From Histomonas meleagridis (lineage: Eukaryota; Parabasalia; Tritrichomonadida; Dientamoebidae), in assembly GCA_020186115.1 (NCBI GenBank), contig WSYJ01000099.1, positions 682,001-746,000 on the forward strand: 64,000 nucleotides of DNA, read 5' to 3'. How positions within the stretch are numbered: the stretch's first letter is position 1; every line of letters begins with the position of its first letter. The notes under the pieces were generated by a model. The model was given only the letters and a program-made list of their open reading frames with translations. It made no database searches and was not told the origin of the DNA. The translations under genes and the position numbers were made by a program. This document shows, piece after piece, positions 1 to 64,000 of the stretch.

Positions 1-1996
1 ATTGATCAGAACTTATAATTTTTAGCAAACTATCAAAAACAACATTATAAAAATTGGTATCATATATACAAAATACTATATCTGCAAGAGATGTAAGTGC
101 TGTATGAGATTGATGCTCCAGAGGAATGTCAATGTATTTAAGCAAAGTCTGAAGGATATAAGGTAAATATTTCATTAGTAAATTTGGAACGTATCTCGCA
201 AGAGTACTGAAGGTCTCAAAGACTTCTTCAATAGCCTCAATGTCGACGTTATTAAAAACAAAGCGTTTTGCTGGGTCAGAACTTGGAATAATAATATACG
301 AATCATCAAATGCTTCAATTTGATTTTGTTCGACCATTTCGAAGTTAAGTCCATCAGTAGGTAAATAACTGATCAAAGCGCTAAAGTATTGGTCGATATA
401 AGGTTCAAAATTGTTTCCAAGTAATTCAATGTATTCTTGAATGGAAATGAATCGAGAAGGAAGTCGTAAAATGAATGGCCAAATGGTATTAAAGTATTGG
501 AGTATGGACTCCATATCTAATAAAGACAACATATTTGGAGCATATTTAAATAATACTGAATCATCAGAAGTTTCGAGTACTTTGGATATATATTGAAGTA
601 ATGTCATAACTATTTTCTGAGATTTCTCTGGAAACAATTGACATAAATCTGATAATATCATTATTAAATCATGATCAAAACATGAAAATGTTAATTTTGC
701 AATAGGCTCCATGAGTTGAGAAAGAATTATTTGTCCTGCTTCTTGGTTTTTTTCATATTTATATTTCCAGACCAATATTTTTATAAAAGGTATATATTCT
801 TTGGCAAACGGCGAATGGAGACCGTTAAGCAAAAAAGTGCCAAATTCGTTATTTGGCAAAATGACATTTGACTTAAACAAGTTCGAAATTGCTTTAAATG
901 AATTCTTACGAATAATTTCATTGGTAGACTGAACATATTGAAGGGCTACTTGCATTACATTGATGTCTTTTATATATATTATAAAGAATGACGATATAAA
1001 AGGATTTGAATTCATGGCTGATTCACGAATAAATGGCGCTAAAGTATCAACTTCATCATCACAAAGACCAAATAACGTCTTCCATTCTTTCTCGGCTTCA
1101 CTATAAAGATCAGGATAATCAATAGGATTACTAAATGAAACCAAAAATGCATTAAAAAAAGGACTTGGATTCAATTTGAATTGTTTGATCAAGAAGTTAC
1201 TTAAATAAAGCATTGACCCGAGGATATAAAGACATAATCTTCGAATCAATTCTTCATTCGTTTCTTGAATAATAATATTAAGCAAAAGTTCAACCATTTG
1301 TCCAACAATTGGCATAAATGGAATGTGGTTTTGTGAAAATGCGTAATGAAATTCATTAAGTGGTTCTCGAATCAGATTATTTGGAAGTACTGAAAAAGCA
1401 GTTGGAACTAATGTAAGAAGTTCATTGGGTTCTTGAATGCATCTAACAATGATCAATTCACAAATAAGAGATTTTTGCAGATATAGAATATTGCTATTAT
1501 CAAATATTACAAACGGTTTGATGAATTCAAGAATTTCTGGTTTTGGATTCATCGAATAGTATCTAGTAAAAAATTCAAGTCCAAGAATAGGATCTTTTTG
1601 GATATATTGAGAAAAATAATGTATTGACTCTTGCCATTGATCTATATTTCGGAAATGTTGAATATAATCTAAAATCAAATATAAAATGTATTTTTTCATG
1701 GTCGGATATTTGTTTATAAAATCTGATCCAAAAATTATTAATAATTGATTTTTCATAAAAATATGTGTTTCATAACCAACAATTGACGGATACTTAAGTA
1801 ATCTACATATTTGGATTATTGCTTGAAATATGATAGAAACATTAGAAGATGTTTCTAAAATCTGGAAAAAAATTTTAATTAGCTCGGGACAATTATTTTT
1901 AATTGCTTCTTTGTATTTATTCTCTGCAGTGATTCTGATTTCATTGTTTGGATTTTGAAAAGATTGGAGAATCGCTGATACTGTTTCTAAATCCAT
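1..1996 (-). CDS. importin-beta family karyopherin, C-terminus beyond the window
   Basis: The minus frame opens with ATG at 1994-1996 and stays open to position 1, so about 665 N-terminal codons are seen and the C-terminus lies outside. The first residues (MDLETVSAILQSFQNPNNE) followed by RITAENKYKEA match the start of importin-beta/Kap proteins, where an N-terminal HEAT repeat carries an R-x-x-AE pattern. The rest is an alpha-helical HEAT solenoid. Family members bind RanGTP and carry cargo through nuclear pores; the long HEAT array and N-terminus resemble importin-5/Kap121 more than importin-beta-1, but the subtype is uncertain. It is divergent from the SPATA4-like gene, with 96 bp between the two ATGs. 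A second karyopherin gene lies at the opposite end of the window. Confidence 0.72.
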   Translation of the reverse strand, partial: MDLETVSAILQSFQNPNNEIRITAENKYKEAIKNNCPELIKIFFQILETSSNVSIIFQAIIQICRLLKYPSIVGYETHIFMKNQLLIIFGSDFINKYPTMKKYILYLILDYIQHFRNIDQWQESIHYFSQYIQKDPILGLEFFTRYYSMNPKPEILEFIKPFVIFDNSNILYLQKSLICELIIVRCIQEPNELLTLVPTAFSVLPNNLIREPLNEFHYAFSQNHIPFMPIVGQMVELLLNIIIQETNEELIRRLCLYILGSMLYLSNFLIKQFKLNPSPFFNAFLVSFSNPIDYPDLYSEAEKEWKTLFGLCDDEVDTLAPFIRESAMNSNPFISSFFIIYIKDINVMQVALQYVQSTNEIIRKNSFKAISNLFKSNVILPNNEFGTFLLNGLHSPFAKEYIPFIKILVWKYKYEKNQEAGQIILSQLMEPIAKLTFSCFDHDLIMILSDLCQLFPEKSQKIVMTLLQYISKVLETSDDSVLFKYAPNMLSLLDMESILQYFNTIWPFILRLPSRFISIQEYIELLGNNFEPYIDQYFSALISYLPTDGLNFEMVEQNQIEAFDDSYIIIPSSDPAKRFVFNNVDIEAIEEVFETFSTLARYVPNLLMKYLPYILQTLLKYIDIPLEHQSHTALTSLADIVFCIYDTNFYNVVFDSLLKIISSDQ

Positions 1997-2092
1997 TTTT
2001 GTATTTAATTTTTGATGTGTTCTTATGTAAAGCATACAAATAATGACTGACTTCGTTCGAATTTTTCTGGTTATAAAAAAACGTTATTAACA
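1997..2092. promoter_or_regulatory. divergent promoter gap with an AACGTT motif
   Basis: This 96-bp gap separates the divergent karyopherin and SPATA4-like genes. It contains AAACGTTATT at 2079-2088, a few bases upstream of the plus-strand ATG at 2093. AACGTT cores recur upstream of other genes here (4428, 55402, 60597). Trichomonad 5' UTRs are typically very short and Myb-type sites near the start are known in Trichomonas vaginalis; use of this site is inferred. Confidence 0.4.
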
Positions 2093-3982
2093 ATGTCAGG
2101 TGGATTTTCGCGTTCTGTATTACGTTGGCTTCAAACTATTGATCTTTCTCAGCCATATACAAACCCTAGAGTTGATTTTGCAAGTGGGTATTTAATTGCT
2201 GAAATTGTTACTCATTATATTCCATCTGAATCAATGCATTCTTTTTCAAATTTCCTTAGTGTTAAAATGAGAACAGATAATTGGAATCAACTTTTAAAAA
2301 TATTTATAGCTCATAAAATTCCAATTTCGCAAGCATTAATTGATGATGTGATTAAAAGAAAGAATGGTTCTGCTGTTAAACTAATTGAAATTTTATATAA
2401 AGCATTTACAAAAAGAACACCGTGTCATCATGAAATTGGAAAAATTGAAACAAAACCTACAACGCCTAAAAATAATGTTACGATTCTTACTCCTCCTGAC
2501 ATTCCAAAGAAGCAAGAAGAACCAAAAGTTGAATCACCAACAATTCCTAATCGTAAAAAATTTATTAGTACATCATTTAGCCAACAAACAGATTCATCTG
2601 ATGAACCTCCACTTAACTTTGAATCAGCAACTATAGTAACAAGTGGACCCAATTTTCTTCAGTTACGTAATACAAGTTCTTTACCTTCTCAAAGTAGTGA
2701 AAAAGATCTTGATGATGCAATTGATAATCTTAATCATGAAATGACACCAGAAAACCTTAAATCCTTTGTTAAGTGTATTGAAAATCCACAACAACTTATT
2801 TATTTTTTCACAAATTATCCATCAGATATTGTAATTAATTACATTAAAGAATCCATGCCTTACATTTCTCCTTCTCTCTTATCCGCAATCATTTCAGCCG
2901 TATCAGATTATTTACTTCCAAATATTGATTTTGAAAAAACTTCAACAAATGATCTAATTGATTTCATTTTTTATCTTTCTCCTGATGATTCCTTTACACA
3001 TCTCTTTCTTCTTTCTAAGTTTCTTGAAGTAATAGATCCTTCCACAATATCTTCTGCTTTATGGTATTTTGTTCAAAACGAACAAAACTTTACAAAACCG
3101 CTTTCTGACTTTTTGCTTCAAAAAGTTGAAGAAAACGTTAACAACGATAAAACGTTTGTGTTACCATTAGTTTTATATCATATGCTTGAATATGATCATG
3201 AAACCACATCACAACTAATATCTCATTTCCCACCAACCGGTGATAAATCAAAAGATATAATTCTTTCATTATTATATACACATTCACCAAATGAATCATC
3301 GGAATATATTCGAAATATCATTGTTAATGATAAAGAAGGAAATATTTCAGCATTCATTTTAAATGAACTTCTTCATAATAGTGACTTTCCGAAGTCCGAA
3401 TTTGTTAATTTTTTAATGTGTGTTTCTAATCCTTCATTTCTTATAACTAATCAATTCATTATTCATATCAATGATCATGAAGAAATTATTTCTCCTTTAA
3501 TTAATCAACTTAATCCTCTCGAAATTGTTTCTTTAATTTGTGACAATGTAATTAAAACGCAGCCTGATTCTATAGATAAAGAAATCGTTGTTATGTCAGT
3601 TTTGATGGAGAAAATAAACGTTGAAAATGAGGACGTTAACAAATGGAACGATATCTTTCAAAAAGTTCACGAGTATTTGTATTTGGCTTTTTGTGATAAA
3701 AACGTTTGTAAACAGTCTTCAAAGGTCTGTTTGATTTTTTATAAACTATTGAAAAATAAGGTCTTCCAAACGTTCTCCAACTTGTTCAAAGCACTTAATT
3801 TCGTTTTCCCTGCAAATAGCCCTAAAATTTGTAAAACAAACGCATTGGATTTCTTAAAGACAGCTGCAAATATAAGTCCAATGTTCTCGCAAACAGTTCT
3901 CAAATTGATAATGAACTTCCCGGCAAAAATGAATACAGATTTGGACAAACTCGTTGTAACGTTGAAGAAAGTTAGAAAATAA
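2093..3982 (+). CDS. SPATA4-like calponin-homology domain protein with alpha-solenoid tail
   Basis: The protein has 629 residues. Residues about 5-110 match the calponin-homology-like domain of the SPATA4/SPEF1 (CLAMP) group: SRSVLRWLQTIDLS, then DFASGYLIAEI, then a W-N-Q-L segment and a K-x-G-S-A-V-K-L segment near its end. This domain is typical of ciliary and flagellar microtubule-associated proteins. A Pro/Thr/Ser-rich linker (about 115-205) leads into about 400 residues of helices that look like a HEAT or armadillo-type solenoid without a clear family. A role at flagella or axostyle microtubules is inferred. ATG 2093 is the first in frame and lies directly after the AACGTT motif. Confidence 0.68.
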   Translation: MSGGFSRSVLRWLQTIDLSQPYTNPRVDFASGYLIAEIVTHYIPSESMHSFSNFLSVKMRTDNWNQLLKIFIAHKIPISQALIDDVIKRKNGSAVKLIEILYKAFTKRTPCHHEIGKIETKPTTPKNNVTILTPPDIPKKQEEPKVESPTIPNRKKFISTSFSQQTDSSDEPPLNFESATIVTSGPNFLQLRNTSSLPSQSSEKDLDDAIDNLNHEMTPENLKSFVKCIENPQQLIYFFTNYPSDIVINYIKESMPYISPSLLSAIISAVSDYLLPNIDFEKTSTNDLIDFIFYLSPDDSFTHLFLLSKFLEVIDPSTISSALWYFVQNEQNFTKPLSDFLLQKVEENVNNDKTFVLPLVLYHMLEYDHETTSQLISHFPPTGDKSKDIILSLLYTHSPNESSEYIRNIIVNDKEGNISAFILNELLHNSDFPKSEFVNFLMCVSNPSFLITNQFIIHINDHEEIISPLINQLNPLEIVSLICDNVIKTQPDSIDKEIVVMSVLMEKINVENEDVNKWNDIFQKVHEYLYLAFCDKNVCKQSSKVCLIFYKLLKNKVFQTFSNLFKALNFVFPANSPKICKTNALDFLKTAANISPMFSQTVLKLIMNFPAKMNTDLDKLVVTLKKVRK

Positions 3983-4071
3983 TAAATGTTTTTTGGTTTT
4001 TATTCCGAAAGTTTTTTTTTAAATATATTTTGTATGTGCTAAGTGATTAAAAAAATTATTAACAAAAAAAA

Positions 4072-4380
4072 TCACTTGGAGTGCTTCCAACGAATCACTA
4101 AAAATATTATGATTATAGTCACTATTGCACATATAAAGAATAGTCCTCTTCCTGATGATAACTCCTTTAAAATAACATTAATGGTGTCGTTTGATTCCTC
4201 TGTCATTGTTGTTAATGGCGACATATTATCATTTGCATGCCTGAGAATTGCACCTTGTGATCGAATTCTAGCCAATGTTTCTGTTCCGGTATTGAGAGCA
4301 TCTTCAGCAACTTTTCGGCTATAATCCATACTTTCTTTGATTTTTCTTTGAAGAGGTTGCTCGCCGTTTCTGGTAGACAT
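4072..4380 (-). CDS. Qb-SNARE, Vti1-like, tail-anchored
   Basis: The 102-residue product has a single coiled SNARE-type helix (about 12-75) followed by a hydrophobic tail anchor (about 79-97, LFFICAIVTIIIIFLVI) and a short basic end. The pattern SRKVAEDALNTGTETLARI then R-S-Q-G-A-I-L resembles the SNARE motif of Vti1-type Qb proteins, with Gln42 near the expected central layer. Such proteins drive fusion in Golgi-endosome-lysosome traffic. It lacks the N-terminal Habc domain of full-length Vti1, so it is a short, SNARE-motif-only form. It ends in TGA and is divergent from the IQ-motif gene. Bet1/Sft1-like Qc SNAREs have the same layout and remain an alternative. Confidence 0.6.
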   Translation of the reverse strand: MSTRNGEQPLQRKIKESMDYSRKVAEDALNTGTETLARIRSQGAILRHANDNMSPLTTMTEESNDTINVILKELSSGRGLFFICAIVTIIIIFLVIRWKHSK

Positions 4381-4426
4381 TTGGTCAGATTGAGCGTGAA
4401 TTGTTATGTGAAATTTTGGGGGTTTT

Positions 4427-4436
4427 GAACGTTAAA
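4427..4436. promoter_or_regulatory. AACGTT promoter motif between divergent genes
   Basis: GAACGTTAAA lies in the 76-bp gap between the SNARE gene (ATG at 4380, minus) and the IQ-motif gene (ATG at 4457, plus). The core AACGTT is palindromic, so it could serve both. The same GAACGTTAAA occurs upstream of the eL24 gene at 55401-55410, and TTTAACGTTC is found before 60575. Confidence 0.42.
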
Positions 4437-4456
4437 TTTTGAAATCTTCCAATTGG

Positions 4457-4906
4457 ATGGAAGAAAACCAATTTTATACCGAAAGCGATGAAATGATTTT
4501 TAAATACCCTTTAGTAATTTCATATGCACAAAATTATGCAGCAAGAATTATACAAAAAACTTGGAAAAGATACATGAGAAAAATTACTTATCGATACCTA
4601 CTTGACTGTTCTAAAGAATTTGAAAAAACATTAACACCCAAAGAACTCAGTAAATTTTACCCAGAATTTTTAGAATATTCAGATCTTCAAATGAATCCAA
4701 AATTAGTAATTAAAATGAAAGGAGAATCATTTCCGCCTTCTTTAATTTGTAAAGTTATGACAGAGAAAGAACCTTTTATAGATGGTAAAAAGCACCCTCC
4801 AAAATGGTTTTCTATTTTTTCATCTGGAAAACAGGCACCAATAGATCAAAAAGCACTCATCTGTGTTTTTAAGGAAGCAATGCATTCCAAAAAAGAACAA
4901 CATTAA
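4457..4906 (+). CDS. small IQ-motif (calmodulin-binding type) protein
   Basis: ATG 4457 gives 149 residues; an upstream in-frame TTG is not a credible start. Residues 28-41 (AARIIQKTWKRYMR) form an IQ motif (I32, Q33, R38), the usual calmodulin or EF-hand binding helix. The rest is a compact basic domain with FEKTLTPKELSKFYPEF and a later KMKGESFPPSLICKV stretch. The arrangement IQ plus YPEF-x-E plus FPP recalls the animal C11orf65/MFI group, but only from memory. It follows the AACGTT motif by about 20 bp. The function is unknown; calmodulin binding is the only supported inference. Confidence 0.55.
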   Translation: MEENQFYTESDEMIFKYPLVISYAQNYAARIIQKTWKRYMRKITYRYLLDCSKEFEKTLTPKELSKFYPEFLEYSDLQMNPKLVIKMKGESFPPSLICKVMTEKEPFIDGKKHPPKWFSIFSSGKQAPIDQKALICVFKEAMHSKKEQH

Positions 4907-5028
4907 GGTAACAATACCGATATCTGATTAACATATATTTCTAAAAGATGATTTTAGAATCATATGATGATCTTTGGAAGATTATCATTTAATATTAAAT
5001 AAAAAACTACTTAAACTTAAAAACACAT

Positions 5029-6402
5029 TTACTCAAGTGTGTTCAATTCAGCCGATATATCCATTGCTTGTTGAGCTATTTCTTTATTTTCGTTGTCCAT
5101 TATCTGAGTTATTACTTCTTGGAAAGAATTTTCATCGAATTTTGATGCGAATTCATTTCTATATTTAAAGTTCCTTATGTTATCAATCAAAGATTTCACG
5201 ATTTCTAACCCTAAAGAAACCAATTCTAAGTCATCTGTATTTAATATCTCAATTATACCCTCAAAGAAGTCATCATTTTTCAAAATATTTCTCATCACAA
5301 ACGATATGTTATCGGCCATTAACAAATTCTTAAGAAAAACTAGAGATTTCACTTTTTCTATCATTTTACCTTCGGTTAAAATCGTTAAAACGAAGCCGAT
5401 CAATTCGTCTGGTTTAAGCTTGTCGCATAAAACGTCAACAAGTTGAGGGAGGAAAGAAGAAAGTAATTCAAGTGCAACTTCTAACAAAGCAGAGTCGAGT
5501 TTGTCACGAATCTCAATAATTATACTGAAATCAAAACAATTATCAGGAGATAATATGTATAAATATGTTTCCCTATGAAAATTACATTTAAGCAACGTAA
5601 TAAGAAATTTTATTCGTGCACGTTGTAATTTTTCAGTGTCTTCAGTGGGTCTTTCAAGTAAAAATGATAATAAATTATGTTTGTCAATATAATCAAAGGT
5701 TTCTTCAGACCTTTTTAACATTAATTTAAATATTTTGATAACACAAAATCGGATTCTATTATCAAATGGATAATTGTCTAAATAAAAATTGATACAATCA
5801 GTAATCATTGGATATGCTTCAATTGAAACATAATCAGAAGAAATAATTGGCTTAATAAACATAAAAACAGTCAATGAAGATGAAGTTGTGTTAAATATAC
5901 TTTGAATAATTTCTTGAAAATTTTCAAGAATAAAAGAATAGACAATTGGTGGCATCTGTAGCGAAACAAAGTAAATGATAATTGAGCTTAACATACTGGA
6001 ATTTTCTCGAGAATAATTATTCTTAAGTAAGATATCAAATAAAATTTGACATATTGGGGAATTTTGATAGAGCTTTGCAAAGGGTGAAAAGTTAACAAGA
6101 TGATTGAGATGGATAATAATAGAATCAATTGAAAATAATTTTTCTAATTTGTTTGCTAAAATAAAATGTATTTGATTTGCTTCATAAAGATGAAGAAGTG
6201 GTGAATAGTTTATATTTGAGTTTTCAAATTTATTAAAATAATCTGTGAGATTATTCAAAGAATTCTCAAAATCTGTAATATTATCTGTATTTTTAATGAT
6301 TTGACATTCTGCCAAATAAGAATCATAAAGGCTTTGTTGGATTACTTCGTCATCACTGGTTTGATAATTTTTTGGCTTTTTTTCTGTTCGCTTATATTTC
6401 AT
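5029..6402 (-). CDS. armadillo/HEAT-type alpha-solenoid protein
   Basis: The 457-residue protein is almost entirely amphipathic helices with an armadillo-like rhythm, for example LLMADNISFVMRNILKN followed by DDFFEGIIEILN and DDLELVSLGLEIVKSL. The N-terminus (KYKRTEKKPKNYQ) is short and basic, slightly reminiscent of the importin-beta-binding end of importin-alpha, but no cluster long enough to claim that is present. Trichomonads have many such solenoid proteins without assigned roles. It is divergent from the 6469 gene over 66 bp, and both start regions carry a CCGTTT motif. A scaffold or adaptor role is inferred. Confidence 0.55.
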   Translation of the reverse strand: MKYKRTEKKPKNYQTSDDEVIQQSLYDSYLAECQIIKNTDNITDFENSLNNLTDYFNKFENSNINYSPLLHLYEANQIHFILANKLEKLFSIDSIIIHLNHLVNFSPFAKLYQNSPICQILFDILLKNNYSRENSSMLSSIIIYFVSLQMPPIVYSFILENFQEIIQSIFNTTSSSLTVFMFIKPIISSDYVSIEAYPMITDCINFYLDNYPFDNRIRFCVIKIFKLMLKRSEETFDYIDKHNLLSFLLERPTEDTEKLQRARIKFLITLLKCNFHRETYLYILSPDNCFDFSIIIEIRDKLDSALLEVALELLSSFLPQLVDVLCDKLKPDELIGFVLTILTEGKMIEKVKSLVFLKNLLMADNISFVMRNILKNDDFFEGIIEILNTDDLELVSLGLEIVKSLIDNIRNFKYRNEFASKFDENSFQEVITQIMDNENKEIAQQAMDISAELNTLE

Positions 6403-6414
6403 ATGAGATTTTGA

Positions 6415-6464
6415 TTAAACGGTCGAAAAGTAGGCCAAAATTTTACACTTTTTGAGGCCGTTTA
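6415..6464. promoter_or_regulatory. paired CCGTTT (M3-like) motifs of a divergent promoter
   Basis: The 66-bp gap between ATGs 6402 (minus) and 6469 (plus) holds two facing motifs: GACCGTTT on the minus strand (6417-6424) and GGCCGTTT on the plus strand (6457-6464). Both fit the M3 core-promoter consensus I recall for Trichomonas vaginalis (D-R-C-S-G-Y-T-D), a Myb-type site. Each points to its own gene, one 5 bp and one 15 bp from the ATG. Confidence 0.5.
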
Positions 6465-6468
6465 AGGA

Positions 6469-6891
6469 ATGAGTTTACCAAATCCAGTAGAACCATCAAC
6501 AGTGAAAGGTGGTCCTGTAGTAGTTGAATATGAACCTACTCCGATTCCTCAAAAGCCTATAAAACCAAAACCTACACCAAAAAAAGCAGAGAAAAAAGAA
6601 GAATTATTAACTTCGAAAGAATTTGTTGATAAATATCGAAATGAAGTTGTGACAGCAAGTTGGGATCCTAAAGTAATTCGAAAGTGTGGTAATGGCGCTA
6701 AACAAATTTTGGAATCATTGGGTGCAAAAATTAAAAATCCAAATATTCCAATGAAAGAAATGAAGAGGCTTCGTGAAATTAGGAAGTATAAAGAAGAACT
6801 TGAAGGGAAACAATATATGGATGATCATCATAAAATAAAGTCCAAGTCCAAATCTTCAAACCATAAAGATAGAAAACAAAGAAGAAAATAA
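6469..6891 (+). CDS. small basic protein of unknown function
   Basis: I do not recognise this 140-residue protein. It has a Pro/Lys-rich N-terminus (PTPIPQKPIKPKPTPKK), a short folded-looking core (about 48-90, KEFVDKYRNEVVTASWDP then CGNGAKQILESLGAKI) and a very basic tail ending in DRKQRRK. Strong promoter motif placement, an ATG 5 bp after the GGCCGTTT site and a clean TAA support a real gene. The charge suggests nucleic-acid, ribosome or microtubule association, but that is a guess. Confidence 0.55.
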   Translation: MSLPNPVEPSTVKGGPVVVEYEPTPIPQKPIKPKPTPKKAEKKEELLTSKEFVDKYRNEVVTASWDPKVIRKCGNGAKQILESLGAKIKNPNIPMKEMKRLREIRKYKEELEGKQYMDDHHKIKSKSKSSNHKDRKQRRK

Positions 6892-6981
6892 AATATTAAT
6901 AAAAGGATTATTTGATAATAATGAAATTATTTTAATTTATGCAAGTTCTTATTTGCAAGATTATAGTACGTTAATTTTTAA

Positions 6982-7845
6982 ATGATAAAAAACCAATATA
7001 AACTCGGTAAAATACTAGGAGAAGGCGCTTATGGTCATGTTATACTTGGTGAACATGTTGATGATGGTCAAGAAGTCGCAATAAAAATTATAAATAAGAA
7101 AAAATTAATATATGCAAAAAAAACAAAATCTCCTGAAAATGAGAAAGAAGCTCTTTTAAGAACTTCTCATCCATGTTTAGTATCTTTTTTGGATTCATAT
7201 CAAGACAACTTATGCATTTATTTTGTTTTCGAATTATTACCTAATGGCTCATTAAAAGAATTTCTTGATAGCAAGCCTTCGGTCCTAGCAATAAGGCATG
7301 TATTTTCACAACTATTAATGGGAATTTCTCATATTCATCAAAATGGAATCATCCATAGAGATCTCAAACCCGAAAATATTTATTTTGATAAGAATTATAT
7401 GCCAAAAATAATTGATTTTGGCTCATGTAAACTTTTTGACAGAGATGATACCCAAAAGAATGGATTTACACGTGGGAGTTTTGTTGGTTCTGTTGATTAT
7501 ATTTCACCCGAAGTACTTTCAGGTGATATTGTTACACCATCTGCAGATCTATGGGCCTTTGGTTGTATGTTATATTTAGCATTTACAGGAAATGCACCAT
7601 TTTATGCTGAAACTAAAATGCAAACATATCAAAATATCGAAAAATGTCATTATGAAATTGATAATAAAATTCCTAATGATGCTACTGACCTTATCGAAAG
7701 ATTACTCGTTTTAGATGCTGCAAATAGAATTGGTTTTAATGAAGAAGGAACAAATTATCAAACAATTCGTTCTCATGCTTTCTTTAACGGAATTAATTGG
7801 GAAAATGTTTTGATAACTCCTTACACAAAAAATTTGATCCAATAA
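6982..7845 (+). CDS. PDK1-like AGC serine/threonine kinase without PH domain
   Basis: A complete kinase domain fills all 287 residues: glycine loop GEGAYG (13-18), ATP lysine K35, HRDLKPEN with catalytic D127, DFG at 145-147, activation segment FVGSVDYISPEVLS, and the C-lobe W-A-F-G-C-M motif. The segment GSVDYISPE and the end LDAANRIGFNEEGTNYQ then HAFFNGINW are characteristic of 3-phosphoinositide-dependent kinase 1, which activates other AGC kinases. Animal PDK1 has a C-terminal PH domain; here the frame ends directly after the kinase, so membrane recruitment must differ. All catalytic residues are present, so it should be active. Confidence 0.82.
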   Translation: MIKNQYKLGKILGEGAYGHVILGEHVDDGQEVAIKIINKKKLIYAKKTKSPENEKEALLRTSHPCLVSFLDSYQDNLCIYFVFELLPNGSLKEFLDSKPSVLAIRHVFSQLLMGISHIHQNGIIHRDLKPENIYFDKNYMPKIIDFGSCKLFDRDDTQKNGFTRGSFVGSVDYISPEVLSGDIVTPSADLWAFGCMLYLAFTGNAPFYAETKMQTYQNIEKCHYEIDNKIPNDATDLIERLLVLDAANRIGFNEEGTNYQTIRSHAFFNGINWENVLITPYTKNLIQ

Positions 7846-7906
7846 AGCTGTTTTTTATATAAATCTGCTTTCCATACAGTCAATCTAGTGCATTCATAAA
7901 AAATTT

Positions 7907-8161
7907 AAAAAGTATTCAATTGGATTCGCTATGGTGTGCTGGTGCTTGCCGCATAGTTAATTCTTCTTGATTTTGCATGTTCATAAAAAATCGAAAAAAA
8001 AGAGGGGCAAGCCGGAATCGAACCGACTACCAGAGGATCTGCAATCCTATGCTCTACCGGTGAGCTATTGCCCCTTTCGGAATTTTTTAATTTATTTTGC
8101 CTACAAATAATTATTGTAATGTTTTTGGTCAAATGCAAAATGAAAAGATTCACATGTTATA
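7907..8161. repeat. left arm of a 255-bp inverted repeat
   Basis: This arm is the near-perfect reverse complement of 8560-8814. The two arms encode identical reading frames over at least 225 bp; the one difference I see is near the outer end (CCAATTGAATACT against CCAAGTGAATACT). Each arm contains one tRNA-Cys gene. Homology stops sharply at both ends. The 398-bp spacer lies between the arms, so the whole is a 908-bp interrupted palindrome. Confidence 0.9.
8003..8074 (-). tRNA. tRNA-Cys (GCA)
   Basis: The minus strand folds as a 72-nt cloverleaf: acceptor GGGGCAA/TTGCCCC, D-arm stem GCTC/GAGC, anticodon loop TTGCAGA (anticodon GCA), T-arm GTCGG-TTCGATT-CCGGC, and discriminator T. U73 is the identity base of tRNA-Cys. 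One anticodon-stem pair (27-43) appears unpaired. A T-run follows within a few bases as a pol III terminator. It is identical to the genes at 8647 and 12135. Confidence 0.93.
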
Positions 8162-8559
8162 ATATTAAATCATAAACGATCAATTGATCAAATCTTTTGG
8201 GGTGGATCTTTTTTGGTGCATGAAAAAAATGTTAGATAACAATTCGAACATTTGCAGTGTCATTATAAGACGATGTCAACCAAATAAACGGTCGTTTCAA
8301 ATCAGAAAATCAATTGATTTCCACTGAACTAAATTTAAAAAATATAAAAAATATATTACAAATAATTTTAAAATTAAAAAGAAATCTATAAGAGGGAAAG
8401 TTGGTTGACAGTGTCTTTTCATTATCATCATTTATGAATAATGAATATTTTACGTAAAAATATGACTTATTAATGAGAATAATCATTTTCCACAATTTTA
8501 ATAAGGTAAAAAAGATAGTGAATTGAATCATTCATTACAAAAGTTTTATGAATTTTTTT
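8162..8559. other. spacer of the tRNA-bearing inverted repeat
   Basis: This 398-bp stretch lies between the two repeat arms. It is AT-rich; the only open frame (73 codons on the minus strand) looks random and has no recognisable protein. An AACGGTCGTTT stretch at 8287-8297 resembles the promoter motifs seen elsewhere but has no gene after it. I see no transposase or resolvase remnant. Confidence 0.5.
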
Positions 8560-8814
8560 TATAACATGTGAATCTTTTCATTTTGCATTTGACCAAAAAC
8601 ATTACAATAATTATTTGTAGGCAAAATAAATTAAAAAATTCCGAAAGGGGCAATAGCTCACCGGTAGAGCATAGGATTGCAGATCCTCTGGTAGTCGGTT
8701 CGATTCCGGCTTGCCCCTCTTTTTTTTCGATTTTTTATGAACATGCAAAATCAAGAAGAATTAACTATGCGGCAAGCACCAGCACACCATAGCGAATCCA
8801 AGTGAATACTTTTT
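8560..8814. repeat. right arm of the 255-bp inverted repeat
   Basis: This is the reverse complement of 7907-8161, including the complete tRNA-Cys gene and its flanks. It ends at CTTTTT (8809-8814), immediately beyond which an old protein-coding relic (8806 onward) begins. Confidence 0.9.
8647..8718 (+). tRNA. tRNA-Cys (GCA)
   Basis: This is the same 72-nt sequence as at 8003-8074, in the opposite orientation inside the right arm of the inverted repeat. It has anticodon GCA, discriminator T and a strong terminator (CTCTTTTTTTT) directly after the gene. The divergent duplicate shares all flanking sequence for about 90 bp on each side, so the copies arose or are maintained by duplication or gene conversion. 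Confidence 0.93.
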
Positions 8815-9396
8815 GGCGATTTCCAAAAAAACAAATTTCCAATATTTAGAAATTTCACGAGTAAAAATCTGGGTTTAGCACCGAAACAACCACCTACTCA
8901 TGACACAGATCAAACCCAGATTGCCCAATTTCAGTCAAATTCAACAAATTTAACAATCGATTCAAAGATCGTACATCGACCAGTTATTCACATTTTTCAT
9001 AACGATACTCTACCATTCAAAGAGCCATTTAATGGCCACATTAGTTTATATTTTCCATTTTTAAATATTACTCCAAAAAACACAAGCCAACAACCACCTA
9101 TCGTTACATTCCCTCAACCGTTAGATTGTCCTTTTTGCAAGGCTTATACAAAACTGACTTCAAATATAGATCTATATTTATGTGATGGTAAACGGGTGAC
9201 TTTTTCTTCATTTATATTATCATTTTAATCCAGAGAATTCAGATCCACATGTGGCTTCTCTTCATTCTTCTGGTTGCTTCTTTGAAAGCTTTTTAAATTT
9301 TGTTATATCTAAGAATTCTCATCCTTGACTTTTTGAAATTGAAGAAATCCCTGTTACAGATAATACAATTATTCTTAAAAAAGGGGAATCATTATG
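8806..9396 (+). pseudogene. decayed protein-coding relic with a CxxC finger
   Basis: The frame is open from 8806 to a TAA at 9226, 140 codons without an ATG, which is unlikely by chance in such AT-rich DNA. Its C-terminal part reads PQPLDCPFCKAYTKLTSN then DLYLC, a Cys-x2-Cys followed by a further Cys, like half of a zinc finger. One frame over, about 35 more codons (HFNPENSDPHVASLH) continue to a stop near 9328, suggesting a frameshift. The CPFC segment weakly recalls VEFS-box (Suz12-type) proteins, but this is speculation. The 5' end is cut by the inverted-repeat arm and the 3' end by the retroelement. Confidence 0.4.
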
Positions 9397-10900
9397 ATGA
9401 TAAATTCCCTAATAACCCTCCTTGGATAATTATTACAGCAGATCATCAAATTGATGATCGATCGCCGATTCTTATGAGAGATGGCGGAACCATATGTTCG
9501 CCTGCACAAATTATGATTAACAATGGTTTAATTCAAAATGAGACTGAAGAATATAAAATTGTACCTTCTTCGCTAAATGATATTTTTCCAAGAATCAATG
9601 GAGAGAAACCAAATCAATTACCTTTTATTCTCTCTCAACTAAATAAGTATTCACCTCAACTCCAACATTTCTTGTTGATGATATTTAAAATTTTACATGT
9701 ATTAAATATTAATATCCCACCAATAAGAGTTGAACAAAGAAATAAGAAACTAGAATGGCTTAGAGGTAGAATTATCAAAGAAGAAAAAGTATTTGAAGAT
9801 ACTAGATGTAAAAGACATACAAAATTAATACGTGAACACTAGAAAGAAGATGCAAGAAAATGTACACAATGGTTCATCAATGATAATATTACTCCTGAAT
9901 GTGAAATTGATGTGGATAAATTTAAAGATTATTTCTCTGGAGAATGGAAAGAAAATACCAATTATCAAGAGGACAATATTATCCTTAACCTAAATAAAGT
10001 TCTTCATGCAGAAGAAAATGAATTATTTAAAAACAAGCTTTTCGATGAAGACCAAATATTAAAAACTATTCACTTCAAATCAAATATGTCTGCAACAGGC
10101 ATCGATGGGATTTCAAATGCTATTTGGAAGATGAATCCAAAAATAACAATGAGATTAATTAAAGCTCTATTAAACTTAATGTTACATTATGGGAAAATCC
10201 CAGACTCTTGAAGAAAATCCAGAACCATAATGTTATACAAAAAAGGAGATGTCAGTCAAGTTAAATCATGGAGACCCATTTCATTAACCCCTACTTTATA
10301 TAGAATTACAATGGGTCATATTGCAAACTCCATGCTCACACTAAACATGAATTCTCCTTATATTAATTCAAATCAAAAAGGGTTTAAAAAATCAATCAAT
10401 GGAGCTTCAGAACATATCGCAATAATTAATTAATTGATTACTGATGCAAATAGAAATAACAAAGATATCAATATTTTAGCTTTAGACTTCGCAAATGCAT
10501 TTGGAACTATATCTCATAAACAAATAATTAACTCCTTGAAACAAATTGGTTTTCAACATACTTTCTGCAATCTAATTAAAAATCTATATAAAGATTCGAC
10601 TACATTTATTAAAATCTTTAATAAAAGTCAAGATATTAGAATCGAAAGAGGTGTTGAACAAGGTTGTCCTTTGTCTCCAATACTCTTCAATTTATGCATT
10701 GATCTTATGATAAATTTAATATCACAAAAACATAAAAATGATGGTTATATATTTAATTATGAAACGTTTCGTATACAAGCTTTTGCTGATGATATGATTT
10801 GAATATCTTATTCTGTTGACTCATTAAACAACATGATTGATTCTGTAAATGAATTTTGTAGTTGTACTGGAATGAAATTAAAGTCATGAATAAAACTAGA
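9300..10900 (+). pseudogene. decayed non-LTR retrotransposon reverse transcriptase (plus-strand copy)
   Basis: A single frame runs from about 9300 to 10890, broken only by in-frame stops (TAG 9840, TGA 10209, TAA 10431, TGA 10800, TGA about 10886). It encodes a LINE-type reverse transcriptase: LYKKGDVSQVKSWRPISL, LALDFANAFGTISHKQI, GVEQGCPLSPILFNL and the catalytic FADD box. Upstream lies an Arg/Lys-rich helical stretch before the polymerase. The 3' part (thumb, Cys knuckle, endonuclease) is missing, because homology ends near 10890 and a transposase fragment follows. It is related in layout to the minus-strand element at 14011-17925. No frameshifts over about 1.5 kb suggest fairly recent decay. 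Confidence 0.8.
9439..9485 (+). repeat. 47-bp direct repeat with palindromic head (copy 1)
   Basis: The sequence CAGATCATCAAATTGATGAT and the following GATCGCCGATTCTTATGAG recur at 11319-11365 with two differences. The head GATCATCAAATTGATGATC is an inverted repeat. It falls inside the 5' part of the retroelement frame. Confidence 0.7.
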
Positions 10901-10911
10901 ACGAGGAAACT

Positions 10912-11115
10912 ATGTATATAGATGAAGTTGGCTGCCATAGTTGGGCAGACAAAAAAGACAAAAGAGTTGTCGTTTCTCAAGATATTCCTCATAGATAAGT
11001 ATTTTATTTAATAAAAAGAAGCAAAAAAAAAATGACTGTTTTTTCTACAATAACGATGGCAGGTGATACTCTTGTACTACTTATAATTTCAGAAAGAAAT
11101 ACCCTAGATCAGTAA
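10912..11115 (+). pseudogene. fragment of a DDE-type (pogo/Tigger-like) transposase
   Basis: From 10912 the frame reads MYIDEVGCHSWADKKDKR up to a TAA at 10996, then continues in the same frame with VFYLIKRSKKKMTVFSTIT to a TAA at 11113. An I-D-E-x-G box followed by I-x-R-S-x-x-K-M-T and a G-x-x-L-x-x-L-I-I-S-E-R-x-T stretch matches the core of DDE superfamily transposases of the pogo/Tigger/CENP-B kind. Only about 65 codons survive. It abuts the truncated reverse transcriptase, so one element probably inserted into or recombined with the other. Confidence 0.5.
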
Positions 11116-12134
11116 TTAATAGAAAGTGGTTTATTGTTTATTTATTCTATGATGAGATAAATTTGTTTTTATTATCGAGTAGACCGTTTAGAGTGAGGTT
11201 GGGTTTGTTTAAAGTCAGTATATAATTTAGTAAATGAGACTCTGATTCTACTGGAATAATGACATTAAAAGTCATTAATGCTCCTCATCTATCTGATATT
11301 AATAAACGATTATAACACCAGATCATCAATTTGATGATCGATCGCCGATTCTTATGAGCGATGGCATATGATTATGATATGCATGTCCTGAATGCAAAGA
11401 TTTCTTATCTGGGGCACTCTTTGGTTATTCTCATCATATAATTCAATTGAAATATAGGAAAGAAGGAATTAAAAGACCAAATGCAATTAAAGTTAAATTA
11501 ACTTATATGCTCTTAAATGAAGATGATGATGAAAATTATGAGTTAATCTAAGAGTTATTGCATCCTTCATTTCAGAACGTAAAGACTAATGTATATGATG
11601 TAATGGATAATATGTATAATATGTCTATCAAAGACATAACGCTATAATTACAATAGTAAGATTGTTTCAAGGTTAAATATGGAGTAGCATCATCAAACAG
11701 TCAAGTCTATTTATGACCTATTGGATAATTATCTCGAATGGAACATTTTGACTTGTATTATTTTTTGAATTTTTCTAATGGATGAAAAAATTGAATATAT
11801 GGCAAGCTGATTATCGAACGGTTTTCGATTCAAAAATAAAATATATGGGGAATCGTTCTTGTCTTCAGTATAAAATAAATATATTGTATAATTTATTTAG
11901 GTAATCACAAGAACAGCTGTACATTAATGATTAACATTTTTTTTTATTCATGTACAATATATCCCTGATGTTTGAACAAAAATATATATTATATATCTAA
12001 TATTGTTCATTATTGATTTTGTTGTATGTAGTTATGCACGCGAAAATTAACGATTCAGAACAAATCAATAACTTTTAGCGAAACAAAATTTATGATATAT
12101 ATTATTCATAATATTGATGGAGAGAAAAAACGAA
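11116..12134. other. degenerate intergenic DNA with one coding remnant and a repeat
   Basis: There is no intact gene. The second copy of the 47-bp repeat is at 11319-11365. Directly after it, 11378-11551 is an open plus-strand stretch of 57 codons reading YACPECKDFLSGALFGYSHH, a Cys-x2-Cys then His-His pattern that could be a decayed zinc finger of a retroelement N-terminus. The rest is AT-rich and I see nothing in it. Confidence 0.4.
11319..11365 (+). repeat. 47-bp direct repeat with palindromic head (copy 2)
   Basis: This matches 9439-9485 with two substitutions, one at the centre of the palindrome (GATCATCAATTTGATGATC). It is followed by the CPEC coding remnant, suggesting a truncated second element of the same or a related family. 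Confidence 0.7.
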
Positions 12135-12206
12135 GGGGCAATAGCTCACCGGTAGAGCATAGGATTGCAGATCCTCTGGTAGTCGGTTCGATTCCGGCTT
12201 GCCCCT
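12135..12206 (+). tRNA. tRNA-Cys (GCA), third copy
   Basis: The 72-nt sequence is identical to the two genes in the inverted repeat: GGGGCAA acceptor, GCA anticodon, discriminator T and a T7 terminator two bases after the gene. Its flanks share only about four bases (CGAA) with the other copies, so this one was not copied together with the 255-bp arm. Confidence 0.93.
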
Positions 12207-12477
12207 GTTTTTTTATTTTTTTTTTATTATATCATTTGATTATTATTATTAAAAATATAAAAATTTTCTTCAAAGTATATACATATGTTTCATCCAACAA
12301 CAACCATTTAACTAAAATTTTATGTTTAAGGTATCAGTAACACAATTAAAAAATTAAAAATTCGAATTAAAAAATACTAAAATACATTTAAACTGACATA
12401 CCAATTTTTTGATAAAATTCTGAAGATATTCACTTTTTCAGAGTGCTAAAAATAACAGTCAGTTCATTGCTATATAA
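12207..12477. other. AT-rich stretch without a visible feature
   Basis: Apart from the tRNA terminator T-run and homopolymer A/T runs, I see no gene, repeat or motif here. Confidence 0.5.
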
Positions 12478-12562
12478 TTTCAAAGCTCAAAGGGAAATGT
12501 TAGCAGTGAAACAGGAAAAATATCATTCTCACTAAGATTATGACTAGTGATGCGCAAAAATT
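12478..12562 (-). pseudogene. 3' piece of an unidentified gene relic, copy A
   Basis: The reverse strand reads ITSHNLSENDIFPVSLLTFP then FEL, TGA, NYIAMN. It aligns with ITKYDLSEHVLPISLLIFPF-ELWDN in the copy at 19328-19657, so the TGA replaces a Trp codon. The 5' piece of the same copy is at 13578-13756; about 1.0 kb of unrelated DNA lies between them. Confidence 0.6.
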
Positions 12563-13218
12563 TAATGTGCCTCTTATATTGATTCATGATATGTTGCTGT
12601 CCCAAGTTTGTATAAGCAGTTATAACATATAAAGGTACTTCTTAAAACACAAAAATGTGTTTGTTGTATTATTTGGTGAATAATTTATTTTACATCCATT
12701 TGTTGTTACTGATTTGATTAATTTATGTGTATAATTAATTGCTACGTAACAATAATTTTTTTTATTGTTACGAACAATTTTTTCATTTTTGAATAATTCT
12801 TCAATCAATTCAATAAAATTAATTGAATAAGGATTGCCAGTTATTTCATTACTACCAAAATTAATAGAATTTTTCCTGATTGAATTATTCTATTATTAAT
12901 AACTGGTGTTATTTGTATATTACCATCACCATATCCAATATTTCTTCCTGTGGTAGGGCCATTTGCATGATGTGATAATAACCGTTGGCATGCGACACAA
13001 ATTGACATTACTTAATTTTTTTCAATTGGATATAAAATGTCTAATGAATTTAAATCTTCATTAAATATATTATTTCCTTTATAAATTTTGTTGTAATTTG
13101 AAATTGATCTCCCTATGATTGCTCGAATAACTGATGATGGTGTTGCATGTTCAACATAACCTGCTTTGCAAGAGAATCCACCATTATCGATAACAGGGAA
13201 AAAAATCTCTTCAGACAT
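12563..13218 (-). pseudogene. actin-like pseudogene
   Basis: The minus frame from ATG 13218 reads VIDNGGFSCKAGYVEHATPS then IIGRSI and DILYPIEKN, which is the N-terminus of actin (VVDNGSG-CKAG, VGRP, YPIE). After a stop and a gap, the downstream pieces HHANGPTTGRNIGYGDGN, IQITPVINNR, then IELIEELFKNEKIVRNNKK and NYCYVAINYTH match the central actin region (ASGRTTG, GDGVTHTVPIYEG, LTERG, KLCYVALDFE). The segment between about residues 75 and 135 is missing, and frames change at least twice. The divergence is too high for a recent copy of conventional actin, so an actin-related protein ancestor is possible. Confidence 0.75.
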
Positions 13219-13479
13219 AAAATGAAGTAATATATTTAAACTAAATTTACCATGAGCAGTAATTTTAAAATTGGCAACGTTGATATCAACTTTTTTTTTT
13301 TTATTATTATTTTTTTGGACTAACCATTAGGCATACTATGCCATAGTATAGAAAAAGTGGATAATTTGGATATACTTACAATAAATTAATATTAATTAAA
13401 TTTTGGATTAAATCTTTATTAAAGGTACTTTGATTTTAATATTTTGATATCTTGTTCTTGTTGTAATTTTAAGAACTGA

Positions 13480-13590
13480 TCAAAAGTTACTTGATGATAA
13501 TTTTTCATAGTAGCTAAAGTGTAGTGCATACTATTAAATAAGTTTGGATCAAAGGTTTGATTGATGAAATAAAATGTAAATCTACTTTGT
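13480..13590 (-). mobile_element. short retrotransposon fragment
   Basis: The minus strand encodes FYFINQTFDPNLFNSMHYTL then ATMKNYHQ, which aligns with NFYINQTFDQNLINSIHYAI and ATMENYHRA in the N-terminal part of the minus-strand element (about 17610-17700). Only about 110 bp are left. It sits at the junction inside the split gene relic (copy A). Confidence 0.6.
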
Positions 13591-13756
13591 TTTGTACTTT
13601 GAGATGGTTTCGTTCATAGTTTCTGAGCTGTTCTGGGGGGTTGGGGGTGTATTCTCGATACGCAATATGTAAAAGAATGAAAGTTTTGAGTTGAGACGCG
13701 AAACTGATACCTTTGTAATCAATTCCATATAGGCTTTCTAAATCTGCAATCCAGGG
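13578..13756 (-). pseudogene. 5' piece of an unidentified gene relic, copy A
   Basis: The minus strand reads IADLESLYGIDYKGISFASQ then LKTFILLHIAYRE and PPEQLRNYERNHL, closely matching VADLESLPGVDHNGTNLVFQ, FKTFILQIAYRPE and PEQLRNYARHHL in copy B (19328-19657). The DNA similarity continues past the open frame into a stub of the tRNA-Ile 3' end (CTCCCGCAGGGA at 13795-13806), matching the tRNA next to copy B. Confidence 0.65.
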
Positions 13757-13810
13757 AAAAAAGAAATCGGTTTAAAAAAATGAAAAAAAAATGCTCCCGC
13801 AGGGATTGTT

Positions 13811-14010
13811 TATTCATCAAGAGTTACAATGGACTAAGTCTCATGATCTTTAAGCTTGTGATAAGCAAATACAACTAATGCTTAGATTGTTTTATCCTTC
13901 CTAAAAAAAACGAATCCAAGCAATATTCGCGGCATTGCTTGAGATAAACCTGTGAAAAAATAAGTGTCAAACGGTTTTTTTGAAAATGTACTTTTCAGTA
14001 CATCTTCACA
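13811..14010. other. probable 3' untranslated region of the minus-strand retroelement
   Basis: The stretch follows the stop of the endonuclease frame (14011-14013) and precedes the tRNA-like stub. It is AT-rich and contains a TGTACTTTTCAGTACA hairpin at 13986-14001. I see no gene in it. Confidence 0.35.
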
Positions 14011-14525
14011 TTAAACTGCGGGATTTTGTTGGATTAATTCAGGGTTTATGTTTAGATTTTCATTACTTCCAATAATTAGATTGTTTTCTTTATGTTTATG
14101 GTTTGACATATTCCAATATATTAAGGCTGATCCTCTGATAGCATTATGTGATAATGATCTTGCACATTTCTTTGTTTGCTTTGAATCATTGTTTAATAGG
14201 GCTTTAATATTATTAAATATTTTCTTAGGTATAGCACCGAGAGCACTAATAATAATTGGATAAAACTTAATATTTAATTGAGTTTTATCTATGAGATCAT
14301 CACATAAAGTTTGGTATTTTTGAGTTTTGGTATTCATACAATAATATAAAGAAGATATTGTTTCATCATTTAACTTTTTTAAGTCACCATAAGGAACACT
14401 TACTTCGATCATAGTTAATTGATTTCTAATATTATCCGGAAATTTAATCGTAGTGGATCTGTGAAATAATAGATGTTGATTAGTAATTTTATCAAATGAA
14501 TTAATGACTTCTTCAACGATATATA

Positions 14526-15833
14526 TAGGGTCCAAAAAGTCCTGACCCCACCCCCTTTTCTCGACATCTACTTGATCCATAAAAATGAACTTTATATAAA
14601 TAAAAACTACAATGAATGAACTCGATGTGTGTTTTGTTATTATTTAAAAATTTTGTACACTTGTTGAATTATAAGTGATTGAATTTTTTCTCCCGACTCA
14701 AAAACGTCACTTTTTCCATCACAAAATTTAATGGAAAAGTCGGAGCTCAAAATTGTTGTTAAATATTATTTTCTACAAGGAATGGGATATCGGTCAATTT
14801 ACAAAAAAATAAATACTGCTCTTCCTGAAACTGATATATCACTTTCAAGCGTTAAACGATGGTGTAAAAAATTTTCTTCAGGTGACCTAAGTTGCAATGA
14901 TTTACCAAAAAGCGGAAGGCCTAAAATTAATGTACCGGATCAAATTCGAGAAATGCTTGAAGAACAACCATTCTTATCAGCAAAATATATTGCATCAGAA
15001 CTAGGTCATTCTCCTACTGCTATTAAATCAGTTTTAATTGACGACCTTGGTTTAAAAAAGTATCGAAGAAGGTTGATCCCCCATATGCTATCGGAAGACG
15101 ATAAGGAAAAAAGGGTTGAGTATTCCAAAGAAATTTTAAAAGAATAAATCAAAGCTAGAAAAAACTTATTAAATACAATTATGACTGATGACAAGTCGTG
15201 GTTCTTTTATGAATATGAACATAAAGAAATGTATGCAGAATCACGTGATATGGTGCCACCGATAGTCTTTGAGAAAATTCAATCCAAAAAAACAATGTTC
15301 ACAATTTTCTTCAATGGGACGAAAATGCTTTGCATTGATGCATTACCTTCTAATTACAAATTTAATCAGCAATATTTTATTGATTATATAATACCACAAT
15401 TTCACGAAAATGTTGATCATGACAAGAAACAACCATTTTCAAAAAATATGAAGATTCATATGGATAACTCCCCTATACATAATGGATCACTTGTTGCTCG
15501 AAAATTAAAAGAAGAAAAAATTAATAGAATTCCTCACCCCCCTTATTCACCAGATCTAAGTCCATGTGATTTTTGGTTTTTTGGAATGGCAAAGGAAAAC
15601 CTAAAGGGTGTGGAGATAAATTCAGAAAAAGATTTAGAAAATGAAAGTATACGCATATTCGACGGTGTCACTTTTGAAAAGCTTCAAATGGTGTTTGAAG
15701 CATGGATAAAAAGACTTGAATGGGTGATTAAGAATCATGGAGAGTACTACCATAAATAAAAGTTAATTAAAAAAATATATATTTTTTATTCATCGAGATA
15801 AGGGGGTGGGGTCAGAACTTTTTGAATGCCCTA
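14526..15833 (+). mobile_element. mariner transposon with TIRs and TA target site
   Basis: The left end (14526) reads TA-GGG then AAAAAGTCCTGACCCCACCC. The right end reads, reversed, TA-GGG then AAAAAGTTCTGACCCCACCC, so these are imperfect terminal inverted repeats of roughly 40 bp flanked by TA dinucleotides, the mariner target duplication. The element is about 1.3 kb and contains one transposase frame. Mariner elements of this type (Tvmar1) are established in Trichomonas vaginalis. It is inserted inside the endonuclease region of the older non-LTR element, giving the insertion order. Confidence 0.93.
14731..15759 (+). pseudogene. mariner transposase, one nonsense codon
   Basis: One frame from ATG 14731 to TAA 15757 encodes about 342 residues, interrupted only by TAA at 15145-15147. 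The N-terminal half carries two helix-turn-helix segments (SIYKKINTALPETD; SSVKRWCKKF; PTAIKSVLIDDLGL). The catalytic half has TDD (D1, about residue 152), HMDNSPIHN (D2) and PPYSPDLSPCDFWFFG (D3), with exactly 34 residues between D2 and D3, the mariner DD34D signature. All three acidic residues are intact, so the single stop is the only visible lesion. This suggests a recently inactivated copy or a polymorphic or sequencing stop. Confidence 0.9.
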
Positions 15834-17957
15834 TAATTGTGTCAAATCTTGTAAGAAGATTTCCTTGGTAGGCAACCGTTTAAACGATGTTTTAGATTAT
15901 CATTACCATTATTACATATTGTACATTTGGGCGTTTCCTTACCATGAGCTAGAATTTCACCAGTAGGTAAATTATTGCATCTAGCATTTATTGCAAATTT
16001 TATAATGTTATAATTAGCCTTTGTCATTAAAGGGTTTAAGAAGAATGAACTACACGGGGATTTAATTAAAGTGTTAAATGTATGTCCTTTAAGTGGCATC
16101 GAAATTAAGTTTTTGGTGTTATATTATTGAACATTTTGTTTAATAATGACTCTAATAAAGATTTAGAATTTGCAATATTATTATAATTTTCTTCTAATAT
16201 CAAATCTCTTAACATGAATGTATTTTCATCTTCTTCTTCTTTAATTTCAATTTTTAGTTTTTTAATTGCCTTAATAGCTGTAATACAAAGTGATTGAGTT
16301 CCTTGTTTCATATTATTCGAATTCCAGTTTAAAAATACATCATAATCCTCATCATCTTCTTTAATCTTCCTTAATTCTTATTCACATTTTATTGTTTCTT
16401 TATAGAAGTTTATAATGTTTTGATTAGACCAATAATTTAGCTCAAAGAAAGTTTTAATATTCAAAGCTCTTGCGCTTTCTGTTAAATTTTGAATACCTAA
16501 ACCATCATTTTTCCAATTAGTATGAAATATTGGAATTGGTGTAGCTATAGTTTGAAGTTGTTGATTTAAAGTATCCCTAATTTCCTCGTAAATAAGGTCC
16601 AAAACTTTTGATCCTACAATTATCACAAGTTAATTCGTTGTCTAAGTCTGGAATGATAAATCTTTTAATAGCATCAATTTTTTGATTTAGTCTTAATTGG
16701 GACATGCCAATTAATTTTATTTTGTTTTTAATGTCTTTGATTAAAGTATCTGAATGAAGCATTTTTGTTACATGAGATCTGGCTATTGGTGCACCTAAAT
16801 ATTCTTTTAACGTTTATAATTTGATTTTAGAGATTTTTTGATCATTTAGTTTAAAACTAGAGTTAGAAGATACTCTTCTATTATTATCTAATAAATATGA
16901 ATATAAACCACATTTTTTAACATTAATTTTAAGTTTTGCATAATTACAAAAATTGTCTACAATTTCTAGAATATTCTTCATACCATTCTCCTATTTACTA
17001 ATCAGAAGAATATCATCTGCGTAAGCTTGAATATCTATTCAATTAACTCCTTCATTTTTATGTTCAGAATTGACCATTCTCAATAGAGAGTCTATTGCTA
17101 TATTAAATAATAGAGGGAAAATTGGACATCCTTGTTTAACACCTTTTCTAAGGATGATTTTCTTTGATTTAAATTCCATTGTTTGGATAATATTCGAGGA
17201 ATCGGTATAACAATTTTTAAGAATTTTAATAAAAGTTTTATCGAAACCTAAATGTTTCAAATTATTGAATATTAATTTATGTGGGATTCGCCAAAAGCAT
17301 TTAATAGATCAATAGATGTTATATAAATATCTTCCTTTGTTTTGCTAACGTAATTGATAAGTTCTTGAACTGTAGCTGTATGTTGTAAGCACTTATTGAT
17401 GAAACCTATTTGATAGATAGAGATGATATTTAATTTCGAATTAAGTTGTTGTAGGGCAAAAGCAAATTGCATCATGATAATCTAATATCTGTTTGTAGTG
17501 ATTAACATTAATCTCCATTTACTAACAATTTTAGGATCATCATGCTTGTAAATTAGAACTACTTTGGAAGTTTTCCAATGAGTTGGAAAACAATTAGTAT
17601 TTCTAATAGCTCGATGATAGTTTTCCATTGTTGCTATTGCGTAATGAATACTATTTATTAAATTTTGATCGAAAGTTTGATTAATGTAAAAATTAAATTC
17701 GAGATTATTGTTTATGACTGGATTTTGGACACTATTTTGTGCAGGAACTACCGAATTCTCTGTTTCTGGGTTTCTTAAGTAATTTAGATCAAAGTTGTTT
17801 CGCATTAATAAATCACTAAAATTGTCTTCAAAGATTCGGGGTGAAATACCTGAATTCGATATGCTAATGTCATAAAATGCAAACATGAGACCCATTCTTC
17901 TGAATAACATCTTAATGTTTGGAGATGCTAATATATATTTATTACGTAACTCTACTG

Positions 17958-19036
17958 AGTACTATCCTACAACCGTGGGGAATTTGAATATTACCTCAAT
18001 TCGTTTTTTGAAAAAATATTATAATTAAATTTCATTTTGAATAATTTACAATTTTCGTAATGTTCTTTCGAATGTAAATAATATTCGGCAAAAATGGGGT
18101 GGAATGAATGTTGTAATATTTCATTTTCTGTGTTTTGATTCTTTTTGTTTTATTTCAATTCTCACTTATATGTGCTAATTCTCATTTATATGTGTTTTTT
18201 TTTCATTATTTTATGTACCAACATTTGCTCAAATCATTCAAATATAATTTGGCAAATATATTATTTGAACGACTTTCATTTGATATAGATAATATATATT
18301 GAACATGAGGTTTAGTTAAAGATGAATTCAAAATTATTCTCATATCAGAAATGGAACTCATATGATTAATTAGATACAAAAAGTTCACAAATCAATGTTT
18401 ACATTATTATTTCAATGAGCAATTGATTTAATTATTTCCATCCAACCTCCACATAACATCGTATATTTTTTTTCTTTTATTTTAATTGCTCTGATCGTCG
18501 TAAATATTAAATTTTATGAAATTTCGAACTAATAAGACATAATTAATATGTAGAACATGACAATTCATAAAAATTTATATGCAAAGCAATTGATATTATT
18601 GATCAATATATAAAATATTAATTAAGTCAAAAATGAATTTTTGTGTAACATTGATATAAAATTTGTGTTGTAATACAGAGACGATTAAATATTTTACAAT
18701 ATCCTAATTCTTGATCGTAATTTAGTTTAATATATAATAATTGTTTCTTATTTATTTTAATTAATGCAATGTATGATGTATGCAATATCGATAACTTGCT
18801 ATTTAATAATATCTGTTTCAGCATCTTTGCCAAATTTTATTTTTGTTCGTAAAACATGGCCAAAATCGTAAATTATTCAAAATGAAATTGAATTATAATA
18901 TTATTTCAGAAAACAAATTGAGAGCCAATTTTTGAATGCAAATTACATTTTATTCGAATTCTCTATTATGATTGAATGAAGTCTCCACTTTTTGAATACT
19001 ACTCATTCAATTTTCCCACGATTGTAGGACAGTACT
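17958..19036. mobile_element. non-autonomous element with long imperfect terminal inverted repeats
   Basis: Left end AGTACTATCCTACAACCGTG and, reversed, right end AGTACTGTCCTACAATCGTG match, and the similarity continues inwards about 140 bp (AATATTATAATTAAATTTCA against AATATTATAATTCAATTTCA, then TTTGAATAATTTAC in both). The right arm holds about 80 bp absent from the left arm. The interior has no transposase, only short AT-rich DNA with a small tandem ATTCTCATTTATATGTG pair. AGTACT at the tips is itself palindromic, so it cannot be assigned to TIR or target duplication. It begins just outside the 5' end of the retroelement. Confidence 0.65.
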
Positions 19037-19327
19037 TTCGACTGGAACAAAGTGTCTTTCATTATTAAGATTAAAGGTGAATTTGTAGGGTTTCGTAAGT
19101 AAGAAGTTGGAGAATTCTTATAGTTGGATGACTGCATTTTTAACAAATTCCTGCAGATACGCACTTTTTCCTAACGATGAAATGTAATAGTCGATAAAAA
19201 GTGAAGTTAATAAATTTGAGAGATCTTGCAGATGGTGGTCGACTAAATTCTCAAAATGAAACTCAAAATTGACTAGGTCCGTTCGGACGTTGGGTTGTCG
19301 AACTGACGAAAAGTCAGGAATAAGGGT
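19037..19327. other. intergenic stretch without a visible feature
   Basis: This stretch lies between the inverted-repeat element and the gene relic. GC content is slightly higher than its surroundings (TTCGGACGTTGGGTTGTCGA at 19281-19300), which may be the extended 3' flank of the relic. I recognise nothing else. Confidence 0.35.
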
Positions 19328-19657
19328 CTAAAAGAAGTCCAGGGAGACCGGTTTTGTTATTGGTTTCATTAATATGTTATCCCATAGTTCAAACGGAAAG
19401 ATCAACAGTGAAATGGGAAGGACATGTTCACTGAGATCATATTTGGTGATGCTCAGATTTTCTTCAATATTTTGTAAAAAATTAATATCTATCTTGTTTT
19501 GTGTTGTAAGGTGGTGTCGTGCGTAGTTTCTGAGCTGTTCTGGATGGGTGTCTTCCGGTCGATATGCAATTTGTAAAATGAAAGTTTTGAATTGAAATAC
19601 AAGATTAGTACCATTGTGATCTACTCCAGGTAAACTTTCTAAATCTGCAACCTGGGG
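19328..19657 (-). pseudogene. unidentified gene relic, copy B
   Basis: A 109-codon minus-strand frame lies between TAA (19658-19660) and TAG (19328-19330) with no ATG: VADLESLPGVDHNGTNLVFQ, FKTFILQIAYRPEDTHPEQL, IEENLSITKYDLSEHVLPIS and LLIFPFELWDNILMKPITKP. Copy A (12478-13756) keeps much of the same protein sequence with mostly conservative changes, so this was once a real protein family. It resembles nothing I recognise. It stops 36 bp short of the tRNA-Ile 3' end, and this whole block including the tRNA tip was duplicated. Confidence 0.6.
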
Positions 19658-19692
19658 TTAAAATAAGCTCGATTTAAAAAATGGAAAAAACA

Positions 19693-19765
19693 TGGTCCCG
19701 CAGGGACTTGAACCCTAGACCTTTGCGTTATCAGCACAACGCTCTACCGACTGAGCTACGAGACC
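19693..19765 (-). tRNA. tRNA-Ile (GAT)
   Basis: The minus strand gives a good 73-nt cloverleaf: acceptor GGTCTCG/CGGGACC, D-arm GCTC/GAGC, anticodon stem-loop TTGTG-CTGATAA-CGCAA, variable AGGTC, T-arm TAGGG-TTCAAGT-CCCTG, discriminator A, then a T6 terminator. The anticodon is GAT with U33 and A37, reading ATC/ATT (isoleucine). Most eukaryotic cytosolic tRNA-Ile genes have AAT (inosine) instead, so G34 is noteworthy. The sequence is otherwise a normal eukaryotic tRNA with internal A/B-box positions. Confidence 0.92.
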
Positions 19766-20736
19766 TTCATGATTTCTTTAAAAATCTAATAGAATAATTC
19801 ATATTAAGAAATTACCTGATTTCTTAAATAATTAAACACATAATTTTCTTAATTGATATTCTCAAAAAATGGCTGGAGTGGATAAAATAAACGGTTTAAT
19901 CGATATTCATAATATCCTGATAAATATTTATCGATATTATCCTGATAAAAAAAGTGACAATACTCATTCAAAATTAATATATCGTTATGAACGATAGTAT
20001 TTAAAATTTCATCATAAAAATAAAAATATCTCGTGAAAATGGATATATATTTATGCTAAATCAAAATGATAGTAATTACAATTTAAGGGGTTATATTTTC
20101 TATCTTATTCAAATGGTATATTTATAAAATTGATTTTCAAAAATTTAGGAGCATTAATGAGAATGCTATCAAGATAAAGTAGTCTAATTGTGATTACACA
20201 TTTAGTGCATTTGCGATTAATAATCAATTTCAAACATCGCGAAACTCCACATTTTTTCAAAAAGTGGTATCGGTCGGTAGTAATAGCACTTGTTACTTTC
20301 TAAAACATCTACTTTTTGATTATTTCATTGGAATAATTATCGCTTTGCTCAAAACGTACTTTGACATAATGCTAATATTGCAAATTTTATATAATGAAAT
20401 CAAATGCGATTATCAGCCCCCATATAAAACGATTTAAATTTATATAAATTTAGTCAAATAAAATTGCATTTAATTTAATTTTCCAATTTATATATTCTTA
20501 ATGCATTTTGAGTTCTACTTATAGTGTTTTAATGCTTGTTTATTTCGGTATTAAAAGTTTAAACTAAGTTTCGAAAAAAATATATCAATTATCATTCTCA
20601 ATAAATTTTAGTATTATGCATAATTATATTCTAGATATTATTGTATCTGATAAAATTTTAAATTTACATTTCAACTCACTAAAAAACAGATTTAAATTGG
20701 CACATAAATCAATTTTTTCCAGTTAATTATAAACAT
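19766..20736. other. 971-bp gap without a visible gene
   Basis: This is very AT-rich. A short direct repetition (ATCGATATTCATAATATCCTG and ATCGATATTATCCTG near 19896-19951) and an AACGGTTT motif (19889-19896) are present. I see no reading frame with coding character. Confidence 0.5.
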
Positions 20737-21828
20737 TTATTGTTTATACGGCTGATTATTTTGTGGCCTTTTTTGTGCATATCTTTTCTTATACTCAGCC
20801 GCCTTTAAGTAGTCTGATGCAGTATCAGAAACCCAAGGCTCCAAAAAGAAGAACGACGAATTTGCGATTTCGTCTGTTGGTGTTTGGCGCGCTTCTTCGA
20901 GCACCATTTCCTCTACGAACGGAAGCGGCTCCTTTACGAACTCATCGAGTGCAATTAACTGTCGCTTCGAACTTATTGACGCTTCAAGAAATTCGCGGAT
21001 TGGCGCAGGAGGAACTTTTGATGGGATAAATTGCGAGTCAATTGTCGAAAGAACAGGAGCTTGAATAGAGAACGAACGGGAGCTTTGGATATTATCGAGA
21101 GTGAAGTGAAAGTCATCAATAGGATGAAAATTTTGCGAAATTATGTCACTTAATGATGTTATGTGAAATGTGTCAAGACCAGAAAGTGACTTTAATATGT
21201 TATCACATTTAACTTCTCCGTTGGAAAATAGATTTTTAGAGTCAATATGCGAAAGTACTTTTTGTGATATCACAGATGAGATACTGTATGGTGAACCAAC
21301 AATCTTTTGGAGAGGAGATGATAGTTTGAGTAAAGGACACTTCCAGCAGCATTTAACATTAACTGTTTGATTTTCAGCGGATTCAAAAGTTGCTCGAATT
21401 GAATCAGTTGCTTGATCAGTTCCATTATATTGGAATAAATGCGTGCCAACATCAACAGTAACTTCTGAAAAAACATCGCTTATATTAATTGGTGATGTAT
21501 TGAATTGAAATTCTATTTGATTAATATCTTTTGAGTATGTTTGCAGAGATGTATTCAATTCTATTTTTTGCATTTTAATGTAGATAGGTAATGAAGCCAA
21601 TTGATCATTATCCATTAATGGCTGTAACTTTATATAATGTGATAATTGGTCATCTAATGTAAGAAGTCTACGAATAACACTTTCATATTTCTTTATTTCT
21701 TCGATAAACTCTGGATCATCTTGAGGCCATTCTGTCTTGAAAAGTTCGTGAAAAAGAGAAGAAACCGAAGGCGGTCTAATCATCAAAAGTGCTGAAGACG
21801 TTAAAAAGCAAAAAGTGCCGAATACCAT
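20737..21828 (-). CDS. unidentified 363-residue protein
   Basis: I do not recognise the family. The first 17 residues (MVFGTFCFLTSSALLMI) are hydrophobic and could be a signal peptide or a short anchor. Helical segments follow (about 35-80), then a Ser/Thr-rich central region with several N-x-S/T sites and paired cysteines (KCCWKCPLL, about 160). A Pro/Glu-rich part contains EFLEASISS and EEMVLEEARQTP, and the basic C-terminus ends in YKKRYAQKRPQNNQPYKQ. Base composition and codon use resemble neighbouring housekeeping genes and the frame is long and clean, so it is probably real. Location in the secretory pathway is possible but unproven. Confidence 0.6.
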   Translation of the reverse strand: MVFGTFCFLTSSALLMIRPPSVSSLFHELFKTEWPQDDPEFIEEIKKYESVIRRLLTLDDQLSHYIKLQPLMDNDQLASLPIYIKMQKIELNTSLQTYSKDINQIEFQFNTSPINISDVFSEVTVDVGTHLFQYNGTDQATDSIRATFESAENQTVNVKCCWKCPLLKLSSPLQKIVGSPYSISSVISQKVLSHIDSKNLFSNGEVKCDNILKSLSGLDTFHITSLSDIISQNFHPIDDFHFTLDNIQSSRSFSIQAPVLSTIDSQFIPSKVPPAPIREFLEASISSKRQLIALDEFVKEPLPFVEEMVLEEARQTPTDEIANSSFFFLEPWVSDTASDYLKAAEYKKRYAQKRPQNNQPYKQ

Positions 21829-22387
21829 AACTTTTTCAAAAACAATTGTTATCGTTGAATTAAAATTCTGAATGTATCGTTCTATCGTGCTTTCCTTCTG
21901 CAGAACATTTCATGGATGATGTTATTGATAAAAATCCCAAATACACTCAGTGCACATTATTTGATCAAAAAGGCATATATTTACGCATATTTACAAATGT
22001 ATACTTTGATTTTTAATTGGCATAAGAACTATGAAAATAAATTTTAATCGATGAATCTTAAATTATATGTGGAACTCAAAGATGCCTTTGTCGAAAATTA
22101 AATAAGATTTAACTTTGATATTTTGACTTAATGCATTATTTTTTTAATGCATGGTCATCGATGGTAGCTTCTTTTTGATGTATTTTTTATCAATGAAAAG
22201 AAACTTTTAGAGCAGAACCTCCAAAATGTTTGTGTTGAAGCCGTTTAAAAAAAGTCTATGCCAAATAACATTTCACAAATGTTCAAGCTAAAAAGAGTTC
22301 ATATCGAAACTGTTTGATAAAAAAAGATGAAATTGTTGAAATTACATAATTGTTTAGAAAATTTTGTTTAAAACAAAATAGCCATAT
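21829..22387. other. 559-bp intergenic region
   Basis: This lies upstream of the 20737 gene and downstream of the BspA-like gene. It contains GCCGTTTAAA at 22242-22251, matching the promoter-type motif but not next to any start. Nothing else is seen. Confidence 0.4.
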
Positions 22388-25300
22388 TTAAATATTGTCA
22401 ACATAATCATTTTCCTTGAAATCTATTGCGAAAGGATCCTCATCTATACCAGACAAGTTCATCACATTTCTCATTGAGATATTATTCTCAATTGTTTCTT
22501 CTTCATTTACACTTTCAACAATACTTTGTTTCTTAATTTTCTTCTTAGAACGGACAAGTATTATTACGATTATTGTAATAATTAAAATTACTACGATACA
22601 AACGCAAACGGCTATAATAATAGTTTGATTATCTGATTTATTTTGATTATTATTTATGTAATCTTTTTTGATAATTGTATAAAACCCTGTGTAATACGAA
22701 AAATAAGATGAGTATTCGATAACTGAATATACATAATAAATAAATCCAGTTTCGAAATATGAATATGATGATCCGAATAAAGAAAGAATAAAAGTGTTTT
22801 TAAATTCAGTTTTATGAATAATTGTTTGTGTAATTGATTCTGTAAATACTATTGTATGAATATATGTTTCACCAAATTTTCTTGAAGGTGAAAACGTATT
22901 TGAATTTGTGAGTATATTTGTAAATGTTTCTAAAATTTGTTTTGATGATGTAAATGTATTTGATCTGGTGAATGTGTTGGACTCAGTAAATGAATTTGAT
23001 TTTGTAAAAGTTTTTGATTTCGTAAAAGAATTAGATTTTGTGAATATATTAGATTTAGTAAATGCTTTTGATTTAGTAAATGTATTTGATTTAGTAAAAA
23101 TTTTAGATTTAGTAAATGTATTTGATTGTGTAAATGAATTTGAAAATGTTTGCGATTGCGTAAATGTATCAGTAAAAGTATGTGTCGGCCATGGATATTG
23201 ATTACATTCAGAAACGGAAGAACCCGGAGATACATTAAGTGTACCAAATGTTGTATCTTGATATAAATCTGATGTCATAACATATGCTGCTGGCACACCA
23301 TCAAAAGCGCTTGAATGTATTGATGGTGATTCATAACCGGTAAAATAAATACATTTTAAGCATCTGCAATCTTCAAAAGCATTCATTCCAATTGATTTGA
23401 CATTTTTTCCTATAATAATTGTATCTAAATTAGAACATGAAGAAAATAGAGAACCTCCAATTGAATTTAAACTTTCACCAATAATAACTTTCTCTAAATT
23501 AATGCATAAGGAGAATGCAGCATTCCCAATAATATTAACAGAATCTGGAATTATAATATTTGTTAATGATGAACATTCACGAAATGTACTCGTTCCTATT
23601 GATTCCAAATTTTCGTTAAAAATAATATTAGTTAAATTAGAGCATGAATTGAATCCATAATTGCCAATTGTCTTAAGTTTATTTGGGATTGTGATATTAA
23701 TTAATGAAAAACAATCATAAAATGCATTATTTTCGATTGAATTTACATCATCTCCTATGACAACATTTTTCAAATTATAACAACTTTGAAACGCACTCTT
23801 TTTAATTGATGTTACTGAATTTGGGATTGTGATATTTATTAGTGATGAACATGAACGAAATGCTTCAATTGGAATTGAAGTTATCAAATTTGGAATTTTT
23901 ATATTTACTAATGATGAACAAGATTGAAATATATAATTTCCAAAAGAATTTACATTTGGACCAAATATAACAGTTTCCAATTTAGAACATTGACTAAATA
24001 CATATGAATCAAATGAAGTAACTGAATCTGGAAAAGTTATATTTACTAATGATGAACATCCAACAAATGCTCGTATTTTAATTGAAGTTACTTTTTCTCC
24101 AATTATAACTGTTGTTAAATTAGAACATGAATCAAATAATTGACTTTCGATTGAAGTTATTAAATATGGTATTGTAATATTTTTTAATGATGTACACATT
24201 CTAAATACTGCACTTCCAATTGTTTTAACCGAATTGGGAATTTCAATATTTATCAATGATGCGCAAAAATTAAAAGTATATTTTCCAAAATATGTTAGAT
24301 TTTTGCTTAATATTACAGTTTCTAGTTTAGAACATGAATGAAATACATAATCATCAATTGATGTTACTGTATTCGGTATTGTAATTGTAACAAAAGAACA
24401 TTGTTGAAATGCACGAGATCCAATTGAAATTATATTTCCACTTAAGATAACTTCTGTTAAATTATAACATGAATTGAATAAATCATCGGATATAGAAGTG
24501 ACTAAATTCGGAATTGTGATATTTTGTAATGATAAACAATCAGAAAATGCTTCACTTCCAATTGAAGTAACTGACTCAGGAATTTTAATATTTATCAATG
24601 ATGAACAATATTGAAATGCATTATTAGATATTGTTGTTACATTTCCTTTGATAAGAATTGTTTCCAATTTATTGCAAGAATAAAATGTATATGAACCAAT
24701 TGAAGTTATATTTACTCCAATAATAGCAAATTTTAAATTAGTGCATTGATAAAATAGTTGATACCCAATTGAAGTCACTGAATCAGGAATTGTAAAATTT
24801 AATAATGATGAGCATTGATAAAATGCTTGAATACCAATTGATATTAAATTAATACTAATAATAACTATTTTAAGATTGGAACATGAAGAAAATGTTTGAT
24901 CCTCAATTTTTTTAACTGTATTTGGTATTGTAATATTTATCAAAGATGTACATGAATTAAATGCACTTTTCCCGATTGAATCCAAATTTTTGCCATCGAT
25001 AATGACTTCTATATTTGAACATCCTTGGAATGCAAAATTTCCAATCGAAGTAACCAAATCTGGAATTGTAATATTCCTTAATGATGAACATCCATAAAAT
25101 GTATAATCATTAATTGAAGTTACATTTTTACCAATAATGGCTATTTCCATTTGAGAGCATTGATAAAATGCGCGTTCACCTATTGAAGTAACTAAATCTG
25201 GAATTTCAATATTTGCCAATTTAGAACATTGAGAAAACGTAAAAGCTTCAATTAAAGTTAAACTTTTACTGATAATAAATGTTTCTAAATTTGAACATAG

Positions 25301-27288
25301 ATTAAATGCACTTTTACCAATTGAAGAAACTAAATCTGGAATTATGATACTTATAAAAGAACAACGATAAAATGAATAATCACCAATTGAAGTTACATTT
25401 TTACCAATAGTAACTACTTCTAAATTTAAACATTGATAAAATGCATAATTTCCAATAGAAGTAACTAAATCTGGAATTGTAATATTTATCAATTCAGAAC
25501 ATTGATAAAATGCAGAATCACCAATTGAAGAAACTAAATCTGGAATTGAAATATTTATTAATTTGGAACATTGATAAAATGCAGAATCACCAATTGAAGT
25601 TACACTTTTACCTATGATAGCTACTTCTAAGTTAGAACATCCTTGGAATGCATAATTTCCAATTGAAGTAACTAAATCTGGTATTGTAATATTTATTAAT
25701 TTGGAACATTCATAAAACATATTAATGTCAATTAAAGTTACACTTTTACCTATGATAGCTACTTCCAAATTAGAACATTGATAAAATGCATAATATCCAA
25801 TTGAGGTAACTAAGTCTGGTATTGTAATATTTGTTAATGATGAACATTGATAAAATATTGAATAACCAATTTTTTCTACATTAGGCCCAATAATTGCTAT
25901 TTTGAGATTAGAACATTGATAAAATACATAAGAACCAATTGAAGTTACACTTTTACCTATGATAGCTACTTCTAAATTAGAACATGAATGGAATGCATAA
26001 TTTCCAATTGAAGTAACTAAATCTGGTATTGTAATATTTGTTAATGATGTTGATAAAATGTATAAGATCCAATTTTTGGTACATTTTCTCCAATAATTGC
26101 TATTTTGAGATTAGAACATTGATAAAACATGTAATCACCAATTGAATTAACCAAATCTGGAATTGTAATATTTACTAATTTAGAACATTGATAAAATATA
26201 TAAGATCCAATTGAAGTCACATTTTTACCAATAATAGTTATTTCTAGGTTAGAACATTGATAAAATACATAAGAACCAATGAATTTAACTAAGTCTGGAA
26301 TTGTAATATTCACTAATTTAGAACATTGGTAAAATGCGTAATCCCCAATTGAAGTTACTAAGTCTGGAATTGTAATATTCACTAATTTAGAACATTGGTA
26401 AAATGCGTAATTTCCAATTGAAGTAACTAAATCTGGTATTATAATATTTGTCAATGATGTACAATGATAAAATGCACCATCTCCAATTTTTATAACTGTA
26501 TTCGGTATTTCAAATGATACATCTTTAATTGTTTCTGGATAAAAAATAATTGCTTTATAATCTTTATCGTAAAGAACTTTATTATTTTCAGTAGAAAAAT
26601 AATTATTTTCTTCAGATACTTCAATATATTGAAGTTTAGAGCATCCAATAAATACCAATGTTCCGATTGATGTGACTGAGTTTGGAATTGTAATATTTGT
26701 TAATGATGAACAATTATAAAAAGCACAATCTTCAATTGTTGTAACTGTTTTTGGTATTTCAAATATTGCATTAGATTTCCCTTCTGGATGAGAAATAAGT
26801 TTTGTACAATCTTTATTATAAAGAATTCCTTCATTGCTACAATAATTATTGTTTTCAGTAGACACAGTAATAGTTTTGAGTTTCGAGCAACCAATAAATA
26901 CAGCTTTCCCAATTGAATTTACTGATTTTGGAATATTAAAACTTGTTAGTGATGTACATCCATAAAATGCACAATTTTCAATAGTTGTTATAGTATCTCC
27001 TAAGGTAACTGTATTCAATAAAGGGCATGAACTAAATGCATATTCTCCAATTTTAGTAACAGAATCACTAATTTCAACAGTAAGTAATGAATTCCATGAA
27101 GAAAATGAGCTGCTAGCTAAAACTTCAACTCCTCCATTAATAATGAGGTACTTAGCATTCTTGTATAAGTCCCTTGTTTTATAATAAGTGGATGAAGAAA
27201 TTTCAAGTGTTTTTGTAATTATATTGTATAATTCAAATGAATGAGCAAAAAAAATAATAAATAAAAAGAGTGGAATCTTGTGTTTCAT
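22388..27288 (-). pseudogene. BspA-like leucine-rich-repeat surface protein, broken by a 4-bp deletion
   Basis: ATG 27288 begins a signal peptide (MKHKIPLFLFIIFFAHS). Dozens of treponema-type LRR units follow (F-x-x-C-S-x-L-x-N-I-x-I-P-x-x-V-T-S-I-G). Then come a Thr/Ser spacer of repeated FTKSNTFTKSK units (about 22905-23190), a transmembrane helix (about 22560-22630), a basic stop-transfer RSKKKIKK, and an acidic tail ending DPFAIDFKENDYVDNI. At 26041-26050 the usual repeat wording lacks 4 bp, so the first part ends at TAA there; downstream the frame stays open back past 26000. BspA-like proteins are a huge trichomonad surface family implicated in adhesion. Either this copy is a pseudogene or the deletion is an assembly error. 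The region upstream of ATG 27288 stays open to 27765 but has no signal for extension. Confidence 0.85.
22905..23190 (-). repeat. Phe-Thr-x-Ser stalk repeat
   Basis: About fifteen tandem copies of a 6-residue (18-bp) unit (FTKSNTFTKSKTFTKS and variants) form the extracellular stalk between the LRR domain and the membrane helix of the BspA-like protein. Rich in Ser/Thr, it is a likely O-glycosylation or phosphoglycan site and prone to length change. Confidence 0.8.
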
Positions 27289-28589
27289 TTTGTTTATTTT
27301 AAGATGAAGATGGATGAATTTGACTGAAAATAATTTTGTTTCAGAAAAAATTAAAGAAAAAACAATAAAAAAAGAGATTATTACTATGACAATTATAAGT
27401 GGAAACGAGGGGACATATGAAAACAAATGAACACTATGACCTAGCAATATTGAATATTTGCTTTGAATTACATCATCTGAGAATATTTTTCTGTCAATAG
27501 AAAATCGTATATTAATTCTGAATAAATATTGCTCAATTGCATGAATATTAAATTGAATGTCGTTTGGAAATAAATAAGGTGGATGAGGGTTAGATAAAGA
27601 CTTATTTGATTGTGAATTGATATGAGATATGAAATTTTGTTCGAAAACATCTTTTTTTACGTGTGCCTGAATAAGGCTAGTGTATTTCATATTATGTACA
27701 TTCACAATAAGCAAAATGAATAAAGAGTGCATGCCAATGCAACTTGTTTCTGGAAGATATGACACTATTTGAATTTCAGCGCAAAGGGTTAAAACAATTC
27801 AAAAAGTTATTCAAGTTGTAAACTTTGAAAATTTAATTAAATTAATTAATTTTTGAGTCAATTTGCCAAAATTCGATCAACACAAAATTCAAAGCAATCA
27901 AATTTTCAGTGAACTGTACCGCTTTTGTATACAAAACGACACAATTGAGGGAGCTTTGGCAAAACAACAGCTGTTTTCAGAGAGAAAAACGGTTGATTAT
28001 TAAAACAATGGAAAGGCCTAAACCACTAGAAAAATTCTGTAAATAATTTAGGATTCACTATTCACATATTCCTGCGAGAGAACAGTCGTATACTTGTGGA
28101 TGTTTCTCATGAGAATCAATTTTGTAAATCTTCAAAAATCAAATGAAAATACAAACAAAAAAGTCAGATAAAAAACTCTTCCTTTCGAGGGACAAATTGA
28201 TTTTTTACGTGAATCATTTATGACGTCAGTGGTTTCAGCATTAATTGAATAAACTTTGTTTCAGTCTTTTACAATTTCATTTTTATATCTGGATAGTCTG
28301 CTGGCATTTAGGCTTGGAGTAACCATTTTTTCAATGAATCTTTTGATACTTTTGACTTCAATTTAATTTGAAATATCGAAAATTAAATAGGGTTTTCACA
28401 TACCTTCTGAATAAAATTTCATGCGCTAACCTTCAAAGTAAAATGATTTGGCATTATATTTAAGTGTTTTACATAATAATCATGCTATCTTTTATAAAAG
28501 ATAAAAATGAACGCATTATCGAAAAGTGACGTTGGTACTTTGAACTTTTAGAGTACTTTACATGTAAAAAGCTTTTTTGTAAAACTACC
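27289..28589. other. 1.3-kb intergenic region
   Basis: Between the divergent BspA-like and Sec6 genes I see no credible gene. An open stretch 27289-27765 on the minus strand is merely the upstream extension of the BspA frame; it contains two hydrophobic segments (PLIIVIVIISFFIVFSLIF) but no support as coding. GTGACGTTGGTAC (28527-28539) about 60 bp before the Sec6 ATG could be a promoter element. Confidence 0.4.
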
Positions 28590-30743
28590 ATGAAAACAAC
28601 AATAAATCAAGAAGAAAAAATAGAAGATAGAATTATTAGAGAAGCTACAGAAGATGCTATAAATTCAGCATTTAAATTTGTTCGAAATAAACTCACAAGT
28701 ACTTCAGATTTAGAATCCTTAGAACTTATCAAGCAATCAGCCTATGTAAAACACCAAGATAAAATTTCCTTTCTTAAAGCCCGTGTTCAAGCTTATGTAG
28801 GTAATATTAAATTAGGCATTGAAGATTTAGAAGCATCAACATCACAATTAGGCAGGTTACTTTGTGACATTAACGATATGGAGACACAAAGCAATGAAAT
28901 TTCTACGTTTGAACTCAGCGAGCAATTTTCCACATTTCATGATCTTGGAATCATCTGGGATAATCTTAATCAAATCAACACACTTAACAAACAGTTTGAA
29001 GAAGCCGATCGTTACATCGATGCTATCAAGCGTTTTTTTGAATCCAATCCCAAAGGTTTTTCAATTCAATGTTTTCAAACCATTCAATCACTTCTTCATT
29101 TTGAATCCGAGATCACGCAACAACTTCTTGACAAAGAAGATAAGATCAAAAAGTCCACCAACAACTCCATATACTCGGATAGCCCCAACAAAGACAAATC
29201 AGACAGAGCCCTCAATTTCTTAACGTACAAATTCCAGCCGATACACGAAGCAAAAGCTCAATTGATCGAGAATGTTCATGAGCTATTTACACATGCTTTT
29301 ACCGGCGATAATAAAATTGACACAGATTCTTTAGTACGTGCTGTTTGGATTCTAATTGCGAATGGAGAAAAAAATCGTTTAATTGAATGTATTCATTCAG
29401 CGATTTGCAGTCAATTTAAGCCAATGATGGTTGATCCCAAAGAAGAAAACCTAAATCTTTACCTTAAACAACTTAATGATATCATTGATAGTTTACCACA
29501 ACAAATCGAGACTATGATGCCAGCATTACCACCCGAGATCAACTTGTTTGAGCTTGTTGGTAACTATGTTAATGATCAAATTGTTGATGTTTTAGATACA
29601 TTTATCAATGTTTTCAAACCTTCATCATTCCTCACCATATCGCTTATCAAAGCCATGAAAGACATCCAGTGTACTCTCAGAGCCCTTTTAGGCATTAATA
29701 CAGGCGAGCGCTTTACGCAACTTATTATGAATTTGCAAGCCGGCTTTGAACAAACGGTCATCGACGATTACACCGGATTTTTAAGTCGTATCATTGACAT
29801 GGACATTAACTCAGTTTCTGAGAAACGGAATGGAATCTATTACACGCCAGCTCCATTAGACTTAATTCGCAGATTAGAAGACGCGTATGACTTTGTTAAG
29901 ACGTCAGAGTTAAATATATTACCATCGATACGTGTTCGGCTTGTACAGATCTTAATTAATAAGTTATATGATTTAGGCGGCGGATTAGAGTATGTTAATG
30001 ACCGAAAGTATTTAATTGCTGTGTGTAATAACTCTTATGATGGGAAAAACACTATAATGCAAATATCGAAAGATAATCCCGAAATAATCGAACCGAATGA
30101 AACAAAGCAATTAATGCAAGCGTGGGTATTCATCATGAAGAAAGGGTTAACTAATTTATTCGATTGTTTATATAAAAATATAATCGGAGAAGACCCAAAG
30201 TTTAAAGATGACTTCGAAAACAAAATCGATGAAATTAGAGATTATTTAAGTGATGCTCAAAACCATTTATTAGAGCCTTTATTTGTGAAATTCTTTAGTA
30301 ACTTTTGTAAAAATATTGTGCCGCATTACATATGCTCATATTTCATTAAGCCTGAAGAAGCTAAAGAAACAGCGCTGTTTCAGGATAAAATTAAACAAGA
30401 ATGCGGTTTATTCATTGAATTGTTTAACGACTTCGATATGGATAACGTTAAGACTATTGTAAACAAAAGTGTCAAGACGATAGAGGCATTCAGTGATTTT
30501 ATGACTGCACCTTTTCATGAAAGTATTCATATCACTTACATGGTAATAGCAAAGGACTTCACAGATTTTACTCCTGAAATTGCTGGCATTTTGTTGAAAA
30601 CAAGACCAGACGCTTCAAAACAATCAATGAGCGTGGACGAATGTATTAAAAGTTTCACTGCGATGTACGCAAATGTAGAACAAAAGGCTGACGATCATAT
30701 ATTTACAGACGCGAAAAAGCCTGAAAAGAAATTCTTTAAATAA
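28590..30743 (+). CDS. SEC6: exocyst complex subunit Sec6 (EXOC3)
   Basis: The 717-residue all-helical protein matches the Sec6 layout. The N-terminal coiled-coil (about 1-130) reads EDLEASTSQLGRLLCDIND and LSEQFSTFHDLGIIWDNLNQ. After it comes the long rod domain, with helices such as DPKEENLNLYLKQLNDIID and EPLFVKFFSNFCKNIVPHY near the C-terminus, typical of Sec6 and its EXOC3-like relatives. The exocyst tethers secretory vesicles to the plasma membrane before SNARE fusion. Length is slightly below the usual 740-800 residues, and a short basic end (KKPEKKFFK) is unusual. I assign Sec6 over other exocyst or COG subunits from the N-terminal pattern; without a profile search a different CATCHR protein is possible. 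Confidence 0.7.
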   Translation: MKTTINQEEKIEDRIIREATEDAINSAFKFVRNKLTSTSDLESLELIKQSAYVKHQDKISFLKARVQAYVGNIKLGIEDLEASTSQLGRLLCDINDMETQSNEISTFELSEQFSTFHDLGIIWDNLNQINTLNKQFEEADRYIDAIKRFFESNPKGFSIQCFQTIQSLLHFESEITQQLLDKEDKIKKSTNNSIYSDSPNKDKSDRALNFLTYKFQPIHEAKAQLIENVHELFTHAFTGDNKIDTDSLVRAVWILIANGEKNRLIECIHSAICSQFKPMMVDPKEENLNLYLKQLNDIIDSLPQQIETMMPALPPEINLFELVGNYVNDQIVDVLDTFINVFKPSSFLTISLIKAMKDIQCTLRALLGINTGERFTQLIMNLQAGFEQTVIDDYTGFLSRIIDMDINSVSEKRNGIYYTPAPLDLIRRLEDAYDFVKTSELNILPSIRVRLVQILINKLYDLGGGLEYVNDRKYLIAVCNNSYDGKNTIMQISKDNPEIIEPNETKQLMQAWVFIMKKGLTNLFDCLYKNIIGEDPKFKDDFENKIDEIRDYLSDAQNHLLEPLFVKFFSNFCKNIVPHYICSYFIKPEEAKETALFQDKIKQECGLFIELFNDFDMDNVKTIVNKSVKTIEAFSDFMTAPFHESIHITYMVIAKDFTDFTPEIAGILLKTRPDASKQSMSVDECIKSFTAMYANVEQKADDHIFTDAKKPEKKFFK

Positions 30744-31208
30744 AAATTTTCGTAATTTTGTTATTAAATATTTTTTTAAAAAAACTTTTTTCATAAAATG
30801 ATATTTTCTGTTTATGTAAATGTAGAGGAAAAAAGTTTTTAAAGGCATTTTTTGATCCATTAAAGACATTTAATAAAAAAAAATTATAGATACCTTTAAA
30901 ATAGCACATGCTATAAATATTATGTGTTTAAATTTGATTTTCACATTTTAAAAAGGTTGTCTTTTTCCATATATTTATGTTTACATATGATAAAATATGC
31001 AAAAATATATTATTTTATTCCAAAGTTTTCATATTTATATTCATCATATTCATCAAAAAATCATCAAAGAAACTACACCATGAAATAACCTCATTAAAAG
31101 TGAAAATATTTTACTAAAATAATGTTCGAACAATTGTTTTTAATATTTGATATATTATCAAACTTATTTATTCTTTCTCTAGTTTTGTTTTTTTATTTCA
31201 AATTTTCT
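30744..31208. other. 465-bp AT-rich gap
   Basis: This separates the 3' ends of the Sec6 gene and the minus-strand ankyrin gene. Only A/T homopolymers and TATATA runs are visible. Confidence 0.45.
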
Positions 31209-33748
31209 TTATTGAGTTTCAATTCCATTTTTCTGGAGAAGTAACTGCACAATTTCATTGTGATTATTACCTCTTGCCCAATTAAGTGCTGATGAAAATA
31301 TATATATATAAATTCCAAATATTTTCTTGAAAAGCTAAATTGTTTATAAGAATGTTCAATAAAATATAAAAACATCAGTAGCATTCAAATCAATTCCATT
31401 TTGATTTATAAGTAATTCAACATTTTCTTTATTACTATTTTGAGAAGCCCATATTAGAGCAGTTTTAATATTTTGAATAAAATTCCAATAAATTTATTTA
31501 AATTTTAAATTCTTCAAATAAAATTTATTAAAAGTATATAAAAATCCTTAAAATTAATATCAGTCTTTTCATATTCAAGAAGTAAACTAACTGTTTCTTT
31601 ATTACCATAAAGTGATCCCCAAATAAGCGCTGTAAAAAATATTTTAAATAATTACCAAATATTATTTCATAACATCAAAAATCATAAAAATACTTTGAAA
31701 AAAACTAACATAAATCAGAAGAATTCACATCAATATCTTTATTTTCAAGTAGTAATTTTACTATTTGATAACATCCTTTTTCTGATGCAATCATTAATGC
31801 TGTTTTGTTAACAATAAATTAATACCAAATTATATTTTTAAACATCTAATGTTTGAAATAAATATTAAATAAGATAAAATGTCATCTTTTGCATTAATTT
31901 CAATTTCTTTTTTATTAATAAGTAAATTAACAATTTCTATGCTACATATCTCAGATGCTATCATTAATGCTGTAATATGTTTTTTAAATAAATACCAAAT
32001 AATATTTTAAAGTTCTAAATAAAGTAAATAAAATTTAAATAAAATAAACTTGCATCTTTTGCATTTATATCTATATTTTTTTGATTAAGAAGAATTTTAA
32101 CAATTTCTTTTTCTTTGTTTTGTATTGTATTCATAAGTACTGTTTTAAATAATTTATAAAATTTCCGAATATTACTTTAAAATATCAAATTATTAAAAAC
32201 AATTTTATATAAAACAAAAAAATAGTTTTAGAATTAATATCAATTCCATCTTGTTCAAGAAGTAATTTAACTAAATCTACATTACCATTTATAGATGCCA
32301 CTGTTAAAACTGTTTTAAATTTATTGAAGAAATTTCATATTTTATTATGAAACATTAAAATATTAAAATAATTCATGAATAAAACAAACAAATTTTATCT
32401 TTTTCATTAATTTTTATTCCTTTTTGTTCAAGTAATAATTTAACAACATGAATATCATTATTTTGATATGCCAATATAAGTGGTGTTTCAAATTAAATGA
32501 AAAAATTCCAAAAATGTTTAAGAAAAATAAAATTTTAATAATACATATCAAAAAAATCATATAAATATCAGGCGCATTAATATCAATTCCTTTTTGATCA
32601 AGAAAATATTTAATTAGTTCAATATTTCCTGATTTTATTGATGCAGATAAAATATATTTAGGAATTTGATTTCTTTCCAGAAAATATTTTACAAGAAAAA
32701 TGTTTCCACTTTTAGCTGCTTCATAAATAATTAAATCATTTATAATCATTCCATTTTCTTCTAAGTAATAAAGAATTTCGAAATTATTGTTTTTAATGCA
32801 TTTTATACCTAAATCAATTAAACTTTTTAATTTTCCAATTTTATTTTCAAAAAGATAATGAAAGACTTTATTCTGATGAAACTTAATTGCAATTTCATAT
32901 GATCTTTCAAATGATGAATGATATTGTTCACAATAGTGAATTATTTCAAGATTTCCACCAGCAATAGAATATGGACCAGAGTTTTTTAAGTTTGAGCCAT
33001 TTAAAAAAAAATATTTAAAACATTTAATGGAACCAAAAAATGCTGCATAGTCAATAAGTGAAACATTATCCTGATTAATAAAAGAACATTTTTCATATAA
33101 AGAAGGTTTAATTAATTGATTAAAATCAAATTCATTTTGTGCTGTAATTTCTTGAAGTGAATCTAAATCATCATTACGAATAATTTTTGTAATTTCATTT
33201 GGATTTACTCCTTCATAAAGATATTTTTTATGAAGTTTCCAATTATCTGCTGATAATTCTTTAATGTTTTTATTAAAATCATCAAAAAATGGATCAATGA
33301 ATTTAAACCTTTTATAATTTTTTATGCAATGTGCAAAAAGCAAAGTATTTTGGTATTGTAATAACATATCATCAATTAAATTTTGTTTAGCTAGCCAACC
33401 TAAGATAAAATATATTTCATTAGACCTTGCAATAAAAATTGTATGTAGAAATTGATCAATGATATTTGGAATGTTATTATTTTTTTCTTTTTCTTTTATT
33501 TCTAATGCTTTTAAAAAATTATAATATATATCAAATTTTTTTTGTTTAGAAACATATAACGAAAAAATAAGTCGACATATGATTTCATTAAATGAGAATG
33601 ATAAATCAGGATCAAAAAAATTCAAAATTAATTCAATTGTATTTTGAATGTTTTTTTCATTTACATTCCAAATATAATCATGAAGGTTTATTAGAAATTC
33701 GATGTTTTGTTTCTCCTCTTTTAAGCAGCTGCTGTCTCCCATTAACAC
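31209..33748 (-). CDS. DUF3447/ankyrin-repeat protein whose repeats are split by about 80-nt spacers (gene B)
   Basis: ATG 33748 opens a continuous frame with a DUF3447-type N-terminus and ankyrin-like helices (ASIKSGNIELIKYFLDQKG) to Asp at 32567. From there eight modules follow, each starting T-A/P/V-L and ending x-N-A-K-D: 32486-32397, 32313-32224, 32143-32054, 31973-31884, 31803-31714, 31633-31544, 31463-31374, and a terminal one 31292-31209 ending at TAA. Seven are exactly 30 codons and none contains a stop. Between them are spacers of 80, 83, 80, 80, 80, 80, 80 and 81 nt with about 90 percent A+T. The conceptual frame continues if spacers are removed; reading through the first spacer ends at 32414. 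Such proteins are abundant in trichomonads and probably serve protein binding. Whether the spacers are introns is inferred, not shown. Confidence 0.7.
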
Positions 33749-33813
33749 TATTTGATAACTTTACACTCAAAGCGTCATAGCACTTTTTCAAGTTAACTAT
33801 TTTATTGGTTTAA

Positions 33814-33821
33814 AACCGTTA
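33814..33821 (+). promoter_or_regulatory. M3-like motif upstream of the NlpC/P60 gene
   Basis: AACCGTTA at 33814-33821 fits the trichomonad M3 consensus (D-R-C-S-G-Y-T-D) and lies about 90 bp before ATG 33912, in the gap shared with the divergent ankyrin gene. Confidence 0.4.
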
Positions 33822-33911
33822 CACAAAGAATTTTGTTCGTTCTTAATTGAATATGTATCGTAAAGTCAAATTGACTATTTTGAATGGTTAACATCAAATT
33901 TTCGAACCGAA

Positions 33912-34496
33912 ATGTTAAGCATTCTTCTTTCGTTTGCTTGCTGCCTTTCAGGCAAGGTCAACATCGGCGCCTTAAATGTACGTAGTCAACCAACTAAGGT
34001 ATCTAAGAAGATTGGTTTAGTTTATAAGAATCAAGAACTTGAAATTTTGGAAACAATAGGTCAATGGTACAAGATTAAATTTGAAGATGGCGAAGGCTAT
34101 GTAGCTCGTATGTATGTCACTGTAGGAAAGCCAAGACCAACATCAAACGGAACTGGCGATTCAATCGTTGCTAAAGCAAGATCCAAGCTCGGCTGCAAAT
34201 ACGTCTATGGTGCAACAGGTCCAAACACCTTTGATTGCTCTGGTTTAACACAATGGTGCCATAAGCAAGTCGGAATCTCAATCCCAAGAACAGCCAGCCA
34301 ACAATCTCAACAAGGAACAAAGGTTTCACAAGCAAACCTTAAGCCTGGTGATGTTTGCTGCTTCTATAGCCCAGTTTCACATGTCGGTATTTATATCGGT
34401 AATGGAAACTGCATTCACGCTCCAAAGCCAGGTGATGTTGTAAAGACAACTGGAATCAAGTACATGAACTTCCAATTCGGCCGTCGTTACTGGTAA
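33912..34496 (+). CDS. secreted NlpC/P60 peptidoglycan endopeptidase with SH3b domain
   Basis: The 194-residue protein starts with a signal peptide (MLSILLSFACCLSG). A bacterial SH3 domain follows (about 18-70, NVRSQPTKVSKKIG and WYKIKFEDGEGYV), then an NlpC/P60 domain (about 83-194). The catalytic triad is visible: Cys109 in FDCSGLTQW, His157 in SHVGIYIGNG and His169 in IHAPKPG. Family C40 enzymes cut D-glutamyl-diamino acid bonds in bacterial cell walls. Trichomonas homologues were acquired from bacteria and act on competing microbiota. Codon use is visibly less AT-rich than the neighbours, in line with acquisition or high expression. All key residues are intact, so it is probably active. 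Confidence 0.93.
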   Translation: MLSILLSFACCLSGKVNIGALNVRSQPTKVSKKIGLVYKNQELEILETIGQWYKIKFEDGEGYVARMYVTVGKPRPTSNGTGDSIVAKARSKLGCKYVYGATGPNTFDCSGLTQWCHKQVGISIPRTASQQSQQGTKVSQANLKPGDVCCFYSPVSHVGIYIGNGNCIHAPKPGDVVKTTGIKYMNFQFGRRYW

Positions 34497-34986
34497 AGTA
34501 AAGAGATATCTCTGAATTAATTTTTATTTCTTCAATAAAATTAAGTTTGTTATTGAAAAATACCACAGAACGGACAAACTTGTTGATTTTTAGTAAAATT
34601 TTCTTATATAAGATTTGAAATTTAATTTTTTTAAAAAATACCCAAATAAACCTGGAAATAATTGTTAAGCAGAAGTAGGAAATCCTTATTACCATTTTTT
34701 AGTTCAATTTTTTAGCGAAATTAATTTTCAAATGTAATAGAAAGAGCATGAATTTTTAAAGTCAACGCGGGAAGTATTGACAATAAATTATTACAAAAAG
34801 ATAAAAATCGATATTCAATCAATATCAAAATTTTAAGTCGTTTTAAAATTGCAATTCTAGTTACATTGAAACTTGGCATAATGAATGTTAAGTTATGGTA
34901 GCTATTTAAAGGCATTTTGAAAATTCAAAATTTGATAATTCGAATTGTGGTTTTATTGTTACCATTTAGAAATAATTATAGTTCGT
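34497..34986. other. 490-bp gap without a visible gene
   Basis: This is AT-rich DNA between the NlpC/P60 gene and a small minus-strand frame. No conserved frame or repeat is seen. Confidence 0.45.
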
Positions 34987-35172
34987 TTAAACACCGTATT
35001 CAAGATCAGTCCTACTGTATTCTTTTGGAGGCTCTTGAACGATTTGTTGTTGCTGCGAATATGATGGAACATCTGTGAAAATTCCATAACCAAGGCAGCT
35101 TTCCTTTTGTTCGTATGATGGAGCATCAACTGGGTTTAGCCTACGTTGTTCACTTGTGCTTACTTCGGACAT
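34987..35172 (-). CDS. small hypothetical protein
   Basis: The 61-residue frame (SEVSTSEQRRLNPVDAPSYE then PKEYSRTDLEYGV) is polar with several Tyr and Pro, no membrane segment and no known domain. Its composition is less AT-biased than the surrounding DNA and it starts with a clean ATG, which favours a real short gene, but there is no family evidence. Confidence 0.35.
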   Translation of the reverse strand: MSEVSTSEQRRLNPVDAPSYEQKESCLGYGIFTDVPSYSQQQQIVQEPPKEYSRTDLEYGV

Positions 35173-35377
35173 AAGAAAGAAGTGAAGAGACTACTAGAAA
35201 AATTTCAGTTAGAAATGTGGTTTTATTAAAAATTGGTTTTTCTTATTTTTATGTTGATATTCATTTAATTATTTCTAAATAATAATAATTTATTATTTAT
35301 TAATCATAAATATACAATTTAAAACCAAAAATTTAAATTTTTAATGAAATATTAATGCATAAGTAAAAGGATGTTAA

Positions 35378-35509
35378 ACCAAAGATCCGTTTGATATATT
35401 GAAATATTTGAATACCGATTCAACTGATGTTCAACTTCTGGCCATGCAGGCCGTTAACGCATTCAATTCCGACCAGTCATCTCCAACCTTCCATAACTGT
35501 TGTTTAATG
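35378..35509 (+). pseudogene. fragment of an armadillo/HEAT-type gene
   Basis: The frame opens after a TAA at 35375 and runs 44 codons to TGA 35510 without a start: DPFDILKYLNTDSTDVQLLA then MQAVNAFNSD. D-x-x-D-V-Q-L-L-A-M-Q-A-V is the typical turn and helix of an armadillo or HEAT repeat. GC content is well above that of the flanks. It is a truncated remnant; its parent gene is not in the window. Confidence 0.35.
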
Positions 35510-35846
35510 TGAATCTTAACTCATGAAGGCCTTTATAACAGAATTTCTATAAAAAACATTGTACGTGGAAGTGAACCAAAAATCTTAAAGATATCTCCAT
35601 ATGTTTAAATAAAAAAAAATTAAATTCTCACTAGAAGATATATTATAATTTTTAAACTACTGCTCAACCAAACAATAAATGACATTTATTTACTTATATT
35701 AGTCTTAAACAATGTTTTATATTTAATTGATACTAAAATTATTTTTTTCTTGATCCAAATCATTTTCATCCAAACTGTAAATTCTTCTTTAACAAACACT
35801 TTAAACAAAAGAAAACAATAAACATATTAAATTTGTTTATAATTTG

Positions 35847-37748
35847 TTAACTATCAAATACATTATCTTCAAGCATGATTCCGTTAATCTCCTTCAGGTC
35901 CTCTTTGTTACGGCGGCACATAAATGCGACAACTATACCGCTGACAATGAGCACGACCAAAATTAGTGCAACAGAAATATAAACAGCGACCGATCCAACA
36001 CTTGATTTCTCAGATGTCTGTTGTGTTGTAACATCAACAGTTGTTTCTTCCTCAGATGTCTCTTCTTCTTGTGTTTGTTGAGATGAAACTTCTGATGAAA
36101 TTTCGGTTATAATTTCAGAGGAAACTTCGGTTATAATTTCAGAAGATATTTCGGTTATAATTTCAGAGGAAACTTCGGTTATAATTTCAGAAGATATTTC
36201 GGTTGTAATTTCTGATGAAACTTCGGTTGTAATTTCAGAAGATATTTCGGTTGTAATTTCTGATGAAACTTCGGTTGTAATTTCAGAGGAAATTTCGGTT
36301 TTGATTTCTGATGTTGTTTCTTCAGATGAAACAACTGTTGTAGCCTCAGATGAAACTATAGTTGTGGCTTCAGACGAAATTTCAGACGTTGTTTCGATCT
36401 CAGGTATATACGCCTCGAATCCTAAGCATGTGAAATTTTGTGTTTCATGACAAGTTCGTCGGAATACAATTTGCGAATCATTTACAAATGGCAACTCTCC
36501 GACGTCTAATAGCGACTCAAATGATTCACATTTAAGTGACTTCACACAGAACACATTTGATGAGATTGAACTATTAAACTGTTCTAATTCACCGCTATGT
36601 ATTAATTTAATTAAAGATGGATGATTACTTTCATCAATAATCGTCTCAGTTAAATTAATTAAAGGCACATTGTCTGTTCGATAACTTATATCGATATTTG
36701 AATCTGGTAAAAATGAGACTTTACCAAGTTCATTTGATGCAATATTGCTAAGCATGCTCATAGACATATTGCAATTAACTTCAATTTCATTTGTAAATTG
36801 AAGTTGAATATTTTCTGATTGAAATTCATTGAGCGTCACTTTTCCACCGTTAAGTGTCACTTTTGAAAGTAAATTGCACTTTTTGATCGTTGCGGAATTT
36901 GTTCCATATGTAAACATTGTGTTATCATTGGTTAATTGAAGAGTGCTTCCATTGGGCATGTCATATAAAAGAAGTTCTGCTTCAACGTTTTCTTTGAACT
37001 CAATGTCAAATGTATGGTCTGGAATTCCACCTAATTCAATTGATTCAAGTGGTTCAGTGGTTATTTGTAAAGAACTAAGATATGATATTGGTGAATGAAT
37101 TGATTTGTCAACATTAATTTTGCCAGTGCCAGGTGAAAGAATTGATTTATCATTTAAATAAAGTTCATGTAAATTTAAAACGTTATAGCTAATGATGTTT
37201 TCTTTTTCAGAACGAATTGATAAACTAGAGAGACCATACTCAGTAGATTCTGTTGAAATTTTGATCGAGCCATTTCCATATGATTGGAGAGCAATTGGCA
37301 TATTACCAGTAATACCAGTGGCAGTAAAATCTGATGGTGTTAAAACAACGAAAATGAGGTCATCAAATGAAATTTGATTCCAATATTCATCTGAAAACGA
37401 AATAGTTGTAGGCTTGCTAAGATTGCATACAATTGGTGTGAACTCTTTAGGATCATCTTCAAAATAAATATCAAAACTTTGTGAGCTTTGCTCAATTTGC
37501 CTAAGTAAAATTCCGCTTTTAATTATTCCAGAAAAAGTAATTGGACCACTTCCTTCAATTCCTAGTTCAATTTTATTTTGCCCAAAAGTAATATTTTTTA
37601 AATTCGAAGGGATATTAAAATACGCTTCTGGATTTATTTCATCAATAAGACTATTTGCATTTTTTATGTTGCTTGAAGTGTCCTTTGAGTTTTCAAGGCT
37701 ATTTTGGCGAGGTAAAAAAGCAGAGAAGCAAAAAAGATCAAAAAGCAT
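35847..37748 (-). CDS. mucin-like type I membrane protein with SSEITTE repeats
   Basis: I choose ATG 37748 (MLFDLFCFSAF, a signal-peptide-like start) instead of the upstream in-frame ATG at 37790. About 440 residues of beta-rich, N-glycosylation-site-rich ectodomain follow, then a Ser/Thr/Glu stalk of 8-residue units (SSEITTEVSSEITTEI, about 36088-36310). A transmembrane helix (VAVYISVALILVVLIVSGIV), Cys-Arg-Arg and a short acidic tail ending LEDNVFDS complete it. This is the layout of trichomonad surface proteins, with a stalk likely to be O-glycosylated. The ectodomain is not BspA-type and I do not recognise it. The short cytoplasmic tail resembles, in charge and length, those of the BspA-like proteins. 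Confidence 0.72.
   Translation of the reverse strand: MLFDLFCFSAFLPRQNSLENSKDTSSNIKNANSLIDEINPEAYFNIPSNLKNITFGQNKIELGIEGSGPITFSGIIKSGILLRQIEQSSQSFDIYFEDDPKEFTPIVCNLSKPTTISFSDEYWNQISFDDLIFVVLTPSDFTATGITGNMPIALQSYGNGSIKISTESTEYGLSSLSIRSEKENIISYNVLNLHELYLNDKSILSPGTGKINVDKSIHSPISYLSSLQITTEPLESIELGGIPDHTFDIEFKENVEAELLLYDMPNGSTLQLTNDNTMFTYGTNSATIKKCNLLSKVTLNGGKVTLNEFQSENIQLQFTNEIEVNCNMSMSMLSNIASNELGKVSFLPDSNIDISYRTDNVPLINLTETIIDESNHPSLIKLIHSGELEQFNSSISSNVFCVKSLKCESFESLLDVGELPFVNDSQIVFRRTCHETQNFTCLGFEAYIPEIETTSEISSEATTIVSSEATTVVSSEETTSEIKTEISSEITTEVSSEITTEISSEITTEVSSEITTEISSEIITEVSSEIITEISSEIITEVSSEIITEISSEVSSQQTQEEETSEEETTVDVTTQQTSEKSSVGSVAVYISVALILVVLIVSGIVVAFMCRRNKEDLKEINGIMLEDNVFDS
36088..36310 (-). 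repeat. 24-bp tandem repeats coding the SSEITTE stalk
   Basis: About nine 24-bp units alternate between E-V and E-I versions, so a 48-bp higher-order unit is also visible (SSEITTEV/SSEITTEI, later SSEIITEV/SSEIITEI). The alternation indicates expansion by duplication of a two-unit block; length variation between strains is expected. Confidence 0.85.
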
Positions 37749-37922
37749 TTGACATATGCCAGAATTTCTATACTTTATATAAATAAACAAGAAATACCTA
37801 TCGTATCTTTACAACGAATGACTTTTTGTGATTAATATAATCGTAGTAATACAAATTCAGAATTTTACACTGTGCAGTCATCGTAAAATTGAATAGTTTA
37901 TATGTGATGGTAGACTTCAATT

Positions 37923-38963
37923 ATGAAAGCAATTGTATACGAAGAAAAAGGAAAAATTGCATTACAAAACAGGGAAATTCCTAAAATCCAAGACGAAAAG
38001 GATGCAATAATAAAAGTAACCCTTACTACAATTTGTTCAAGTGATATTCATATTAAACATGGTGCTGTTCCACGTGCTGTACCTGGAATAATACTTGGAC
38101 ACGAATTTGTGGGTGAAGTTGTTGAAGTTGGTAAAGGTGTAAAAAAGCTTAAGCCAGGTGATCGTGTATCAGTTAATTGTGAAACTTTTTGCGGCGAATG
38201 CTTTTTCTGCAAGAATGGTTATGTTAACAACTGTACCAACCCAAATGGTGGTTGGTGTCTTGGGTGTCGGATTGATGGTGGTCAATCAGAATATGCACGT
38301 ATTCCGTTTGCTGACAATTGTCTTACAATTATTCCACCACAAGTAACTGATGAGCAAGCTCTTTTTGTTGGTGATATTCTATCAACCGGATATTGGGCTG
38401 CACGTATTGGCGAACTCAAACCAGCTTCTACCGTAGTTGTAATTGGTGCTGGTCCAACAGGCCTTTGCACTATGCTTTGCGCTCGACTTTACAGCCCATG
38501 TACCATAATTGCAATTGATATTGATGAACATCGATTATCACTTTCAAAGGCTCGTGGCCTTTCCGACATCACCCTTGTACCTGGTAAAGATGATATTGTT
38601 ACCCGAGTGCTTGCAGCAACTAATGGCCGTGGTGCTGATACTGTTTTTGAAGTTGCAGGTGGAGATGATACATTTGAACTCTCATGGAAAGTTGCACGTC
38701 CGAACGCAATTGTTGTCGTTGTCGCTATGTATGAAAATAATCAAACGATTCCACTACCACAAATGTATGGAAAGAATCTTACATTTAAGACTGGTGGTGT
38801 TGACGGAAGTTTTTGTGATGAAATAATGGAACTCATATCATGCGGTAAAATAGACGCAAGTTTCTTGATCACGCATAGATGTACACTTGAAAATGCTTTG
38901 GAAGCATATGATTTGTTTGAAAATAAGAGAGAAAACGTTCTTAAGTATGCAATAAAACCATAA
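37923..38963 (+). CDS. zinc-dependent medium-chain alcohol dehydrogenase
   Basis: The 346-residue protein is a complete MDR-type dehydrogenase. Catalytic zinc ligands are Cys38 (TTICSSD), His60-Glu61 (GHEF) and Asp151 (GDILSTGYW). The structural zinc lobe is Cys90, Cys93, Cys96 and Cys104. The Rossmann motif is GAGPTG (175-180), with an acidic residue after the second strand (AIDIDEHR) suggesting NAD. The GDIL-S-T-G-Y-W form is that of bacterial secondary alcohol or threonine-type dehydrogenases, and trichomonad copies are considered bacterial acquisitions. The likely role is reduction of fermentation aldehydes or ketones in the cytosol. The substrate is not decidable from sequence. Confidence 0.88.
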   Translation: MKAIVYEEKGKIALQNREIPKIQDEKDAIIKVTLTTICSSDIHIKHGAVPRAVPGIILGHEFVGEVVEVGKGVKKLKPGDRVSVNCETFCGECFFCKNGYVNNCTNPNGGWCLGCRIDGGQSEYARIPFADNCLTIIPPQVTDEQALFVGDILSTGYWAARIGELKPASTVVVIGAGPTGLCTMLCARLYSPCTIIAIDIDEHRLSLSKARGLSDITLVPGKDDIVTRVLAATNGRGADTVFEVAGGDDTFELSWKVARPNAIVVVVAMYENNQTIPLPQMYGKNLTFKTGGVDGSFCDEIMELISCGKIDASFLITHRCTLENALEAYDLFENKRENVLKYAIKP

Positions 38964-39197
38964 TTTATATTTTGATTTAATAGTAGTGACTTTATTTTAC
39001 GTAAAAATAAAATTTAAATCGGTTCATATTCCCCAGTGTACGTTAAGACATTTTTTTCAAATTTTCAGAGCTATATACACTTTTTGAAACAGAAAGGATA
39101 TGTTAACATTAAAAAAGTTCAACTTATTCAATATTATGAAAAGTTTATTTTGCACAAAAAGTCCCACAATAGCACCGGAGTTGCAAGCAGTGTATTA

Positions 39198-40457
39198 ATG
39201 CTGGCTCTTTTCTTATATTATGCAAGCTCCAAGCTGAAACCAATTGTGCTAATTCCTGGTGCTTTTAGAAGCCGCCTTAATGTTACCACAAATGTTCAAC
39301 CAAAATGGTATTGTTCTAAGTCAATCAACGATGAACTTTTTTGGATCCGTCTTAAAAACTTCATCCCTCCATTTCTTGATTGTTTTCTCGACTTTCTTAC
39401 TGTTAGTTACAATGAAACCACACATGAGCTTCAAAATAAACCAGATGTTAACATTTATCCAGATGATTTTGGAGGAGTTAATGGAATTAGAGGCACAGGT
39501 CCTACTATTTTTGGAAAAACTGTTCCACCATATTACAATGAAATAATCAAATCTTTAGAAAAATTAGGATATCAAACAAGGAAAACATTATTTGGTGCAC
39601 CATATGATTGGAGGTTTGGTGCTGCACAACCAGACGCATATTTCAACTCTCTTCGATCACTTATCGAAAACATTTCGAAACAAAACGACAACGAAAAAGT
39701 TATAATCATTGCACATTCGCTTGGAACACAAGTTACGCATCGACTTCTCACTGAAAAAACCACAGCAGAGTGGCGCTCTAAGTATATTGACTCCGCCACG
39801 CTCATAGCTCCATCATTTTCAGGTGCGAGTATGACATTTACTGGATATTGGAGACTCAACTCTAAATATATTTCTGTTTTCAAGCTTAACAAGATAAGGG
39901 CTCTTGCTAATTCTCTTGGAACCATTCATATTCATATTCCTCATACTTTAGGATATTCTAATACAACACTATTTGTCGATAGAAATGGTATAAACCATAT
40001 GGGAAGCGAGCTGATTGAAATCTTACATGAGAGAGAATATCTTTCTAACTATGATATGTTGATTGGAGAACAAAACTTCAAATTCTTAAGGAGATGGCCA
40101 ATGAGTCCAGACGTTGACATAAATATACTATATAACAGTGGAATACAGACCGCCCTTGGACTTAACTTGTCGGAATGGAAAGAGTTCGGCAAGGAGATAA
40201 AGGTTCCAGGAGATGGACTTGTCGGCTCGGCGGTTACAGATTGGATATGTAAAAATTGGGGCGCCCCTGGTAAACGTCTCCAATGTAAAGATGTGAAATC
40301 ATCCAGCATGAAATTCCAACATAAAAATTTGTTGTTTACAAAAGATTCGGTGAATATTATAATGAATTGGGTAAGAGAACAAAACGGACTAAAAATGAAT
40401 CAAACTAAAAGTAATAATGAATATCAATCTAAAAATAAAAGGAAGGAAGATTTATAA
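39198..40457 (+). CDS. LCAT-type lipid acyltransferase/phospholipase
   Basis: I start at ATG 39198, which gives a hydrophobic leader (MLALFLYYASS); the frame extends upstream only to a GTG. Hallmarks of the lecithin:cholesterol acyltransferase family are PIVLIPGAFRS (lid region entry), GAPYDWRFG, the nucleophile elbow AHSLG (Ser), KVPGDGLVG (Asp) and the His in KFQHKNLL near the end. The enzyme would move or release acyl chains from phospholipids in the secretory pathway or outside the cell. It is about 419 residues, normal for the family. The Lys/Asn-rich end (KNKRKEDL) is unusual; a C-terminal HDEL-like retention signal is not present. Confidence 0.88.
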   Translation: MLALFLYYASSKLKPIVLIPGAFRSRLNVTTNVQPKWYCSKSINDELFWIRLKNFIPPFLDCFLDFLTVSYNETTHELQNKPDVNIYPDDFGGVNGIRGTGPTIFGKTVPPYYNEIIKSLEKLGYQTRKTLFGAPYDWRFGAAQPDAYFNSLRSLIENISKQNDNEKVIIIAHSLGTQVTHRLLTEKTTAEWRSKYIDSATLIAPSFSGASMTFTGYWRLNSKYISVFKLNKIRALANSLGTIHIHIPHTLGYSNTTLFVDRNGINHMGSELIEILHEREYLSNYDMLIGEQNFKFLRRWPMSPDVDINILYNSGIQTALGLNLSEWKEFGKEIKVPGDGLVGSAVTDWICKNWGAPGKRLQCKDVKSSSMKFQHKNLLFTKDSVNIIMNWVREQNGLKMNQTKSNNEYQSKNKRKEDL

Positions 40458-40597
40458 ATAAACTCTAAACATAGATAAGGTTAATTGTTTTTATGTATTA
40501 ATGATCAAAATAATTTTTAGTGCTGCCTTGGAATTGTTTGGTATTTGATAAATTTTTGCTTATAAAGAAAATCATATATTTTTTTTTATGTAATCAT
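40458..40597. other. short AT-rich 3' flank
   Basis: This lies between the LCAT gene and the ankyrin relic. Nothing is seen beyond T-runs. Confidence 0.3.
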
Positions 40598-40790
40598 GAT
40601 TATTTAGGATGCTTAAATTTTATTTTCATTATTTTATATTTCGATATAATATTTGAAAATGATTTTAAATATTTAATACAGCACTTATTTGAGCATCTGT
40701 AAATGCTCATACAAAAATATCTCAAATACTTCTTGAATATGAAGGAATCAATATTAATAATAATAAAGATATTTATTTTGATGATTTAAA
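40598..40790 (+). pseudogene. solitary ankyrin module with its spacer
   Basis: Position 40678 starts T-A-L-I, TGA, A-S-V-N-A-H and continues KISQILLEYEGININ to Asp at 40770, the same module as in genes A and B but with TGA in place of a Trp found there (TALIWAS). The about 80 bp before it contain GATATAATATTTGAAAATGA, the same core as the gene A/B spacers. After the Asp the sequence again reads ATTTATTTTG as in the spacers. It is an isolated spacer-plus-module unit on the opposite strand from both genes. Confidence 0.6.
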
Positions 40791-41147
40791 GTTTCGAAAT
40801 AATTATTTTTATGTACCTCGGATATGCAATTGATTCAGTTTTATTAATAAATTTTCACTAACAAAAATTGTTATTAGAAAAATAATACAAGAAAAACAAA
40901 AAATGTTTTTAGGAACTAACTTCTATATAATGTGGAATTGCTTTCACAGTATCTCGAAATCGTCCAAATATTGAGTAGAAAACAATCGTTCGCTATTCAA
41001 TTACCCTATCGCTTAGACACATTCTCATAACAGTCAATTACACAATGACACAATTTCGTGCGAAATCTCATTAATTTTGCACAGGTAATTTATTGAAAAC
41101 GAAAACCATTTCATAATCTATATAAACATTTACATATAACAAGTCAA

Positions 41148-42254
41148 TTATTTTTTGTTTTCTTCTATATCTTCTTCCTCTTCTTCTTCTTCATATTCCA
41201 ACTTTTCCAACTCTATATTTACTTTATCGACTTCCTTTGCCTTATCGAACCATTTACATTTAATGATCTCTTCGAACGTCGGCCTTTTTTTCGGGTCTTT
41301 CTGTAAAATATGTTTTATTAACTCAATCAAATACGGCGAAAAGCCTTTGTCTTCGGGAACAACCAACTCTTCGCTATTAAGAAGTTGCGTAACAGTGAAA
41401 ACAGTACTCGCAACTGTTTTCCCTTGTCCCATTTCGAGCTTAAATGGCAATGAATTAAACATACAGCTGTACAAAGTGACACCATATGCCCAAACGTCGG
41501 CAAGTTTTGGGTCAAATGCATCGCCGCCACATTCTTCAGGGGAAAGAAATGCAGGTGAGCCACGAGTGTCGAGAAGCTTTTGATCAGGAGTCTCTAGACG
41601 AGAGGAAACTGAAAAATCCGAGAGTTTAAACATGGTATCGGAAAATACTAATATGTTATCGGGCTTAATATCCCGGTGTACAATGTTTAACGAATGGATA
41701 TAACGTAAGCTTTCGGCTATCTCAAAAAAGCATATGGATAAAATCTCTTCTGATGGCTTTTCGTTGTTGATATATGATTGTAATGTGCCTTTTTCGGCAT
41801 ATGGTAGTAATAAAATAAGAGAATTGGAACACTCATCTTCTATAACTTCTACAATTGGTAAGACATATCGATGAGAAATGGAAATCATGATATCTATTTC
41901 ACGATCGACTGCTAGATATGGTGGTTCTTCTCCCCCAAGTGTTTGGCGATAAAGACGCCTTTTGTTGTATACTTTGGCTGCACATTTTTCTCCTGTTTCT
42001 GTATGTTGTGACATGAAAACTCGACTCATGGCACCTTTAGCGATTTCTTTTTGGAAACTCCATTCGAATATTGTGGGGTTTTCATTCTGTAGGACAAAAG
42101 AAGAAAATGAACAAAAAGTTCTAACAGAAGATTGAACACTTTCGTCAGCTGATCTTTGAGTATTGGGCTTTTCTATTGGTGGTACAGGCGTAGGACCAAA
42201 CTCTACTGTCTTTGCTTTGATTTTGTTGATTGCTCCAGAATGGAAACAACCCAT
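41148..42254 (-). CDS. CaMKK-like protein kinase with myristoylation-type N-terminus and DFS variant
   Basis: The 368-residue protein begins MGCFHSG, a likely N-myristoylation (Gly2) and palmitoylation (Cys3) signal. A Ser/Thr-rich leader and a kinase domain (about 64-345) follow. Seen: a weak glycine loop (AKGAMSRV, one Gly kept), ATP lysine Lys94 (CAAKVYNK), HRDIKPDN with Asp195, and SDFSVSS in place of D-F-G-x-S (Gly215 to Ser). The activation segment is RGSPAFLSPEEC. The activation-loop wording and the insertion after the ATP lysine fit the CaMKK/LKB1-activating group that phosphorylates AMPK-type kinases. The tail is a strongly acidic Glu run. Activity is plausible but the loop and DFG changes make regulation unusual. 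Confidence 0.78.
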   Translation of the reverse strand: MGCFHSGAINKIKAKTVEFGPTPVPPIEKPNTQRSADESVQSSVRTFCSFSSFVLQNENPTIFEWSFQKEIAKGAMSRVFMSQHTETGEKCAAKVYNKRRLYRQTLGGEEPPYLAVDREIDIMISISHRYVLPIVEVIEDECSNSLILLLPYAEKGTLQSYINNEKPSEEILSICFFEIAESLRYIHSLNIVHRDIKPDNILVFSDTMFKLSDFSVSSRLETPDQKLLDTRGSPAFLSPEECGGDAFDPKLADVWAYGVTLYSCMFNSLPFKLEMGQGKTVASTVFTVTQLLNSEELVVPEDKGFSPYLIELIKHILQKDPKKRPTFEEIIKCKWFDKAKEVDKVNIELEKLEYEEEEEEEDIEENKK

Positions 42255-42780
42255 TTGATTTCCGTTTTTTTGCTTTGGAATTTTTTGTATTGTTTATCTT
42301 TTCAAAAGTGTTTCCCAATTCAAAAAACGTATTCATCTGGGATAAAATCTCATTTCTGAATTTTTCAAAGAAATTATTTGTAATTGAATTTTGACGTTCA
42401 AGTTGACATCACTAGATTCTGAAATTGTAATGCCCCAAATGTTTTAAAATTTGTACATTTATCAAATAAATTCGATCATGTAAATATTCTGTTGTTTCTT
42501 AAATATTTGATCCCTCTTATGGAATTCTATAAAAATTTATTGAAAAATTGGTTTTGTTCTTAAGGTTGCTCAAAAATCTCTAAAATATGGCACAATATGT
42601 ATTTGTACATAAGTTTTGTTTGAGTTTGTGATCTAAAAATCTCAGAAACAAAGTAGAATCAATTTTTTGGAACTTAACATTATATGGCAATACATATGTA
42701 TATAAGATAATCATCAAATTTATAATAAATTTAAATATATCAGTTATAAATAAATATTTTTATTTAATGAATATTTTGAC
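42255..42780. other. 526-bp intergenic region
   Basis: AT-rich DNA upstream of the CaMKK-like gene, without a visible feature. Confidence 0.4.
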
Positions 42781-43350
42781 AACATATTAGAACATTCTTA
42801 TGAAGTTCAAAATCGTTCTTTGAAAGCTCTTCATGATTATTTAGAAAAAAATCGTCTATAATAAAAGTTTCACTAAATGTATCTTTAGAATCACTTTTCT
42901 TATTTTCCGTTTTTGTTACATAACGTGAGAAATCTTTTGATAGGATATTTATTATTATATTTACATTATTAAAGAATTTTCAATCATTTTTTCTCTCATA
43001 TAATAATATGCTTCTTGTGAATTAAAATTTAATGAATATTTAAATAAAAATTTTTGAAATTTTGAGATTGTTTTGATTTCTTCTTCTTTTTTCATAATTG
43101 TAAACAAATAATTTAAATATACATCAATTGATTTAACTTGGTATGAAAATGCAATATTAACCAAAATGAATAAAACATGATTAAATGAATATGGAAAATT
43201 TTCATCATATATATTCATTGTTTGTGAAACTGATAAAACAAAATTTTTTTCAGTCAAATCGAATACAATTTGCTCAAGGGTTAGTAGTTTTTGCATACAC
43301 ATTGATTGACTCTTTGAAGCTTCGTTTTTCGCAAACATATTCGCTATCAT
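42781..43350 (-). pseudogene. truncated DUF3447/ankyrin gene
   Basis: The minus frame from 43350 encodes a DUF3447 N-terminus (VSQTMNIYDENFPYSFNHVL, IDVYLNYLFTIMKKEEE, FNSQEAYYYMREKMIENSL) that aligns with residues about 15-110 of gene A. It stops at 42961. A shifted frame continues with RYVTKTENKKSDSKDTF, then FFLNNHEEL and FELHKNV (42781-42940), the region matching NDPFFRDFWDEYERL...FALHKHY of gene A. The rest of the gene is gone. Confidence 0.65.
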
Positions 43351-43399
43351 TTATTAAAATAATGAATAAATAAAAATTGTTCTTAAAACATGTTTATTT

Positions 43400-43780
43400 A
43401 TACCTGACTTATAAATTTTTCTTCTTTGAAATTATCTGCAAATGGATCTTCTTCTGTTTTTCCATTATTAATCCCAACTGAAAATTTATTAACTGTTTCA
43501 TTTATATCATTATTATCATTACAAATACAATAATTATTACAATGATAATTAATGTATTATTATCATCAATGTTTATTATTACATCTTCTAAAAAGAACCA
43601 GAAAAGAAATCTGAATAATAAGTAAAATATTCTGGATAATATATAATTGTATAATTATAATATATAAAATCGACATAAATATTTAGTTTCAGATTCAATG
43701 AAAGTAACTGAATAAGATTTTAAGAAAGTATAATAATAAGTTGATAAAGTTTTTATTAACAATAAAGAATAAGTTAAAGT
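43400..43780 (-). pseudogene. C-terminal relic of a BspA-like surface protein
   Basis: Reading the minus strand: a Tyr/Phe-rich pre-membrane stretch, a membrane helix (TLIIIVIIIVFVMIIMI, about 43500-43550), then in a shifted frame a tail INETVNKFSVGINNGKTEE followed by DPFADNFKEEKFISQ. The acidic DPFA-x-x-F tail is the same as that ending the intact BspA-like gene (DPFAIDFKEND). The LRR part is absent. Confidence 0.55.
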
Positions 43781-44435
43781 ATAAGCATTAATGAAGGAAA
43801 ATGTTTTAACTTAATATTATTATAAATCAAATAACTTTTATAAAAATATTTAATAAATAGAAAAAGAATGCTAAATATAATTAAAATTGAAATAACATAC
43901 AAATTGTTATTTGTTGATTTAAATATGTAACAAAAGAAATTCCTCAATAAAAAGTAAAAAATTTTTACTTTATTCATTATATAAATATCAAACTAAAATG
44001 AATTTTTTTTATAGAATAAATAAAGTAATTTTTAGAAGAAGAAGTTAGTACGAAACATTTTATAAATATATCAAATCGTTTCATATAAAAAGGACTCTGT
44101 TAACAGACGATAATATTTTATGAAATCTTTATGAATCTTTTCATCTTAGAAGAAGAAATCAAAGAATAAATTGTGTAAACTTGTTTTAATATTAGAATAA
44201 CAGTGGAATCTAATGTTCATATAAGAACACATTTCTTTAATTGCTTTTAAAAGGCCATCCATTACATCTTTTTGGCATTATAAAAATGATAAACGATTAA
44301 GTGAACGGATCACAATTGTATAAAAAATCCATGCCTTTCTTTTTTGTTTGGGTTCACTTTGATCTATAAATCACTTCTTATTATATTTTCTAAAAAGAAT
44401 TTAATATAAAAATGAATTTTCTGTCACTTTTTTAA
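43781..44435. other. 655-bp region without a visible gene
   Basis: AT-rich DNA before the coiled-coil gene. I found no tRNA, conserved frame or clear repeat. Confidence 0.4.
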
Positions 44436-45296
44436 ATGAAGAAAGAAAAAGACCCGAACCCTTATGTATCTTATATTCCTTTTATCTACGATACCATGAA
44501 AAACAGAATCAAGACCATGAATACTTTGATTGAGTTATTTAGTAATTTTACTGCAGAAATATCAAAAATAATACAATCACTATCAGATAAAAAGAACAAC
44601 CTTTTAATTGGGAAAGGTGATGACCAAGCATCTCTCCAAGCCTCACTTTTTAAAAATTTATTTTCCATGGCAACATTTCAAAATTTATCTTCATTAAATC
44701 AATTTGCACATTTTATTGAAAACAACATAACCATTCCTCTAAAGTTAAACAGGTCTCGTATTCAAGATCAAATCACTCAGATTCAAAGTAATTTTAATGC
44801 ATCTCTCAAAATCCTCAAAGAAAAGCAAAACCATTACAATGAACTTCTTACACTTTACAGACAGCGATGCCAACATTTAGAAGAAGCACCACCAGATAAC
44901 TTAGATCTTGTCAATAATATATCGTCATCAATAAAAGAAGTTGAACAACAAATTATACAACAAAAAGAAGAGCTTGAAAAGGAAGAAAGATTGTTTGCAC
45001 TTACACAAGAGAGTTCTATGCGCGAATTTGAAGATTCTGAACAAAAATTTTATGAACTTTTTGACACATGCATAAATTTTTATAATAACACAATCGAAAT
45101 ATTTACAAATTCTTGTTCAAAGAATGTCGAACTTGTAACAATAGAAGCAGTAGAATTAGCATTGAACAATGCTCCGCAAATGAACATTAATACAAATGTC
45201 GATTTGATCCAAAGTGAAATAGAAAATGAATTTCCAATGCCAGAGCTGACGTTTGACATTCATGAATTTGTAGATCCAAAAGAAGTGCATACATAG
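44436..45296 (+). CDS. coiled-coil protein, possibly BAR/F-BAR type
   Basis: The 286-residue protein is nearly all helix. Residues about 15-110 (LIELFSNFTAEISKIIQSLS, SLNQFAHFIENNI) resemble the first helices of F-BAR/BAR domains. Residues about 115-215 form a long coiled coil (ILKEKQNHYNELLTLYRQRC, KEVEQQIIQQKEELEKEERL), and a third helix with aromatic residues (QKFYELFDTCINFYNNTIEI) follows. Three long helices with this spacing are what a membrane-bending BAR dimer needs. A short acidic end follows. The assignment rests on pattern only; a plain coiled-coil protein is the alternative. Confidence 0.5.
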   Translation: MKKEKDPNPYVSYIPFIYDTMKNRIKTMNTLIELFSNFTAEISKIIQSLSDKKNNLLIGKGDDQASLQASLFKNLFSMATFQNLSSLNQFAHFIENNITIPLKLNRSRIQDQITQIQSNFNASLKILKEKQNHYNELLTLYRQRCQHLEEAPPDNLDLVNNISSSIKEVEQQIIQQKEELEKEERLFALTQESSMREFEDSEQKFYELFDTCINFYNNTIEIFTNSCSKNVELVTIEAVELALNNAPQMNINTNVDLIQSEIENEFPMPELTFDIHEFVDPKEVHT

Positions 45297-45553
45297 GAAA
45301 TATTTGAATTTTTGATTTGTAAAAATTTATTCGTAAAATTATTACACATATTTAAATTTCCTTATGCATGTTTGATTTGTGTTAAATGGAAGATTTCTTG
45401 TGGGCTTGGAGTCAAGAAATGCAAAAATAGGCACTGACCAAATAACATATCAAAAAAAATTGTGAATCCGTTTTTTACATCACAATTCGTGGAATACGTT
45501 TATATTCGATATTGATTTTATAATAAAATAAAATAATTTGTGTATATTTTTTA
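45297..45553. other. 3' intergenic gap
   Basis: This lies between the convergent coiled-coil gene and ankyrin gene A. Nothing is recognised. Confidence 0.3.
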
Positions 45554-48146
45554 TTATAATCTATTTGTTTTGTTTGTATTATTCCTAAGTATTTCTACTA
45601 TTTCTTTTTGGCCATTTTTTGATGCTTTCATAAGTGCTGTTTCAAACATTTTATATAATTTCCAAATATTATTTTAAAATAAAAAATTATTAAAATAAAC
45701 ATTAAAGAAAGCAAATAAATATCTTTAGCATTAATATCAATTCCTTCTTTTTCAAGAAGTATTTCTACTATCTCAGCATAATCATTTTCAGATGCAGTCA
45801 TTAGTGCTGTTTCGAAGATTTTTCATAAATTTCAAATATTATTTTGAAATATTAAGTTATACAAATAAAATTTAAACAAAATAAAACAACATTTTTAGCA
45901 TTAACATCAATTCCTTCTTTTTCAAGAAGTAATTTAACTATATCTTTTTCACCATAAAAAGATGCTTTTATAAGAGCCGTTTCAAATAATTTAAATAAAT
46001 TCCAAATATTATTTTGATATATCAAATATTGAAAACAAATTTTAAATAAAATATACGAATATTTTTTGCATTAACATCAATTCCATCTTGATTAAGAAGT
46101 AATTTAACTATTTCTTTTTGATTATTATTCGATGCATAAATGAGTGCTGTTTCAAAGATTTCGAATAGTTCCCAAATATTATTTTAAAATTGTATATTTT
46201 TAAAATTAATATAGAAAAAAATAATTAAATATCTTTCATATTAACATCAATTCCTTCTTGTTGAAGAAGCATTTCAGTTATTTCTATATGTCCAAATCTA
46301 GATGCATTAATAAGTGATGTCCTAAATGTATGAAATAATTTTCATATGTTAATATGAAATTTCGAATAAATAAAATAAATATCAACTAAAACATAATAAC
46401 ATCTTTAGCATTAACATCAATTTCTTTGTGATTAAGTAGTAATTTAACTATATCTTTTTTATTATTTTCTGTTGCTATAATAAGTGCTGTTTTAAACAAT
46501 TTAAATAATTTTTAAATATTATAATGTAACATGATATGATTTATATCAATATAAAATAAATTAAATAAATATCTATTGAATTAATATTAATTTTATCTTG
46601 TTTAAGAAGTAAATTTACTATATCTGTTTTGCCTTTATCAGATGCAACAAGAAGTGATGTACAAAACAATTTATATAAATTCCAAATAAATTTTTAAAAT
46701 ATTAAATTATTAAAATTAAAATAAAACGAAGGAAGTAAAAATTTTTAGCATTAATATCAATTTCATTTTTCTTAAGAAGCAAATTTATTATTTCTATATT
46801 ACCTTTTTCGGTTGCATATAAAAAAGCTGTTGTAAATATTTTAGGTAATTTCCAAATGTTATTTTGAGATAATAAACAATAAAATAAAATTTCATAAAAA
46901 ACAATTAAACGTTTTTAGCATTAACTTCGACACCTTTTTGTTCAAGAATATATTCAATGAGTTCAATATTTTCAGATTTTATTGATTCAAACAAAATTCC
47001 TGGAGGTGTGTAACAATAGTTATTGAGAAAATATTGAACCAAATATAAATTACCGATTTTTGCTGATACATTAATATTGCAATTATTAAGTATCATTCCT
47101 TTTTCTACCAAATATGTGATTATTTCATAATTTCCACTAATAATACAAAAGTAACACAAATAATTAAATTTTTTTTGCTGAAATATCTGCTCTTGAGTCA
47201 AATTTTGATCGAAAAATTGTTTTTCGAATATAAAAATTTGAAATTTATCAACAAAATTATTAAATTTTTCTAATTCATTTTCGTAAATATATTTGAATAT
47301 ATCATTTTGATGAAATTCTATTGCTGTTTCATATGCATTTTCAAATGTTGAATGATTTTGTTCACACAAATGAATAATCTCCAGATTTCCTCCTGCAACT
47401 GCATATTTACCTGCGTTATTGACATTCGCTCCATTTGATAATAAAAATTTAAAACATTTTACTGATCCAAAAAATGCTGAATAATCAATTAATGTAACAT
47501 TTCCTTCATTAATCAATGAACATCTTTCATAAAGTGATGGTTTAATTGTTTGATTAAAGTTAAAATTTGTTTGTGCTGATATTTCTTGAAGTTTTTCTAC
47601 TTCATCATTTCGAATTATTTTTGCTATTTCATATGGATTATGTCCTTCTTTAATGTAGTGCTTATGAAGCGCAAAATTATTCGATGAAAGTCTTTCATAT
47701 TCATCCCAAAAATCTCTGAAAAAAGGATCATTGTAATTCTTAATTTGGTTTTCATTCTTTGTCTTGTAATGTGCGAAATATAAAGATCCAATATTTTCTG
47801 TTCTACTTTTATCAATTAAATTTAGTTCAATCATTTTTTCAATGATATAATATGCTTCTTGTGATTTTATTTGAGAGATATACATTGCAAAAATATCAAT
47901 AATTGAATTATAATTCTTTTGGATTTGAATTAGATAGTTTAAGTATATATCAATTTCGTTATTTGGAGATAAAATGTGAAAGTAAATTAAATTACATAGA
48001 GCAGTATGAAAAGAAGTTGGATGACTTATATCCAAAAAACACATTGTCTGCTCAATTGATGATTCAATGTTTTTATTACTTAAATTTGATATGATATACT
48101 GAAGTCTTAACATTAATTCAAGTTCGGCAAACTGCGAGTTGTTCAT
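45554..48146 (-). CDS. DUF3447/ankyrin-repeat protein whose repeats are split by exact 80-nt spacers (gene A)
   Basis: ATG 48146 opens a frame with the DUF3447 domain (NNAGKYAVAGGNLEIIHLCE, FENAYETAIEFHQNDIFKYI) and contiguous ankyrin helices up to GVEVNAKN at 46911. Then eight modules follow: 46830-46741, 46660-46571, 46490-46401, 46320-46231, 46150-46061, 45980-45891, 45810-45721 (each exactly 90 nt, 30 codons) and a terminal module 45640-45554 ending in TAA. All are free of stops and read T-A/S-L-x-x-A ... E-I-V-x-L-L-L ... D-V-N-A-K-D. The eight spacers are each exactly 80 nt. Because 80 is not a multiple of three, read-through shifts the frame every time. The extent given assumes the spacers are removed; otherwise the protein ends at 46905. 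An M3-type motif lies just upstream (48165-48172). Confidence 0.7.
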
Positions 48147-48164
48147 TCTGCCATTTGTTCAAAT

Positions 48165-48172
48165 TAACCGCA
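48165..48172 (-). promoter_or_regulatory. M3-like motif of ankyrin gene A
   Basis: TGCGGTTA on the minus strand, 19-26 bp upstream of the ATG at 48146, is an exact fit to the trichomonad M3 consensus (D-R-C-S-G-Y-T-D). It supports 48146 as the start and the gene as transcribed. Confidence 0.5.
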
Positions 48173-48645
48173 TTCATGAACGATAGATTACATCACTTTA
48201 TACGAGCATCCCCGAAGTACAACAGTACTTAGAGTTGTTTTTCAGAATTTAAAAATATACCAAAATGAAGATATTGATAATTCCCTCATTAAATTTCATA
48301 TAAAAGATATTTTTATATTAATGAATTTGTATAATTTAATAATTATAATATTATAATATTTTTATATAACTTGTTATATTCAGTAATTATTAAAAATATA
48401 AAATATTATTCCAATTTAATACAAAAGTTTAGCCTTTGATTCATCAGGGAGCAAATGTACTCGATTCTTATACCGATCAAATTACATAAAAGTATATCGT
48501 TCGAGTAAAGCTCACAATAGAGCGAAAACTTAATATCATGTAGATACTTATGAGTATAGTAATTATATTAATTGTAATTATTGGCATTTTTATTTATACA
48601 TACTCAAGCTATATTAAAAATCAATAATAAATAATCAATTATTGT
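48173..48645. other. intergenic DNA upstream of ankyrin gene A
   Basis: A tiny plus-strand remnant near 48430-48487 reads LIHQGANVLDSYTDQIT, reminiscent of an ankyrin turn, but it is too short to assign. Otherwise the DNA is AT-rich without features. Confidence 0.3.
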
Positions 48646-49097
48646 TTATTTACTATTTGGATGATGTTCAGATTTTTCTTTAATGAAATGTACTGCTGAA
48701 TTTGCAGTATCATCAATTGCATGGCATATTTTAGAGAATGCATCAGAAACTACATGAATCACATGTGATTTTGTATTTTGTCTACACACTTTGTAGTAAT
48801 ATCGTCTGCAAGTTCAAATGCTTTATCAAATCCTTTTTTAGGTGGATTTTTATTTGTTGTTTCATTTTCGTTTTGTGATAAATTTTCGTTTTCATTTGGA
48901 ATTGGAATACTTGTTTCTTGTGTATGTATCGGATTCTCATTCAATAATATGTCATTTTGATGCTATGGTTCATCTATGTCATCAAACGAAATTAGATTTA
49001 TGCCTTCAGTATTTTGAAATGGATTAATTTCTTCTGAAGTATTATTTTGTGTAATAGAATTTTCATTGTTTGAAATAAGAGGTGTTTCGAATGACAT
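48646..49097 (-). pseudogene. small Asn/Glu-rich protein gene with a nonsense codon and a frameshift
   Basis: From ATG 49097 the frame reads SFETPLISNNENSITQNNTS up to DDIDEP then TAG (about 48966). It continues in the same frame (NPPKKGFDKAFELADDITTK, CVDKIQNH) and, after a one-base shift near 48760, with VVSDAFSKICHAIDDTANSA and FIKEKSEHHPNSK to TAA at 48646. The low-complexity head and helical tail have no family I know. Only two lesions over about 145 codons suggest recent decay or sequencing error. Confidence 0.45.
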
Positions 49098-49656
49098 TAT
49101 TTTAAAAAATGAAGAAATTACATCAAATCAATTTCTGATTCAATATTTTCACCGTGCTACCGTTAAATGAAAAAATACCTTGTGGGATATAAGAAAAAGT
49201 GGTACATGCCTTAGAATAAAATGTTTCTCCTTGAGCAAACCACATATTTCAATAATAAAATTATATCTCAAAAACTCATAGTAAAAAAACACTTACAATA
49301 AAATTTTGGTATATAAATAAAAATTTCAAATACTAAGTAATCAAACATTAATCTATAAATGTCATTGCAATATATTTAAGATTTGTTACGAAACAAGTAA
49401 CATTCTAAGAAATGAATGAAACTAATGATTATAATTATTGTTATAAAATCACAGATATATATATATTATTAGTATCCAACAAAAAATATGGTCAAAATAA
49501 TATTATAGAAAGTAAATAAATTAATGTGTTATGCTCAAATCACAAGAAATTGTTTTTCAGAGAAATATTTTTTCGTTCCATCGAAACTTGAAATTCAATA
49601 CTTTATTCAATTTCAAAAACGATATAAAGTGAAGTGACATTAGGCCATTTGCTTTC
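49098..49656. other. 559-bp intergenic region
   Basis: AT-rich DNA upstream of the adenosine deaminase gene. GGCCATTTGCTTTC precedes its ATG directly and may hold the transcription start; otherwise nothing is seen. Confidence 0.35.
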
Positions 49657-51867
49657 ATGGCTGGAAAACTCACTTACGAAATCCTCCAAAAACTTCCAAA
49701 AGCCGAACTTCATTGCCACCTCGATGGTTTCCTTCGTCCTCAGACTGTTCTTGACCTTGCCAAAGAACAAGGAATAGAACTTCCAGTTAAGACAATTGAA
49801 GAAGTAAAGAGCATCATGACCGCGCCTCTTGATTGCCCAGATCTTGTTACTTATCTTAAGTGCTTTGATCTTCCTGGAATGGTCATGCAATATCCATATG
49901 CAATCACTCGCATTTTCTATGAAGCTTGCGAAGATGCTGTTAAAGATGGAATTGCCTACATAGAAATCCGTTTTGCACCTGCTCTTCATACTAAGAATGG
50001 ACATTCTTATTCTCAAATTCTTGAAGCAGCAATTCAAGGCTGTATGCTTGCTGAAGAAAAACTTCCCATCACAGCACGTATTATTTGCTGCGGTATGCGT
50101 CAAATGTCACCAGAGATCAATGCCGAGATCGCCGAAATCTGCTGGCGTTATCGTCATCGTTATGTTGTTGCCTTTGATCTTGCTGGACCAGAATTCAACT
50201 TCCCACCACACAAGCACGTTACAGCCTTCCATACAATTCGTGAGAAATCATTAGGTGTCACAATCCATGCAGGTGAAGCCTTTGGAGCACGATCTGTTGA
50301 CCTTGCACTTGGTTGTGCAGCCCAACGTATTGGCCATGGTACCCGAGTTGTCGAAGATCAAAAAGTTCTTGATGAAGTCATTGATCGCCGCATTCCACTT
50401 GAGTGCTGTGTTTCATCCAATGTCCAAACCAAAGCAGTCCAAAAGCTCGAAGACCATCCAATTAAGAAATTATTTGATCTTGGTGTAATCACAGTTCCAT
50501 GCACAGATAATCCAACAGTTTCAGGCGTTACACTTACACATGAATACTTATTACTTCATGAGAAGTTCAACTTTTCACTTGCCGAATTACTTAAATGTAT
50601 GGACTATGGATTCCGCTCAGCCTTTGTTTCAGAAGCCATGAAGCGTCGCTTACGCATTGATGCATTTGTTAAATCCATCCAAATTCTCCAAGAGAATAAC
50701 ATTGACATTACTGAAGTCATTGCAAATTCAACATACTATGCTAATTTGGGACTTACAGTACCGCCATCATTCCAACCACCTGTTAAGAACCCACCATTAA
50801 CATTAGCTTTATTACAACAATTACCAAAATGTGATTTAGATTGCCGACTTATTGGTAGTGTTCCATTCACAGTGTTATATGACTTCTATAAGAAGTTAAA
50901 TGAAAATGAACGCAATGGATTACCCGACTTCAAATCGACTGAAGAATTAGCTAAATATTGCACAACGCATATCACTGATGGACATTATCGTAAAGGCCAA
51001 GCATTAGCAATTAAGTTATTACAAACGGAAGAGAACATTCGCTCAGGCATCTATGCAATTTTAGACGAAGCATATGTTGATAAAGTCATTTACATGGAAT
51101 TAACAATTTGTCCATTATTACATAACTCCAAATTATCAAATGATGAATTCATTAACATTGTAATTGATGAAATCACCAAATTTACATCCGACAAAGAAAT
51201 GAATGTTAAAGTTGTCATCAACGCAAATGTTAGAGCGTTATCACCATTACAAATCCAAGAGCTTGCAGAGTTAGCAGTCAAGTATCAAGACAAAGGCGTT
51301 GTAGGCTTCACAACAACAACTGAAGAAATTGGTAAAAATGACATCAAATATTACCAGCCAACATTTGATTACTTACGTCAAAACCATGTACCAGTTACAA
51401 TATTTGCTGGTGAAACAGATCCAGAATCAGTACGTTGCGCATTAGTTAGAGGACACGCAAGAAGAATCTCCGGTGGATTCAAGATAGCACAATCCGAATC
51501 ATTGTTAAATGACGTGACATCACATAACAATGCAGTGCTATTTAACTTGTCGCCACGAATGGAGAAACAAGTTAAGGGATGGCAAAACTCGCCAGTCCGA
51601 TTCTTTTATGATTTCGGAGTGAAGCTTGCATTCTGTTCGATACATCATGCATACACTAACAAGACAAGGTCACAACAAATCTTCCAAATCGCTGAGCAAT
51701 CACGCTTCGATATTTATAGCGTGTTAGATATCTTGAATAATTCATTCGCTTCAATTAATTTACATTATAAAGATGTAAATAAATATCAAAAAGTGTTCTG
51801 GGAACGATCAAAAGAACTGTTACAAAAACACGGTTATTCAAGTATGGGTAATTATTCTTACTTTTGA
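49657..51867 (+). CDS. double-domain adenosine deaminase, second domain degenerate
   Basis: The 736-residue protein has two tandem adenosine-deaminase barrels. The first (about 5-360) is complete: zinc ligands His19 and His21 (ELHCHLDG), His204 with catalytic Glu207 (HAGE), His227 (GHG) and Asp284 (CTDNP, where most enzymes have TDDP). The second (about 380-730) keeps the fold, aligned at LALLQQLPKCDLDCRLIG, TIFAGETD and FDYL, but HxH has become D-C-R, the HAGE His is Ala's neighbour Phe (F-A-G-E), and the TDDP loop is absent. It cannot bind zinc in the usual way. The first half would convert adenosine to inosine for purine salvage, on which trichomonads depend. The second is probably regulatory or structural. 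Codon use suggests high expression. Confidence 0.9.
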   Translation: MAGKLTYEILQKLPKAELHCHLDGFLRPQTVLDLAKEQGIELPVKTIEEVKSIMTAPLDCPDLVTYLKCFDLPGMVMQYPYAITRIFYEACEDAVKDGIAYIEIRFAPALHTKNGHSYSQILEAAIQGCMLAEEKLPITARIICCGMRQMSPEINAEIAEICWRYRHRYVVAFDLAGPEFNFPPHKHVTAFHTIREKSLGVTIHAGEAFGARSVDLALGCAAQRIGHGTRVVEDQKVLDEVIDRRIPLECCVSSNVQTKAVQKLEDHPIKKLFDLGVITVPCTDNPTVSGVTLTHEYLLLHEKFNFSLAELLKCMDYGFRSAFVSEAMKRRLRIDAFVKSIQILQENNIDITEVIANSTYYANLGLTVPPSFQPPVKNPPLTLALLQQLPKCDLDCRLIGSVPFTVLYDFYKKLNENERNGLPDFKSTEELAKYCTTHITDGHYRKGQALAIKLLQTEENIRSGIYAILDEAYVDKVIYMELTICPLLHNSKLSNDEFINIVIDEITKFTSDKEMNVKVVINANVRALSPLQIQELAELAVKYQDKGVVGFTTTTEEIGKNDIKYYQPTFDYLRQNHVPVTIFAGETDPESVRCALVRGHARRISGGFKIAQSESLLNDVTSHNNAVLFNLSPRMEKQVKGWQNSPVRFFYDFGVKLAFCSIHHAYTNKTRSQQIFQIAEQSRFDIYSVLDILNNSFASINLHYKDVNKYQKVFWERSKELLQKHGYSSMGNYSYF

Positions 51868-51991
51868 ATAAACATCTGAATTCCTGAAAAAATTGTTCAA
51901 AAAGTTTTGACTTTCGGCCTGATTTTAAAAGGCCTTTCAAAAAAAGTGGCGAAACGTCAAATTGACACTGGAAAACATATCACATTTCGTA

Positions 51992-52240
51992 ATGCCAAGC
52001 GAAAGCGAAAGAGAACAAGAGCTGAGCCAGGAAAAGGACAACGAACAACAAGAAGAGGGGACAGACAGACGACCTTTGCACCAGTTTTTTGAATCACAGG
52101 ATTCTAATAAATCGTTTTTAATATGTATACAAAGAGGGATTGGTATTAATTTTGATGATGTGTTTTGGGCACCAAAAGACTCTGTGACACAAGTGCTTGA
52201 TGCTTCTCAACCTTATGAAGAAAAATATATTGAATTTTAG
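51992..52240 (+). CDS. small acidic protein of unknown function
   Basis: ATG 51992 (the longer frame starts with TTG) gives 82 residues: a Glu/Gln/Ser-rich head (MPSESEREQELSQEKDNEQQ) and a compact part (RRPLHQFFESQDSNKSF, GINFDDVFWAPKDSV). No family is recognised. A good ATG, TAG end and position between two real genes favour a true gene. Confidence 0.42.
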   Translation: MPSESEREQELSQEKDNEQQEEGTDRRPLHQFFESQDSNKSFLICIQRGIGINFDDVFWAPKDSVTQVLDASQPYEEKYIEF

Positions 52241-52361
52241 TGGCCATTACCCTCTTGTTTTGGAGGCTGAGACTATGTTTTTAAAATAAAATAATAAAAT
52301 ATCTATGGAAATGATTTTCATGATCTTGAAGGAAAAAAAAAGTTAAACGTGCACCATTAAA

Positions 52362-53432
52362 ATGGAAGCCCCAAAAAGTTTCGCATTAAAACAGCAAATT
52401 AAATCATTCCAATTTAAAATACAACAAGCAATAAATCTTCAAGATGATGAAATAGATCGATTAGTAAATCAAATTAATTATTTGAAAACAAAAATTTTGG
52501 AAAGCCAAGAACAAATTAAGAAATTAGATAGAACTATAGAAGAAACAAAAGAGCTTAATGTTGGGAAAGAAAGAAAAAGAGAGGCAATTTTTCATGCAAG
52601 AATTGCAGAAATTTCAACAGAAAATCGAAAAGAAATCCAAAAGTTACAAGCCGAACAATCATCTGAAATACTTGAATTACATAAATCATTTGAAATTGAA
52701 ATGAATAATATTAATACACAATCAGAAGAAGATTTAACCAAAAAAGTCAAACAAATCAACGAAAAAATTCAAAAACTCCAATCAAGAACCTCCATTTATG
52801 AAGAAGAAATGACAAAAATCACAAATGAAACACAAAATCATGAACCTAATATCGGAAATAATCTTCAATCAAGTTATGAAACCATTAAACAATTGCAGCA
52901 AATTGTTCAGCAAAGGAATTCAGAACGTTTAGAAAACCTTCAGTCGTCAAAAGATAAACTTCGAAAATGCATTGAAACGATTGAAGAAATAACACAAAGT
53001 CATACAACTGAAATTGAAAAGCGGAAGAAGACATTAAACGATATCGAAGATACATATCAAAAAGAACTTAATGAACTTTCGGTAACACATAATGAAGAAA
53101 TGAAAAAACTTCGAAAAGAACTTAATAAATCAGAAAAAAGAGCGCAAATGCTAACGAAAGCATCGAAACATCTAAAGAAAGCGAATCAAAAGCAAATCAA
53201 TGAAATTGTGAATGACTTAGAATCACTTAAACAACAAACAAATAATAGTAATAACAAATATAAAGAAAAAGATAACAATTTAATAAACATTAAAAATGAA
53301 ATTATTGAATTAAAAAATAAAAATAAAATTAAAGAAGAAAAATTGGCGCAATTAAGAGATCTTAATAATACATTACATAAAGAAATATGGAGAATAAAAC
53401 ATGAAATTAGATTTGCGAATGCGTATAGATAA
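52362..53432 (+). CDS. long coiled-coil protein
   Basis: The 356 residues are almost uninterrupted heptad-type coiled coil, rich in Glu/Lys/Gln (ERKREAIFHARIAEIST, LEKRAQMLTKASKHLKKANQ-type segments), with short breaks near residues 155 and 250. There is no membrane or catalytic motif. Such proteins are usually cytoskeletal or flagellar structural components or tethers; here that is inference only. ATG 52362 is the first in frame, shortly after a TTAAACGTG segment at 52343-52351. Confidence 0.6.
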   Translation: MEAPKSFALKQQIKSFQFKIQQAINLQDDEIDRLVNQINYLKTKILESQEQIKKLDRTIEETKELNVGKERKREAIFHARIAEISTENRKEIQKLQAEQSSEILELHKSFEIEMNNINTQSEEDLTKKVKQINEKIQKLQSRTSIYEEEMTKITNETQNHEPNIGNNLQSSYETIKQLQQIVQQRNSERLENLQSSKDKLRKCIETIEEITQSHTTEIEKRKKTLNDIEDTYQKELNELSVTHNEEMKKLRKELNKSEKRAQMLTKASKHLKKANQKQINEIVNDLESLKQQTNNSNNKYKEKDNNLINIKNEIIELKNKNKIKEEKLAQLRDLNNTLHKEIWRIKHEIRFANAYR

Positions 53433-54398
53433 AAAATCTTTTGTTAAATAAAATTTACATCTTTCGGAATTTGTTTTTTAAATATTTCATTTTATATATA
53501 TATAAGAATTCATTAAATATTATTGTTTTGAGCATAAGCTGATATATAAATAATTTTTGTATAATACTGTTATTAGGTATGAATATCTTTAATTAAATCA
53601 TATATTTCAGCCAAATAAATGAATTTTCTTTAAAGATCAAAGATATAAATTACATTTATTTTTTTCTCCATACCAATGAAATTTTCCATGGGTGTATTTG
53701 CAAATACAAGTGAACCATTGCAACATAATTAATACATATTATTTTCGATTGAAATATATTTATTATTAGATTTAATTTTTCTTATTGTGTAACTCTAATA
53801 TCTATTACTCATATATATTGGATTCTATAATTAATCAATTAGTTATATTTATATGAATAAAGTGGTTACATTGAATTTAGTTTAACAAAATTGATTGATA
53901 AAAGCGAAAAATAATTGGCTTTCAATTCATTAAAACATTACATTCAGAAGAAACCAATTTTCTAGAAATAAATTCTTAAAAACATAATAAGTAAAAAATA
54001 AATATTATATATATATATATATATATTATTTGTTTGTTTTTCTGAACCCTTTTTTCTCTAAAAAATATAATTTTCATATTATTTTCATTGTTTCCGTTGT
54101 CGGAAACAATAGTTTTTCTGTATAAATGGAAATCATTATATCATATTGGAATTGACAATGACATTCGCGAAATCATTATGCATGATAAGCTCTAATAAGC
54201 CTTTTATGAACAGTTTTATGTAGAAAGAAATTAACATTTAATGTATAATAAAATGAAATTCATATTTATGTAATAATTATTACAAGTATGTAAAAAATAA
54301 AACCAAATTTACGTTAAAAATAATTTTTATTTATTGTTTCGGACATATGTAGTTAAGGTTTCATCCCTTTAGTACTAAAGGGAAAAATTTCGAATTGT
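53433..54398. other. 966-bp intergenic region with a TA microsatellite
   Basis: Between the convergent coiled-coil and membrane-protein genes there is no coding signal. A TA dinucleotide run covers about 54008-54027. A TTTCCGTTGTCGGAAAC hairpin is at 54090-54106. Confidence 0.5.
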
Positions 54399-55373
54399 TT
54401 AAATAATTCCCACATCCGCCATAGTTGAAGAACTAAAGAAAAGACGAATCACAAACAATCCAAACACAGAGAAAATAATCGAAATAACAGAATCTAACAA
54501 ATCATTTTTCACATTTCTCATAAAAATATCTTCTGACTCAGATGATATAATAGCAAAATATGAACCTGTTTTTGTATCCGTTTCGAGGGATAAGTCAATT
54601 GGTCGACCAATGCTGATGAAACCGTACCTTGTCAAATGATATCGTATCAACATAAATGAATCAATCATCCAAAATATCAAAGCGCGGGTGGCTCTAGCAA
54701 CAATGGTATCACTGCTATTGAATCTATTAGGATCTGATAGATAGAGACCGATCGTAAGAATTGGAAGAATTACATTTTCGATATGCAAAACCCAAAATGG
54801 AACGCGGAGTGAGTAGTAATGAAGGACATAGGTAAAGCAGAGAGTGAAAATGGCTTGCGCAATCGAAGCATATCCTGAAAAAATCATATGCATTGGAGAT
54901 AAAAGAAGAATTGCGTAAAGAACGATCCTAGCAGCATAGTTAGTTTTATGACAGAGACTTATTCCATAAAGTATAGCCATGCAAAACATTGAATATGATG
55001 CATTGGGAAAATTATATTGAAAATATGAAATAGTTGTATTGACTCTTCTACAAGGTGAAACTTGGCCAACAAGGAAACCTAAAGGAATTATAATTAAATA
55101 AACATAACAAATTCTGTGAAATAATGTAAGGATAGAAAGCCGAGAAACATTATACAAACGAGTAATTTTTGGATAAGAAGTTCCATAATTTATGAGAAAT
55201 ATAAGAGGTAATAAAAATAAAAAAACTAAACAAGATGCAATAATTACATTAGGTTGTTGCATCCAAGAAAACAAGAAAGTAAGAAAAAAACCTATAGTTT
55301 TTTGGTACGTTGGTTTTATATAACAAGAATTTGCTATGCTATCACCAATAGAATTTTGTCTGTAATCATCCAT
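54399..55373 (-). CDS. multi-pass membrane protein, possibly degenerate PAP2/sphingolipid-phosphatase fold
   Basis: The 324 residues contain about eight hydrophobic segments (ASCLVFLFLLPLIFLINYG, CYVYLIIIPLGFLVG, IVLYAILLLSPMHMIFSGYA and others). NFPNASYSMFCMAILYGI and LLSPMHMIFSGYASIAQAIF are placed like the P-S-x-H and S-R-x-x-x-x-x-H motifs of PAP2-type lipid phosphatases such as sphingosine-1-phosphate phosphatase, but the catalytic His and Arg of the first motif are missing. Either it is an inactive relative or the resemblance is fortuitous. It is divergent from the eL24 gene. Confidence 0.5.
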   Translation of the reverse strand: MDDYRQNSIGDSIANSCYIKPTYQKTIGFFLTFLFSWMQQPNVIIASCLVFLFLLPLIFLINYGTSYPKITRLYNVSRLSILTLFHRICYVYLIIIPLGFLVGQVSPCRRVNTTISYFQYNFPNASYSMFCMAILYGISLCHKTNYAARIVLYAILLLSPMHMIFSGYASIAQAIFTLCFTYVLHYYSLRVPFWVLHIENVILPILTIGLYLSDPNRFNSSDTIVARATRALIFWMIDSFMLIRYHLTRYGFISIGRPIDLSLETDTKTGSYFAIISSESEDIFMRNVKNDLLDSVISIIFSVFGLFVIRLFFSSSTMADVGII

Positions 55374-55456
55374 TTCTCAGGGTTAACGGCTTCATGAGTT
55401 GAACGTTAAAGTCAAAAAAGAATTGAATAGGTGTGTTTGGCCTTGCCTTTCATCAA
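55374..55456. promoter_or_regulatory. divergent promoter of the eL24 gene and the membrane-protein gene
   Basis: The 83-bp gap holds GGTTAACGGC (55381-55390) close to the minus-strand ATG and GAACGTTAAA (55401-55410). TTCATCAA stands immediately before ATG 55457; TCATC fits the trichomonad initiator (T-C-A-Py-T/A). Both an initiator and a Myb-type motif at this distance fit known trichomonad core promoters. Confidence 0.5.
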
Positions 55457-55801
55457 ATGTCACACAGAACTGAGATTGATGGATTCTCCGGTCACCAATT
55501 CCACCCAGGACATGGTATAATCTACATCCGTGAGGATAAGCATATGATGTCTTTTGAATCCCGCAAGACTTTCCGCATGTGGCAACGTAAAAGAAACCCA
55601 AGAAAGATCAGCTGGACTGAACACTACCGTTTCGACCACAAGAAATCAAATACTGATCAAGTTGAAAAGAAGGGACGTGTTCAAAGATCCAAGAAGGTTA
55701 CACGTGGATATGCTGGTGTATCTGTTGATGCAAACGCAAAGATTGCAACAACAGCCGTAAAGAGGCGTGTTCAACAAACCAAGAAGGGAGGAAAGAAGTA
55801 A
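55457..55801 (+). CDS. RPL24: 60S ribosomal protein eL24
   Basis: ATG 55457 (after the initiator-like TTCATCAA) gives 114 residues; an upstream GTG extension is rejected. The pattern DGFSGHQFHPGHG then KRNPRKISWTEHYRFDHKK and a basic tail (TKKGGKK) is diagnostic for eL24. It binds the large subunit near the interface. The zinc-type cysteines of archaeal homologues are absent, as in eukaryotes. Codon use is strongly biased to a few codons (AAG, CGT), the mark of a highly expressed gene. Confidence 0.94.
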   Translation: MSHRTEIDGFSGHQFHPGHGIIYIREDKHMMSFESRKTFRMWQRKRNPRKISWTEHYRFDHKKSNTDQVEKKGRVQRSKKVTRGYAGVSVDANAKIATTAVKRRVQQTKKGGKK

Positions 55802-56378
55802 ACATATTCTTTTAATCATAATCCTAATTTTTTACAATTCAACAAACCAAGTGTAAGTTTCCAAAGAATAAAGACACTGAGTATATGACCTAAGAAAGTT
55901 ATAAAAAAAATCTATTACTAATTGATTTGAAAATCTATATTTAATTTTTTAAAAAACAAAACATTTAATGCACAATAAATGATAGTAGAAGTCATGTTGT
56001 TTTTAAAATAGATTCCAGAAACATTAAAAATAAACTTCATGGAAAACTGATATCAATTTCTACAAGATATCTAATAATCCATAAAAAAAATTTGGTGCTT
56101 ACTATGAAAAAAGTTTATGTTTGATTTCAGAGGATGGAAAATTATTGTTTGAAAGTAGCAATTTAATAAATTATAAAAATATTTTTCTACATAAAAATAT
56201 TCCATAAGGAATGTATTATAAAGATCTATATTTTTATCTGATGAAAACATGTTTGTAAGACAATGTTATTTACATCCCATATAAACAATGCGGAATTTCT
56301 TCTTTTTTTAAACGTTACTTTATCGATTTGCATTCAATTTTCAATGAATTATGAAAAATCGTTTTTGTCACTTTTAAA
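55802..56378. other. 577-bp intergenic region
   Basis: This lies between eL24 and the eIF4E-like gene. A plus-strand frame starting 56263 overlaps into the eIF4E gene in another phase and is a shadow. Nothing else is visible. Confidence 0.4.
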
Positions 56379-56978
56379 ATGCACAAACTTGCAACTCCGT
56401 GGACATTTTATTATTATCAAAAGCCATCATCTGAGGAAACCAACTATGAAGATAGCATTCATAAGATCAGTAAATTTAGTACCTGTGAAGAATTTTGGGC
56501 TATCTATTCCTATTTAATTCGTCCAAAAAAGCTTAATTCCTCACTTGCTTTGCACTTGTTTAGAAACGACTCTCGTGCAATGTGGGAAGATGAAGAAAAC
56601 AGAAATGGCGGGTCATTCTTATTAAGATTTCCAAAAGGACAAGCAATTAATATTGTATGGGAAAAACTTGTTTTGAGTTTAATTGGCGAACAGTTTCCAT
56701 CAGACGTTAATGGAATTGTTGTTTCAACAAGATCAAAATATGATCTAATCCACATTTGGCACAAAACGACATCAGATGAAGCGGTGAAAATGGAAATATG
56801 CAGTACAATATGGAGGGTCTTAGACCTTGCTACAAATGCACAAATCGACTATTCTCCGTTTCAGACAATTCTTAATAATCACAAAATCTGTCCGACAAAA
56901 TATACATATGACAAACGAGAAAAGCGTTTTGTTGTTGTGCCTTTTAGTTCAAATCCATCGCCAACAAACGCCTCGTAA
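56379..56978 (+). CDS. translation initiation factor eIF4E-like, class II type
   Basis: The 199 residues match eIF4E: TPWTFYYYQKP, ISKFSTCEEFWAIYSYLIRP, RAMWEDEENRNGGSFLLRF, WEKLVLSLIGEQF, GIVVSTRSKYDLIHIWHK. The cap-stacking Trp of MWEDE and its Glu are present, and the third Trp (HIWHK) too. The first stacking Trp (animal W56) falls on SSEETNYEDS, so a Tyr or other residue replaces it, as in 4E-HP/class II proteins. It would bind mRNA caps, either initiating or repressing translation. ATG 56379 is the first in frame. Confidence 0.88.
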   Translation: MHKLATPWTFYYYQKPSSEETNYEDSIHKISKFSTCEEFWAIYSYLIRPKKLNSSLALHLFRNDSRAMWEDEENRNGGSFLLRFPKGQAINIVWEKLVLSLIGEQFPSDVNGIVVSTRSKYDLIHIWHKTTSDEAVKMEICSTIWRVLDLATNAQIDYSPFQTILNNHKICPTKYTYDKREKRFVVVPFSSNPSPTNAS

Positions 56979-57249
56979 ATTAATGGTGTATAAAAACTCT
57001 ATTCATTTCATTCCAAAATTTTGTTTTATTCATTTTATATTTGAACTAGCGCCAAAGAAATTTTATCGTAACTATTTTGCTGCATTTCGTTGAGGTTTAA
57101 ATTGGATATAAGATGAAAATATTTTTACCAAATGGTGATCCAATTTGATTATCATCACCTCTCTTGAAGCTAAATCATAAATATATGATATTGAATGATC
57201 ATCAAGTTATTAATTATTTTTATTATATTTTTAATTTTATCTCCCATAT
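56979..57249. other. short intergenic gap
   Basis: This is the 3' region of the eIF4E-like gene. No further feature is seen. Confidence 0.3.
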
Positions 57250-57412
57250 TTTCTTATAGATAATAATAGATATCATTCCGAGGAAATCTTATTGCTGCTT
57301 CATATGCATCATCAAATGATGAATTGCTTTGTTTACATAAATGAATAATTTCAGTGTTTCCACCTTCAACTGAATATTTCCATGTATTTTTTATATTGGA
57401 AGCATGAAAAAT
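57250..57412 (-). pseudogene. DUF3447/ankyrin fragment
   Basis: The minus strand reads EQIFHASNIKNTWKYSVEGG then NTEIIHLCKQSNSSFDDAYE and AAIRFPRNDIYYYL, aligning to GKYAVAGGNLEIIHLCEQNH and STFENAYETAIEFHQNDIFK of gene A. Only about 54 codons survive. It is the fourth trace of this family in the window. Confidence 0.6.
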
Positions 57413-57695
57413 TTGTTCCTCATTTATTTTTATTTCTTTTATAAATTTAAAATATACAGTATTTCTTTACATTGTGAATCAAAGTATAAATAAATGTTAG
57501 TAAAATGCTTTAAATTAATGAGAAATCATATTGAATCAGAGAAAATAAATACTTAATCTTCGAACTTTTGGTTGCTTTGGTTCAATGCTTTTCGATGTTA
57601 AAATCTTATACAAATAAAATTTATATCTTATTTTAATGAATTTTTTTTTACATTTTATTTTGGAACAACTTGAAAACAAAAATAATTTATATATA
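57413..57695. other. AT-rich gap before the TM9SF-like gene
   Basis: No feature is recognised; the sequence is dominated by A/T runs. Confidence 0.3.
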
Positions 57696-59204
57696 TTAAT
57701 TTTTATTTGATACTTTATATCTATGATTCATCCATAATATAGCCGAAAGTACCGAAATACTTCCAGAAGAGAATGCCATTCCCAAACAAATTATTCCAAT
57801 CACAGCGGCATGATAGGTTTTCTCCATTATTCCGACTGATCTTTTTCCGAACAACATTTTCACGAACAAAACAATGAACACTGCGAACGCAGCGCCCAAA
57901 GAAGAGAAGCACGAAACAGAAGCCCAATCAGAGTTACCATTAATGATCAGACTTCCAATTCCGACACCAACCACAGCTATTATCCATAACGGAATGAACA
58001 ATACCGTCAAAACATAATCGAAAGTATATAATCCGTATGGAATTTGTTGGCACAAATAACTTAAAATCGGATAAAATAAAATAAACAAAAGTATATTCGA
58101 TAAAACTAAAAAAGTTCTTTTAGACATATTTACACAATGCATTGGAATTCGTTGCGCTCCCTCAAAAAACGACTTTTTACGCACAAAATAAATAGTTAAA
58201 ACACCGGAAAGTAAATTAATCGGAAGTTTCACAAGTGTCACAACAAATGCAAAAAAGAAAATATTATTCATAGGAAAACGACTACATGAATCATACATAA
58301 TCGAGATCCAATGGACAGAAAAAACAAATGCAATACAAATAGATGGAAATAATAACGGCGTGAAATATAATGCAGATGCAATGTCGGAAATTTTCAAGAC
58401 AATGCACGTGATAGAAGTGGCAATTCCTGTAACAAAAGATGAAACAGATGAACAAATTAAAAAAATTACCCGAAATCGAATGGAATATGCTCGGGCAATT
58501 TTAAATAAACTTAAAACAAAGAAAAAAACAGGAATCCCAATGCCGGATCCAGATAAAATGGATATAAAAAAGCCATTCATAGGTGCTTGTGTTGCAATAG
58601 TAACGCGATTTTGTGATGAAGCTGCTCTGATAATAATAAAAACAAGTGAGACAATAACAAAAAACGAGGAAATAAGATGGTAAACAAGCTTTTGATTGTG
58701 CTTGATGGGAATTTTGTTGATGAGTTCAATTGGTAATTGTTTGATTTCATAAGAAAATGTGATGTTATAGTTTGAAAGTGGAACAGGTTCACTAACTTCA
58801 ACATTAAATACGGATATATGATTTTTTGTAAAGCCAAATATAAAATTATAATGTGTATAAAGACTATAATTATTGGGTCCTAAAAACTGAAAACGACACT
58901 TGTCAAAAAAAGAAAAACATATAACATATTGCTTTGATAAGTAATTTGTGATTACATTAATATCATTTTGATTTAATACTGATGTGCACCATGTTGTATT
59001 GGGAACACTAGTTTCCCTATTTACTTCTAATAATGAAAATGCACATTTTTTTCTTGAAGGTAATTTAATTCCAGAGAATTGATTTGATATGCAAAGATTT
59101 AATTTGTCAATTGAATACGTTTCATAAACATTATTGTATGGTCTAATATAGTGAGCCTTTAATTTATATGTTAAAAAAGCATATTGTATAAAGAGAAAGA
59201 ACAA
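57696..59204 (-). CDS. TM9SF (nonaspanin/EMP70)-like membrane protein
   Basis: The 502-residue protein has a hydrophobic leader, a lumenal domain (about 25-175) with YETYSIDKLNLC (compare ETY-x-Y-Y-x-L-P-F-C of the family) and then nine membrane segments. QAPMNGFFISILSGSGIGIP and PINLLSGVLTIYFVRKKSFF match the P-x-x-x-x-L-S-V-x-x-G-x-G and P-L-x-x-x-G-x-x-x-G segments of TM9SF proteins. These act in Golgi-endosome sorting of membrane proteins and in phagocyte adhesion. It is shorter than the usual 580-660 residues, the reduction being mostly lumenal. Trichomonads have several copies. Confidence 0.68.
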   Translation of the reverse strand: MFFLFIQYAFLTYKLKAHYIRPYNNVYETYSIDKLNLCISNQFSGIKLPSRKKCAFSLLEVNRETSVPNTTWCTSVLNQNDINVITNYLSKQYVICFSFFDKCRFQFLGPNNYSLYTHYNFIFGFTKNHISVFNVEVSEPVPLSNYNITFSYEIKQLPIELINKIPIKHNQKLVYHLISSFFVIVSLVFIIIRAASSQNRVTIATQAPMNGFFISILSGSGIGIPVFFFVLSLFKIARAYSIRFRVIFLICSSVSSFVTGIATSITCIVLKISDIASALYFTPLLFPSICIAFVFSVHWISIMYDSCSRFPMNNIFFFAFVVTLVKLPINLLSGVLTIYFVRKKSFFEGAQRIPMHCVNMSKRTFLVLSNILLFILFYPILSYLCQQIPYGLYTFDYVLTVLFIPLWIIAVVGVGIGSLIINGNSDWASVSCFSSLGAAFAVFIVLFVKMLFGKRSVGIMEKTYHAAVIGIICLGMAFSSGSISVLSAILWMNHRYKVSNKN

Positions 59205-59538
59205 AATAAAAATATTTCGATGATCGATAACTTTGATCGTTTTCTTAGAATTTGATTCAATTTTTTCTACGTCATTAGAGGTTTGTCGATTGCAATAGTT
59301 TATTTGGTCGACATACCTGAAAATATTGGATTAGCTAATCCGATAATAATCAATTGAAAATATTTTCTTAATATATTTGTCCTCATTATGTCCATTTTGT
59401 ATACATTATTGATCGTTGTTCAACCTTTAGGTAAAGTATACAATTCGTTCTGCGTCAAAGTTCTAAGTTAGGGTGAAATATAATCAAGAAATAAGGATTA
59501 AAAAAAAAAATTGGGCTCATTTGCTTTATTCATTTGAC
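59205..59538. other. 334-bp gap
   Basis: This lies between the TM9SF-like and PLAC8 genes. No frame or motif is recognised. Confidence 0.35.
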
Positions 59539-59844
59539 TTAAGCTTGTGTGCCACGGTTGATCTTATCGAGTTGACGAGTATCTTGGCAAACTGCGCATG
59601 GACCACAGAAAGTGTAAACAAAGCAGTCAGTGGTGTAGTGAGAATCTGTTTGTCCAAGCATCTTCCTGATGTTGGAACGTGTCCAGATTGGACAAGCATA
59701 ACCACAAAGGTGGCAGATTGTGCATGGTTCGTTTCTTGAATCAGCCCAGTTTTGAGCAGCAGCGCATTCGAAGCAAAACATTGTATAAAGGCATCCCTTG
59801 CAGTCCTTCATGCATTCGAAAAGTCCTGTTGAGTATTCAGCCAT
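59539..59844 (-). CDS. PLAC8-domain cysteine-rich protein
   Basis: ATG 59844 gives 101 residues (a TTG-initiated extension to 59877 is rejected). The domain shows GLFECMKDCKGCLYTMFCFE, a Cys-x2-Cys-rich first half, and FCGPCAVCQDTRQLD, the characteristic PLAC8 end (F-C-x-x-C-x-x-x-Q-x-x-R-E/Q-L). PLAC8/Fcr/Cnf proteins are small membrane-associated proteins tied to metal export, cell size or calcium entry in other eukaryotes; the role here is unknown. Codon use suggests good expression. Confidence 0.88.
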   Translation of the reverse strand: MAEYSTGLFECMKDCKGCLYTMFCFECAAAQNWADSRNEPCTICHLCGYACPIWTRSNIRKMLGQTDSHYTTDCFVYTFCGPCAVCQDTRQLDKINRGTQA

Positions 59845-60251
59845 CAGGAAAATGAAATGATATTGTAATAAACTCAAAAAAATTCAAATAAAATTCACAA
59901 ATTTGATATAATTGCAATTAATTATCGTCTGGCTAATACCATTGAAATTGACTCAATCGGTTTAACATAACTCGTCGGTTAAACAACAAAATATATACAA
60001 AAAGTTTCCGCTTCACTTGTGGTGTGTTTTTGGGGGTTAACGTCGTTTCTAAATTCAGAACAAAGGTCCGTCAAAATGACGATCGTCATAATGACCAAAA
60101 TTTTCGATTTTTACTTAGAAAAATATTTTAAAACATATTTATTCCATAGAATATACTATATTTATGACATATATGTGTAAATATTTACAACCTCTTGGAA
60201 AAAAAAATGAATTTTTAATAAGATTTTATTTCATACATCTGTTGAATTATT
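59845..60251. other. 407-bp gap containing two GTTAA-type motifs
   Basis: TCGGTTAAAC (59974-59983) and GGTTAACGTCG (60036-60046) lie upstream of the PLAC8 gene and may be promoter elements. No gene is present. Confidence 0.35.
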
Positions 60252-60575
60252 TTAGCTTAGCTTGTCCATGTCGTTCTTGAGTATGATTAATCGTTCTTCT
60301 TGTTCTGTTAATTCTGTCCATTTGGCTTTGATTGGTTCAACATCTTCAACTTTTTCTTGTAACCTTGAATTTTCAAGCTCTAGTTCTTCTATTTCTTGTC
60401 TGTAGTTGAAAAGCATTGCTTCTAACTCAGATACTAAATTTGCAAATTCAATTTCTTCATCTGTTTGTTCAACTTGTTGTAAGATCCAAAAATCAGTTGC
60501 TGTTTTCTTGTATAGCTGTTTGTAATCGGAGTTCTTTTTGGAGAATTCTTTTAGAGCTTTTCCGCTTCTTCTCAT
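60252..60575 (-). CDS. small coiled-coil protein
   Basis: The 107 residues comprise a basic head (RRSGKALKEFSKKNSDYKQL) and a continuous coiled coil (ELEAMLFNYRQEIEELELEN, RLQEKVEDVEPIKAKW). No family is assigned. The motif TTTAACGTTC on the minus strand (60595-60604) lies about 20 bp before ATG 60575, in line with other active genes here. Confidence 0.55.
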   Translation of the reverse strand: MRRSGKALKEFSKKNSDYKQLYKKTATDFWILQQVEQTDEEIEFANLVSELEAMLFNYRQEIEELELENSRLQEKVEDVEPIKAKWTELTEQEERLIILKNDMDKLS

Positions 60576-60593
60576 TTTTTCGGTTTAGAATTT

Positions 60594-60604
60594 TCGAACG
60601 TTAA
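60594..60604 (-). promoter_or_regulatory. AACGTT promoter motif
   Basis: TTAACGTTCG on the minus strand, about 20 bp upstream of the ATG at 60575, has the same palindromic core as the sites at 2081, 4428 and 55402. Confidence 0.42.
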
Positions 60605-60664
60605 ATTTCATCTATCGTCACATGATGAAAAAAACATAAAATAAAACAAAAAAAATGCATGAAA

Positions 60665-60862
60665 TCATTTTTTACTTGGAATAGAGGTTAGATAAGAACG
60701 CCATTCAGAAACTAGTTGGGTTAATTGCTCTGTCGTTTTGTCCAAACAATCAATAAATTCAATCAATTCATTATCATTCTTCATACGTAATATCATTAAA
60801 AATTCATTTGTTTGGTCGATAACCAATTCGACGTTGGTGAGCATTAATTCGTTACTTTGCAT
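60665..60862 (-). CDS. small helical protein of unknown function
   Basis: The 65-residue product is two amphipathic helices (MLTNVELVIDQTNEFLMILR and IEFIDCLDKTTEQLTQLVSE), the shape of small coiled-coil subunits of larger complexes. It has no recognisable family. A clean ATG and TGA and its place between two minus-strand genes support it moderately. Confidence 0.42.
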   Translation of the reverse strand: MQSNELMLTNVELVIDQTNEFLMILRMKNDNELIEFIDCLDKTTEQLTQLVSEWRSYLTSIPSKK

Positions 60863-61338
60863 TAAGAATCTTCATTCAAACATCAAAATTTTGATTGCAT
60901 AATTATGACTTTTTGAGTGATTTACGCGAATCGTTAAAACCATTTTTGAACTTAATTATGTTCTGTATAAAAGATTGATTAAGAACAAAAGGTCATATTA
61001 ATGCAAAGCACAAAAGGACTAGTTCTAACCTATACGACAAAAAAAAATACATATTTGTAAAATTTGCATTTGGAAATTTTTAATTATTAACAACCAAATT
61101 ACCATCTACAGGTACAATAAAAATTGGGCCGCAGTCAAACAAAACGCATATGTGCCCAAATTTTGGTTTTCCTTTTAACGAATTTTCGCGTGTTTCCCAT
61201 CCAAAATACGCTTCAAGTGTAAACTCTTCAGTTTTTGAATGTGACTACGATTACTTTTCATTCATTCGGCGCTATCGCGCAGTAAACCATTCAAATATTA
61301 AAAAATAAAATATTTTATTTAAATGATAAAACATAAAT
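60863..61338. other. 476-bp intergenic region
   Basis: This lies between the small helical protein and the 3' end of importin-beta. I see no gene. Confidence 0.4.
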
Positions 61339-63978
61339 TCATTTCTTGGGTAATATCACCAATAGTTCTCTTGCCTTTTCAGCGTTTTTATTAGATGAAT
61401 TTGAGATTCTAATCAAGTAGTTTGTCACGTTTCTGTTATTAATGTATGCGTGATATTTCAGTGTGATTTCGTCCCTCATTCTCACCACTTCATCAAGGAA
61501 CTTCACAATTGAGTTGTATAATGACTGCGATTTGAACACGTCGACACATAACTTCCACGATGTAAACAAACCGAACAATACAATGCAATTTCCCTTATCG
61601 CAGAAGAATTGTTCGTCGTTTTCACTTGCGATGATGATAGCGCCTGACAAATATAACAATGCTTGTGCCAAATTATCGAATTCTAATATGTCGCCACTTG
61701 ATTCTTCATCGTAAGAAATGTTAGAAAAGTATTGTAATATTTCCATTGCGATTGGTCTAAATTGTAATGATTTATCTTTAAGTGCTCGAATTATTTCACT
61801 TAAGCTATATATTGGTTCTATTATGTCCTTAATGGTCAATACATCCGATTTAATGTTCGATACTAAAAGCTCTATAAATCGTGGAGTGTATTGTATGACA
61901 ATATCATTTGGTGAGGATCGATATAAATCGCCAATAACCATTGAACTTGATGAGATTAATGTAGGAGATTGACTTTGTTGAGATGCATCGATAAATGAAA
62001 TGACTTTTTGCGTATATTCAATCATGAAGCTACTTGAACGAAATGCTTCGTCATGGGACATTATAACAATCAAATACCCTAATGGATCAAAGATTTTATC
62101 TCCAATTGTGTCTTGACATGCATTACATAATTCATATAATATTGTAAATGAGGTAGTAATAAATTGATCATTAACTGTGGAAACATTAATGACGAGATGG
62201 ATATTGGAATATGAATATTTTAACATGGTGATTAGACTGGTTTGATACATTAATAGATTATGAGAATCAATATTAGTTTGCTTGGTGGAGATTTCATATA
62301 AGCGATTTAATATAAATTGACTGAATTGGATTTTGAAGGGTAATGCTTCTTGTGGTGTGGCTTCAAATAAGTTAATAATAGAATCAAGTGAATACGTTAA
62401 AAATTTGTTGTCAAAAATATCGGGTCTATCGTAAACCGAAAAAAGTAAATTGAAAAAGTTCGGGAAGACGTTTGTCAGCGGCACGAAAACAGAATTTTGT
62501 TTCTTGTAGCGATAAAAGTATCGATATGCTACATAACATCCACTTCGCGAACGAATAGTATCGAGTTTTAAGAGTTGCTCTATGTATTGTCCTATAAATT
62601 GTAGTTCTTCTTCCCTATTATCTGATAATTTATGAGCATATATTAAATCACCAAATAAAAGAATAGCTGCTTCACTAACTTTAAGGCTTGGATCACTTAT
62701 AGAGATGTTAGCTAAAGTAGTGGCAATGTTACGAAAGAGTTGAGTTAAATTTGTATTATGAATTTTAGCAATGCATCTAAAAGATGTAAATGCAGAATAT
62801 CGAACTTGCCATTGTTGTGATTGGAAGTTTTGAGTGAAGAATTGAACTATTGGTTCAATGAGAGAATCTGATGAAATCTTACAAAATTGATGAAGTGTTT
62901 CAGTAGCAATACATCCAATAGAGTGCAAGTTATCATCAACGTTCTCATCAATTTGAGGAATTAATACTAATATATATTGAAGTAAAGAAGAAGCTGCATT
63001 TTTGGTTATTTTTGGTTCTTCGCGTTTTTCGCCAATTTTTTCAATTTCAGCTTTTTCAATTTTTGACACTTTTTTCCAAAACTGCAAAAACATTTTGATG
63101 CGCTGTGCGTCATTACTTTGGAAATCAGTTGTTACAACCTTAAAAACAACTTCTAACGCTTCCATTGAGATGATGGTGTACGTGCATTTGATGAATTGTG
63201 CTAGTAATTTATATATCGATTCATGAATATGAGGATCTGGATGAGGAAAATTATTTATAATTATTGTAAATAATTGGTTGCGTAATCCTTCATCTTTATT
63301 AAGGACGGAGTAATAAGATGTACGAATTGCATTATAAAGTGTTTCTAAGGTGATGCTTTTGTATGGAATTGGTGCATCAACTGATAATACTTGGAAGCAT
63401 ATCTCAAATACCATCTTCTTAATACCTTCATAAGCTTGAATCTTTCGAGTATATCTAATTAATGGTGGATGATCTGATATACGAAAGAATTCATTTAATG
63501 CTGAAAGTGCCCCTAATTGTGCAAACTCGCCATATTGTTCTTTGTTCACAATTAGAGATTGAAGAATATTAAAGAAATCTGGCCATAAATTATTTTTAAT
63601 TTCAATTTGTTCAATGTTTGCAAGCAAATTTGCACAACAATTTCTCATTGCTTCTTCTTTGAACATTAGGCCACGAACTAGTGCTTGTTTTATTTGCATT
63701 CTTTGTTGTTCGGGAATTGATAACCAAATATTTGTAATTGCAATTAAATTAATTACTTTTGTAGGCCGTAATAAATTTCTAATGAATACGGTGGCTGTGA
63801 ATGCAAGTTGAAGTGTGACTCCATCTGATAAAAGAATTTTTGATAAAAAATCCAAATATTGTATTGGTTCTGCGTCTTTGAATTGAAGCAGCCTCGTTGA
63901 CGCAGCTTGTTGGTCACCGTTTGCTTGCCCAGTAGCAATTAAAAGGCTTTGAACAAACTCATCAAACACAGAACTCAT
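61339..63978 (-). CDS. importin subunit beta-1 (karyopherin-beta)
   Basis: The 879-residue protein is a full HEAT-repeat solenoid of the length usual for importin-beta-1. The N-terminal repeats contain ASTRLLQFKDAEPIQYLDFL and a LQLAFTATVFIRNLLR helix. The repeat FQSQQWQVRYSAFTSFRCIA matches the conserved W-x-x-R-x-A-A-x-x-A-x-G-x-I motif of importin-beta HEAT repeats. It carries importin-alpha or cargo through nuclear pores under RanGTP control. An acidic loop of the type that contacts importin-alpha is weak. It ends in TGA. ATG 63978 is the first in frame, 22 bp from the window edge. Confidence 0.78.
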   Translation of the reverse strand: MSSVFDEFVQSLLIATGQANGDQQAASTRLLQFKDAEPIQYLDFLSKILLSDGVTLQLAFTATVFIRNLLRPTKVINLIAITNIWLSIPEQQRMQIKQALVRGLMFKEEAMRNCCANLLANIEQIEIKNNLWPDFFNILQSLIVNKEQYGEFAQLGALSALNEFFRISDHPPLIRYTRKIQAYEGIKKMVFEICFQVLSVDAPIPYKSITLETLYNAIRTSYYSVLNKDEGLRNQLFTIIINNFPHPDPHIHESIYKLLAQFIKCTYTIISMEALEVVFKVVTTDFQSNDAQRIKMFLQFWKKVSKIEKAEIEKIGEKREEPKITKNAASSLLQYILVLIPQIDENVDDNLHSIGCIATETLHQFCKISSDSLIEPIVQFFTQNFQSQQWQVRYSAFTSFRCIAKIHNTNLTQLFRNIATTLANISISDPSLKVSEAAILLFGDLIYAHKLSDNREEELQFIGQYIEQLLKLDTIRSRSGCYVAYRYFYRYKKQNSVFVPLTNVFPNFFNLLFSVYDRPDIFDNKFLTYSLDSIINLFEATPQEALPFKIQFSQFILNRLYEISTKQTNIDSHNLLMYQTSLITMLKYSYSNIHLVINVSTVNDQFITTSFTILYELCNACQDTIGDKIFDPLGYLIVIMSHDEAFRSSSFMIEYTQKVISFIDASQQSQSPTLISSSSMVIGDLYRSSPNDIVIQYTPRFIELLVSNIKSDVLTIKDIIEPIYSLSEIIRALKDKSLQFRPIAMEILQYFSNISYDEESSGDILEFDNLAQALLYLSGAIIIASENDEQFFCDKGNCIVLFGLFTSWKLCVDVFKSQSLYNSIVKFLDEVVRMRDEITLKYHAYINNRNVTNYLIRISNSSNKNAEKARELLVILPKK

Positions 63979-64000
63979 TGGTCAAATGAAATGTTATGTG

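What the first reader, a model, noticed from the sequence alone, without database searches (positions are those of the whole stretch)
45554..46910. Ankyrin modules of exactly 90 nt separated by spacers of exactly 80 nt (gene A)
Eight spacers in a row are each 80 nt (46831-46910, 46661-46740, 46491-46570, 46321-46400, 46151-46230, 45981-46060, 45811-45890, 45641-45720). They separate seven 30-codon modules plus a terminal one with its own stop. No module has a stop or frameshift. The spacers are about 90 percent A+T, full of stops, start right after the conserved Asp/Asn and end right before the conserved Thr of the ankyrin repeat. Since 80 is 2 modulo 3, read-through would destroy the protein at each spacer. 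An ankyrin period of 34 residues would need 12 of the 80 nt as coding, leaving about 68 nt removed. The borders are not GT-AG, nor the GTAYGT / ACTAACACACAG signals known for trichomonad introns. This looks like an unrecognised class of intron, or a removed or bypassed element.
Basis: partly seen in the sequence, partly recalled or inferred. Interest (0 to 1): 0.93.

Follow-up and report, generated by a model that had tools for sequence, protein, structure and literature searches.

The report
Ankyrin codons split by 17-base inserts
In a poultry parasite, a large ankyrin gene family seems to carry 17-base inserts between successive single codons of each repeat's loop, so a way of removing or skipping them that nobody seems to have described would be needed to make the proteins.

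Summary
The eight 80-nt spacers between 90-nt ankyrin modules are real. The genome matches Histomonas meleagridis, and the same unit recurs widely in it. Each spacer is not one element but four 20-nt units: a 17-nt AT-rich insert plus one sense codon. The codons read x2-x3-G4-x5, completing the canonical hairpin D1-x2-x3-G4-x5-T6. In 302 distinct 80-nt spacers, 0 of 1208 of these codons is a stop, against 58 expected from column shuffles; the other 74 offsets show 1874 against 1912. Three of the four codons are hypervariable while inserts are conserved. Inserts measured 17 nt in 1626 of 1665 cases outside one noisy array. Of 74 spacers of other length, 36 parse into whole 17-nt inserts and codons; most of the rest are 81-82 nt. 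Protein selection thus acts on codons separated by 17-nt inserts. Termini are R-T-T..T-T-Y, not GT-AG. How inserts are removed is not shown: RNA excision is most likely, translational skipping the main rival. No RNA or peptide data could be examined.

The parts
46905..48146 (-). ORF of 413 aa: N-terminal region with DUF3447 and ankyrin-like matches, ending N-A-K-N-V-stop inside the first insert. The 413 codons are one uninterrupted frame.
   Evidence: Pfam Ank_2, Ank_4, DUF3447; 141 matches in the genome
46831..46910 (-). Spacer 1: inserts 46894-46910, 46874-46890, 46854-46870, 46834-46850; codons GAA(E), ATT(I), GGA(G), ACA(T)
46741..46830 (-). Ankyrin module 1, 30 codons T6...N1
46661..46740 (-). 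Spacer 2: four 17-nt inserts, codons TAT(Y), AAT(N), GGA(G), TGT(C)
46571..46660 (-). Ankyrin module 2, 30 codons
46491..46570 (-). Spacer 3: four 17-nt inserts, codons TAT(Y), CAT(H), AAA(K), AAA(K)
46401..46490 (-). Ankyrin module 3, 30 codons
46321..46400 (-). Spacer 4: four 17-nt inserts, codons GAT(D), GAA(E), GAA(E), AGG(R)
46231..46320 (-). Ankyrin module 4, 30 codons
46151..46230 (-). Spacer 5: four 17-nt inserts, codons TAT(Y), ACA(T), GGG(G), GAA(E)
46061..46150 (-). Ankyrin module 5, 30 codons
45981..46060 (-). Spacer 6: four 17-nt inserts, codons AAA(K), GAT(D), GGA(G), GAA(E)
45891..45980 (-). Ankyrin module 6, 30 codons
45811..45890 (-). Spacer 7: four 17-nt inserts, codons AAA(K), AAT(N), GAA(E), GAA(E)
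45721..45810 (-). Ankyrin module 7, 30 codons
45641..45720 (-). Spacer 8: inserts 45704-45720, 45684-45700, 45664-45680, 45644-45660; codons AAT(N), TTT(F), GGA(G), GAA(E)
45554..45640 (-). Terminal module with its own in-frame stop TAA (45554-45556)

Best explanation
The array is the 3' part of an ankyrin gene whose reading frame is interrupted in every hairpin loop by inserts of fixed length, 17 nt, AT-rich, with termini R-T-T...T-T-Y. One insert lies after D1, after x2, after x3 and after G4; none lies between x5 and T6. Codons x2, x3 and G4 are thus left as single-codon 'exons' of 3 nt. The sequence evidence shows the anatomy and protein-level selection on these codons. I infer that the inserts are taken out of the RNA, as fixed-length micro-introns, by a spliceosome of altered specificity or another cut-and-join activity that recognises length and termini. 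The product would be an ankyrin stack of 34-residue repeats with a hypervariable surface. Duplication or loss of a 20-nt unit would add or remove one residue of the loop without a frameshift. Steps shown: layout, codon reading, recurrence across the genome, selection. Steps inferred: expression, removal at RNA level, the machinery, the function of the protein.
For: Codons at 18-20, 38-40, 58-60 and 78-80: 0 stops of 1208 in 302 distinct spacers against 58.3 expected; other 74 offsets 1874 against 1912; module frame 0 has 5 stops against 196, frames 1 and 2 near expectation. Residue use fits an ankyrin hairpin: x2 N/K/D/E, x3 Y/D/N and 13 others, G4 Gly in 251 of 302, x5 K/N/E/R/W/Y/D. The six lowest information values of the spacer are at positions 78, 38, 80, 39, 18 and 20, all inside these triplets. 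Helix codons 10, 13, 14, 16 and 17 vary most, core codons little. In the 27 most diverged spacers, 0 stops of 108 codons against 8.3% at other offsets. Outside array C72, 36 of 55 spacers of other length parse in register, for example 63 = one insert lost, 66, 83 and 86 = extra codons, 100, 140 and 160 = multiples of 20; another array has one of 200. Gaps between neighbouring Pfam Ank hits are 17 modulo 20 in 21 of 30 pairs, and in 5 more fit one skipped module (all 150 rows). Inserts are 17 nt in 1626 of 1665. ENA gene pieces of what I take to be another species carry 80-, 63- and 60-nt spacers, two of them (63 and 60) with insert C read as FQNNI.
Against: No transcript, ribosome or peptide evidence was available. 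Pooled dN/dS of modules is about 1 (0.98 in the window array, 1.04 between arrays); I read this as hypervariable plus conserved codons, but it is not a plain sign of purifying selection. Inserts are as conserved as modules, unusual for introns; homogenisation or sequence recognition would be needed. No GT-AG, and exons of 3 nt between 17-nt introns strain any known splicing. Of 74 spacers of other length under 180 nt, 38 do not parse in register: all 19 in array C72 and 19 of 55 elsewhere; 27 of the 38 are 81 or 82 nt. 12 of 506 modules hold a stop; 7 of these are followed by another module, four of them sharing one frameshift in C72. About 2% of inserts outside C72 parse as 16, 18 or 19 nt. 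Two small further arrays are less regular (L059: 74, 68 and 81 among its spacers; L061: 46, 40, 49). The insert motif was not found outside the arrays in the flanks scanned, nor as a split in the kinases listed (only 132 of 635 candidates scored, which favours unsplit genes), so there is no sign that it is general.
Confidence: 0.6

Rival explanations
1. Translational skipping: the inserts stay in the mRNA and the ribosome passes over 17 nt four times per repeat, like a much repeated form of bypassing.
For: Fixed length with loose sequence suggests a ruler. Inserts of blocks at 81 positions, corrected in translation, are known in Magnusiomyces mitochondria (PMC5009743, passages seen). No splice-site consensus is present.
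Against: The triplet before the resumption codon is nearly always TTT whatever the preceding codon; take-off equals landing in 2, 7, 12 and 0 of 302 spacers at the four inserts. Spacers fold no better than shuffles, z from -1.49 to 1.01. About 32 hops in this short gene and far more per genome would be needed in the cytosol.
Confidence: 0.2
2. One contiguous non-canonical intron of about 68 nt per repeat.
For: 68 of 80 nt is the right amount for a 34-residue repeat.
Against: Codons 18-20, 38-40 and 58-60 inside such an intron are stop-free, and 18-20 and 38-40 are hypervariable as triplets. Many length changes come in 20-, 17- and 3-nt steps.
Confidence: 0.03
3. Silent archive: modules and hairpin codons are cassettes that reach an expressed, insert-free gene by recombination; selection acts there.
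For: Inserts are homogeneous while codons and modules differ: 86 nearest-neighbour pairs of units with identical spacers differ by about 11% in the module, as if cassettes are shuffled. In one 200-nt spacer near-identical 17-mers separate ten mostly different codons.
Against: A (narrow) pattern for a directly joined hairpin of this kind found 1 place in the genome, in an unrelated ankyrin gene. No insert-free array of this family was seen in the stretches read.
Confidence: 0.08
4. Decaying tandem array or satellite without product.
For: The upstream ORF stops in the first spacer, and the deposited protein P0010 ends at the same place of its gene. Pooled dN/dS is near 1. 12 of 506 modules hold a stop.
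Against: 0 of 1208 and 5 of 11,250 in-frame stops against 58 and 196 expected; hypervariability concentrated in codon triplets and at surface positions of the ankyrin fold.
Confidence: 0.06
5. DNA-level excision of the inserts in an expressed copy of the genome, like ciliate internal eliminated sequences.
For: Short AT-rich elements of constant size resemble such sequences in outline (recalled).
Against: No TA at both ends: the first letter of the codon after the insert varies. The narrow pattern search found no excised form of this family in the assembly. Parabasalids are not known to have a second nucleus (recalled).
Confidence: 0.03

Closest known systems
Tiny spliceosomal introns of Stentor coeruleus (PMC9505925, section 2.1 read)
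   Same: Almost fixed length (15 nt in 92.81% of 8806, the rest 16 nt) and AU-rich (75.6%).
   Different: Most Stentor introns start GU and end AG, with a branch-point A mostly at position 10. The inserts here are 17 nt, start R-T-T, end T-T-Y, and are separated by single codons.
Trichomonad spliceosomal introns, type A 56-196 nt and type B 23-25 nt (PMC12316389, passages seen)
   Same: Trichomonads too (kinship recalled); short type B introns.
   Different: All 63 of T. vaginalis have GT/AG, an extended 5' motif and a branch site ACTAA fused to the 3' end. The pattern GTAYGT-N5-34-ACTAACACACAG has 0 matches in this genome, and the inserts printed do not have it.
Byps of Magnusiomyces capitatus mitochondria and phage T4 gene 60 (PMC5009743, passages seen)
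   Same: Blocks in coding sequence that are not translated; 81 positions in the first case.
   Different: [quoted passage not shown] Neither is seen here, the block length is constant, and these are nuclear genes.
Ankyrin-repeat and DUF3447 genes
   Same: Pfam Ank and DUF3447 matches; hairpin D-x-x-G-x-T and hypervariable surface codons as expected of ankyrin folds (recalled).
   Different: Other ankyrin genes of the genome can be contiguous (for example L062); here each hairpin is interrupted between codons.

Membership tests
Spliceosomal introns (GT-AG) | GT at the 5' end and AG at the 3' end | tested here: not met
   Pooled inserts start A 0.93, G 0.05 and end T-T-T with each T 0.94-0.95; window inserts likewise
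Spliceosomal introns (GT-AG) | Absent from mature RNA | not testable with these tools
   No RNA reads are held
Trichomonad introns | 5' GTAYGT and fused branch site/3' site ACTAACACACAG | tested here: not met
   0 exact matches in the genome for total lengths 23-52 nt; not in the inserts printed
Fixed-length tiny introns (Stentor type) | Near-constant very short length and AU richness | tested here: met
   17 nt in 1626 of 1665 outside C72, 133 of 158 in C72, with a model that leans to 17; A+T of the window's spacers 84-93%
Fixed-length tiny introns (Stentor type) | GU-AG ends | tested here: not met
[quoted passage not shown]
   2, 7, 12 and 0 of 302 spacers
Translational bypassing (T4 gene 60 type) | Stem-loop structure at the gap | tested here: not met
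   z-scores -1.49 to 1.01 for the eight window spacers
Ciliate internal eliminated sequences | Bounded by TA on both sides (recalled) | tested here: not met
   First letter of the codon after the insert varies
Decaying pseudogene array | Stops and frameshifts accumulate in former coding sequence | tested here: not met
   0 against 58 and 5 against 196 stops; 12 of 506 modules do hold a stop, 7 of them internal, and C72 has a shared frameshift
Ankyrin repeat | 33-34 residue repeat with hairpin D-x-x-G-x-T and helix pattern | tested here: met
   Module profile, hairpin codons, Pfam Ank hits over the cut-off in the genome. Structure of the assembled repeat not tested.

The most novel reading that the evidence does not exclude
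Histomonas and probably a relative use a class of interruption unlike any that I found described: fixed 17-nt inserts placed between consecutive single codons, thousands per genome and so far seen only in the variable loops of ankyrin genes, removed by a length-measuring RNA excision (or read past by the ribosome). Each 20-nt codon cassette could be duplicated, lost or exchanged without a frameshift, giving a way to diversify a binding loop residue by residue.
Probability: 0.6. Interest if true: 0.97.

Novelty: categorically new. Interest (0 to 1): 0.93.

Why it matters
If the codons between the inserts are decoded, which the stop and codon statistics support strongly, then a eukaryotic nuclear genome holds thousands of interruptions that no splicing or recoding rule I know explains. 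'Exons' of one codon and 'introns' of 17 nt without GT-AG would be at or beyond the limits of the spliceosome, or would need another machine. At least one deposited protein of this family (P0010) ends at the first insert, so the variable part of a large gene family may have been missed. The test is simple with RNA reads, so the question is directly answerable.

Tried and rejected
A single intron per spacer: rejected on the codon and length evidence. Direct-repeat borders or a 51 + 17 nt split: considered early, replaced by four 17-nt inserts once triplets 18-20 and 38-40 proved to be codons. RNA structure of the eight window spacers: none beyond shuffles. Overall dN/dS as a test: near 1 and not informative alone. 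An excess of an early stop (xTTTAA) at the start of first spacers: not seen, 1 of 32 against 4 of 356. Inserts elsewhere: the window gave 15 pair matches of a loose motif at gap 3 (its own array included) against 6-13 at other gaps and no triple; flanks of 39 stretches gave none of a stricter motif; of 133 kinase matches 126 had no stop inside, and the seven with stops were not looked into. Relatives in viral contigs: none in two scans. Genome contigs: two hits; L063 looks like a trichomonad contig binned with a bacterium, cut off before any array; L064 showed no module. A contiguous mature form in the protein collection: the region search returned only the query itself, with 5 candidates. Papers. 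No paper in the held library has any of six exact phrases for 17-nt introns or single-codon exons; the two holding Histomonas and ankyrin were a proteomics paper, where I saw passages with one table row naming an ankyrin protein, and a paper on Mixotricha, seen in the listing only. This does not cover subscription journals or preprints.

Full report
WHAT WAS CHECKED. The eight spacers are exactly 80 nt and the seven modules between them exactly 90 nt at the stated coordinates. Each module is open for 30 codons, and the terminal module carries its own stop at 45554-45556. The spacers are 84-93% A+T. Upstream lies a 413-aa ORF (46905-48146, minus) with DUF3447 and ankyrin matches.

WHERE IT IS. 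The window lies in a genome of 43.28 Mb in 121 contigs; G+C of the window is 28.8%. Contig C120 is 3,384,422 bases long, the very length of the largest contig of the virulent strain in the Histomonas meleagridis genome paper (PMC8529796, passages seen), so I take it to be that organism. That paper reports scarce introns (573 in the virulent strain), and the word ankyrin does not occur in its main text.

HOW COMMON. The 413-aa ORF has 141 matches in the genome, 101 of 2460 candidates being scored; about 40 of the matches are second pieces of a gene already listed. The array DNA has 109 matches, 40 of 1726 candidates scored. A 27-mer across module end and spacer start occurs 755 times, control 0. 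The pattern RTTTN9ATTTNNNRTTTN9AT occurs 5970 times against 1290 for the reversed control. Of the 150 scored Pfam Ank matches (10,139 candidates), 138 lie in open frames under 100 aa by my count of the listing, as expected if repeats are interrupted.

THE LAYOUT. I scanned 39 merged stretches (199 kb, merged) with a module profile and kept runs of three or more modules: 39 arrays, 506 modules, 388 of 467 distances exactly 170 nt. The six least informative positions of the 388 spacers of 80 nt are 78, 38, 80, 39, 18 and 20 (0.25-0.87 bits; then 72, 79, 9 and 45 at 1.04-1.15; mean 1.51). They fall in triplets 18-20, 38-40 and 78-80, which with 58-60 are spaced by 20 nt and read D1-x2-x3-G4-x5-T6, the ankyrin hairpin. 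In the 302 distinct spacers x2 is N 88, K 82, D 48, E 29 and others; x3 is Y 87, D 64, N 36 and 13 further residues; G4 is G 251, E 27, K 14 and others; x5 is K 59, N 56, E 53, R 40, W 27, Y 21, D 19 and others. The window's eight spacers give EIGT, YNGC, YHKK, DEER, YTGE, KDGE, KNEE and NFGE; five of the eight have G at G4.

THE TEST. If the four triplets were not read, stops should occur at the rate set by their letters. Shuffling each column among the 302 spacers gives 58.3 expected stops at the four triplets; 0 of 1208 are seen. At the other 74 offsets 1874 are seen and 1912 expected, though single offsets depart both ways. In 375 distinct modules frame 0 has 5 stops against 196 expected, while frames 1 and 2 have 634 against 690 and 2085 against 2063. 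The shuffles ignore relatedness. In the 27 spacers most diverged in their inserts the result holds: 0 of 108 codons against 166 of 1998 at other offsets. Within modules the most variable codons are ankyrin positions 10, 13, 14, 16 and 17, and core positions vary little. With x2, x3 and x5 this resembles the binding surface of ankyrin repeats (recalled).

LENGTH AS A SECOND LINE. Of 74 spacers with another length under 180 nt, 36 parse into whole 17-nt inserts with runs of at most three codons: 36 of 55 outside array C72, 0 of 19 in C72. Examples: 63 nt = one insert gone (14 spacers), 60 = a 20-nt unit gone, 66 = one insert gone and one codon more, 83 and 86 = extra codons, 100 = an extra 20-nt unit. 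The 38 others include 22 of 81 nt and 5 of 82 nt, 16 of these 27 in C72, where an extra A in a run is common. In L008 four successive spacers are 140, 140, 160 and 160 nt. In L060 one is 200 nt, ten units with near-identical 17-mers and the codons Y I R A I W W G G E. L059 and L061 are less regular. Among all 150 scored Pfam Ank matches there are 30 neighbouring pairs closer than 320 nt on one strand; the gap is 17 modulo 20 in 21, and 7 modulo 20, the value for one skipped module, in 5. A parse that allowed 16-19 nt with a penalty found 17 nt in 1626 of 1665 inserts outside C72 and 133 of 158 in it. It covered 462 of the 467 intervals; five of 230-248 nt were dropped. The insert model comes from 80-nt spacers, so it leans towards 17.

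THE INSERTS. Consensus forms are ATTTATTTGTTTTATTT, ATTTATTTTAATAATTT, ATTTCAAAATAATATTT and AATTATTTAAATTATTT. In diverged spacers the ends change less than the middle (0.23 against 0.32 per site); the first base is A or G in 88% and the last T or C in 93%. There is no GT-AG, no match to the trichomonad intron motif and no RNA structure beyond shuffles in the window spacers. The codon before an insert does not match the triplet before the next codon.

BEYOND THIS SPECIES. Proteins from ENA contigs, 35-54% identical to the window ORF where they cover at least 80% of it, run into such spacers. P0006 reads 27 codons, as through an 80-nt spacer with the same phase. P0026 holds 21 codons (63 nt) and P0025 20 codons (60 nt) between D1 and T6, and both, with P0028, which starts inside a spacer, contain FQNNIW, the reading of insert C and the start of G4. 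P0004 has a hairpin without inserts, N-VMFE-S, so four residues at that place. The organisms are not named, I could not read the DNA, and I cannot tell genomic contigs from transcripts.

MECHANISM. The data show where the frame is broken and that protein-level selection ignores the breaks. They do not show the process. RNA excision of fixed-length inserts is my first choice because fixed-length tiny introns exist (Stentor, 15-16 nt, PMC9505925 section 2.1) and because gene-60-type bypassing has matched codons (PMC5009743 passages), which are absent here. Translational skipping stays open. A silent archive of cassettes is possible but lacks a known insert-free expressed form.

RESULTS AGAINST MY READING. 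Pooled dN/dS is near 1. Inserts are as conserved as modules. 38 of 74 odd-length spacers do not parse in register, and 12 of 506 modules hold a stop, 7 of them followed by a further module. The array at C72 carries many 18-nt inserts and frameshifted modules. Nothing of the kind was seen outside ankyrin arrays, in limited looks. No RNA or peptide was examined.

VERDICT. I put the discontinuous reading at about 0.88, and RNA excision as the means at 0.6.

Noticed in passing
G000:C72:127000-136900 (L039): Array of 40 modules with many 18-nt inserts (often one more A in a run) and four modules sharing a frameshift; either sequencing error in homopolymers or a decaying array.
   Followed up: partly
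L060 (G000:C1:368700-369900, minus) and L008 (C62): Loops of 4 to 10 codon cassettes, near-identical 17-mers with different codons between them within one spacer of L060; suggests residue-by-residue loop diversification.
   Followed up: partly
G000:C78:376002-376739: Kinase match listed in an open frame of 22,955 aa, an extremely long ORF.
   Followed up: no
P0010, P0014, P0017: Deposited Histomonas proteins named cask-interacting protein; P0010 ends at the first insert and P0014 and P0017 end in what look like other frames, so gene models of this family may be truncated.
   Followed up: partly
L063 (CALUSQ010000040.1): Contig filed under a Gastranaerophilales bacterium encodes the N-terminal part of this gene family next to what looks by eye like a transposase ORF; probably a eukaryotic contaminant.
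   Followed up: partly
window 24680-26488, 36090-36379, 22950-23143: Tandem repeats with periods of 69/138/207, 24/48 and 18 nt inside or near ORFs, perhaps repeat-protein genes.
   Followed up: no
G000:C72:192639-198876: Ank matches at distances of 147, 167, 187 and 247 nt: perhaps a subfamily with 33-residue repeats and variable numbers of 20-nt units.
   Followed up: partly
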